IMG/VR virus record: IMGVR_UViG_3300020203_000066
Span: 1-30,568 of that record
DNA length: 30,568 nt
Reading direction: 5' to 3' (one strand)
Source: a virus
A program made the translations under genes and the position numbers. The notes beneath the pieces were generated by a model that had not been told where the DNA came from, searched no databases, and saw nothing but the letters and a program-made list of their open reading frames with translations. This document shows positions 1 through 30,568 of the stretch, one piece after another; within the stretch, counting starts at the first letter, position 1; the number at the start of each line of letters is the position of its first letter.

Positions 1-119
1 CTTGCTTTTATATCTGCAAATTTTGTTGTAGCTATTTCTTTTGCAATATCCTCTGTATCGGCTAGTATGTCCACTACATAATTTGTAGTGATTGTAAATT
101 CTACTTTGTATTTATTCAT
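1..119 (-). CDS. Hypothetical small phage protein, C-terminus cut by window edge
   Basis: The ATG is at 117-119 on the complement and the frame stays open to the left edge, so 39 codons are visible and the stop is missing. The protein begins MNKYKVEFTITTNYVVDI and continues with an acidic/basic helical stretch (ADTEDIAKEIATKF). It follows the 39-aa gene at once: the stop TAA of that gene is one base from this ATG (TAACATG), the same spacing seen between the genes at 374 and 552. This supports a polycistronic early operon. I do not recognise the family. The beta-strand start followed by an amphipathic helix is all that can be said. Confidence 0.6.
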   Translation of the reverse strand, partial: MNKYKVEFTITTNYVVDILADTEDIAKEIATTKFADIKA

Positions 120-120
120 G

Positions 121-240
121 TTATTTGATGTTTAGAGCTACGAGTAAATTATGCAAGGCCTCGAGGTATGAAAGGCCAAATTCGTGTTGACCTTTGTAAA
201 TTGCTACGTATTGAGTATCGTTGTATTTGTATAGTTTCAT
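121..240 (-). CDS. Hypothetical 39-aa phage protein
   Basis: A short ORF with ATG at 238-240 and stop TAA at 121-123. It begins MKLYKYNDTQYVAIYKG and ends LLVALNIK. The support is its position, with TAACATG coupling to the next gene, and a leader rich in A/T. It lies just downstream of the terminator at 305-330, so it either has its own promoter in 241-300 or is reached by read-through. A TATACT-like element can be seen on the complement in that gap, but no convincing -35. The function is unknown. At 39 codons, coding status is inferred from spacing only. Confidence 0.5.
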   Translation of the reverse strand: MKLYKYNDTQYVAIYKGQHEFGLSYLEALHNLLVALNIK

Positions 241-304
241 GTTAGTTTTTATTAGTTAGTTTATAAAGTATACAATCTAAGGTGTTGTGGACTTTATGGG
301 ATAC

Positions 305-330
305 AAAAAAACCGGACTGCTAGTGTCCGG
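305..330 (-). terminator. Rho-independent terminator of the early minus-strand operon
   Basis: Read on the minus strand this is a perfect 6-bp stem, CCGGAC/GTCCGG, with a 7-nt loop, followed directly by seven T. It lies 44 nt after the stop of the 58-aa gene. It is the most canonical intrinsic terminator in the left part of the window. Confidence 0.85.
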
Positions 331-373
331 CTTTATGTCCTTATGCTATCAAGTAGCAATATGGATCGAAGCT

Positions 374-550
374 CTAATTTGGAAATTTACACATTTCCAT
401 GAATCTTATCTTGTTAAAACGATCATTATCTTGCTTCAATGAGTCTGCTATATCACTTACCAAGTTTTTTATTTGCGCGTTCCAATAGGGATATTGTTTG
501 TTAAAACGTGCTACAGTTTCTGCTATTAGTTCGTAGTCTTTTTTTGTCAT
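374..550 (-). CDS. Hypothetical 58-aa phage protein
   Basis: The ATG is at 548-550 and the stop TAG at 374-376. The product begins MTKKDYELIAETVARF and ends MEMCKFPN. It is a small soluble, helix-rich, charged protein of a kind common in phage early regions: a short protein starting TKKDYELIA and containing a WN-x-QI segment. The gene starts one base after the stop of the 179-aa gene (TAACATG), so the two are almost certainly co-transcribed and probably translationally coupled. A strong terminator follows. The function is unknown, and it may take part in host takeover or replication given its early-region place. Confidence 0.65.
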   Translation of the reverse strand: MTKKDYELIAETVARFNKQYPYWNAQIKNLVSDIADSLKQDNDRFNKIRFMEMCKFPN

Positions 551-551
551 G

Positions 552-1091
552 TTATTGATTGATAATTTTTATTGCTTCAATCGCTAACATGTCCAAATCC
601 TGCTTGATCTCTTTTGTTTCTTCTACAATAGACAAGGCTGAGTTTTCTGGCAATTCTTTCATGTGGTACTGTTTCCATATCTTCATTAATTGTTTGAACA
701 AGTTTTCATTTATAAAGTAGTGTTTCAAATCGTTTTCTTCATGCTGTCCGCATGACTCACTACTGAACAAATAGTCTACACCATCCACTTCAACCTCATT
801 GTCAAATAAAGAATTGTCAAAGCCTACAAGTTCCCCGTCTGAATCAAGCACGTATTTGATCCAATCATTAATTCCTAGCGTTGTGCTGTTGGCCTCCACT
901 GCTTGCTTCCATTCATCCTCATCAAGCATTTCCTTGCATTGTGTGATTGCGTCTTCTCTTGTGATAGGTCTAACAGTGAAGCCGGACATGGTAAACTCAT
1001 TATATCCGTTGCGCTTTCCGTTAGTTGTATCAATTTCCAAAAAATACATTCCATTATCTTGTGTTATCCCAGCAAGTAATTTTTTTTTCAT
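552..1091 (-). CDS. Hypothetical early protein, 179 aa
   Basis: It begins MKKKLLAGITQDNGMYFLE. The N-terminal half looks like beta strands. The middle has an acidic stretch with DGELVGFDNSLFDNEVEVDG. Residues around 110-120 contain CGQHEEND, and the C-terminus is a Lys/Glu-rich helix. No transmembrane segment or enzyme motif is visible and I do not recognise the family. The gene is second to last of the four-gene operon running from the promoter near 1950 to the terminator at 305. A 12-bp perfect hairpin (1163-1191) separates it from the upstream 130-aa gene, which might tune its expression. The antisense ORF over the same stretch is rejected as a shadow. Confidence 0.7.
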   Translation of the reverse strand: MKKKLLAGITQDNGMYFLEIDTTNGKRNGYNEFTMSGFTVRPITREDAITQCKEMLDEDEWKQAVEANSTTLGINDWIKYVLDSDGELVGFDNSLFDNEVEVDGVDYLFSSESCGQHEENDLKHYFINENLFKQLMKIWKQYHMKELPENSALSIVEETKEIKQDLDMLAIEAIKIINQ

Positions 1092-1162
1092 GTTTTTATG
1101 TTTAATATTAAGTTGTCAAAGTACTGTGTCTATTGCCCTAGCGTTGCAATATAAACAGTATG

Positions 1163-1191
1163 GAAAGCACTATAAGGTATATAGTGCTTTC
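1163..1191. other. Perfect 12-bp intercistronic hairpin
   Basis: GAAAGCACTATA (1163-1174) is the exact reverse complement of TATAGTGCTTTC (1180-1191), with a 5-nt loop. It starts 11 nt after the stop of the 130-aa gene in the minus-strand operon. Neither strand has the T-run expected of an intrinsic terminator, so an mRNA-stability, processing or attenuation role fits better. The role is an inference. Confidence 0.6.
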
Positions 1192-1201
1192 TAACTGGTT
1201 A

Positions 1202-1594
1202 TTAATACCCACTCTTTGCGAGTCTTTGTGTTGCCTCATAGCCTCCAGCGGTTGCTCCGGTAACATTCTCTTGCATGTATTCGTCCCCGCCTCCATTATT
1301 AAGATTGTAAAAATATCTTTTCAAGTCTTCTTTAAGTACGTCCCACTTCTTCCGGTCTACTTTTGTGAGTAAAGACGGATCAAAGTTATTTCCCGTCTGT
1401 ATACTCCCGGCTATTCCTCCTCCTAAATAGTTTTGATACGCTCCGGCGGTTGCCTCCTCCCCGGCTTCTTCTATGGCCTCCAGGCTTTTTTGTGATAGTA
1501 AACCGGATATATCCACTTTCAAACTACCTCCACGATATGATACATCGCAATTAATTGTGTTATTCTCTATATATTCGTTGTATGTTATTTTCAT
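1202..1594 (-). CDS. Hypothetical early protein, 130 aa, Gly-rich centre
   Basis: It begins MKITYNEYIENNTINCDVSY. The first 30 residues are beta-strand-like. A Ser/Glu/Ala helix follows (SLEAIEEAGEEA), then a Gly-rich linker (YLGGGIAGSIQTG), and near residue 80 there is a basic KVDRKKWDVLKEDLKRYF helix that may bind nucleic acid. No known family is recognised. The ATG at 1594 is 12 bases after the stop of the 92-aa gene, with only an A/T leader and no SD. It belongs to the early minus-strand operon. Confidence 0.65.
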   Translation of the reverse strand: MKITYNEYIENNTINCDVSYRGGSLKVDISGLLSQKSLEAIEEAGEEATAGAYQNYLGGGIAGSIQTGNNFDPSLLTKVDRKKWDVLKEDLKRYFYNLNNGGGDEYMQENVTGATAGGYEATQRLAKSGY

Positions 1595-1606
1595 TTTATT
1601 ATTTTA

Positions 1607-1885
1607 TTATTGTATAAATGCTACGTTACTCTCTACTATTTCAAGCATGATAGCCTCTTGGAATAGTTTTGTTTTTAACTCTTTACATACTTTCACTATT
1701 AAAGCTGTATCATTATCGATCACGATCTCTACTTTGAGAGTCTTTTCTTTTGAACCTTTCCAAAATCCTATGATTTCATAGGCACTGAATCCGTCAAAAT
1801 GGTCTGATATTATATTGATAGCTTTTTCGGATTCTAGTTCATGAGTAGCGTTGTTACTTCCTATATATATGTATGCTTTTTTCAT
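1607..1885 (-). CDS. Hypothetical early protein, 92 aa (SNN/GFWKG phage family)
   Basis: First gene of the early minus-strand operon. It starts MKKAYIYIGSNNATHELESE. The pattern IGSNN near the N-terminus, then FDGFSAYEIIGFWKGSKE (roughly residues 30-48) and a C-terminal LFQEAIML segment resembles a widespread family of small uncharacterised phage proteins that share an SNN start and a G-[FY]-W-x-G-x-x-E motif. That resemblance is from memory and unsearched. Predicted alpha/beta, soluble. The leader from the promoter at 1938-1966 is about 45 nt and A/T-rich with no SD. Function unknown. Confidence 0.7.
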   Translation of the reverse strand: MKKAYIYIGSNNATHELESEKAINIISDHFDGFSAYEIIGFWKGSKEKTLKVEIVIDNDTALIVKVCKELKTKLFQEAIMLEIVESNVAFIQ

Positions 1886-1937
1886 TTTTATTTATTATAG
1901 ATATTTTTTAGTAGTAATTATTTATATCTATATATAG

Positions 1938-1966
1938 AGTATATTCCTATCATGTGCCAGTGTCAA
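1938..1966 (-). promoter_or_regulatory. Sigma70-like promoter for the early minus-strand operon
   Basis: Read on the minus strand, a perfect -35 TTGACA (1961-1966) is followed by 17 nt and a -10 TATACT (1938-1943). Transcription would begin near 1931, about 45 nt before the ATG at 1885. A second TTGACA on the same strand lies about 50 bp further upstream (near 2004-2009) with a poorer -10. The form is classical sigma70, unlike the Bacteroidetes TTTG/TAnnTTTG type. Confidence 0.75.
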
Positions 1967-2240
1967 CACCTATTATGTGATACAACATTAATATACATAT
2001 ATGTCAATTATTTTTATACATATATATGATCTAAAAATGGTGATTTTATATTCCTATTGTGGGCTATGGATTGTTGCTATTGACATAACGCTAAGGACAT
2101 TGGGGCACAAGGACATTGATTTTTGTAAACTTTCCTACAAATAAAAATTTTATTTTACAAAATACTTTTTTTTTTTCTAAATCTATGTCCCGAAAGGCTA
2201 AAAAGCCTCAGAATACGGCTCTGCTTGGCTTTATAATATT

Positions 2241-2330
2241 GGGGCATAGCTTTTTCAAGGTTTGTCCCGTCCTGTAGCGTGGCTAGGAATAAGGCTAAAT
2301 CGGGGCATAGACTTTTTCAAGGTTTGTCCC
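2241..2330. repeat. Direct repeat pair, about 28-29 bp, plus a degenerate third copy
   Basis: Copy 1 (2241-2268) and copy 2 (2302-2330) share GGGGCATAG, then an optional A, then the identical 19-mer CTTTTTCAAGGTTTGTCCC. A degenerate third copy of the second half lies at 2341-2358. The copies start 61 bp apart. An inverted form, CTATGCCCCAATGTCC, is at 2506-2521, and its reverse complement matches GGACATTGGGGCA at 2095-2107. Confidence 0.7.
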
Positions 2331-2336
2331 TATGCC
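2303..2336. other. Stem-loop formed by repeat copy 2
   Basis: GGGCATAG (2303-2310) pairs with CTATGCCC (2329-2336), an 8-bp stem with an 18-nt loop that contains the conserved TTCAAGG core. It could be a cruciform or an mRNA leader structure if transcription of the late genes begins upstream. No T-run follows. Confidence 0.45.
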
Positions 2337-2594
2337 CTCATACTTTTGAAGGTTTGTCAATAGTAGAAATTATAATATATGGCTAAGAATAAGGGTATAA
2401 GTGGGATGGGGGTCACCCCTATCGTAATACCCCCGGTATATAAATATAAAAAAGTACCAGTACCTCCCCCCTTAAATGTGAAAAAGTTCCCGAAATGACA
2501 CTTTTCTATGCCCCAATGTCCCGACTATGTTGTCAAGGGTTTAGAATCTAATGTAGGCTATACAATTTTAAAAAAAAGAAGTATCATTATTAAT

Positions 2595-3083
2595 ATGAAA
2601 ATATCAAGAAGAGGTTCTTCAATGAAACAATTAGCGTACGCTAGAAGGGTGTGGGGAGCTAAAGGAGAGGATAAAAAAACTATCGCTTTAGATGTGGGAT
2701 ATGCCCCGAGTGTTGCTAATTCAATTGTTTCAAAGATTGAATCAAAACCCGGCTTTAATAATGCTATGGCACGACTTGCTTCTGACTCAGGTAATTTAGC
2801 GGTTGCAGTTATGTCAGAATTTAAGGCTAGAGGATTAGAGGACTTTACTAATAAGGATTTAGTTTCTGCTTTAAATGCTATTGCTGGTGCATGGGACAGA
2901 TTTAATAAAGGGATGATGGAATCGACTAAACCTAAGGAACAATCGAGTAATAGGTTGCGTACTGTGGTATTGCAAAAGATTTATAATCAGGCACCTTTAC
3001 CAGCGGATGAAGTGCTACCGCCAGTTGAAGAGATTAAGGAAACGGAATTTAAGGAGGTTAAGTTAGAGGATTTAGATTTTTAA
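2595..3083 (+). CDS. terS: Terminase small subunit
   Basis: The protein should recognise phage DNA and deliver it to the large terminase, which follows 3 nt later. I chose the ATG at 2595 (product begins MKISRRGSSMKQLAYARRVW, 162 aa). The in-frame ATG at 2508 would start inside the repeat motif CTATGCCCCAATGTCC and adds an unlikely N-terminus, while the ATG at 2625 is also possible. An N-terminal helix-turn-helix-like region (KQLAYARRVWG...KKTIALDVGYAPSVANSI) is followed by a helical middle (about residues 55-105) and an acidic C-terminal tail rich in Glu/Lys. This layout is usual for small terminases of P22-like and related phages. No SD is visible. Confidence 0.8.
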   Translation: MKISRRGSSMKQLAYARRVWGAKGEDKKTIALDVGYAPSVANSIVSKIESKPGFNNAMARLASDSGNLAVAVMSEFKARGLEDFTNKDLVSALNAIAGAWDRFNKGMMESTKPKEQSSNRLRTVVLQKIYNQAPLPADEVLPPVEEIKETEFKEVKLEDLDF

Positions 3084-3086
3084 AAT

Positions 3087-5795
3087 ATGACAAATCTCGT
3101 ATCTGAACATAACGAAAAAATAACGGAAGAGCTTATTGCAAATCCAGAGCTTATTAAAAATAAGAGATGGAGGATGGATAATTTATATTGGATAATAACT
3201 AAGGATGGGAAGAAGGAGCCTTTTAATATGAATCGGGCACAACTTCATTTTTTTGAAAATTACTTATCTATCCCAGGAAAGATATACCACAGGCATGTTA
3301 TTTTAAAAGCGAGGCAACTTGGGTTTACGACATTTATTGATATTTTTATATTAGATGAGATTCTTTTTAATACGAATAAGGAGGCTATTATTATTGCTCA
3401 CAAAGTTGAAGATGCTACTCAGATTTTTGATAAGAAAGTAGACTTTGCAGTTAGAAACATGGCGGCTGATGTTAAAGATGCGTTCTTTAATATAAAACAC
3501 AACTCAGCGAAGAAGATACAGGTGACATTAGACTACGGACCAGAGAAGGGTTCGACTTCTTCGATTACTGTTTCTACCTCTGGACGTTCTGGAACATTTC
3601 ATCTTGTGCATATTTCTGAGTTTGCGAAGATGTGTATCTTATTTCCTAAGAGAGCGGATGAAGTGGAAACAGGAACTTTTCCAGCGGTTCCTTTTGATGG
3701 TTTTATTTTTATTGAAAGTACTGCGGAAGGTATGGCAGGGAGGTTCTATGAAGTGTTTCAAGAGAGGTGGCTTACTCGGGAGAAGATTACTCCTCAGCTT
3801 TCTCAAGTTCAGTTTCTCCCACACTTCTACAACTGGCAGTATGATGATATGGAAATGAAGAAGATTCAGAATACTATACCAACTTTGGAGATGGATGAGT
3901 GTGAGATTGATTGGACTGAGTACCAGTCGGAAAATAATCTTACGGATTTAGAGATAACTTACTACTACATGAAATGGCAACAGCTTGGAGGAAAGGGTGG
4001 TACTGATGCTGTGAAAAAATTGAAGCAGGAATACCCGACTACTCCAGAGGAGGCTTTTCTATCAACCGGGCAATCTTACTTCCCCATTGCTAAAGTGGCT
4101 TCTCTTCTTGCGAAGGTGGAACACGGAATAAAAGGAGAACTATTTACTGATGAAAAAGGTGAAGTTAGTTTTATGGCCAACTCATCCGGGAACTTTGAAA
4201 TGTTCGAAAAGCCGGAAGTTGGGACTAGGTATATTATTGGTGGGGATACTTCGGAGGGTCTAGCTCACGGGGATGCTCAGGTGCTCTATGTTATTAATCA
4301 TAAGACTGAAAATTGTGCTGGGATTTACCGGTCACAAGTATCACCAGATGAATTGGCTAACGAAGCATATAAACTCGGGAAATTTTATAATTGGGCTTTA
4401 CTTGCTATCGAAGTAAATAAAGATGGACTCTGGGTCAACGATGCTTTAGAAAAGATGGGGTATGTAAATCTTTATGCTCGGAAGGTCTTTGACGATATAA
4501 CTCAGAAGATTACAAAGTTTTTTGGTTGGAAGACTACCTCCTCTACACGACCATTCTCATTAGCGGCATTGAAAGCGGTCTTTCTTAGGAAGAATAGTGG
4601 GTTTCCATCAGCACTCCTTAATGAGATGTTTACTTTCATTCGAAATGTAAAAGGTAAGCCAGAGGCTATGGATAAAAAAAAGGATGATTGTTTCGTTGCT
4701 GGGACACAAATTCTTACTGACAAAGGTAATATTCCGATTGAAAAAATAAAAGTGGGGGATATGGTTATGACTCGTAATGGGTACAGACCTGTGGAAATAA
4801 CCCGTAGTAGTTATAAAAGAGTAGTAAATAATATAGGATTGGTGGGTACACCTGACCATTCCATTGTATCAACCAAGGATAATTCTAAAAAAGGAGATAT
4901 TGTGTTGTCTACTGTTACTGATAGTGATACACTATATATATGGAACTCAACAAAAAGGATGATAGAGAAATTATTATATACGGAGGCAAAAGATATACTC
5001 GACACACAGAGTCAAAACGCAGACAACATCGTGTATATTTTTGGAGACATGATAATGGGAAAGTACCACTTGTTGCATTACATAGGCAGATTTGGATTGA
5101 TACTTACGGAGAGATATCTAGGTATAATGTTATACACCATAAAGATGGTAACCCTCTTAATAACAAAATTGAAAATTTGGAATGTATGTCTGCAAGTGAA
5201 CATGCGAAACATCACATGGGAACTCCTGAGAGAAGAGAGCTTTCTAGTAAAACTGCTAAAAAACAAGGGACAAGACTTTATGAATCAGGGGCAATTTGGA
5301 GAAGGACAAAAGAGGGTATCGAGTTTAACAGACAAAACATCTATGGTTCACTTCAACTCAAAGAACCCGAGTGGTTTGTTTGTAGAATCTGCAAGAAAAG
5401 TTTTGAATCTAGGGTTAGGAGCTCTATATTTTGTTCTAAAAAATGTAGTGTTTGGTATTCGAACCACAAAAACAATAATTTTAAGTTTGGTAAAACTGTT
5501 AGTTGTCCTATCTGCAAGACTATGTTTATTGCTGCCGTTAATCACCTTAAGTATTGTTCTAAAAAGTGCAGGGTTAAATATTCTAATGATAAAGCAGCTG
5601 CAAAGGAGAAGGGTCTACAATCTTCAGGTTGCTGATACCCACGAATACTTTGCTAACGGAATTTTGGTTTTCAATTGTGTGATGGCGGCTTCTATTGGAT
5701 ATGCAGTTCTTCAGGAGCAAGGTAGGTATATTGCTGATGTTCAAGGAACTGAAGGTTTCTCACATTTGAAAGTTTTATTCGGAGAAACTCAGTAA
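3087..5795 (+). CDS. terL: Terminase large subunit interrupted by an intein
   Basis: DNA-packaging motor ATPase and nuclease. The 902-aa translation is a 573-aa terminase (residues 1-534 and 864-902) plus a 329-aa intein. ATPase signs: a Walker A-like segment KARQLGFTT (residues 74-82), Walker B region HLVHISE (172-178) and the coupling motif FIESTAEG (208-215). Nuclease signs: GGD at Asp387, IEV at Glu442, and the third acidic motif DDCVMA, which is formed only after splicing of Asp534 to Cys864. The intein therefore sits exactly in the third catalytic motif, a typical highly conserved homing site. The gene starts 3 nt after terS. A second protein, an HNH nuclease, is encoded in the -1 frame inside the intein part. 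Confidence 0.92.
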   Translation: MTNLVSEHNEKITEELIANPELIKNKRWRMDNLYWIITKDGKKEPFNMNRAQLHFFENYLSIPGKIYHRHVILKARQLGFTTFIDIFILDEILFNTNKEAIIIAHKVEDATQIFDKKVDFAVRNMAADVKDAFFNIKHNSAKKIQVTLDYGPEKGSTSSITVSTSGRSGTFHLVHISEFAKMCILFPKRADEVETGTFPAVPFDGFIFIESTAEGMAGRFYEVFQERWLTREKITPQLSQVQFLPHFYNWQYDDMEMKKIQNTIPTLEMDECEIDWTEYQSENNLTDLEITYYYMKWQQLGGKGGTDAVKKLKQEYPTTPEEAFLSTGQSYFPIAKVASLLAKVEHGIKGELFTDEKGEVSFMANSSGNFEMFEKPEVGTRYIIGGDTSEGLAHGDAQVLYVINHKTENCAGIYRSQVSPDELANEAYKLGKFYNWALLAIEVNKDGLWVNDALEKMGYVNLYARKVFDDITQKITKFFGWKTTSSTRPFSLAALKAVFLRKNSGFPSALLNEMFTFIRNVKGKPEAMDKKKDDCFVAGTQILTDKGNIPIEKIKVGDMVMTRNGYRPVEITRSSYKRVVNNIGLVGTPDHSIVSTKDNSKKGDIVLSTVTDSDTLYIWNSTKRMIEKLLYTEAKDILDTQSQNADNIVYIFGDMIMGKYHLLHYIGRFGLILTERYLGIMLYTIKMVTLLITKLKIWNVCLQVNMRNITWELLREESFLVKLLKNKGQDFMNQGQFGEGQKRVSSLTDKTSMVHFNSKNPSGLFVESARKVLNLGLGALYFVLKNVVFGIRTTKTIILSLVKLLVVLSARLCLLLPLITLSIVLKSAGLNILMIKQLQRRRVYNLQVADTHEYFANGILVFNCVMAASIGYAVLQEQGRYIADVQGTEGFSHLKVLFGETQ
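4689..5675 (+). other. Intein in the terminase nuclease motif, 329 aa
   Basis: Splicing block A starts with Cys535 (CFVAGTQILTDKG) and reads on into EKIKVGDMVMT, typical of Hint domains. Block B is TPDH (Thr588, His591). The C-terminal block F is VYNLQVADTHEYFANG and block G is LVFN followed by the extein Cys864. The terminal Asn863 is present, but the usual penultimate His is Phe862, a known but less common variant. Between about residues 640 and 840 the splicing frame has no recognisable intein or LAGLIDADG sequence and is hydrophobic. This is because the DNA there encodes an HNH protein in the -1 frame. The splicing domains are complete at both ends and in one frame, so protein splicing is likely still active. 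Confidence 0.85.
4940..5635 (+). CDS. HNH homing endonuclease nested in the intein, -1 frame
   Basis: A complete 231-aa protein starting MELNKKDDREIIIYGGKRY. The N-terminal part (YGGKRYTRH ... LHRQIW, residues 14-52) and the core VIHHKDGNPLNN..ENL (64-80), with His48, His66/67, Asn75 and His88, match stand-alone HNH homing nucleases. Two treble-clef-like zinc fingers follow: C148xxC151/C165xxxC169 and C189xxC192/C206xxxC210. The ORF is closed upstream by TGA at 4925-4927, so it is not a simple -1 extension from far upstream. Its ATG uses the last base of a terminase ATA codon plus TGG, and its TGA stop straddles GCT-GAT within intein block F. No SD and no canonical slippery heptamer are visible, so internal initiation is the simpler guess. 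Confidence 0.88.
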   Translation: MELNKKDDREIIIYGGKRYTRHTESKRRQHRVYFWRHDNGKVPLVALHRQIWIDTYGEISRYNVIHHKDGNPLNNKIENLECMSASEHAKHHMGTPERRELSSKTAKKQGTRLYESGAIWRRTKEGIEFNRQNIYGSLQLKEPEWFVCRICKKSFESRVRSSIFCSKKCSVWYSNHKNNNFKFGKTVSCPICKTMFIAAVNHLKYCSKKCRVKYSNDKAAAKEKGLQSSGC

Positions 5796-5869
5796 AGTTG
5801 ACAACTTAATTGTGTTTTATTTCAAATAAGTATATTATTTATGTATAAATTCATAAAATTTTAAAAATA

Positions 5870-7987
5870 ATGGCAAAATTATCTCCCGAAGACAAAATTG
5901 TAGTAGATTTCGTTGAAGAAAAGAAAAAAGAGATGAAAAAGAGCCAGTATCGAGAAAAATTCGATGCTTTATCCTCTGAAATTTCAATAAACTTAGTAAA
6001 CACAAGTGTTTCTTATGGACAGAAGTTGTATGAGAAGTCTGGTTGGGGTTCTATGATGTTTTACAATCGTATGGCTAATGGAGCTTACGATATAAATGTA
6101 TATCCTCAAAAGTTAAATGACCGGGACCAAAACCGTTCAGGTGTTCCAGTTTCCCAGGAACCAATTGCTTTCTCAAAAATTATGATTGCCACCTCTGTTT
6201 TGGCTGGAAAACTGCCTGATGCGGAGGTTTTTGCTGATGACAAGGTCTATGCTCGAGCAATGTATGAACTTTGGAGAAGAGGTTGGGCTCTTTCTGGTGC
6301 GAATGGTGAAAATACTATGATGTTGGTGTATCAAAATCTATTTACTTATGGATGGGCGGCATGGCGTGTCTATCCACGAAGAGTTCAAGTGAAACGAAAA
6401 GGAGTAGACAAAATTCTATTCGATGATATTTACCGTGAACCATTAGATCCTACTAGAACATGGGTTGGAATAGGATTTAACCAAGGTGACTATTGGTCAC
6501 AAATGGAGGTATATTACGAAAGAGATATGCCAAAGTCAGAGTTCTATGAAAAGTATCCCCAAGCTAAAGACAACAAATCTAAGTTGGAATACTGTTCTGT
6601 CTCAGATGAAGCAAAGCAAGAGAATGATGAAAAGACTAAGACAAGTGTCACTATTGGTTATTATGAGAACGTACTATTAAATCGATACATTGTAAAATGT
6701 GGGAAATTGCTTATTTACGATGGGGAAATGCCAAACGATGAATCTCATGGCTCAACTATAATTGTCCGATGTTTTACTAAAAATCCAAATGACCCATACG
6801 GAGTTGGTCTTTATGAAATGATGCGTGGAAATACTGCTCTATTTACATATATTAACTCACTTAACGCACAGCAAGTTGAAGCAGAAATCTTCCCTCTTCT
6901 TTTCGGACCTCAAGTTCAGAACGGAACAGCAACATATAAACGTGGACCGAATATCGTAAACCCTAAGACTCCTGGTTCAACAATTGATATTGTTCGAACA
7001 ACTGGAAATGTCCAGCAAGGAATTGCTTTCGCTGACAAACAGAAGGAATCTATAGAGCAGAACACTGGAGTAAACAATATTGTCGCTGGACAAAACGCTG
7101 AGAACACTCTTGGTTCAACAGTGATTCTGAAAGAGGCAGCATACAACCGTCTTACTCCTCCAAAGAATTCAGTTATGAATGGTCTTCAAATGGATGCACA
7201 CATTGCTGCTTCTTGGATGATGCAAACATATACAGTTGATAAAGTTTTTATGATTGATTCAGACGAAAACCTTGCTGAATTTACAAAACAGAATCCTAAC
7301 TACTTTGTACAATCTGAACAAATTATTGGTGACGATGGTATTCCAAAAGGACATGCAGTTGCTGCCTCTCCAAACCTTAGACTTAATTTTGACTTTACTC
7401 CGGAGGGAGAAATCATGGACAATGTTGAACCTAGAACAATATCAGCAAAGAGTCTGTTTGATGAACTTGATGCTCATGGACATAAGTCAGCATATCTTGA
7501 GTTCGTTATTGACGGTGATTCAATGCTCCTTCCATCACTTGAGATTCAGAAGCAGACTTTTATGGCTCTCTTTCCAGTTATCACAAATCAGATTACTCTT
7601 ATTTTCTCAATGAGAAATCAGGACCCTGAAGCCGCTGCCTCACAGTTAAAGGCTCTCGAGCAACTCCTTAACATCCAAAGACAAAACATATACGACTTTA
7701 TTTCAAAAGCAGATTATGATGCAATCATGGCGAAAATGCCTTCAATGATGCAACAACAAATGATGCAACAACAAATGATGATGGATGCACAGAACACTGC
7801 GATGCAAACAGCAGCTGGAGGTGGATCTGGTGACATGGAATCTTCTGGACAAAAAATGTCTCAAGATGGAACTAATCCAATGCAACCTCAAAATCCTAAT
7901 GAAGTCCCAAGACCACAATCACCAATGATGGGAGCTGTTGATGCTTCTATGGGACGGGCCGCAAACCTTCCATTCTTTCCTGGATAA
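5870..7987 (+). CDS. Portal protein
   Basis: A 705-aa protein directly after terL, the normal place and about the normal size for a podovirus (P22-type) portal, which forms the dodecameric channel for DNA entry and exit. It starts MAKLSPEDKIVVDFVEEKK. The middle contains segments typical of portals: a Trp-rich WRRGWALSGANGEN region near residue 140, YGWAAWRVYPRR (about 164-175) and DPYGVGLYEMMRGN (about 307-320). The C-terminus has a Met/Gln-rich barrel-like helix (MMQQQMMQQQMMM, near 625-640) and a Gly/Pro/Gln-rich tail. A 74-bp A/T-rich gap separates it from terL. No SD is visible. The assignment rests on position, size and overall character rather than a single diagnostic motif. Confidence 0.8.
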   Translation: MAKLSPEDKIVVDFVEEKKKEMKKSQYREKFDALSSEISINLVNTSVSYGQKLYEKSGWGSMMFYNRMANGAYDINVYPQKLNDRDQNRSGVPVSQEPIAFSKIMIATSVLAGKLPDAEVFADDKVYARAMYELWRRGWALSGANGENTMMLVYQNLFTYGWAAWRVYPRRVQVKRKGVDKILFDDIYREPLDPTRTWVGIGFNQGDYWSQMEVYYERDMPKSEFYEKYPQAKDNKSKLEYCSVSDEAKQENDEKTKTSVTIGYYENVLLNRYIVKCGKLLIYDGEMPNDESHGSTIIVRCFTKNPNDPYGVGLYEMMRGNTALFTYINSLNAQQVEAEIFPLLFGPQVQNGTATYKRGPNIVNPKTPGSTIDIVRTTGNVQQGIAFADKQKESIEQNTGVNNIVAGQNAENTLGSTVILKEAAYNRLTPPKNSVMNGLQMDAHIAASWMMQTYTVDKVFMIDSDENLAEFTKQNPNYFVQSEQIIGDDGIPKGHAVAASPNLRLNFDFTPEGEIMDNVEPRTISAKSLFDELDAHGHKSAYLEFVIDGDSMLLPSLEIQKQTFMALFPVITNQITLIFSMRNQDPEAAASQLKALEQLLNIQRQNIYDFISKADYDAIMAKMPSMMQQQMMQQQMMMDAQNTAMQTAAGGGSGDMESSGQKMSQDGTNPMQPQNPNEVPRPQSPMMGAVDASMGRAANLPFFPG

Positions 7988-7996
7988 TAAAATAAT

Positions 7997-8608
7997 ATGA
8001 AGATATCAGATATTTTTAACTCAGTTGGTAGGGGAATAAGTAAGGCAGTAAATGCTATACCTTCTCGTATGCTAACTGAACATTATGTTGCTCCTCCAGA
8101 ACCAGTAGTTAAACCAAGAGTTGTATCACCTGAAAAGATACCAGATGCTATTCGTTTCCTTGAATCAAATAGAGGATTATCTCCTAACACTCCGAGGAAT
8201 CAAGGTAGGGTTTATAATGTTCCTGCGGCAAATCAAAATGAGCAACCAAGAACAGTAAATTATAATACAGGTTATGGAGGGGAATACGGTCTAACGCCAG
8301 TGGCCTTGGCTGAATTAGCTAAATCTCAAATAAATAGAGAAGCAAATCCTAAAACTTACACAAAATATGGTGCCCCATTAACTCCTGGTATGGATATAAA
8401 TAGTATTCAAAAAGAACTTATGTCAGTCGAAGGAGCAGGAAGACTTTCACAACGATATTTTAATAGTAAGAGAAAAAACAAGGAGGATTTTAGTCCTGAA
8501 AGTCTTGCTAATGATTATGTTGATTATTATGTAGGAAAAGGAATGATACACGACACTCCTGAAAATAGGAAAAGAGCATTAGATTATTTTAATAGTATAG
8601 TTGATTAA
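7997..8608 (+). CDS. Hypothetical virion-region protein, 203 aa
   Basis: It starts MKISDIFNSVGRGISKAVNA 9 nt after the portal stop. The N-terminal 20 residues form an amphipathic helix. A Pro-rich stretch follows (APPEPVVKPRVVSPEKIP), then a region with GYGGEYGLTPVALAELAKSQ. The C-terminal 60 residues contain a YF/YVDYYVGKGMIHDTPENR segment, which suggests a small folded helical domain. That part recalls the C-terminal helical domains of some phage internal or peptidase-like proteins, but I cannot name a family. It is probably a virion or assembly factor because it sits between portal and capsid genes. Confidence 0.65.
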   Translation: MKISDIFNSVGRGISKAVNAIPSRMLTEHYVAPPEPVVKPRVVSPEKIPDAIRFLESNRGLSPNTPRNQGRVYNVPAANQNEQPRTVNYNTGYGGEYGLTPVALAELAKSQINREANPKTYTKYGAPLTPGMDINSIQKELMSVEGAGRLSQRYFNSKRKNKEDFSPESLANDYVDYYVGKGMIHDTPENRKRALDYFNSIVD

Positions 8609-8612
8609 AAAT

Positions 8613-8858
8613 ATGGAAAACACACAAGATGTAACAATGCAACAAAAAGTAGTATCCTTTGCAAATAGTGAGCATTATCAAGGAGCTGTTGAACTTTTAA
8701 AACGCTCTCTTACTCAAGTCATGTCACTTGTAGGAGAGACTGAATTTAAAACAGTTGTAAATGCACTAACCGTAGAATTTGAGACAGCTCTTGTACAAAG
8801 ATTTGTTGTAGAAATTAATAATATTAGAACAGGTGAAAATCTTAATCAACCACTATGA
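8613..8858 (+). CDS. Hypothetical small protein, 81 aa
   Basis: I take the ATG at 8613 (product MENTQDVTMQQKVVSFANSE) rather than the upstream TTG at 8601, because ATG is used throughout this phage and the TTG would overlap the previous gene. The protein is a single helical domain with no Cys and no membrane segment (ALTVEFETALVQRFVVEI). Its stop overlaps the next start in ATGA at 8855-8858, so the two are probably translationally coupled. The function is unknown. Head-completion and assembly factors often sit here. Confidence 0.65.
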   Translation: MENTQDVTMQQKVVSFANSEHYQGAVELLKRSLTQVMSLVGETEFKTVVNALTVEFETALVQRFVVEINNIRTGENLNQPL

Positions 8859-9511
8859 GTAATAAAGGAGTAAAACTAGATAAAGGAACATTCACTATAG
8901 AAGTGAAATATTCAGATGAAGCTATAAAAAAGAAACTTATAAAATTCACAGTAAAACAAGGTGATGAAATTGTGCTAACTGCCGATGAGTTAATCAGTAT
9001 GTTAGTTAATCAGGTGAATTCAGAAGTTCTTTCAGCTTCGTTTGTTGAAACAGATAGAATAAACGTTGTCGAGGTCGGTCGACAATTACAATGTGTTGTA
9101 GATAAGGATTTAAAAAAAGGTGAAGTAATAAATATAAATTATACTCATCCCTATCCTATCGAGTTTGCATTAATTGAAGAGGCTTGGAAGATTGCTCAAA
9201 TCAAAAAGGATACGAAAGTAACCGAATTGACCGCTGAGTATATTGAAAAAATAAAGAGTCAAATCAAGCCAGATATGCAGAATTACATTAAAAAGTTTTA
9301 TGAAGGATTTAAAAGTATTAACTTAAATAAAAATATGGATGAAGTAAAAAATGAAGAGGTTGTGGCAGTTGAACCAGAAATAGTTGAACACGTTGTTTCA
9401 GAAGAAGATGTTGTAAACAACCCAGGTGAAGGATTGGTTGAAGGAGAAAAAATTGGTTTGGTAGAAGAGTCTCCGGTAGTAGAAGAGGCTCCAGTAGAAG
9501 AAGTAGCTTAA
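8855..9511 (+). CDS. Hypothetical protein with acidic Val/Glu-rich tail, 218 aa
   Basis: The ATG overlaps the preceding stop (ATGA). The first 150 residues are a mixed alpha/beta domain: MSNKGVKLDKGTFTIEVKYS at the start, then VKQGDEIVLTADELISMLVNQ. From about residue 160 the tail is strongly acidic and low-complexity, with repeated EEV, VVEE and EAPVEE units. Such tails occur in scaffolding or head-assembly proteins. I do not recognise the N-terminal domain. The gene precedes a leader hairpin at 9532-9551. Confidence 0.65.
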   Translation: MSNKGVKLDKGTFTIEVKYSDEAIKKKLIKFTVKQGDEIVLTADELISMLVNQVNSEVLSASFVETDRINVVEVGRQLQCVVDKDLKKGEVININYTHPYPIEFALIEEAWKIAQIKKDTKVTELTAEYIEKIKSQIKPDMQNYIKKFYEGFKSINLNKNMDEVKNEEVVAVEPEIVEHVVSEEDVVNNPGEGLVEGEKIGLVEESPVVEEAPVEEVA

Positions 9512-9531
9512 TTATTATTTTAAAATCCCTC

Positions 9532-9551
9532 CCGTACGAGGAAAAGTACGG
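9532..9551 (+). promoter_or_regulatory. 5'-leader hairpin before the 170-aa gene
   Basis: CCGTAC (9532-9537) pairs with GTACGG (9546-9551), with an 8-nt loop, 8 nt before the ATG at 9560. There is no T-run after it. It is one of five intercistronic hairpins in the late region. It may stabilise or regulate the downstream cistron. Confidence 0.45.
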
Positions 9552-9559
9552 ATATCAAA

Positions 9560-10072
9560 ATGGCAACTGACAAAGAGTTATTAGGTGAAGAACTTGCTAA
9601 ACAACTCGCAGAACAAAAAAGATTAGAAGATATTGAGATTAAAGCAAAAGCAGAACAAATAAAAAAAGAAGACGAAAAAAAGAAAAAGAATAAGATTGTC
9701 CTAAAAAATACAGCAGGTGATGAAATGGACAATCTTGATTATTTCTATTCAACCACCGGTAAAGATACAGCTCCAGCTTTTTTCACTGGTGTTTGTGGAA
9801 AACCAGTTGACCGTGAGGAATTGATTGCAGTCTTTAATAAGATTTTCAAATTAAAGGATGGAATTCTTTTCTATAAGGCAGGTGATAAGGAAGTTTATAT
9901 TATAATAGTTCCCTTGAAGCACGCATCAACTGTCGGTGCATCACACAATTCAGTTGATGGAGAATTTCAAAAACATGCGATTTCTTTCATCACAGAAGGT
10001 TCAGTTAATTTGGATACTCTCCGAAATAAATTGACTCGGGTCGCAAGTACAATAAAGATTTCAACAGAGTAG
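9560..10072 (+). CDS. Hypothetical protein, 170 aa, N-terminal coiled coil
   Basis: It begins MATDKELLGEELAKQLAEQK. Residues 1-50 are a charged coiled coil with alternating Glu and Lys (EDEKKKKNK). The remainder looks like a compact alpha/beta domain (DNLDYFYSTTGKDTAPAFF... GILFYKAGDKEVYIIIVPL...), ending in a helical segment. No enzyme motif is seen. It lies just before the scaffold-like gene, so an assembly or head-completion role is possible. No SD. A leader hairpin lies 8 nt upstream of the ATG. Confidence 0.65.
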   Translation: MATDKELLGEELAKQLAEQKRLEDIEIKAKAEQIKKEDEKKKKNKIVLKNTAGDEMDNLDYFYSTTGKDTAPAFFTGVCGKPVDREELIAVFNKIFKLKDGILFYKAGDKEVYIIIVPLKHASTVGASHNSVDGEFQKHAISFITEGSVNLDTLRNKLTRVASTIKISTE

Positions 10073-10124
10073 TCTTAATAGGCTCTTGTGTTATTTATCG
10101 TAAAGTATTATTATTAATATAACC

Positions 10125-10142
10125 ATCGTCACCACCCACGAT
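10125..10142 (+). promoter_or_regulatory. 5'-leader hairpin before the scaffold-like gene
   Basis: ATCGT (10125-10129) pairs with ACGAT (10138-10142), with an 8-nt C-rich loop, 17 nt before the ATG at 10160. It is weak on its own (5 bp) but in the same place relative to the start as the hairpins at 9532 and 20353. Confidence 0.3.
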
Positions 10143-10159
10143 ACGGGTAGGAAAACTAT

Positions 10160-11053
10160 ATGGAAATAAAAGATGAAATAACAGTCGATGCTGATGAGGC
10201 TGCTCTTGATAAAGAACTAGCTGATTCCATCGCATCTGTCCAAGCTGGAAAGCCTTTAGCACCTGAAGTGCCTGAGGCACCTGAAGTAAAAACGGAGGAT
10301 ACTCCGGAAGCACCTAAGGAGGAGCAGACCAGCGTTGCTCCAATTGATGAAACTGAGGATAAGGGATATGAGTTTCGCATACCAAACAAAGGGAAATTTG
10401 AATCTGACGAGTCATTTGAGAAGCGAATTGAACTTCTTGATCTCGTAAAGAGGCGAAAATCAGCCATTACTCCTGAGCAAAAACAGTCTCTTTCTGAACA
10501 AATTCAAACCACTAAAGGTCAACTAAAAAACCTTAATGGTAATGAAAAAATTATTAATCCACTTAATCCGGTGGAAAATACTGTTCAACCTGAAGAAGAC
10601 CCAAGTGTCAAAGCTGACCGAGAACGATTAAAAGAACTCGGTGGAGTCACTAAAGAGGACATTCAAGAAATTATCGCTGACCGAGAAACAACTGCGAACG
10701 TAAAAAATACTCTTGATAGTTTTGTTCAAAGACATCCAGAATTAAAGGATGCTGATGTGCGAGAAGTATTCTTCGACTTTGTTGATTCTAATTATAATTG
10801 GAATGGCAAACAAGGGAAAGAACTCATGACAGTTCTGGAACTAGCTCGAGAAAATATGTTCAAGCCATCTGAAACAATTCAAGAAAGAGTTTTGAAGGGA
10901 GCAAATGTTCAGGAAAAAATCAACGCAATGCAGTTCCCTGGTGGAACTATTGCGAAAAGCGGTTATTCTCCAGAAATGCGTAAGTCCATTGATGAACTTA
11001 AAGCTGCTGGTATGTCTGAAGAGAAAGCTCTGGAACTTCTATCGGATGAATAG
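10160..11053 (+). CDS. Scaffold-like protein, 297 aa
   Basis: It starts MEIKDEITVDADEAALDKEL. It is highly acidic, with a Pro/Glu-rich disordered region (APEVPEAPEVK, about residues 35-60), a charged helical middle (about 85-125, 150-190) and a short basic/hydrophobic C-terminal helix (RKSIDELKAAGMSEEKALEL). This is the usual make-up of scaffolding proteins: acidic, coiled-coil, with a C-terminal helix that binds the capsid. It sits two genes upstream of the major capsid gene, as in P22- and T7-like phages. There is no sequence motif that proves it, so it remains a contextual call. Confidence 0.65.
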   Translation: MEIKDEITVDADEAALDKELADSIASVQAGKPLAPEVPEAPEVKTEDTPEAPKEEQTSVAPIDETEDKGYEFRIPNKGKFESDESFEKRIELLDLVKRRKSAITPEQKQSLSEQIQTTKGQLKNLNGNEKIINPLNPVENTVQPEEDPSVKADRERLKELGGVTKEDIQEIIADRETTANVKNTLDSFVQRHPELKDADVREVFFDFVDSNYNWNGKQGKELMTVLELARENMFKPSETIQERVLKGANVQEKINAMQFPGGTIAKSGYSPEMRKSIDELKAAGMSEEKALELLSDE

Positions 11054-11074
11054 TATTGACCACCTTAATATAAT

Positions 11075-11488
11075 ATGTCATTTATACAAGCATATATAAA
11101 GAACCCAACACGTTCTATCTCTATGCAGAATAAGGCTTCAGCAACAGTAACAACATCCGGTAATGTCTTAGACTTGACGGCTGGTCTTGCTGTAGCAGCA
11201 ACTTCTGCCTCAACAAGAGATACAATAATTGGTGTCTCTAATCAAACAATCTCAGCTGCTGATGCACTTACACAAGTGCCATTATTTGATTTGTTTAATC
11301 AAGACCTTTGGGTTGCAGATTCTACAAATAACTCTGATGCGACTCATAACGGTCAGGCAATGGTTCTTGGTGCAAACGCAGGACTTGTGAACAACACTGG
11401 AACAACCAGTGCTGTAGGTGTCGTTGTCCAGGTCGGGACAAAGGGTGTAGCCGCTGACAAGAAAATTCTTGTTAAGTTCATTGTTTAA
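11075..11488 (+). CDS. Putative capsid decoration or head protein, 137 aa
   Basis: It starts MSFIQAYIKNPTRSISMQNK 21 nt after the scaffold-like gene. The rest is beta-rich and Ala/Thr/Val-rich (TTSGNVLDLTAGLAVAATSA, VGVVVQVGTKGVAADKKIL), low in charge and lacking membrane segments. A small beta-rich protein between scaffold and major capsid protein is the usual place and style of a head decoration protein. The family is not recognised, so a different head-surface role cannot be excluded. Confidence 0.6.
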   Translation: MSFIQAYIKNPTRSISMQNKASATVTTSGNVLDLTAGLAVAATSASTRDTIIGVSNQTISAADALTQVPLFDLFNQDLWVADSTNNSDATHNGQAMVLGANAGLVNNTGTTSAVGVVVQVGTKGVAADKKILVKFIV

Positions 11489-11519
11489 TTAACAGCTTAA
11501 TTTTTAATAAAATATTTTT

Positions 11520-12557
11520 ATGGTAGGAACAATAAATGATTACGCTGTTATAGTAAACAACGTACTAAAGACAATCGCTCCGAAAGTATCGCCAACAGTT
11601 CGTGAGGAATACCTAGATTTCATGCACAAAGTAGTTGATAGTCAAAGAATCTACTCTGATACAGGAGTCACAGGTCTTGGAATGGCTGAAATTATTCCAG
11701 ATGGTGGAGTTGGAGCATCTGATGCACCAATTCAAGGTTTTTCAAAGAACTACACACAGATGCACTTTACAAAGAAAGTAAGATTGACATTCCAGTCAAA
11801 CTTCTTCCTTTTCGAAGGTTCAGCTGCTAAAATAAAAGGAACAGTAAAGCAAAAAGTTCTTGATGGTAAAAATGCAATTACACATGCAAAAAACTATCTT
11901 TCACAATCTTTACTTGCTCAAGGATTCACTACTTCATTCACATGGACACCTATTAATGCAGTTGGTATTGCAACTCCAATTTCAACTCTAGGTGCTGATG
12001 CTGTTGAGTACTGGTCACAAGTTCACCCTATGGAAGATGGTGGTGCTGCTTGGTCTAACGTAATTGTTGATGGTGGAACATCATCTCCTCAATTCACTTA
12101 CTCTTCTCTATTGGCAGCTCGAAGACAGCAATCTTTGAAAAAGGATGGTCGTTCTATGCCACTTATGTCTCAACTTGATACTCTTGTAGTTCGAGCTGGG
12201 TCAACAAGTGCTCAGTACGCTAAAACTATCAAAGGTACTATTGATAAAGGTCTTGCTCCTCAACAGACAAACCTATTCAATAACGCTCCTGCTACAGATA
12301 CATTCAAGATTATAGAACTTTCTCCTTACGAGAATCTTGCTATGACTGGTCTTGCATGGGGTATGTTTGATTCAAAAATGATGACAGAAGATTACGGATT
12401 CCTATACATCGAAGCACTTCCAACTAGAGCAGAACCTGCTGTTGTTGACTTGCTAGGTAACCAGGACCTTGTATTGAACTTCAACTGTCTTTCAGTTATG
12501 GGTGCTTCTGACCTTAGAGGTTGGATGTGGTCAGCTGGAGATGGGTCAACTGTTTAG
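11520..12557 (+). CDS. Major capsid protein
   Basis: A 345-aa protein in the right place (after portal and scaffold) and of normal length for an HK97-fold capsid subunit. It starts MVGTINDYAVIVNNVLKTIA. The N-terminal helix, the KKVRLTFQSNFFLFEGSA stretch (about residues 86-103), a long helix KNAITHAKNYLSQSLLAQG (about 118-136) and a terminal EPAVVDLLGNQDLVLNF core are in keeping with that fold. The leader is purely A/T with no SD. A strong hairpin (12562-12598) directly follows the stop and could protect the abundant capsid message or partly end transcription. I judged this from context and composition. Confidence 0.78.
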   Translation: MVGTINDYAVIVNNVLKTIAPKVSPTVREEYLDFMHKVVDSQRIYSDTGVTGLGMAEIIPDGGVGASDAPIQGFSKNYTQMHFTKKVRLTFQSNFFLFEGSAAKIKGTVKQKVLDGKNAITHAKNYLSQSLLAQGFTTSFTWTPINAVGIATPISTLGADAVEYWSQVHPMEDGGAAWSNVIVDGGTSSPQFTYSSLLAARRQQSLKKDGRSMPLMSQLDTLVVRAGSTSAQYAKTIKGTIDKGLAPQQTNLFNNAPATDTFKIIELSPYENLAMTGLAWGMFDSKMMTEDYGFLYIEALPTRAEPAVVDLLGNQDLVLNFNCLSVMGASDLRGWMWSAGDGSTV

Positions 12558-12561
12558 TCAA

Positions 12562-12598
12562 CTCACTGAGTACCTGAGAAATCGGGTACTCAACTGAG
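12562..12598 (+). other. Strong hairpin directly after the major capsid gene
   Basis: TGAGTACC (12567-12574) pairs with GGTACTCA (12585-12592) around a 10-nt loop, extended by CTCA (12562-12565) with TGAG (12595-12598). The combined stem is 12 bp with small internal bulges. GGGGATTATT follows rather than a T-run, so it is not a typical terminator. A role in 3'-end protection or partial termination after the capsid message is inferred. Confidence 0.6.
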
Positions 12599-12631
12599 GG
12601 GATTATTAAAATAATTACAACAAAAACTAAA

Positions 12632-12961
12632 ATGTTACAAGATGCACATACCAGAAAAATATCGCAACCAATAAACATAGCTCCTGTCGGTAATACAATT
12701 GTCATTGCTGCAAAAACAGATGCGTGGATTTATATTCATGAACTGATCGGGGACTTATCATCAGCAGGTACTCTTAGTATTTATGCAGGAACTACAGAAC
12801 TTGCTAACTTTGCTCTTGCTGACGGTCAAGGTATTACTGAACAAGATGAGCCGGGAGAAGATAATCGTCCACGTTTTGAATGTAAGCCTGGAGAATCTTT
12901 TAATATAACTTGTACTGGAGGTAATTTTATTGGAGCAGTTCATTATTCATATCGTTACTAA
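12632..12961 (+). CDS. Hypothetical small beta-rich protein, 109 aa
   Basis: It starts MLQDAHTRKISQPINIAPVG. The middle is strand-rich (AWIYIHELIGDLSSAGTLSI) and the C-terminus contains GESFNITCTGGNFIGAVHYSYRY. This pattern, a small beta sandwich ending in an aromatic GAVHYSYR motif, is seen in phage head-to-tail or decoration-type proteins of metagenomic phages, from memory only. It lies downstream of the major capsid gene and just before a coiled-coil protein. The leader is A-rich with no SD. Confidence 0.62.
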   Translation: MLQDAHTRKISQPINIAPVGNTIVIAAKTDAWIYIHELIGDLSSAGTLSIYAGTTELANFALADGQGITEQDEPGEDNRPRFECKPGESFNITCTGGNFIGAVHYSYRY

Positions 12962-12966
12962 AAAAC

Positions 12967-13581
12967 ATGAACCCACTTCTCCCAGAACAACAAAAACAAA
13001 TTGATTCATGGGTTAGTCAGAGGGATTCTATACTCCTTGATATTTCTATTAAACGAGAGGAAAGTGCTAAATTAATTGAAAGAAATAAGGAACTAGCCTC
13101 ATCTAACACTGAAATTGCTGATAAAATTCAACAATCTGAAGGTCGTCTAATTGAATTATCTAAAAAAGAAACGGAAATGGCTGGTTTTACCACTATAGAA
13201 AATTCTGAATTAAAAACTGAAAAATCAAAACTCGAAGAAGAAGTTTATAGATTGAAAATAAGTGAATCACATTTAATTTTAAGAAAAGAGGAACTTAATG
13301 CAGATATAGAAGCTATTACAAAAATCCACGAATCAGTCTTTAAACATGTTGGGGTAATAGAACAAATTGTTGGAGAGACTGTTAAAATTAATTCTCAAAA
13401 TGCTAGAGAGATTAAAAACATATTAGTAGAAGCTGGAAATGAACTGATAAAAATAATTGAAGTTGCTGAAAAAAATGTTGAAGTAACTAATAGAGCTATA
13501 GTAGAAATTCCACAAATTATATTAGATTTGCATAAAAGTGTATTAGAAAGACGAATTATTAATAAGCGTAAAATTATATAA
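12967..13581 (+). CDS. Coiled-coil protein, 204 aa
   Basis: It starts MNPLLPEQQKQIDSWVSQRD. Nearly the whole protein is heptad-like and charged (residues 15-120), for example SKLEEEVYRLKISESHLILR, with Ile/Leu every three or four residues and few glycines. No Cys and no membrane segment. A rod-like structural or assembly role next to the fibre gene is plausible. It starts 5 nt after the previous gene and the fibre gene starts 2 nt after it, so the three are one transcript. Family unknown. Confidence 0.65.
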   Translation: MNPLLPEQQKQIDSWVSQRDSILLDISIKREESAKLIERNKELASSNTEIADKIQQSEGRLIELSKKETEMAGFTTIENSELKTEKSKLEEEVYRLKISESHLILRKEELNADIEAITKIHESVFKHVGVIEQIVGETVKINSQNAREIKNILVEAGNELIKIIEVAEKNVEVTNRAIVEIPQIILDLHKSVLERRIINKRKII

Positions 13582-13583
13582 TT

Positions 13584-15578
13584 ATGTCATATCTCGCAAA
13601 CACAGCTGGAAATCCGAATGATTTAGGATATTTTGCAACACAAGCAGCTTTAGTTTCTGCTTATCCTATTGCTGTACCTGGAGCTTTTGCTGTTGTGGGG
13701 TTTACTGACAGTATTTGGGTTTGGGATGAAGATACAATGACATGGGTTAACTCTGGACAGTCCGCACCTATTGGACCGACAGGATATACTGGCTATACTG
13801 GCTACACTGGAGCTGGAAACTTCACAGGATTTACTGGATATACTGGTACAACAGGTTTTACTGGCTACACAGGATACACTGGACCCGGTGCAGGTGACAT
13901 GGTATTGGCAAACGCTCAAACAAACACTGGTGCTAAAACTTTCGCTACAGGTACTTTAATTTCCCCAGACATTGTAGGTGGAACGGCAGTCGGCTCTAAC
14001 ATAATTTACAAATCTACTACAGGGGTAGGAACTACCGCAGGTATTGCTCATCAGTTTGTCGGAGGCACAAACGGGGCAACAGTGGCTGCTACTATTTTGA
14101 ATAATGGCAACGTGGGGATTGGGGTGACGAATCCAACAATTGGTGCATTGCAAGTTTCAGGAGGTCAATCTTTTACAACTATCCCTACAAATACATCTGC
14201 GATTGGAACTATGAACTCGACAACTGGGTGGTCTGGTCAAGGTTTTCTTTTCTCCACGGGTGCAAATAATTCTTTCAGCATGGTGTGGAACGGTTCAGCT
14301 GCATATTTCGGTAATGTGACAAATACGGCTCAAACTCCTTGGTATGTGATAAACGGCACAGGTCTTTCAATTGGGTCGGGTGTTTCTGTAAATAAACTTG
14401 ATGTTTCTGGGGGTGCAGCCTTTGGGACTTATGGAGGTGTAAATACTGCACCGACAAATGGAATAATTGTGAGTGGCAATGTGGGGATTGGGACAACCTC
14501 ACCATCAGCAGTATTACACCTCAAGGCAGGTACAGCTACAGCAGGAACAGGACCTATTAAACTTACATCTGGAACACTACTTACAACCGCAGAAGCAGGA
14601 GCAATTGAATTTCTTACAGATGCATATCACGCAACTATCACAACAGGAGCAGCACGAAGAACTTTTGCTTTCTTAGAGAGTCCTACATTCACTGGAACTG
14701 TCACTATCCCAACAGGAGCGTCAATCACCACACCTGTTCTAACAGGTATACCGACAGGTTCAGGAGTAGCTTCTGCTGCCACAGCCTCGACACTAGCTTC
14801 AAGAGATGCAAATGGAAATATATCAGCAGATAGTATATTACAAGGCTACACCACAACCGCTACGGCTGCAGGAACAACAACACTCACAGTAAACAGCACA
14901 TACCTACAATTCTTCACAGGGTCTACAACTCAAACACTGGTACTTCCAGTAGCCTCAACGCTTGTGCTTGGACAGCAATTTTATATTAGAAACAACAGTA
15001 CGGGTGCGGTAACAATACAATCATCTGGTACTAACGTGGTGCGTACTCTTGCAGGAAATACTCGGGCTATTGTTACCTGTATTCTTGCTTCGGGAACTGA
15101 CGCAACATCTTGGAGTGCAATGTATGTGGGAATAAGTATTGCAGACGGGAAGATACTCACAGCGTCTAACACACTCACCCTTGCTGGAACAGATGGGACT
15201 ACGCAAACTTTTCAGGCGTCTGACACCATTGTTGGCAGAGCTACAACTGACACCCTTACAAATAAAAGAAACCAACCTCGTACAAACTCAACTACAACAG
15301 CAGGAACACTTGCTCCCGACCTTGGAACTGCCAATGTTTACTACAGAACAACACAAACAGAAACACTGACAATTTCTGCACCGATAGGCACTCCTATAAT
15401 CGGAGAGACACTTTCAATCTATGTAGACTCAGTCGCAGCACAAACACTGACAATCAATTCAACCTACAAAGCGTTTGGTTCTGCTTTTCCTGCGACAACA
15501 ACAGCAGGTAAGACATTTATGATGGTCTGTCAATTTAACGGCACAGATTGGAAAACGACACATTCATCAGCAATATAA
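13584..15578 (+). CDS. Tail fibre with collagen-like repeat, 664 aa
   Basis: It starts MSYLANTAGNPNDLGYFATQ, a short N-terminal attachment domain of about 65 residues. Residues 66-106 are a Gly-x-Thr collagen-like stretch ([16 protein letters not shown] and similar), which should form a triple helix. The long C-terminal part is Thr/Gly/Ala-rich beta structure with NGNVGIGVTNPT and GNVGIGTTSPSAVLHLKAG. Such GIGTTSP repeats are typical of phage tail fibres and adhesins. No C-terminal intramolecular chaperone (Glu/Lys-rich coiled coil) is visible. Its collagen repeat shares an exact 68-bp stretch with the gene at 19713, so exchange between the two is possible. Confidence 0.82.
   Translation: MSYLANTAGNPNDLGYFATQAALVSAYPIAVPGAFAVVGFTDSIWVWDEDTMTWVNSGQSAPIGPTGYTGYTGYTGAGNFTGFTGYTGTTGFTGYTGYTGPGAGDMVLANAQTNTGAKTFATGTLISPDIVGGTAVGSNIIYKSTTGVGTTAGIAHQFVGGTNGATVAATILNNGNVGIGVTNPTIGALQVSGGQSFTTIPTNTSAIGTMNSTTGWSGQGFLFSTGANNSFSMVWNGSAAYFGNVTNTAQTPWYVINGTGLSIGSGVSVNKLDVSGGAAFGTYGGVNTAPTNGIIVSGNVGIGTTSPSAVLHLKAGTATAGTGPIKLTSGTLLTTAEAGAIEFLTDAYHATITTGAARRTFAFLESPTFTGTVTIPTGASITTPVLTGIPTGSGVASAATASTLASRDANGNISADSILQGYTTTATAAGTTTLTVNSTYLQFFTGSTTQTLVLPVASTLVLGQQFYIRNNSTGAVTIQSSGTNVVRTLAGNTRAIVTCILASGTDATSWSAMYVGISIADGKILTASNTLTLAGTDGTTQTFQASDTIVGRATTDTLTNKRNQPRTNSTTTAGTLAPDLGTANVYYRTTQTETLTISAPIGTPIIGETLSIYVDSVAAQTLTINSTYKAFGSAFPATTTAGKTFMMVCQFNGTDWKTTHSSAI
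13803..13870 (+). repeat. 68-bp direct repeat, copy 1 (within fibre gene)
   Basis: Identical base for base to 20145-20212 in the second collagen-like gene. It encodes the [16 protein letters not shown]-type stretch. The two copies differ at the first bases on either side. They lie about 6.3 kb apart in the same orientation. Confidence 0.85.
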
Positions 15579-15596
15579 TTATTAACAACATATAAA

Positions 15597-16262
15597 ATGG
15601 CAATAGCAATTGACGCAACATCATCAGCCAAGACAGTAAGTTCAACAACGACACTGACATATTCACATACTTGTGCTGGGAGTAACCGAATGCTCGTAGT
15701 AGGTGTCCAAACTGACCAAATTAGTGCTGACCCGACAGGTGTTACTTACAATGGTGTGGCGATGACAAAAGCAATAGGAGGCTCAAACGCTGGAGGTGTA
15801 AGGCGTTCATCCTTGTGGTATTTAGCAGACCCAGCGACAGGAGCAAACAATGTGGTAGTTACATTAGGCACTGCTTCGTGGACAACCTCAGGGGCTGTAT
15901 CGCTCACAGGCACTATGCCGACTATCGGGGTAACGGGAACAAATTACGCAAACACAGGCACTCCAGTAACAGTGTCTGTAACTACAGAATCAGCCAACAG
16001 TTGGCTTGTAGATTCAATCTACCAAAACAATGGAGCATTGTCTTTGTCTGTCGGTGCAGGGCAGACTCAAAGATACAATGAAGCGAGTGCTGACGGATTT
16101 GACGGATATGGCAGTACCGAGCCAACAACTGGGGCAGGTTCTTACACGATGTCTTGGACACAAGGTTCTGGTGCGGCAGACGGTTGGGTAACAAGTACTG
16201 TTGAAATCAAAGAGTTGGTTGCTATATTAAACATCCCAGACGCTAGAGTATTCTTTATGTAA
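15597..16262 (+). CDS. Beta-rich virion protein, probable tail/adhesion protein, 221 aa
   Basis: It starts MAIAIDATSSAKTVSSTTTL. Most of it is a Thr/Ser/Gly-rich beta sandwich: LVVGVQTDQISADPTGVTYN, then a VRRSSLWYLADPATGANNVV segment and TGAGSYTMSWTQGSGAADGW. This is the layout of a family of phage and bacterial extracellular beta-sandwich domains (often with a YNGVAMT-x4-GG motif followed by a LW-YL motif) seen in fibre and adhesin proteins. It sits between the fibre and the holin. It is likely receptor-binding or tail-associated. The last residues (ILNIPDARVFFM) are hydrophobic. Family assignment is from memory. Confidence 0.7.
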   Translation: MAIAIDATSSAKTVSSTTTLTYSHTCAGSNRMLVVGVQTDQISADPTGVTYNGVAMTKAIGGSNAGGVRRSSLWYLADPATGANNVVVTLGTASWTTSGAVSLTGTMPTIGVTGTNYANTGTPVTVSVTTESANSWLVDSIYQNNGALSLSVGAGQTQRYNEASADGFDGYGSTEPTTGAGSYTMSWTQGSGAADGWVTSTVEIKELVAILNIPDARVFFM

Positions 16263-16269
16263 AAAATAA

Positions 16270-16557
16270 ATGAAATTTTTTGAAAACTTCCCAATAGAAT
16301 TTGTATACGGATTCATTGCAATAGCAGGTGGTGTTGCGAGGTATCTTAATCAATATACTCAAAATGGTAAGTTTCATTTCGGTCTATTTTTAGCATCAGG
16401 ATTCGTCTCAGGTTTCTCAGGGTACATGTTCGCCCTGCTAGGTCAATCTTTAAATCTACCAACTGAAATGCTGTACATAATGGCAGGGGTCGGAGGCTTT
16501 ACCGGGGAGCAAACAATGAAGTTTTTACTAGAACACGTAACAAAAAAACTAACATGA
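16270..16557 (+). CDS. LydA-like phage holin, 95 aa
   Basis: Holins make the hole in the inner membrane that lets the lysin reach the cell wall. The protein starts MKFFENFPIEFVYGFIAIAG and carries hydrophobic segments at about residues 10-24, 40-60 and 66-82, with a charged C-terminus (LEHVTKKLT). The GGVARYL segment followed by GLFLASGFVSGFSGYMFALL resembles the LydA / phage holin 3_3 family. It lies directly before the M23 lysin, which starts within its last codons (ATGA, 16554-16557). This makes a classic lysis pair. The size and the three hydrophobic segments fit a class I-type holin. Confidence 0.78.
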   Translation: MKFFENFPIEFVYGFIAIAGGVARYLNQYTQNGKFHFGLFLASGFVSGFSGYMFALLGQSLNLPTEMLYIMAGVGGFTGEQTMKFLLEHVTKKLT

Positions 16558-17093
16558 AGCTTATAAAACCATATAAAAAAGCGTCTGTAGACCTCATTAC
16601 AACGTATTACAATCCTATCCATAAGGCGATAGATTGGAAAAGTAAGTATGGTATGCCTTTGGTAGCCCCAGAAGACGGAATAGTTACTCGTATACTTGGC
16701 GGAACATATACTCCGAATGACACAATGCCCCTTGCTCGTGGATATGTGATTGAGATTACTTCGGGAGATACTCGTCACGAATACTGGCACATACTACCGT
16801 ATACACCTGTTCTGTTAGGTGACACGGTAAAGAGAGGTCAGATTGTAGCCTACATGGGAAACTCAGGTAATGTCCTTTCAGGTGGTCACTACGTACCGAT
16901 AAATGAAAGAACCCAAGCCCCTTTTGCAGGTACACATCTTCATCAGAATATGATTATAGACGGTGAGTATATTAATTCACTTTTGTATATGGACTTACGA
17001 GAAGAACCTGCCTATACAATTATGGATGAATTATCCGCAGCCTCAAAGACTTTGAAAAACATGTTGGCATCATTAGTTGCATATAGAGAATAG
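16554..17093 (+). CDS. M23-family metallopeptidase, probable endolysin, 179 aa
   Basis: Zinc peptidase that should cut peptidoglycan cross-bridges. All M23 landmarks are visible: HKAID (His23, Asp27), the Tyr-x-His region EYWH (His79), and HLH (His128 and His130). The AYMGNSGNVLSGGHYV region between them is the usual M23 loop. The protein is just the catalytic domain with a short C-terminal helix, and there is no signal peptide, so export depends on the holin upstream, whose gene it overlaps by 4 nt. An in-virion role cannot be excluded. Confidence 0.88.
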   Translation: MKLIKPYKKASVDLITTYYNPIHKAIDWKSKYGMPLVAPEDGIVTRILGGTYTPNDTMPLARGYVIEITSGDTRHEYWHILPYTPVLLGDTVKRGQIVAYMGNSGNVLSGGHYVPINERTQAPFAGTHLHQNMIIDGEYINSLLYMDLREEPAYTIMDELSAASKTLKNMLASLVAYRE

Positions 17094-17099
17094 CTAAGG

Positions 17100-17138
17100 T
17101 TGACAATTGGTTGACAATCCAATTTACAATCTTAAGAT
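17100..17138 (+). promoter_or_regulatory. Sigma70-like promoter of the three-gene cassette
   Basis: TTGACA occurs twice (17100-17105 and 17111-17116). The second is followed after 16 nt by TAAGAT (17133-17138). Transcription would start near 17145 and give a leader of about 20 nt with the SD AAAGGAG (17151-17157) before the ATG at 17164. It lies directly after the lysin stop codon. This promoter plus the terminator at 17741-17783 make the cassette transcriptionally independent. Confidence 0.65.
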
Positions 17139-17163
17139 GTTCTTTGTAAGAAAGGAGTTTAAA

Positions 17164-17367
17164 ATGTTCGAAGGATTTGAAGTTCTTGATTCTGCTGTTC
17201 TTGCAAGTAGTGGCGTGTACTCAAAAAAACGTTACTGGGTGAAAGGGTGGCACAATTTCAAGGCACACGGAGTGTATGTCCAATTTATTCACGGTTACTC
17301 TGGAAGAGAAACAGAAGTGACTGTGGAGACTATCGTTCCCAAACACATTGTGTGTCTGTCACATTAA
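17164..17367 (+). CDS. Hypothetical cassette protein A, 67 aa
   Basis: I chose the ATG at 17164 because a clear SD, AAAGGAG (17151-17157), lies 6 nt upstream. The upstream in-frame ATG at 17107 would start inside the promoter. The product starts MFEGFEVLDSAVLASSGVYS and continues with a basic aromatic stretch (KKRYWVKGWHNFKAHGVYVQ) and an acidic end. It is small and soluble with no known motif. It is the first of three genes, all with strong SDs, unlike the SD-less structural genes. That difference suggests a different origin (moron-type cargo). Function unknown. Confidence 0.65.
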   Translation: MFEGFEVLDSAVLASSGVYSKKRYWVKGWHNFKAHGVYVQFIHGYSGRETEVTVETIVPKHIVCLSH

Positions 17368-17376
17368 AGGAGAGGT

Positions 17377-17535
17377 ATGGTAAAAAGTTTTACCGTGACT
17401 GTTGATTTTTGCAAAGTCCATGACAAACGCATGCTCTTTGTTGTTATCTCGTTCGAAGAACCTGAGATTTCCGTGCATGTATGCAAGGAATGTTTCAAGA
17501 AGAAGATGTTAGAGGTGGACACAGGAGGCTGGTGA
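17377..17535 (+). CDS. Hypothetical cassette protein B, 52 aa
   Basis: The ATG at 17377 follows an SD, AAGGAG (17367-17372), that overlaps the stop of the previous gene. The 52-aa product begins MVKSFTVTVDFCKVHDKRML and ends in VCKECFKKKMLEVDTGGW. Cys12, His15, Cys36 and Cys39 form a possible small zinc site (C-x2-H ... C-x2-C). Its stop TGA overlaps the next ATG (TGATG at 17533-17537), so translation is coupled. No family recognised. Confidence 0.6.
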   Translation: MVKSFTVTVDFCKVHDKRMLFVVISFEEPEISVHVCKECFKKKMLEVDTGGW

Positions 17536-17726
17536 TGAAGGAGTATTGTTGTTATTGCAATCTTGTTATCGCCTCGGGCGATAAAGAGAAAATCGTGGTA
17601 GGGAAAGAATCCTACCACTCTGGCTGTTACAAAAGCAAAGAGCGTGCATTGTTTGACAGGGTGATACCACCCCAAAAACGACCACGCCAACTCGTCTTCC
17701 GCTTCGCCCTTTTGAAAGGCAGGTGA
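17535..17726 (+). CDS. Small zinc-finger-like cassette protein C, 63 aa
   Basis: The ATG at 17535 overlaps the previous stop and has AGGAGG (17523-17528) upstream, so I prefer it to the in-frame ATG at 17481. The product starts MKEYCCYCNLVIASGDKEKI. CCYC plus SYHSGCYKSKE (His and Cys about 20 residues later) look like a LIM- or zinc-ribbon-like site: C-x2-C ... H-x2-C. The C-terminal half is basic (PPQKRPRQLVF). A DNA- or protein-binding regulator is possible. It is the last gene of the cassette, followed by the double hairpin terminator. Confidence 0.65.
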   Translation: MKEYCCYCNLVIASGDKEKIVVGKESYHSGCYKSKERALFDRVIPPQKRPRQLVFRFALLKGR

Positions 17727-17740
17727 TTTTAAATCTCGGA

Positions 17741-17783
17741 ACCATTCGTGAAATGGTAGGGGGAGCACGTCTCCCCTTTATTA
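17741..17783 (+). terminator. Two-hairpin rho-independent terminator of the cassette
   Basis: ACCATT (17741-17746) pairs with AATGGT (17752-17757). Then GGGGAG (17760-17765) pairs with CTCCCC (17771-17776), with a 5-nt loop, followed by TTTATTATT. The second hairpin has the form of an intrinsic terminator and comes 33 nt after the last cassette gene. Confidence 0.75.
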
Positions 17784-17806
17784 TTAACTTAATGTATAAT
17801 ATAACT

Positions 17807-18121
17807 ATGGAAACAAAACCAACATTACCCGCATACATGACAAGTTCAGTAGACCCCGCAAAAGTGTCTTCACGAGTCAGTGGTGTGGTGCTCGCAAGCT
17901 CAAGTATTATCATATTTTTTGCAGCACAGTTTTTTAAAATCGAATTAACCGCAGATGACATTATCGGTCTGGCAACACAGATTGGTGCGGTCGCAGGTGC
18001 AATCGTCACGGTCAAAGGAATCATCATTTGGATTATGACAAAGTTTGGAAAGAAGGTATCAGAGACAGTTACTCCTGTGGTAAATATCCCAGTAGGACAT
18101 GTAGTTTCTGGGAACGAATAG
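17807..18121 (+). CDS. Holin-like two-helix membrane protein, 104 aa
   Basis: I use the ATG at 17807 (METKPTLPAYMTSSVDPAKV). The in-frame ATG further upstream would overlap the terminator. Two hydrophobic helices, GVVLASSSIIIFFAAQFF (about residues 26-43) and IGAVAGAIVTVKGIIIWIM (about 59-77), are joined by a short acidic loop (IELTADDIIGLATQ). The C-terminus is positively charged, then ends with a Val-rich tail. Size and topology fit a holin or antiholin, and the LydA-like holin and M23 lysin are two and one structural genes upstream. TATAAT (17795-17800) lies 7 bases before the ATG and might be a -10 of a leaderless message. It is not proof of function. Confidence 0.65.
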   Translation: METKPTLPAYMTSSVDPAKVSSRVSGVVLASSSIIIFFAAQFFKIELTADDIIGLATQIGAVAGAIVTVKGIIIWIMTKFGKKVSETVTPVVNIPVGHVVSGNE

Positions 18122-18127
18122 TTTACG

Positions 18128-18240
18128 ATTCTGCACTGTACTCTCTATCGAAAGATAGAGTCGTTACAGAAGCTCTGTATTTATTTGTTGGAGACTTCTA
18201 CTCAAAATCCCGCAAATAAATAGAGAGTACAGTGCGGAAT
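18128..18240 (+). ncRNA. Candidate structured RNA / long inverted repeat element
   Basis: Outer arms at 18128-18148 and 18220-18240 are complementary over 20 of 21 positions, the single mismatch being a G-U pair in RNA. Between them are CTCTATC-GAAA-GATAGAG (18142-18159, a stem with a GNRA tetraloop that competes with part of the outer stem), TACAGA-AGC-TCTGTA (18165-18179) and ATTTATTTG pairing with CAAATAAAT (about 18179-18221). Together they form a multi-branch structure of about 113 nt. It lies between the holin-like gene and the connector-like gene, where no gene is present. Not a tRNA. Alternatives are a small inverted-repeat mobile element or a terminator/processing structure. I do not recognise a known RNA family. 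Confidence 0.5.
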
Positions 18241-18261
18241 ACATACCTCACGGCAATAGTA

Positions 18262-18270
18262 TGGTATCAT
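18262..18270 (+). promoter_or_regulatory. Possible extended -10 promoter for the connector-like gene
   Basis: TGG directly before TATCAT (18265-18270) makes an extended -10 element (TGnTATnAT-like). No -35 match is visible at the expected distance. Transcription would start near 18277, giving a leader of about 13 nt before ATG 18290. Confidence 0.35.
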
Positions 18271-18289
18271 TTATTAATCAATAAACAAT

Positions 18290-19687
18290 ATGTCTGAATT
18301 TCCACAAATAAAAATAGAGCATAACATTGGCAACACAATCACGATACCAAATCAATTGGATGTCAAAGTTGCTACTTTTTTAAGTGATAACGCTTTAGCT
18401 GGATTGAACGGCTTGAATGGAGACAATTTTACAGATTTCACTTCAGGGAGTTCGATTCCGGTATTATTATCGAGTTTAGGGTCAGAAAACGCTGAAATTG
18501 TCATTTCTTCAAGTCATACGACTACCAATCTTGTTGTTGGCACGACAATTCTTCCTCACTTTAGAGGGGATTCAGTTAAACAGTTGAATTACGACCAAGT
18601 TATTGTTTCCTGGTCTGCGACAAGTGGTGGAGCTTATTCAGTGCTTAGCACTTCAACATTTCAAGTTTCTCAGCAAAATACAGTAGTATTTCATCCTGCT
18701 GGACTTGTTACTTCTTTCTATAAACTTCAATGGAAAAATTCAATTACTGGAGATTTATCTAGTTATTCGGACCCAATTAGTGTTGATACTTATGACCAAA
18801 AATCAGTAGCTGAACTTATTTATCCAGTGCTTAGAGCGATGGGTGTTTCTGAAAATGACCCAAAAATAAATATCACATTCTGTCTATCTGCAATTGATGA
18901 TGCTCGAAAATACACAGAAGGAAAATTATATGGTATCCGCCATGCGTGGCAAGAACAATTTGAATTTCCAATCGGAGTTCTCTCTGGAACAAATTATGTC
19001 GACCTACCTGATGACATTGACTTCAATGAAACGGATAGGTCGATGCTTGCAGCTAGATTCCTCATTGGAAATGTTTTGACACCATACAATTTGAGGTATA
19101 TAGACAAGAGAACCTGGAATCAGGTTGCATGGTCAGTTATGGGTGGTAGTAATACAGTCACGGTTGCAATCAGTGCCTCAACAATAACCTTAAACAGTGT
19201 AGGAGATTTCAGTGGTTCATCATCAGGTGTTGCGTATGTGGCCACCACTGCATATTCACAAACTCTGATGCAGATTTCTTACACTGGGGTAGATTTAACA
19301 ACTAATCAATTAACTGGAGTAACTGGAGTCACAAGGTCGATACCTGTTGGTACACAGGTGTGGTCAAATCCAACCATCTCTCAACCGGTTTACTACACGG
19401 TGTTTGAGAATAGGTTATATTTCGACCGAATCATTCCAAACTCGATGCAAGGAAACAATGTCTACATCGATTACTACAAGAAAATTGATAAAGTTGAGAA
19501 TCTGTATCAAGTTATACCTGAGCATTATCGTGAGATATATAAATGGTATCTACGGTACGCAATAAAATATCGAAAAGATATTTCATTAGGTAGTAACGAC
19601 CCTGATTTAAAGAAGTTTGAGGATTTAGTTCAAGCGGTATTCAACAACCTTTACACTGGGCAAGAAACGACAATTATTACAAGTTAA
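18290..19687 (+). CDS. Head-to-tail connector/adaptor-like protein, 465 aa
   Basis: It starts MSEFPQIKIEHNIGNTITIP. Residues about 80-165 look like a fibronectin/Ig-type beta sandwich (YDQVIVSWSATSGGAYSVLS). From about 170 the protein is helical and then beta (ELIYPVLRAMGVSENDPKIN, then FPIGVLSGTNYVDLPDDIDF), followed by a helix-rich C-terminus (YRKDISLGSNDPDLKKFEDL). The helical bundle with the DLPDD segment resembles the P22 gp4 / T7 gp11-type adaptor below the portal. The assignment is by shape and position before the nozzle-like gene, not by motif. Confidence 0.65.
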   Translation: MSEFPQIKIEHNIGNTITIPNQLDVKVATFLSDNALAGLNGLNGDNFTDFTSGSSIPVLLSSLGSENAEIVISSSHTTTNLVVGTTILPHFRGDSVKQLNYDQVIVSWSATSGGAYSVLSTSTFQVSQQNTVVFHPAGLVTSFYKLQWKNSITGDLSSYSDPISVDTYDQKSVAELIYPVLRAMGVSENDPKINITFCLSAIDDARKYTEGKLYGIRHAWQEQFEFPIGVLSGTNYVDLPDDIDFNETDRSMLAARFLIGNVLTPYNLRYIDKRTWNQVAWSVMGGSNTVTVAISASTITLNSVGDFSGSSSGVAYVATTAYSQTLMQISYTGVDLTTNQLTGVTGVTRSIPVGTQVWSNPTISQPVYYTVFENRLYFDRIIPNSMQGNNVYIDYYKKIDKVENLYQVIPEHYREIYKWYLRYAIKYRKDISLGSNDPDLKKFEDLVQAVFNNLYTGQETTIITS

Positions 19688-19712
19688 TTATTAAAATAAG
19701 AATTATAAAATC

Positions 19713-20342
19713 ATGGCATATTTAAACCCTTTAATCCCAAATGTCGATATTCAACAACAAGAAGCGACAGGGGATAGATTAATTACTTTCGGAACTATTA
19801 AATCAGGACCTCCTTACGCCGGAGCTGCTTATGCTGGTCTATTTGCTCTTGAGTGTATACTTGAGAGTTTGGATGGTCTAGCTGTTTATCAGCAATCAGG
19901 AACAGTTGCTGTACCAGCATGGACTGCTCTTGGAAGCGGTGCTAACGGTGCGACTGGATACACTGGCACAACAGGATACACTGGTACAACTGGATACACA
20001 GGATACACAGGTCCAACTGGATATACTGGATATACTGGATATACAGGTAGAACTGGATACACTGGATACACAGGCTACACTGGAGTTGGTACAACTGGCT
20101 ACACAGGATATACAGGTCCAACTGGATTTACTGGTTATACTGGATACACTGGAGCTGGAAACTTCACAGGATTTACTGGATATACTGGTACAACAGGTTT
20201 TACTGGCTACACTGGACCTCAAGGTTCAGCTACTGGATACACAGGTTATACAGGACCGAACATTGGTTCTGGTGTTAACTTTGGACCAGGAGCAGTTACT
20301 TCAATAACTGTAGTTAACGGAGTTGTGACTGCAATTTCTTAG
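19713..20342 (+). CDS. Collagen-like fibre protein, 209 aa
   Basis: It starts [20 protein letters not shown], an N-terminal domain of about 75 residues (ending [10 protein letters not shown]) that should anchor it. Residues about 76-185 are uninterrupted Gly-x-Thr/Pro repeats such as [13 protein letters not shown], which should form a collagen-like triple helix. The last 25 residues ([20 protein letters not shown]) form a short beta end. It shares an exact 68-bp stretch with the fibre gene at 13584. Probably a virion surface fibre or a connector that positions another fibre. Such repeats are prone to expansion and contraction. Confidence 0.75.
20145..20212 (+). repeat. 68-bp direct repeat, copy 2
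   Basis: Exact copy of 13803-13870, inside the Gly-x-Thr repeat of the second collagen-like gene. The flanks differ (GGA vs GGC before, ACTGG vs ACAGG after). Confidence 0.85.
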
Positions 20343-20352
20343 TATTTCTATT

Positions 20353-20379
20353 CTCTCCCTACTGTACCCACGGGGAGAG
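20353..20379 (+). promoter_or_regulatory. 5'-leader hairpin before the nozzle-like gene
   Basis: CTCTCCC (20353-20359) pairs with GGGAGAG (20373-20379), with a 13-nt loop, 20 nt before the ATG at 20400. It is followed by an A/T-rich ATATTAAAAAAT. No T-run of terminator quality. Confidence 0.5.
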
Positions 20380-20399
20380 GGTTAGGAATATTAAAAAAT

Positions 20400-21848
20400 A
20401 TGTCAAAAAACCTACAAAATGTAAAAATACCTTATCCAACTGAAGGAGTTATTCGTTCTGCTCAACTTAATGATACTGTTACACCTGAAAACTCAGTTCA
20501 ACTTGCTATTAATATGAACTTTGACCGAGTTGGAGCGTGGCAAACACGACCAGGAGCACAGATTCTTTACACTGGTAGGAGTGGAAGTATTACCTCTTTT
20601 GGGACACTAAACATTCAAGGTGGAATAAAAAAACTATTTTCTCAAGTTGGTACTGATGTTTCAGTGTGGACTGGAAGTGCATGGTCATCAGTTCGAACCA
20701 CTTCAGTTTCGACAAAGGCTAGATTTAGTCAGTGGTTGAATTACCTATATATGGTAAATGGTACTGATGCTCTTCAAGTATCGAATGGAGGTGCTTTTGC
20801 GGCAACTGCCGGATTTATTCCAGCAACTACAATGCCAGTTGGACACTTTGTTCAAGTTGGATTTGATGGGCGTATCTGGGTTGGTAATAAAACCACTGAT
20901 GCCTTATATTTTTCTGACATTGTTCAATTCACACCTCCTTCAACTTATTCAATTACTTATACCGCAACTAACTTTATCTCAACCCTTTCCTCTCAAGATG
21001 GTGAATCAATGACTGGTCTTTTCCGAGTACCTCGAGCACTTTTAGTTTTTAAACAAAATCATATTTATCGAGTTTATAGTTCAACAAATGTCGACCCCTA
21101 CCCAGCATACAATGTTGGAACATATTCTCAGGAATCAATTGTTCAAGCAAAAAATGGGTTATATTTTCATCACTCTTCTGGTTTTTATCAGTTCAATTAT
21201 GACGGTCAACCAACTGAAATATCAAAGCGTGTGATTGATTTTGTTAAAGCTATTCCTCGTTCTGCATACGACAACATTGTAGGAATTTATGATGGATATG
21301 ATGCTGTAAAGTGGTCAGTTGGACCTGTAACAGTTGAGGGTGTGACATACACAAATTGTCAGATGCGTTATACCATTTCTACTCAAGTGTGGACTATTTA
21401 CGATTTCCCAAATAATACAATCACAGCTCTTACTCCATTCGATGACGGGACTACTCTTTATCAAGTTGTTGGAACATCAACTGGAAAGGTCGGTCAACTT
21501 GACTCAGGAAATGATGATTTTGGTGTAGCTATTTATTACGACTTTATTGATAGATGGCGTTCATTTTTAGAAATGTATTCTAAGTCAAAGAAAATTAGTG
21601 GAATGATGGTTTCTTCATACAACGGAGGCGGAGCACTTTTACAGTATCAAACACAGAAGGCAACAGTAAATGATTGGGAAGATATTGATACACTTGATGA
21701 AGAATATGACTCTCTGTTTCCAAATGCTAATACCAATGATTTCAGTATTATCCGTTTTAGACTTAGAGGAAGCACTAATGGAACAGCAATAGTTTTTTGT
21801 GGCATTGAGATACTTAGTCTACAAGATGAAGGTTTTAATAAAAATTAA
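20400..21848 (+). CDS. Tail hub/nozzle-like beta-propeller protein, 482 aa
   Basis: It starts MSKNLQNVKIPYPTEGVIRS. Propeller-like blades repeat through the middle: TSFGTLNIQGGIKKLFSQVG, FDGRIWVGNKTTDALYFSDI, MTGLFRVPRALLVFKQNHIY, GLYFHHSSGFYQFNYDGQPT. The beta-propeller layout and the position next to the adaptor-like gene fit the P22 gp10 / T7 gp12-type nozzle that forms the short tail tube. The start lies behind an A-rich leader with a hairpin. Strength comes from the fold-like pattern, not an enzyme motif. Confidence 0.68.
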   Translation: MSKNLQNVKIPYPTEGVIRSAQLNDTVTPENSVQLAINMNFDRVGAWQTRPGAQILYTGRSGSITSFGTLNIQGGIKKLFSQVGTDVSVWTGSAWSSVRTTSVSTKARFSQWLNYLYMVNGTDALQVSNGGAFAATAGFIPATTMPVGHFVQVGFDGRIWVGNKTTDALYFSDIVQFTPPSTYSITYTATNFISTLSSQDGESMTGLFRVPRALLVFKQNHIYRVYSSTNVDPYPAYNVGTYSQESIVQAKNGLYFHHSSGFYQFNYDGQPTEISKRVIDFVKAIPRSAYDNIVGIYDGYDAVKWSVGPVTVEGVTYTNCQMRYTISTQVWTIYDFPNNTITALTPFDDGTTLYQVVGTSTGKVGQLDSGNDDFGVAIYYDFIDRWRSFLEMYSKSKKISGMMVSSYNGGGALLQYQTQKATVNDWEDIDTLDEEYDSLFPNANTNDFSIIRFRLRGSTNGTAIVFCGIEILSLQDEGFNKN

Positions 21849-21850
21849 AT

Positions 21851-23188
21851 ATGAACCTCACAGAATTACAGTTGAATAGGAATCTTTATAAGACCGAACC
21901 TCAGACATCTGAGACACTTGGAGCTGGTGATGTTGCTTCAAATCTTTCTCCTACACCAAGTTCGGCCATAGCTTCTGGTAACTCAGTTACTGACATAAAC
22001 ACAAATGCAGAACAATTAAATGGAGAGGTTATCGCTCCTGGGTCAATTCCTGTTACGACATTCGATATTGCTGATTTAGGGTGGATACAAACCTGTGTGT
22101 TTTCAGTAACAGATGCTGATACTGTAGCGTGGACAAGTGGTGTGTTCACATCTGCTAAGGGAGTCTCTTACTCTATTTCTGCTGGTAATACAGGAAATAT
22201 GACTGCTCAAAATTATATTTATTTAAATATAAACGCTTCCTTAACCGCTTATCAAGTTACCACTACTCAATCTAATATTATTGGTCCCGGAAAGGTTTTA
22301 ATTGCTGTTGCTCAAAATGGAAGCGTAACCGCATCTTATGCTCTTACTCAAACTATTCAAGTAGTGGCAAATAATATTGTAGCGAATACACTTTCCGCTA
22401 TTTCAGCCAATATGGGATTACTTACAGCTGGGCAGATTATTGTAGTGAGTGGAGGAAATACTGTAGCACTAGACCCATCAGGAACAAATGTTATCTATTC
22501 TGGTCCAACAGGTACTCCTAATTTTTATGTTAGTCCTACTGGATATGCAAGTGCAATCGGCTTTAGTTCTCTAAACATGAAAACTTATACTTGTTTTGAA
22601 ACACCTACACGGTTTACTCCAACTCTTGCAGGAAATGGAGTGAATATTTATAGCGCATCAGGATTAACTCAAGAGACAAGTGCGACAGTTACAAGTTGTG
22701 CAGTGATTACTTGGAGAGTTTCTCAAGAAGTTTTTGGAGGTAGTCCAACATTTTCAGTTGCATTATATATGGCAAATTTAAATTCAGGGAGTGGTGGAGG
22801 TGGAGGATTTTATGGTCTTGGTAATCCTACTATAACTGGTGCCGGAATAACATTTACAAGTTTATCATTCTGTGGATTTTATTTTCAAAAGTCTGGCTCG
22901 ACTATCACTGTGTATGCTGTTCAAAATAGTGGTACTTTAGGTTACTCTTCAACAACACTAACGACAGTAGTTACTGGTGATTCTTTTGATGGAATCATAA
23001 AAATGAATGGTTCAACAAGTGTTGATTATTATTACAGAAAGAATGGTGGAGCAGTATCAACCAAAACAACTATTTCAACTCTTGTTCCAACATCACTCGC
23101 CACAGGAGTAACAACTTTTGGAGTGACGAATGTTGGTTCTGCTGTTGACTTTCAAATATCAGTTTTATCATCATCATACGAAAGATAA
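21851..23188 (+). CDS. Tail fibre/tail tip-like protein, 445 aa
   Basis: It starts MNLTELQLNRNLYKTEPQTS, 2 nt after the nozzle-like gene. The N-terminal 160 residues are beta-rich, and about residue 175 a helical stretch NNIVANTLSAISANMGLLTA resembles the VANTL-x-A-I-x-AN-G-LTAG linker found in many phage tail spike and baseplate proteins. The C-terminus is a Gly/Ser/Thr-rich beta domain with a GGGGG loop (SGSGGGGGFYG). Probably part of the short tail or receptor-binding complex. No depolymerase motif is visible. Confidence 0.7.
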   Translation: MNLTELQLNRNLYKTEPQTSETLGAGDVASNLSPTPSSAIASGNSVTDINTNAEQLNGEVIAPGSIPVTTFDIADLGWIQTCVFSVTDADTVAWTSGVFTSAKGVSYSISAGNTGNMTAQNYIYLNINASLTAYQVTTTQSNIIGPGKVLIAVAQNGSVTASYALTQTIQVVANNIVANTLSAISANMGLLTAGQIIVVSGGNTVALDPSGTNVIYSGPTGTPNFYVSPTGYASAIGFSSLNMKTYTCFETPTRFTPTLAGNGVNIYSASGLTQETSATVTSCAVITWRVSQEVFGGSPTFSVALYMANLNSGSGGGGGFYGLGNPTITGAGITFTSLSFCGFYFQKSGSTITVYAVQNSGTLGYSSTTLTTVVTGDSFDGIIKMNGSTSVDYYYRKNGGAVSTKTTISTLVPTSLATGVTTFGVTNVGSAVDFQISVLSSSYER

Positions 23189-23219
23189 TTATTAGAAAAT
23201 ATTATATAATAACAATAAC

Positions 23220-24224
23220 ATGTTTCCACAAGTAAACTTACAACCAGGTTCCAATAACACACAAGCAGTTAAACAGCTTCAAGATTACCTTGTGGCTAAT
23301 GGATATATGACTCAGGCTCAAGTCAATACTGGCTATGGGACGTATGGACCACAAACTACTAAAGCGGTTGCGGCTCTACAACAGAGAACAGGAGTCAATA
23401 ACTCAACTGGTGTAGGGTATTTTGGACCACGAACTATTGCAGCGATTTCAGGTCAACAGACTCAACCAAGTAATCCAGCTCCTATAGCTCCTCAAACTCA
23501 ACCTCAAACCCAATCTCAACTTGATACTGAGTATTCATCCGCAGCGGCTGCACACCCAGCTCTTGTGGGAAACAGTCCAGAATCAATTACTTACGCAACA
23601 ACTACAGGAGACTATAGTGCTCTAGTGAACAGTGCAGGTAAACCATTTAGCGATGCTGACCAAGCTAGTGCTTTAGCTCAAGGAACAGCAGCCGTTTCCC
23701 CTTTTTACCAAGCTGAACAAAAAAAAGAAACTGAAGATGCTCATGTTAAATTAGCTGGACAACAAGCTGAATATCAAAAGTACCTAGATGACCAAGCCAC
23801 AAAATTTCAAACAGAAAAAACAAATCAAGACCAAACTGCCGCAAATCAAGGGGTTCTTTTCTCGGGTGGGCGTGCTCAAAAACTTCAACAATTAGGGGAT
23901 ACTTATACCAAAAATGATGCTTATGCTAGAACTAAGCAAGGAAATGAGATTGGAAACACTGCCCGAGATTTTGGTTATAAATTTGGAGATTCGGCTGCCA
24001 ATGGTTTATCTCAATACTACAGTCTAGGAACTCAGAATTATAATCCTAATGTAACATCAGGAGGGGTAACTCCTGGAGGGCTTTCAAGTGTTTACAGTGC
24101 CAATCAAGGATTCCAAGGAACCCAAATCAATACAGCGAAAGCAGCAGGACAAAAGAGAGCGGCAGGATTATTAGCTAATAAGGGTAACAAATTAGTAGGT
24201 TCAGGTTACACTAATCAATTTTAA
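23220..24224 (+). CDS. Virion protein with N-terminal peptidoglycan-binding domain, 334 aa
   Basis: Residues about 8-75 are a PG_binding_1-type domain: NTQAVKQLQDYLVANGYMTQ, then GTYGPQTTKAVAALQQRTGV and a closing GVGYFGPRTIAAIS. The rest has no catalytic motif. It has a Pro/Gln-rich linker (residues about 80-100), a helical middle (KKETEDAHVKLAGQQAEYQK, NQGVLFSGGRAQKLQQLG) and a Gly-rich end. I infer an ejection or tail protein that touches the cell wall as DNA enters, with the domain acting as an anchor. The GYFGPRT pattern resembles Patescibacteria (CPR) wall proteins from memory. Confidence 0.72.
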   Translation: MFPQVNLQPGSNNTQAVKQLQDYLVANGYMTQAQVNTGYGTYGPQTTKAVAALQQRTGVNNSTGVGYFGPRTIAAISGQQTQPSNPAPIAPQTQPQTQSQLDTEYSSAAAAHPALVGNSPESITYATTTGDYSALVNSAGKPFSDADQASALAQGTAAVSPFYQAEQKKETEDAHVKLAGQQAEYQKYLDDQATKFQTEKTNQDQTAANQGVLFSGGRAQKLQQLGDTYTKNDAYARTKQGNEIGNTARDFGYKFGDSAANGLSQYYSLGTQNYNPNVTSGGVTPGGLSSVYSANQGFQGTQINTAKAAGQKRAAGLLANKGNKLVGSGYTNQF

Positions 24225-24228
24225 TAAC

Positions 24229-25584
24229 ATGGCACCATTTAATTACAATTTCACACCAAACCCAAGAATATCAGACATCTTCAATTCTATGCGACCGAAG
24301 GCAACTACTCCAATGACCCTTTCTCCGGGTGGAAGTCCATTTTCTCCTGTGACAAGAACTTTACCAAATGGTGCTGGAACATATCAAAGTCCAGTTACTT
24401 CGCAACCTCAAGCTCCAGTAGTTCAGACTCCTCAAGCTCCTCAGGCTCCAGTTACCCCTACTCCTCAAGCTCCTCAGGCTCCAGTTACCCCTACTCCTCA
24501 AGGTCTTGATTACAGTAAATATACTGACCCAATGACTGGAAAAGTTATGTCTCCTCAAGAATATGCAAATCATTTAGCACAAAAAGTCACAGGTGGAAGT
24601 GTGCCCGGATATGCAGGAGATGCTCTCACTCAAGGTCCACAAACAACCCAACAACTTACTTCAACCGCAACTGACTTAAACAATCAGAGAAATGATATAG
24701 CTACAGGAGAAAGTGACCCTTACAATGCAGGTTCTAAGTCAGGAATTGCGTATAGTCCAACTGATTTGGCTGCTATTGAAAAGGCTTATGCTGGAATCTA
24801 TGACCCAGCTTTAAAAGATGTGTTTGCTAAACTTGATTTGAAACAAAAAGAAGATGCTTCTGCTTTAACATCAAAAAATAAACTTGCTGAAATGGCCCAA
24901 CAGCATAAGTATGACGTTGCTTTAAAAGGAACTCCGACAGCGGCAGAAGCCTCAGCAGGTTTAAATGGTGGGACATATGTACTTGGTGCTAACCCTACTG
25001 CTGATGCTTTTATTTCTGGAATACAGAATGGAACATACAAGACATCGGATGTTCCAAAAGAATATAAAGGACTTGTGGCACAAGGAATGGCTTCACAAGG
25101 AAATCAATCGAGTGGAAAACCAACAACCACTGAAATTGGACTACAAACTCTTGATGCGGCAAGACGATTAAAAATAATGTTTGATGCTGGAGAAGGAACA
25201 TCTGTTGTTGGTAAAAGTAGACTTTTTTTCTATGGTTTTCCTACTCCAGGTAGTGATTCAGCGAACTTTAAAAATCTATTTGAAACCCTTATTGCCAATA
25301 GATCTCTTGAGGGTATTAAATTCTTGAAAGGCCAAGGTTCAGTTTCTGATGCTGAAAGACTAACATTAAAAGCAGCAATGGCTGAACTTAATCTTAGTCA
25401 AAGTGAAGGAGAGTTCTCTAAGAGTCTACAAAGGATTATTGACAAATTAGAAGGAAATGTGGCTAGTAGTGATTCATCTAGTAATGTTCTTAGGGACCCT
25501 ACTGGAACTCAAGAGGTTAATATTTCTGACCTAACACCTGAAGAACGTAAAGAAGCACAAGATGCAGGTTGGGTTATGATATAA
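24229..25584 (+). CDS. Internal virion/ejection-like protein, 451 aa
   Basis: It starts MAPFNYNFTPNPRISDIFNS. Residues about 40-100 are Pro/Gln/Ala-rich and low-complexity (APQAPVTPTPQ repeated), encoded by a 33-bp tandem duplication. The middle is helical, and the C-terminal part (DAARRLKIMFDAGEGTSVVG, FLKGQGSVSDAERLTLKAAM) resembles helical regions of phage structural proteins of unknown function seen at the end of podovirus late operons. No enzyme motif. It starts 4 nt after the previous gene. I cannot assign a precise function. Confidence 0.6.
   Translation: MAPFNYNFTPNPRISDIFNSMRPKATTPMTLSPGGSPFSPVTRTLPNGAGTYQSPVTSQPQAPVVQTPQAPQAPVTPTPQAPQAPVTPTPQGLDYSKYTDPMTGKVMSPQEYANHLAQKVTGGSVPGYAGDALTQGPQTTQQLTSTATDLNNQRNDIATGESDPYNAGSKSGIAYSPTDLAAIEKAYAGIYDPALKDVFAKLDLKQKEDASALTSKNKLAEMAQQHKYDVALKGTPTAAEASAGLNGGTYVLGANPTADAFISGIQNGTYKTSDVPKEYKGLVAQGMASQGNQSSGKPTTTEIGLQTLDAARRLKIMFDAGEGTSVVGKSRLFFYGFPTPGSDSANFKNLFETLIANRSLEGIKFLKGQGSVSDAERLTLKAAMAELNLSQSEGEFSKSLQRIIDKLEGNVASSDSSSNVLRDPTGTQEVNISDLTPEERKEAQDAGWVMI
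24427..24492 (+). repeat. 33-bp tandem repeat, two exact copies
   Basis: ACTCCTCAAGCTCCTCAGGC begins each unit, at 24427 and at 24460, with both 33-bp units identical. A third partial copy (ACTCCTCAAGG) follows at 24493. It encodes the QAPQAPVTPTP units of the linker and can slip during replication. Confidence 0.9.
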
Positions 25585-25585
25585 A

Positions 25586-25599
25586 CAGTTATGCAACTG
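25586..25599 (+). other. Small intercistronic hairpin
   Basis: CAGTT (25586-25590) pairs with AACTG (25595-25599) around ATGC, directly after the stop of the 451-aa gene. Short, with a weak T-run, so only a possible structural element. The remaining bases up to ATG 25655 are A/C-rich with no ORF. Confidence 0.3.
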
Positions 25600-25654
25600 A
25601 CCCAACACACGAAAACAAAATCACGAAATTTATCCAAACGTAAAACAACATAAT

Positions 25655-27799
25655 ATGGCACTATCATTTCAAAATAAAGTTAGACCAGTTCAAGGAGCGG
25701 CAACATCTACCCCACCAGTTCCAGGAGCATCTACAACTCCCACTGTTTCTTTTTCATCTAAAGTCCGGCCAATATCAACTCCTGTTGCTTCACAACCAAT
25801 AAGTACTCCACAAGAGGATACTGGTGGTGGTGTAGGTGGTTTTCTTAAAGGACTTGTATCAGCTCCAGCTACTATGATTGCTAGACCGTTTCAAGCGGCC
25901 GCAAATCTAGGTGATTATTTAGGTACACAGATGGCGATAAAAGATAATCCAGAAAGTGCCGATGCTATTCGTAATGCAGATAATGAACGAACTCTCAATA
26001 CAAAAGCAACTGGTCCAGCTGGTATTATCGCCCCTACTCCACAAAACACCTCTGATGTAATAAAAGATGTTGGTCGTGGTATTGAAACTGTAGCCTTAGG
26101 ATTTGGTGGACCAAAAACAGCAATGGCTGCTGGAGGTGCATTAGGATTTGGTGGCTCATTAGAGCAACAAGGTTCACAAATATTCACTCCAAAAGGGGTA
26201 TTAGATGCAGGTATTTCTACAGGGGTAGGGGTGTTAGGTGGAAAGGCACTAAATATTGCTGCCCCTTATATAAATACAGCATTAACTAAACTAGCACCTA
26301 TTATCCCAACTGGTGTTAGAGGAGCTATCAGTAATACAACAAATAAGGTAGTTAAGAGTGTTCAGGATTATGCCGAGAGGACTCCACTCTTCGGTAATGT
26401 TGCTAAACCACTATCAGAAGCGATTACTACAGGTGCACAAAAATTTGATTCTGGTATAAATAATTATGCTTCAAAAGCAGGTAATAAAGCCAGTGACATG
26501 TTTATTAAACAATACCCTGGATTATCAAAATCTGAATTAGGTGCCCATTTTAAAAATAGAGAGACAAGTAAGTTTATGATAGCTGGTAAATCAAACGACA
26601 ATTCGACAAAGATTTTAAGAGAGGCAGAAGAACAAGGTATTACCGCAGAGGATATTCAAAATACACTGAAGAATGAAAATATTTATACTATGAATAATTC
26701 TGAAGGTAGAAAATTTAAATTAGAAGGTACAGCAGATAGTTTACATAAAAGGGCTATTGAGGAAGGTAAGACTATGAGAGAATTTTTGGCAAGTAGAGAA
26801 GGCAGTGTCCCACTGGTAACACAACAAGAAAAGATTACAGCAATAAATAAGGCTATTGATGCTACACCAGAAACTAAGTTGCTTCCTGAACAGAAAGCTA
26901 GAATGAAAGAAAAAGTTAATTTTGACGAAACAAATAAACTTAGACCTAATGGAGATAGCCAAACAGATTTATACAATCACAAAATAAACTCACAAAATGA
27001 TATTTATAATCAAGGAAAGATAACAGGTAAGGCGACTTCGATTTCTGATAAAGAAACTATTCTTCAAAAAAGTATAGAAGGGAAAGTTATGAAAGAATTG
27101 ATGTTAAAAAATGCTTCGGCCGCAGATAGAAAAGTCTTGGAAGAGTACTTTAAACAACAACAAATTAAATTCATTACAGCAAACTACTTACAATCTCTAA
27201 ATAATAAAACAATAGATAGGACATTGTTCCAGAAAGGATTTAGAACAGCAACAAGAATAGGAAGTGCTATAGCAGGATACTCTACCGGTGGACCATTCGC
27301 TGGTATATTTGGATACCAAGCTGGTGGAGTAATTGATGATATGATTATGTCAGCAAATAACCCTTTGAAAATTAAAATTCTACAAGGTATAGGAAAAACT
27401 GAACCAGAGATATATCAGATAATGAAAGGTCTTGTTGATGCAAAAAATCCTATTAGTAGAGCAGAAATTTCAAGGATTTTACAGGAGACACCCAGACTTC
27501 CTGCTGGAGATGCAAGTAAACTAAAACTAAATATGGACATTCAAAGTAAAACTAACGCAAAAGGTGCGATTGAAATGGGTTATCCACAAAGACCAACAAC
27601 TCCTGGTGAGAGATTCAATAACAATAATAAACAAAATCTAAATCGACTATTCAACACAAAGACACTTCTTGCTCCAGAACCTAGAATAATCACTCCAAAT
27701 ACCCAAGGGACTCCAAACAGGATGAGTAAGTTATACAATTCAGGTGGAGATAAGGGTGAGGTGGGGGGAATGAGACAGAGAATTAAACCAAAAATATAG
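25655..27799 (+). CDS. Large ejection/internal virion-like protein, 714 aa
   Basis: It starts MALSFQNKVRPVQGAATSTP with a Pro/Thr-rich linker (residues about 10-50). Residues about 60-75 are hydrophobic, then Gly-rich (GGALGFGGS about 155-165), suggesting possible membrane insertion. The middle is long helical and charged (for example HFKNRETSKFMIAGKSNDNS), and near residues 535-560 there is another Gly-rich hydrophobic segment (IAGYSTGGPFAGIFGYQAGG). A large protein with membrane-active stretches at the end of the late operon is typical of podovirus ejection proteins (T7 gp16 / P22 gp16 role). No transglycosylase motif is visible, and the exact family is unknown. Confidence 0.65.
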   Translation: MALSFQNKVRPVQGAATSTPPVPGASTTPTVSFSSKVRPISTPVASQPISTPQEDTGGGVGGFLKGLVSAPATMIARPFQAAANLGDYLGTQMAIKDNPESADAIRNADNERTLNTKATGPAGIIAPTPQNTSDVIKDVGRGIETVALGFGGPKTAMAAGGALGFGGSLEQQGSQIFTPKGVLDAGISTGVGVLGGKALNIAAPYINTALTKLAPIIPTGVRGAISNTTNKVVKSVQDYAERTPLFGNVAKPLSEAITTGAQKFDSGINNYASKAGNKASDMFIKQYPGLSKSELGAHFKNRETSKFMIAGKSNDNSTKILREAEEQGITAEDIQNTLKNENIYTMNNSEGRKFKLEGTADSLHKRAIEEGKTMREFLASREGSVPLVTQQEKITAINKAIDATPETKLLPEQKARMKEKVNFDETNKLRPNGDSQTDLYNHKINSQNDIYNQGKITGKATSISDKETILQKSIEGKVMKELMLKNASAADRKVLEEYFKQQQIKFITANYLQSLNNKTIDRTLFQKGFRTATRIGSAIAGYSTGGPFAGIFGYQAGGVIDDMIMSANNPLKIKILQGIGKTEPEIYQIMKGLVDAKNPISRAEISRILQETPRLPAGDASKLKLNMDIQSKTNAKGAIEMGYPQRPTTPGERFNNNNKQNLNRLFNTKTLLAPEPRIITPNTQGTPNRMSKLYNSGGDKGEVGGMRQRIKPKI

Positions 27800-27804
27800 A
27801 TATC

Positions 27805-27858
27805 AAAAAACTCAGCTCGTTATCTTCCAAAAAGGTATAGATATGGCTGAGTTTTTTT
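27805..27858. terminator. Bidirectional rho-independent terminator
   Basis: ACTCAGC (27810-27816) pairs with GCTGAGT (27846-27852), flanked by an A-run on the left (27805-27810) and seven T on the right (27852-27858). An inner TATCT/AGATA pair strengthens the stem. The A-run serves as the T-run for minus-strand transcripts. It separates the converging late plus-strand and minus-strand operons. Confidence 0.8.
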
Positions 27859-27900
27859 AGTACCGAATGAATACAAGAGAGTCGTATGTGTGTATGCCAC

Positions 27901-27925
27901 ACTGTTGGAAGTTTACTTCCTTCAG
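27901..27925. other. Interrupted inverted repeat after the terminator
   Basis: ACTG-TT-GGAAGT-TT-ACTTCC-TT-CAGT: a 6-bp inner stem and a 4-bp outer stem separated by symmetric TT bulges. It lies 34 nt before the stop end of the minus-strand gene at 27959. It has no T-run and its role is unknown. The rest of 27859-27958 shows no ORF. Confidence 0.4.
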
Positions 27926-27958
27926 TAACAACACCAAGTCGATATCTCCAGTACTCAT

Positions 27959-28351
27959 TTAAATGATATCCTTTGGTTCTAAAACTGCAAGTGCTAATGA
28001 GTTCATTTTACAAGCAAACGATTGAGCTGTTTCATTCCTCATTTCATTAACCAGAACTTCTTCGCCTTTCATAACAATTTCTCTTGTCATTTCAATATTT
28101 AATTGTTTTGCTACTTCAGATAGAATGACAGCGAACTCAAAAGCAAGTATAGCCTTCTGTTCATTGTATCTTACCCAGTAAAAATCGTTCTTTAGTTTAT
28201 TAAATAACTGTCTCCATGTGATTTTTCGTAATTGTTTCATAGTTATTTCTTGTCTATTCCTAGTAAGCACCGCATAATCTCTCTTACCGTTATTCGCCCA
28301 CCAAAACCCCCATAAGTAACCGATAAGACCGTAAATTATAATGTATTTCAT
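27959..28351 (-). CDS. Small hypothetical ORF, 130 aa, possibly two fused genes
   Basis: The ORF opens at 28351 with a hydrophobic start (MKYIIIYGLIGYLWGFWWAN, likely one membrane helix). At 28240 there is a second in-frame ATG (MKQLRKITWRQLFNKLKNDF) preceded by the same 19-nt leader as the first, ACAAGAAATAACTATGAAA. I suspect the original gene is the 93-aa one starting at 28240, and that the 37-aa membrane peptide upstream was a separate gene that lost its stop. Two TAG codons occur just before the second ATG in another frame. Its C-terminus (VILSEVAKQLNIEMTREIVM) is helical. No known family. It follows the methyltransferase by about 20 nt. Confidence 0.55.
   Translation of the reverse strand: MKYIIIYGLIGYLWGFWWANNGKRDYAVLTRNRQEITMKQLRKITWRQLFNKLKNDFYWVRYNEQKAILAFEFAVILSEVAKQLNIEMTREIVMKGEEVLVNEMRNETAQSFACKMNSLALAVLEPKDII
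28235..28253 (-). repeat. Duplicated 19-nt translation leader (copy 2)
   Basis: On the minus strand ACAAGAAATAACTATGAAA occurs at 28346-28364 (first ATG of the ORF) and again at 28235-28253 (internal ATG). Weaker similarity continues upstream (CTAG in both). It suggests duplication of a gene start and marks 28240 as a real start. Confidence 0.75.
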
Positions 28352-28370
28352 AGTTATTTCTTGTTAGTGT

Positions 28371-30392
28371 CTAGGGAGAGCCGTTTATTGATGATGCTAT
28401 TCTTGCCTCTGCTATCTTAACATATTCTGGGTCAAGTTCTATACCTATGAAGTCAAAGCCTTCTAATACGCAAGCCTTGCCTGTGCTACCGCTTCCTGTG
28501 AAGGGGTCAAGTACTGTTCCTCCCTTTGGCGTTACAAGTCTTACTAGGTATTGCATAAGGGAGGTGGGTTTTACAGTGGGGTGGTTGTTTTTAGTGTTTT
28601 TGCTTTCCATTTCTTTATAGTAAACTTCACCTGAACATCTCGAATGGTCATTAGTTCCATTAAGTGTCTTATCGCAAGTTTTACAAGTTGGACTTTGTGA
28701 ATAATTACCTGCTGTAAACTTTTCTGAAGTTTCAAACCCCTCCAGCCCCTCATTCCTATCTTTCTTTGAAGCCTTCGCACAGTAGAAGAAGCGTGAGGCG
28801 GAGCCAGAGTCGCCACGTTGAACCCTATCTACATGGTCGCCCGTAAACCATGATTTACTTGTTCCCCTATTTATTTCATTTCTATCAATGGTTGACTTGC
28901 TCTCAGGAAACAACCCTACCACCTCATCACTTCCGTCGTGGATAAAGTTTGCGGGGAATCTGCCTTGATTTTGTGGCTCACTTTTCCAACCATTATTGGG
29001 GGCATTGGGCGTACTTGTTTCTTTATTATTACCTTGTACTCTTTCTAGTTTTTCTTCCGTTCCTACCCTACACCCATCTATATTTATCCCCCCCGTCCCC
29101 CACTTCAATACATTCTCTGCGATAGTGCTTTCTGATAGTGGCTTGCGTGCCATACAAATAGGTTCGTGAGCAGGTTTTAGAGCTGTACCCCAGCCTTCGT
29201 AGGGTGATATGCCTTTGGATAAATCCCATTTATTACCAACACCTTTCTCGGATTGCCAGCTTCTATTTTTTGAATCTGGATTTGTTTTATTTTGTATATG
29301 CTCTCCCAAGTCTTCCCTCTCATTCCCCTGCAACTTATCAACTGCCTTTCCTATTAGAATATCTACCATGTTTGAAATTAGGCATTCCATTGTGTATTCC
29401 GTAATAATGACATTGGTGGCAGACACACATTCCATTTGAGAGTTTGTGTCTAAGCTCTGGAAAGTCTTTGATTGATTTAATATGGTGAGCTTCAAGGTGT
29501 CGGTCAGTAGCACACATAGAACATTTGTAATTTCCTCGTTTGAGTATTTCTGATTTCCACGCAAGGTCTTCAGGGCTTCGTCTACCTTGAGATTGACCGT
29601 TGTGTTTTCGTTTAGCCATTCCCTGACATTGCATTCCGCAGTAAAAATGCTCCAAGACTTGTGATTTCGGTCTTGTGATAATTTTATTACAGACTTCACA
29701 AGGTTTTGTGATAGTTCTGTGTTTTGTTCTACACTCTCTACTGCAATAGATAGATTCTCCTCTGATATGCGACTTGGAACGCATAAGCTCAACTCCGCAG
29801 TTATCGCATCTGCATATTTGTTTTTTTGATTGAAATACAGAACAGCAATGTCGGGAACAAAATACTTTTTTTGAGTATTGCTTCCAACTCCTGTTAGACT
29901 CTTTGCTAATTTTATTTCCGCAAGTTTTGCATTCGTTTTCCATAACTCAATTATAGTCTTTTGGTCTATATTGTCAAGTGCATTGCTTATCTTTGACCAC
30001 TCTTTTGTTTCAAGGGAATTGACGCTTTTCCCAAGATTGTGACTTTTTGGGAAGCCTGAGCCGTAAACCCACATAATCTGGTCTCGTATCTCAAACCCAG
30101 CGTCTTCAATGTTCACCGCCATTCTGTGATAGGTTCTACTACCTGCAAAAGAAAGTAAGTGTCCACCTGGCTTTAATACCCTGATAGCTTCTTTCCATAG
30201 CTCTACTGTTGGCACATCGTAATCCCAAACCTTACCCATAAAAGATAGACCATACGGAGGGTCAGTTACGATTGAGTCCACACTATTTTCTTCTAGTGTT
30301 TTTAATATTTCCAAGCTGTCTCCCTGCAAAACTATATTTTTGTATTCAAACTCCTTATCAAACTCCGCTAAGATTTTTTCTGTGTTGTTCAT
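28371..30392 (-). CDS. DNA methyltransferase (beta class, N4/N6) with an inserted in-frame segment
   Basis: Transfers a methyl group from SAM to the amino group of A or C in DNA. Catalytic motif IV is DPPYG (Asp44-Tyr47) near the N-terminus and the SAM-binding motif FTGSGSTG (631-638) is near the C-terminus, the beta-class order. Other landmarks are WVYGSGFPKSHNLGK (108-122), WGTALKPAHEPI (401-412), NNHPTVKPT (602-610) and a Cys-rich patch CKTCDKTL...HSRC (570-586). At 673 aa it is about 227 residues longer than needed because residues 123-349 are an insertion, after which AVDKLQGNERE continues the normal sequence. The insertion holds an HNH gene in the -1 frame. A partial Dam-like gene lies just upstream. 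Confidence 0.88.
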   Translation of the reverse strand: MNNTEKILAEFDKEFEYKNIVLQGDSLEILKTLEENSVDSIVTDPPYGLSFMGKVWDYDVPTVELWKEAIRVLKPGGHLLSFAGSRTYHRMAVNIEDAGFEIRDQIMWVYGSGFPKSHNLGKSVNSLETKEWSKISNALDNIDQKTIIELWKTNAKLAEIKLAKSLTGVGSNTQKKYFVPDIAVLYFNQKNKYADAITAELSLCVPSRISEENLSIAVESVEQNTELSQNLVKSVIKLSQDRNHKSWSIFTAECNVREWLNENTTVNLKVDEALKTLRGNQKYSNEEITNVLCVLLTDTLKLTILNQSKTFQSLDTNSQMECVSATNVIITEYTMECLISNMVDILIGKAVDKLQGNEREDLGEHIQNKTNPDSKNRSWQSEKGVGNKWDLSKGISPYEGWGTALKPAHEPICMARKPLSESTIAENVLKWGTGGINIDGCRVGTEEKLERVQGNNKETSTPNAPNNGWKSEPQNQGRFPANFIHDGSDEVVGLFPESKSTIDRNEINRGTSKSWFTGDHVDRVQRGDSGSASRFFYCAKASKKDRNEGLEGFETSEKFTAGNYSQSPTCKTCDKTLNGTNDHSRCSGEVYYKEMESKNTKNNHPTVKPTSLMQYLVRLVTPKGGTVLDPFTGSGSTGKACVLEGFDFIGIELDPEYVKIAEARIASSINGSP
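29338..29943 (-). CDS. HNH homing endonuclease nested in the methyltransferase, -1 frame
   Basis: A complete 201-aa protein starting MENECKTCGNKISKESNRSW. Three treble-clef-like zinc fingers come first: C5xxC8/C29xxxC33, C46xxC49/C67xxxC71 and C82xxC85/C102xxxC106. Then a typical HNH domain follows: YKCSMC (141-144), EAHHIKSI (His153-154), SNGMCVCHQCH (Asn170, Cys175, Cys178, His179). TGA occurs 4 bases upstream of the ATG in this frame, so the ORF is self-contained. The ATG straddles the host codons TTA-TGG, and the stop TGA straddles GTT-GAT in the host's AVD. No SD. The surrounding methyltransferase frame is open throughout. Confidence 0.88.
   Translation of the reverse strand: MENECKTCGNKISKESNRSWKQYSKKVFCSRHCCSVFQSKKQICRCDNCGVELMRSKSHIRGESIYCSRECRTKHRTITKPCEVCNKIITRPKSQVLEHFYCGMQCQGMAKRKHNGQSQGRRSPEDLAWKSEILKRGNYKCSMCATDRHLEAHHIKSIKDFPELRHKLSNGMCVCHQCHYYGIHNGMPNFKHGRYSNRKGS
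29346..30026 (-). mobile_element. In-frame 681-nt insertion in the methyltransferase carrying an HNH gene
   Basis: Related phage methyltransferases read ...SHNxGKAVDKLQGNERE directly. Here 227 open codons (SVNSLETKEWSKISNAL ... NMVDILIGK) lie between GK and AVDKLQ. The segment lacks Cys/Ser at the start and Asn-Cys at the end, so it is not an intein, and I see no group I/II intron fold. Its first residues GKSVNSLETKE resemble the host residues after it, GKAVDKLQGNE, so the target appears duplicated in degenerate form. The length is divisible by three. I infer a homing element whose host-frame product is tolerated as an extra loop. Confidence 0.7.
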
Positions 30393-30398
30393 ATATCT

Positions 30399-30568
30399 TT
30401 ATTTATTAAATATTACTACCATACTTGGAAAAGGTGCTGGACCACTGCCTTTTTGTTTTCCACCGAATTTTAGACGACCTTTAATGAATCTGATCTCTAC
30501 ATTCGGCTTCTGGTAAATATAATCGTGAAAGTATCTTGTGTCTGTTCTTGCTGGTATCAACATAACTA
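30399..30568 (-). CDS. Dam-like phage DNA N6-adenine methyltransferase, partial (N-terminus missing)
   Basis: Only the last 55 codons are in the window, ending TAA at 30399-30401, 6 nt before the next methyltransferase ATG. The C-terminal sequence has VMLIPARTDTRYFHDYIY, then EIRFIKGRLKFGG and GPAPFPSMVVIF. These are the hallmarks of the phage Dam family (PF05869-type) C-terminus, including the LPARTDT-like, GRLKF and PFPSMVV motifs. The neighbour is a beta-class methyltransferase, so the phage carries two DNA methyltransferases in tandem, probably for protection from restriction. Confidence 0.8.
   Translation of the reverse strand, partial: VMLIPARTDTRYFHDYIYQKPNVEIRFIKGRLKFGGKQKGSGPAPFPSMVVIFNK

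Follow-up and report, generated by a model that had tools for sequence, protein, structure and literature searches.

A probable mobile intein in a phage large terminase gene, with a candidate HNH homing endonuclease encoded out of frame

The window, by which we mean the whole 30,568-nt stretch of viral DNA analysed, very probably carries, in the nuclease motif of its large terminase (TerL) gene, a mobile cis-splicing intein whose homing endonuclease is encoded as a separate overlapping gene with internal initiation of translation. The architecture of the locus, its open frame, the frame that is conserved, the presence or absence of the element in near-identical phages and its recurrence in many lineages are all apparent from the sequences compared here. 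The initial annotation had described a complete HNH protein with two zinc fingers in the −1 frame of an open terminase intein. ORF and codon checks confirmed that the TerL/intein frame is open across 4940-5635, and the HNH protein was verified by a match to HNH_3 and by both of its C4 sites. The features of the locus are as follows.

3087-5795, plus strand: TerL with intein, a single ORF of 902 aa
3087..4688, plus strand: TerL N-extein, 534 aa, ending ...MDKKKDD (PHROG terminase large subunit)
4689..5675, plus strand: intein, 329 codons / 987 nt in the TerL frame (blocks by profile, codons checked)
4689..4937, plus strand: N-terminal splicing half of the intein (IntN, Hint fold), first 83 codons (Hint_2, AlphaFold)
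4925..4939, plus strand: leader of the HNH gene, TGATAnnnTA..., immediately 5' of the ATG (comparison with relatives)
4940..5635, plus strand: HNH endonuclease gene, 231 aa, ATG start, −1 frame relative to TerL (PF13392)
4938..5606, plus strand: stop-free linker (the TerL-frame reading of the HNH bases), of drifting sequence and without a recognised domain
5607..5675, plus strand: C-terminal splicing half of the intein (IntC), RRVYNLQVADTHEYFANGILVFN (profile score 52.0, iE 1.6e-16)
5676..5795, plus strand: TerL C-extein with +1 Cys (CVMAASIGYAVL...), stop included

The window TerL is matched by phrog_2 (PHROG terminase large subunit) at E 1e-26, and the N-extein ends, with MDKKKDD, at what we take to be the TerL nuclease catalytic motif. 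HNH codons begin at 2 mod 3 relative to TerL, which is the −1 frame, and stops just before 4928 close the HNH frame upstream, so that fusion to the N-terminal half of the intein is impossible without a frameshift. The endonuclease is therefore not an in-frame domain of the intein. Nor is this a split intein with IntN and IntC on separate ORFs, as both halves lie in one ORF.

Motif conservation and structure prediction support the interpretation of the element as a real intein. Pfam Hint_2 was matched at TerL residues 535-569 (E 2.6e-8), and the intein possesses C1, block-B T54 and H57, and a terminal Asn329. C1, the block-B His and the terminal Asn are invariant in two hand-picked alignments, of 50 sequences (A3, from 70 hosts) and of 53 sequences (A4, from 58 inteins, a set from which 12 of the 70 had already been left out), and T54 is conserved at a level of at least 90% in the latter. 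The C-terminal junction reads ...VFN followed by C, i.e. Asn and then the +1 Cys, and the +1 residue is Cys or Ser at 69 of the 70 loci listed, L071 being the exception. The penultimate intein residue is Phe in the window and in relative L018, and His in most relatives; a penultimate His is common in inteins and is not required. In the AlphaFold model of the TerL-frame intein, pLDDT (by blocks of 10) is 93-98 for residues 1-60, 62-91 for residues 61-100 and 95-96 for residues 311-329, with parts of the loop at 43-50. The best PDB match to this model is the gp41-1 intein 6qaz (E 1.1e-5, TM 0.52 by target length), and other inteins rank next.

The product of the HNH frame matches Pfam HNH_3 (PF13392) at E 6e-13. 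Residues H66, H67, N75, N79 and H92 are invariant in 50 sequences (alignment A5, hand-picked, comprising 43 of 58 HNH rows plus seven from a further scan in which 80 of 81 loci were kept). Of the two C4 zinc sites, C148/C151/C165/C169 and C189/C192/C206/C210, both are invariant among 11 aligned sequences, while among the 50 sequences near-invariance is limited to the first, and certain relatives have just one site. The AlphaFold model of the protein has a mean pLDDT of 91.2. Its HNH core is homologous to that of I-HmuI, the nearest solved relative and the best match in a Foldseek search with the model (E 0.012), which returned no match below E 0.001.

To see which frame is conserved, the window can be compared with L018. 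The change per codon position is 0.19/0.17/0.37 in the HNH frame and 0.18/0.37/0.19 in the host frame over the HNH bases, and identity over this region is 71% in the HNH frame and 52% in the host frame. Outside the HNH, host-frame identity is 83% for IntN and 91% for IntC. This indicates purifying selection on the HNH frame, and a host frame that drifts where the two overlap and is conserved beyond the overlap. In every pair listed identity is higher in the HNH frame, and the host-frame second position is the fastest in most of the other pairs, but not in some more diverged ones; dS is mostly saturated among the locus pairs compared. Third-position change between the window and L018 is lower in the HNH (0.37) than in TerL (0.56), and there may be some constraint on the host frame beyond the avoidance of stops. 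The less variable third positions would also be expected if the TerL-frame middle were a second functional domain, with both frames selected for protein function. We consider this very improbable in view of the fast host-frame second positions, the consistently higher HNH-frame identity, the low-confidence loop in the AlphaFold model and the lack of any family match: a Pfam search with the TerL-frame translation of the middle gave no match above cut-off, in agreement with the initial annotation, which saw no recognisable domain there.

The host frame appears to be kept open by selection. With the HNH protein held fixed, 4.1 TerL-frame stops are expected at the window when synonymous codons are shuffled within the gene (P 0.004), and 6.6 when codons follow the usage of the window TerL (P of none 0.002). 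Chance-open host frames are thus not common in the null simulation that had been proposed. Taken singly, the open frame at the window is moderately improbable, with a chance of about 1 in 250-500; the value of 1.6e-5 first put forward was too small and overstated the case for a single locus. It is the relatives that decide the matter: at 62 non-redundant nested loci, which had been selected for an open ORF, there are no host-frame stops, where 233.5 are expected from neighbouring-gene codon usage and 117.6 from the within-gene shuffle. By comparison, that frame contains 147 stops, against 102 expected, in the 23 relatives that are free-standing or split (95 against 67.7 for free-standing and 52 against 34.0 for split relatives), and 2 of 16 free-standing relatives (L009, L052) likewise have none. 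A stop-read-through scan, with profiles made from open loci and with the N half of some split loci missed, picked up the two splicing blocks together at 70 of 94 loci (L011, omitted elsewhere as a copy of L010, is included here). Among these 70, 66 have the blocks in one frame with no stops, three have 13-17 stops and one has its halves in different frames; no half-decayed host frames were seen. Together, the nulls and the nested loci support the earlier view that the open frame looks selected. It could still be argued that the open frame reflects chance or hitchhiking, and that the intein is split (trans-splicing, with the HNH between its halves) or non-splicing. Split forms of the element do exist (L010, L014, L064, L067, L079, L094, L095), and the window alone gives only the single-locus chance noted above. 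However, the absence of stops from all 62 nested loci leads us to reject a chance open frame, and with the sharp division of the two-block loci it makes this reading highly unlikely.

The arrangement is real at the window and, far from being confined to it, is widespread. There are at least 237 viral HNH relatives, and in 66 of the best 80 the HNH is read out of frame with a host ORF that stays open across it, as it is at 70 of 93 classified loci. Phages TJE1 and Highwayman, whose genomes are annotated, have the arrangement, and it occurs in cellular contigs too. In-frame relatives had been named as evidence that would count against it. No in-frame fusion was found at any of the 93 classified loci of this HNH family, and the five in-frame HNH inteins that we did identify, by eye (L136, L147, L156, L161, L162), occur among distant cellular-genome matches. 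The phase is identical at 67 of the 70 loci, with L082, L085 and L090 in the other phase. Single-base errors on either side of the HNH could mimic the arrangement in one contig, and an ordinary in-frame HNH intein might be disguised in this way by sequencing or assembly. The phase shared among independent contigs and annotated phage genomes, together with the stops that the HNH frame carries just upstream of its own start, makes this exceedingly improbable; compensating indels find no support, and recurrence already refutes a disguised in-frame intein. At nested loci, neighbouring-gene codon usage predicts 4.2 stops per 200 codons for the frame in use against 16.7 for the alternative one, so the 67:3 bias in phase fits stop avoidance. 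A quick-method HNH tree of 88 rows has poor resolution, with 40 of 85 inner branches open. Parsimony on this tree needs 16 state changes, few of which are forced by starred branches, and so the tree leaves the order of states unshown. For the tree, the Shine-Dalgarno (SD) test and the codon null, L017, L020, L046, L055 and L063 were omitted as near copies, which took 93 loci to 88.

Empty sites in close kin point to the mobility expected with an HNH homing endonuclease. Among the matches listed, 78 TerL relatives are informative: seven have inteins at this site, all seven with the out-of-frame nested arrangement, and 71 have none. In L170, L172 and L173 the TerL is 99-100% identical to that of the window and lacks the insert, which is a precise 987-nt insertion relative to the near-identical phage L173. 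No clear co-conversion tract was seen against L170 or L173: mismatches are sparse near the insert, but sparse too across much of the region. Nor is transfer seen everywhere, since several pairs are more similar in TerL than in the HNH (80% against 65% for L048/L053, 86% against 74% for L077/L078). A free-standing HNH adjoins an intein-free terL in L181 and L186. A group I or II intron was rejected, as Rfam searches of 4400-6000 (E 1) and of nine sources gave no match. A different view would be that the HNH is a packaging nuclease acting with TerL, like HK97 gp74, and not a homing enzyme, its nesting being incidental. HNH relatives are often beside or inside terL, the HK97 HNH beside the terminase is described as acting in cos cleavage (PMC10448857), and the authors of a brucellaphage study, in the remark we draw on, take the overlap as favouring a functional association with terminase (PMC4422536). 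Against this stand the patchy distribution among close TerL relatives, the lack of the intein at 99-100% TerL identity, the precision of the insert and the presence of one element in a portal gene (L107), and we find it improbable.

Internal initiation of the HNH gene is suggested by its upstream sequences. SD-like sites (-5 kcal/mol or better) precede 57% of 65 nested HNH genes and 19% of 369 control out-of-frame ATGs, a contrast that is inflated by taking the best of 1.8 candidate starts (mean) against single controls. There is no Shine-Dalgarno before the window HNH, and 1 of 27 tested starts in this phage has one. Relatives, and two free-standing HNH copies as well, largely conserve the leader (4925..4939), which is possibly an extended -10 element. 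Programmed −1 frameshifting near 4930-4965 could instead yield a TerL-IntN-HNH fusion, which would suit the −1 phase of the HNH and a stop-free stretch that starts only 12 nt before the ATG. However, the A-runs near the HNH start are not conserved among relatives, the three loci in the other phase would require +1 shifting, SD-like sites precede many nested HNH genes, and free-standing copies follow the TerL stop while keeping a similar leader and start. As the phase bias fits stop avoidance and calls for no frameshift, the need for frameshifting was rejected, and such a fusion is in our judgement unlikely.

For a cis-splicing intein with an internally initiated nuclease, we infer splicing, internal initiation, cleavage and homing of the window element as follows. 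A single region of mRNA would be translated in two ways. Ribosomes from the TerL start would translate through all 329 intein codons, and IntN and IntC would fold together across a loop of ~220 unconstrained residues, excise it and restore TerL. Ribosomes starting internally at ATG 4940 would produce the HNH as a free enzyme, and this presumably cuts terL alleles that lack the intein, leading to the whole block being copied in. Selection would hold the host frame stop-free for the sake of the precursor, and the HNH protein would constrain the bases.

The usual description of an intein is either a single polypeptide with a built-in nuclease or a split gene. Here, across tens of divergent contigs from viral and cellular genomes, overlapping frames would uncouple the splicing and spreading functions, and gp41-1-like inteins seem to tolerate a ~220-residue unconstrained loop. 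Conceivably, though we would not put it at an even chance, inteins of phage packaging genes with an out-of-frame HNH form a widespread class that is a source of natural split inteins. If so, one host-frame stop would give two genes flanking a nuclease that already has its own start and stop, and the split forms seen in TerL, with their related HNH genes, would have arisen in this way. The arrangement offers a path, open to testing, by which contiguous inteins could become split ones, and it supplies natural overlapping genes in which each frame has an evident reason. The 'terminase' profile phrog_30251 matches window TerL residues 524-724, extending into the misread middle, so automatic annotation hides the nuclease.

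The initial annotation knew of no named system of this kind, but the arrangement has been remarked upon once, for brucellaphage terminases, and our literature search found no other treatment. A putative intein-encoded HNH gene is described there as out of frame within TerL, as in the window, and one HNH substitution is reported to be silent in TerL (PMC4422536). That remark, made in discussion, concerns a single phage group and does not extend to tests of the open frame, the splicing blocks or a wider distribution; what is new here is the breadth, the selection test, the empty sites and the co-occurring split forms. The ShiLan domain, comprising hidden HNH insertions in mycobacteriophage methylases, shares with the window a zinc-finger HNH in an alternate frame, a stop-free host gene and a patchy distribution (PMC11855218). 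ShiLan lacks splicing motifs or a Hint fold and the insert is thought to be retained, whereas the window has a complete intein around the HNH. A further likeness is at +1, where T/S is found solely in invaded ShiLan alleles (PMC11855218) and Cys replaces Val in the window. In classic endonuclease-bearing inteins, Hint halves likewise flank the endonuclease; that of the cyanophage CL131 dCTP deaminase is described as one protein, with HintN at residues 132-223 and an in-frame HNH_3 domain at 259-304 (PMC6293099), whereas the window nuclease occupies another frame and has a start and stop of its own. The I-HmuI-type HNH enzymes of group I introns have a homologous HNH core, but the window region has no Rfam match. 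Dassa reportedly described 'fractured genes' in 2009, in which split inteins have an endonuclease gene between their halves. Relatives of the window HNH likewise lie as separate genes between IntN and IntC, whereas the window intein is one uninterrupted ORF; gp41-1 is its best structural match.

The window spans an entire IMG/VR virus record (30,568 nt). Its terminase large subunit (TerL) gene is a single ORF that reads through an intein, and an HNH endonuclease gene lies in the -1 frame between the two splicing halves (IntN and IntC), confirming the arrangement described in the initial annotation. The features of the locus are:

3087-5795, + strand: TerL including the intein, single ORF, 902 aa
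4689-5675, + strand: intein, TerL residues 535-863; start CFVAGTQILTDKG..., block B TPDH, C-terminal end ...HEYFANGILVFN, then the +1 Cys
4925-4939, + strand: HNH leader, TGATAnnnTA... before the ATG, similar in 12 nested relatives and 2 free-standing copies (L181, L186)
4940-5635, + strand: HNH gene, -1 frame, between the splicing halves

Stops directly upstream close the HNH frame. In Pfam the TerL frame matches Hint_2 and the HNH frame matches HNH_3; the middle of the intein, read in the TerL frame, has no match above cut-off. The AlphaFold model of the TerL-frame intein has pLDDT values of 93-98 for residues 1-60 and 95-96 for residues 311-329, with 43-86 across much of the region between; the gp41-1 intein ranks first both in Foldseek (E 1.1e-5) and by sequence profile. 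The HNH model has a mean pLDDT of 91.2, and the best relative of this protein is I-HmuI, at E 4e-5 by profile and weakly by fold (E 0.012). Elsewhere in the window, a DNA methylase domain (N6_N4_Mtase, E 9.5e-35) lies in a 673-aa protein encoded at 28371-30392 (- strand).

A search from an alignment of 11 HNH proteins gave at least 237 viral relatives. The best 80 of these, 12 annotated phage loci and the window itself were classified (93 loci), and an HNH was called nested when it lay out of frame under a host-phase ORF, i.e. one in the TerL/intein frame, of at least 250 aa. The HNH is nested in 70 of the 93 loci, including 66 of the best 80 viral relatives, one of which (L017) is nearly a copy of the window. 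It takes the window's phase in 67 of the 70 and the other phase in three (L082, L085, L090). Judged by how long the HNH frame stays open (at most 306 aa from stop to stop), the 93 loci include no in-frame HNH fusion. The N block was matched in 69 of the 70 hosts, the exception being L063, which begins too far downstream; the matches in L048, L084 and L092 are weak. The C block was likewise matched in 69, with no match in L071 and weak ones in L082 and L084. Among the nested loci are those of the named phages Tetrasphaera phage TJE1, where the annotation is ‘large terminase’, and Acinetobacter phage Highwayman, where it is ‘terminase large subunit’. Among 50 hosts scanned against PHROGs, 41 matched phrog_2 and 36 matched phrog_30251, both terminase large subunit. 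The phrog_30251 match to the window TerL (aa 524-724) extends into the misread HNH region, so out-of-frame translations seem to have entered this reference profile.

Contigs of cellular genomes were also scanned, and at least 72 relatives were listed. In at least 14 of these contigs the two blocks lie in an open host ORF that is out of frame with the HNH (L097-L101, L104, L107, L109, L110, L116, L126, L132, L133, L141); L099 is an archaeal MAG, the host gene of the L107 element is a portal protein, and L098 (1331-4732, uncultured Clostridium MAG) has two inteins in one TerL, the HNH genes of both being out of frame and in the same phase. By reading of the sequence, five distant matches among those listed are in-frame HNH inteins (L136, L147, L156, L161, L162), whose host genes resemble ribonucleotide reductase, ThyX, DnaB and DNA polymerase. 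Very long TerL-like ORFs in L133 (1420-5793) and L119 (1747-5952) combine LAGLIDADG-type sequence with an intein carrying an out-of-frame HNH.

Comparing the window with its relative L018 over the HNH region, change per codon position is 0.19/0.17/0.37 when the HNH frame is read and 0.18/0.37/0.19 when the host frame is read, with identities of 71% and 52%, respectively. The splicing halves behave normally in the host frame (IntN 83%, IntC 91%, third position fastest). Identity is higher in the HNH frame in every pair printed, although these pairs overlap and dS is mostly saturated; the host-frame third position is fastest in some more diverged pairs. The codon-position pattern and the identities suggest that, across the HNH, the host frame encodes a loop held open rather than a domain.

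The proposal that the open host frame is selected was upheld by null models. When neighbouring genes supply the synonymous codons and the HNH protein is left unchanged, 233.5 host-frame stops are expected in the 62 non-redundant nested loci, which have 0; 117.6 are expected under within-gene shuffling, which retains each gene's own adapted codon use. The three other-phase loci have 0 stops in their own host phase vs 42.6 expected. Using neighbouring-gene codons, 16 free-standing relatives have 95 stops vs 67.7 expected (0 in L009 and L052), and seven split relatives have 52 vs 34.0; within-gene shuffling gives 132.7 for these 23, vs 147 seen. For the window alone, the chance of an open host frame is 0.002 (neighbouring-gene codons) or 0.004 (within-gene shuffle), so the original estimate of 1.6e-5 was too low. 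Five further close intein-bearing relatives (L185, L213, L219, L222, L246) each give P ≤0.01.

A stop-ignoring scan of 94 loci, with block profiles made from open loci, detected the two blocks at 70. They share a stop-free frame at 66 of these, share a frame with 13-17 stops at three (L064, L079, L095) and lie in different frames at one (L014). These profiles missed the N half of L010, L011, L067 and L094. Sequence reading identified split inteins in L010, L014, L064, L067, L079, L094 and L095, named examples being Lactobacillus phage CL2 (L014) and Vibrio phage 1.245.O (L010). In TerL, the split layout is a TerL-IntN ORF ending at a stop, a related HNH gene, and an IntC-TerL ORF. Split inteins with an endonuclease gene between the halves (‘fractured genes’) were reportedly described by Dassa in 2009. 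Judged from the scan and this reading, the element is found in two states, contiguous with an open frame or split, where the frame is interrupted freely; none of the scanned and split loci looked half-decayed.

Of 81 close TerL relatives, 80 were used and 78 extend to the insertion site. The intein is present there in seven and absent from 71; in all seven the host ORF is open and the HNH is out of frame in the same phase, and two (L169, L171) are near-identical to the window. In L170, L172 and L173 the insert is absent, and the TerL N-exteins are 99-100% identical to that of the window. The site reads GATGAT^GTGGTGATG in L173 and GATGAT[987 nt]TGTGTGATG in the window, and this comparison gives a +1 codon of Val without the insert and Cys with it. 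Seven intein-free relatives have Cys in place of Val/Ile at +1 (L180, L186, L194, L209, L226, L228, L233), a possible footprint of intein loss. A free-standing HNH (57-61% identity) directly follows intein-free terL in L181 (4440-4859; 4 stops) and L186 (5772-6164; 5 stops), with 5.4 stops expected in each. L186 is also one of the seven whose TerL has the +1 Cys, which looks as if an intein had been lost. Higher identity for the HNH than for the TerL N-extein in some pairs (L024/L025, 62% v 34%; L049/L059, 68% v 50%) suggests transfer; L048/L053 show the reverse (65% v 80%).

Taking the best of 1.8 candidate starts on average, 57% of 65 nested HNH genes have an SD-like site of -5 kcal/mol or better upstream, vs 19% of 369 extein ATGs that are out of frame. 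None precedes the window HNH, one of 26 among 27 ORF starts tested in this phage that lack such a site. The leader is also alike in free-standing L181 and L186, free there of intein coding constraint; those of L019 and L022 deviate. TGnTAnnnT occurs 4-8 nt upstream of the start in 12 of 70 nested loci, which are not independent, vs 13 of 1130 control ATGs. The window leader may act as an extended -10 promoter that runs up to the start codon, which would make the HNH start near-leaderless.

The initial annotation knew of no named system of this kind; the arrangement is in fact common (70/93 loci), and one paper already remarks on a putative out-of-frame intein HNH in brucellaphage TerL, its authors considering an association with packaging (PMC4422536). 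HNH insertions that lie out of frame in mycobacteriophage methylases (ShiLan) are described with the host frame open but, unlike here, without a splicing domain (PMC11855218), and another such methylase is mentioned (PMC12613952). Other papers report inteins that lie in the ATPase domain of mycobacteriophage TerL (PMC5050341), TerL insertions near the N terminus apparently encoding HNH endonucleases (PMC3706429), a self-excising in-frame HintN-HNH_3 phage intein (PMC6293099) and homing endonuclease genes near terminases (PMC10448857). No wider account of out-of-frame intein HNH genes was found in the literature searched, most subscription papers being outside its reach. Inteins, HNH homing enzymes, hidden HNH insertions and the brucellaphage remark are thus already known; new, as far as we have seen, are the breadth of the arrangement, the selection test, the empty sites in near-identical phages and the side-by-side occurrence with split forms.

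Follow-up and report, generated by a model that had tools for sequence, protein, structure and literature searches.

A predicted HNH endonuclease gene hidden in a stop-free insertion of a phage DNA methyltransferase gene, a probable splice-free homing element

The window analysed here, the whole 30,568-nucleotide stretch of IMG/VR virus record IMGVR_UViG_3300020203_000066, carries on its minus strand an N6/N4 DNA methyltransferase (MTase) gene that contains a large insertion and is nevertheless free of stop codons over all 673 codons (Table 1). The protein matches Pfam N6_N4_Mtase (9.5e-35) and phrog_67 (8.4e-76), and both motifs that define an N6/N4 MTase, DPPY and FxGxG, were found by a motif scan, DPPYG (motif IV) preceding the insertion and DPFTGSGS (SAM-binding motif I) following it. 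A preliminary description, made from the sequence alone, had claimed an open in-frame insertion between the GK and AVDKLQ segments. This is confirmed by the reading frame itself and by alignment with an uninterrupted relative (L005), which reads ...NIGK|AVDKIQGNEREDLGEHIQNKTNPDSKNRSW (AVDKIQGNERE...) at this point, fixes both ends and places the insert at MTase residues 123-349. Another relative, L006, is also uninterrupted at the site. Among GenBank phages, 1278 records match the MTase by tblastn, and only in Escherichia phage BUCT618 does the match extend over at least 80% of the enzyme with the insert included; about 400 phage records match the site region and, among the matches listed, all but BUCT618 are uninterrupted.

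Table 1. Features of the interrupted methyltransferase locus (positions in the window)
Feature	Positions	Strand	Description and basis
N6/N4 DNA methyltransferase (MTase) ORF	28371..30392	-	673 aa including the insert; ORF listing, Pfam, PHROG, motif scan
Insert	29346..30026	-	681 nt = 227 codons in the MTase frame; alignment with empty-site methylase
Leader	29944..30026	-	83 nt, MTase frame only; SVNSLETKEWSKISNALDNIDQKTIIEL; partly resembles the target SKAIDK
HNH homing endonuclease gene (predicted)	29338..29943	-	201 aa, ATG start; three CxxC/CxxxC zinc fingers and a zinc-bound HNH motif LEAHHIKSIKDFPELRHKLSNGMCVCHQCHYYGIH
Overlap of HNH 3' end and downstream MTase codons	29338..29345	-	8 nt; sequence and comparison of 14 junctions

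Most of the insert is occupied by a second gene in the -1 frame, where HNH codon position 2 coincides with MTase codon position 1. The encoded protein matches the phrog_1271 HNH endonuclease (6.8e-18) and has three treble-clef-like CxxC...CxxxC fingers followed by the HNH motif; across 13 relatives the zinc-finger Cys and the His/Asn residues of the HNH motif vary little or not at all. AlphaFold predicts its structure with a pLDDT of 77, and the best PDB match of the model is the HNH endonuclease of phage GVE2 (5h0m, E 0.034, probability 0.98). The earlier reading of a complete three-zinc-finger HNH gene filling nearly all of the insertion has therefore held. Its TGA stop comes from the MTase codons for V351-D352, and in the 14 junctions compared the HNH stop is often a TGA concealed in the host AIDK or AVDK codons. 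No clear Shine-Dalgarno sequence was found before the HNH start, and no conventional -1 slippery heptamer was seen there by eye. Window genes on both strands have A-rich sequence before their start codons, mostly without a Shine-Dalgarno, a pattern that has been described for Bacteroidota (PMC6847099). A Bacteroidota-type host for this phage might be guessed by analogy.

Searches based on the MTase and on the HNH protein gave 13 further distinct versions with an HNH identity of 47-96% to the window, found in 12 IMG/VR lineages and in BUCT618, so that 14 distinct inserts including that of the window could be compared (L001, identical to L002; L003; L004; BUCT618, or L008; L013; L014; L016; L017, identical to L018; L019; L020; L021; L022; L030). 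All 13 lie in the same MTase family after GFPKSxxxSK, with the HNH gene in the identical relative frame and the MTase frame open. Relatives with a closed host frame, which according to the preliminary description would speak against a dual reading, were looked for and not found among the 14 versions. The target site is conserved as SK-[A]-[IV]-D-K-x-x-G-x-E-R-E, with the empty form SKAIDKAAGAERE. The 3' junction differs in L021 (around 3590), which rejoins the methylase at HEGWGSNLKPAL without the usual AIDKxxGxERE stretch, and L022 has no ATG where the HNH gene usually starts. In BUCT618 (OM735461.1, 36396-38258) the record annotates the MTase only and the 201-amino-acid HNH protein was missed. 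Scans of genome contigs for bacterial or prophage copies gave only weak zinc-finger matches, and a distant blastn search of E. coli genomes with the BUCT618 insert gave no match. An excision scar, in the form of a leader without the HNH gene, was sought in GenBank phages; the matches listed comprised just empty sites and BUCT618. Downstream of the MTase gene in L016 (2503-2534, plus strand) there is an Rfam match to the abiF RNA (39.3 bits, gathering threshold 37).

Two phages can resemble each other far more closely in the insert than in the surrounding gene, which indicates that the insert moves by itself. Nucleotide identity between the window and L001 is 0.974 in the insert compared with 0.816 and 0.657 in the 5' and 3' flanks, and the corresponding values are 0.950 against 0.702 and 0.572 for BUCT618 and L020, and 0.922 against 0.705 and 0.574 for L016 and L017. 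HNH-synonymous distances are 0.069, 0.167 and 0.234, compared with flank synonymous distances that are 0.56-1.85 or saturated. Spread independent of the host gene is thus found in the identities of insert and flanks, and such a contrast is what homing would be expected to produce. Purifying selection acts on both flanks. Most contigs that extend far enough have an intact downstream motif I; the motif scan did not reveal it in L022, nor in L004, L013 and L014, which stop short.

The MTase frame is open in 14 of 14 distinct inserts, down to an HNH identity of 47%, compared with 6-25 stops in the third frame and 9, 21, 2, 4 and 23 stops in the equivalent frame of free-standing HNH relatives. When the HNH protein was recoded with the codon usage of the phage itself, the MTase frame acquired a mean of 5.5 stops and was without stops in 0.08% of the recoded sequences. 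Given the relative frame, an MTase stop is possible only where an HNH codon NTA precedes A or G, or NTG precedes A, which makes it possible to compare dangerous with safe contexts. For Leu, Ile and Val, NTA was used in 0 of 164 positions before A or G, where it would give TAA or TAG, and in 26 of 117 before C or T (p=2e-11; with one sequence per clade 0/89 dangerous against 16/65 safe, p=3e-7). Likewise, NTG was used before A in 0/46 cases and in 38/119 cases in safe contexts (p=7e-7). The other genes of the window have no such bias (254/742 against 118/376) and the free-standing HNH relatives have the opposite one. Synonymous shuffling within each HNH gene predicts 1.5-3 stops and a probability of zero stops of 0.006-0.10 for each gene, or a combined p=1e-5 over seven clades with one sequence from each, although the stop-avoidance P-values are optimistic because the clades share ancestry. 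A cruder, lineage-wise estimate that uses synonymous differences alone yields a weaker result than the context test, only about 10^-2.4. Chance does not suffice to explain the open host frame, and both frames appear to be kept open with statistical support.

Substitution rates in the two frames, which the preliminary description had proposed to compute, differ: the HNH protein is strongly constrained (dNN/dSN 0.09-0.37), and the host frame is constrained in the 24-codon leader only. In the leader the host-frame omega is 0.34, 0.92, 0.22 and 0.09 in four close pairs and the other frames give no signal, which suggests host-frame purifying selection in three of the four (0.34, 0.22 and 0.09). In the overlap the host-frame dNN/dNS of 0.18-1.3 is confounded because the host-synonymous sites are HNH first positions, and it is read as weak or no amino-acid constraint. 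Selection on the host frame in the overlap may therefore act against stops only. The leader also holds an imperfect copy of the target (SKAIDN/SNALDN). At the DNA level it is an imperfect direct repeat of the 3' junction SKAIDK in the same register, with 18/20 in L020, 17/20 in L014 and 15/20 in the window; the remaining versions are at noise level.

The impression that the host frame of the insert looks like soluble protein is not supported. AlphaFold models the core of the whole MTase with good confidence at both ends, with a pLDDT of about 26-42 through the insert and low confidence also through the MTase recognition region. The host-frame insert alone had no significant match in Pfam, PHROG or PDB, and there is little host-frame constraint in the overlap.

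The reading that we prefer, with a probability of roughly 0.82, is a homing element without splicing, in which one stretch of DNA has two readings, an HNH endonuclease that starts at an internal ATG and an additional segment that the enzyme tolerates. An HNH gene would have been inserted at a tolerant position in the target-recognition region of a phage MTase gene and would be translated from its own ATG in the -1 frame. The endonuclease would cut MTase genes that lack the insert, and repair would copy the insert into the cut gene. As neither an intron nor an intein would remove it, the element would persist by avoiding stops in the MTase frame; ribosomes could then translate across it, giving an MTase that tolerates about 227 extra residues and is presumably active. 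It had been claimed that the enzyme must either tolerate a large loop or skip it by some mechanism; judged from the sequences, tolerance is most likely, and skipping is needless and leaves the avoidance of host-frame stops unexplained.

Splicing is the obvious competitor, and the earlier statement that the insert lacks intron and intein signs is borne out by Rfam, Pfam and the junction residues. Phage group I introns often carry HNH genes, and an imperfect repeat of the 3' flank lies at the 5' end of the insert, as an unrecognised self-splicing intron with an incidentally open host frame might have. However, a group I or II core would not fit into the roughly 83 nt outside the HNH ORF, no such catalytic RNA core was found, and an Rfam search of the insert gave no intron match even at a relaxed E-value. 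Moreover, the host frame of an excised intron could be closed without harm, but here its stops are avoided, and in most close pairs the leader changes in the manner of host-frame codons. An intron is for these reasons very unlikely. A degenerate or novel intein, with a host-frame polypeptide that excises itself, would account for the open frame since protein splicing requires it, and a real intein with an out-of-frame HNH gene is present in the terminase of the same phage. The MTase, however, has no match to the Hint/intein family in Pfam and none to splicing domains, Hint motifs and a C-terminal Asn followed by Cys, Ser or Thr are lacking, the insert ends in K or Q followed by A in the SKAID and SKAVD versions, and constraint on the host-frame residues in the HNH overlap is weak. 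We regard an intein as even harder to credit than an intron.

It is also conceivable that a genuine extra MTase domain came first and was later overprinted by the HNH gene. The purifying selection in the leader would fit this order, as would the helices predicted, with low confidence, in the host-frame insert. The free-standing relatives of the HNH protein point to HNH as the older reading, no homologue of the host-frame domain without HNH was found, and the HNH frame is under far stronger amino-acid constraint; the idea is improbable, if slightly less so than either form of splicing. The least probable of the explanations considered is that the insertion inactivates the MTase, that the HNH gene alone is selected and that the host frame is open through recent insertion and chance. 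Phage methylases are often dispensable, and the shuffles put the chance of an open frame in a single lineage at 0.6-10%. This account has to face 14 of 14 open frames, the strong codon-context avoidance, flanks under purifying selection, and catalytic motifs that are intact on both sides in most contigs that reach them.

The large terminase gene of the window (3087-5795, plus strand) contains an intein from CFVAGTQ... to ...VFNC (Hint_2, 2.6e-8), in which an out-of-frame HNH_3 gene is nested (4940-5635, plus strand) in the same relative frame as in the MTase. This gene also avoids host-frame stops (P(0)=0.001; NTA in 0/18 dangerous against 8/18 safe contexts).

We lean towards the broader view that homing elements without splicing, read in two frames, form a general class with several origins, represented by the SK|AIDK HNH, the HNH of mycobacteriophage ShiLan and the terminase-intein HNH. 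They all share the relative frame in which a zinc-finger HNH gene gives few host stops, and they might persist through selection against stops in an otherwise information-poor host frame. Hidden homing genes are not peculiar to mycobacteriophages, as a second, unrelated HNH family is found in phages from many samples and in an Escherichia phage, at another site of the same enzyme. The codon-context test, which was not found in the published work consulted on hidden HNH genes, provides evidence for translation of the host frame across the insert. An oddity thereby becomes a testable alternative to introns and inteins, a third means by which a homing gene can reside inside a coding gene, and one that automatic annotation misses, as in BUCT618.

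The published system closest to the element is the ShiLan domain, a hidden HNH in the gp65 DNA methylase of mycobacteriophage ShiLan (PMC11855218, PMC9957025), described in 2025 as a stop-free methylase insertion that hides an out-of-frame HNH without an intron or intein signature (PMC11855218). Comparison with the ShiLan gp65 sequence shows the same methylase family (GFPKSMDVSKAIDKAAGAEREVIG...GWGTALKP), an in-frame stop-free insert of about 200 codons, a zinc-finger HNH, no intron or intein signature, and the same relative frame, with the host codon beginning at HNH position 2. As in the window, the insert moves independently and its 5' end resembles the 3' flank. The site, however, is about 60 residues downstream of that in the window (GTALKPS|..AFEPIVVARKPL (AFEPI) compared with SK|AIDK), and the HNH belongs to another family of which only the zinc fingers align (BLASTP E 5e-5 over 42 residues; HHalign 73 columns). 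The ShiLan HNH has a GTG start and is found in Mycobacterium phages, whereas the window element has an ATG start and is found in diverse phages. With neither the site nor the full-length HNH family shared, the window element is not an orthologue of the ShiLan domain proper. On sequence grounds it is a new HNH family at a new site within the published kind, and it has probably evolved independently of the ShiLan domain. BUCT618 and selection tests are absent from the 2025 report (PMC11855218).

ShiLan gp65 (L023, 7786-10668) has an intein just before SGFPKS in addition to the ShiLan HNH after GTALKPS. One methylase family is accordingly invaded at several points within about 80 residues of the uninterrupted enzyme, at the two ShiLan sites and, in other phages, by the window-family HNH after SK.

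Pacc40 gp60, the second hidden endonuclease case (PMC11855218), is likewise a phage methylase whose in-frame insertion holds an endonuclease ORF in another frame; going by the description in that paper, it differs in being a divergent methylase with a helicase domain and in its type of endonuclease. Free-standing HNH proteins of Staphylococcus phage PB50, Bacillus phages and haloarchaeal plasmids have the same zinc-finger-HNH architecture with 24-32% identity, but their genes stand between other genes and the equivalent alternative frame is not kept open (2-23 stops). Phage group I introns and inteins with HNH genes would follow the same homing logic, in which the empty allele is cut and the element copied in. 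Unlike these, the window element has no splicing apparatus, and its host frame appears to be read through.
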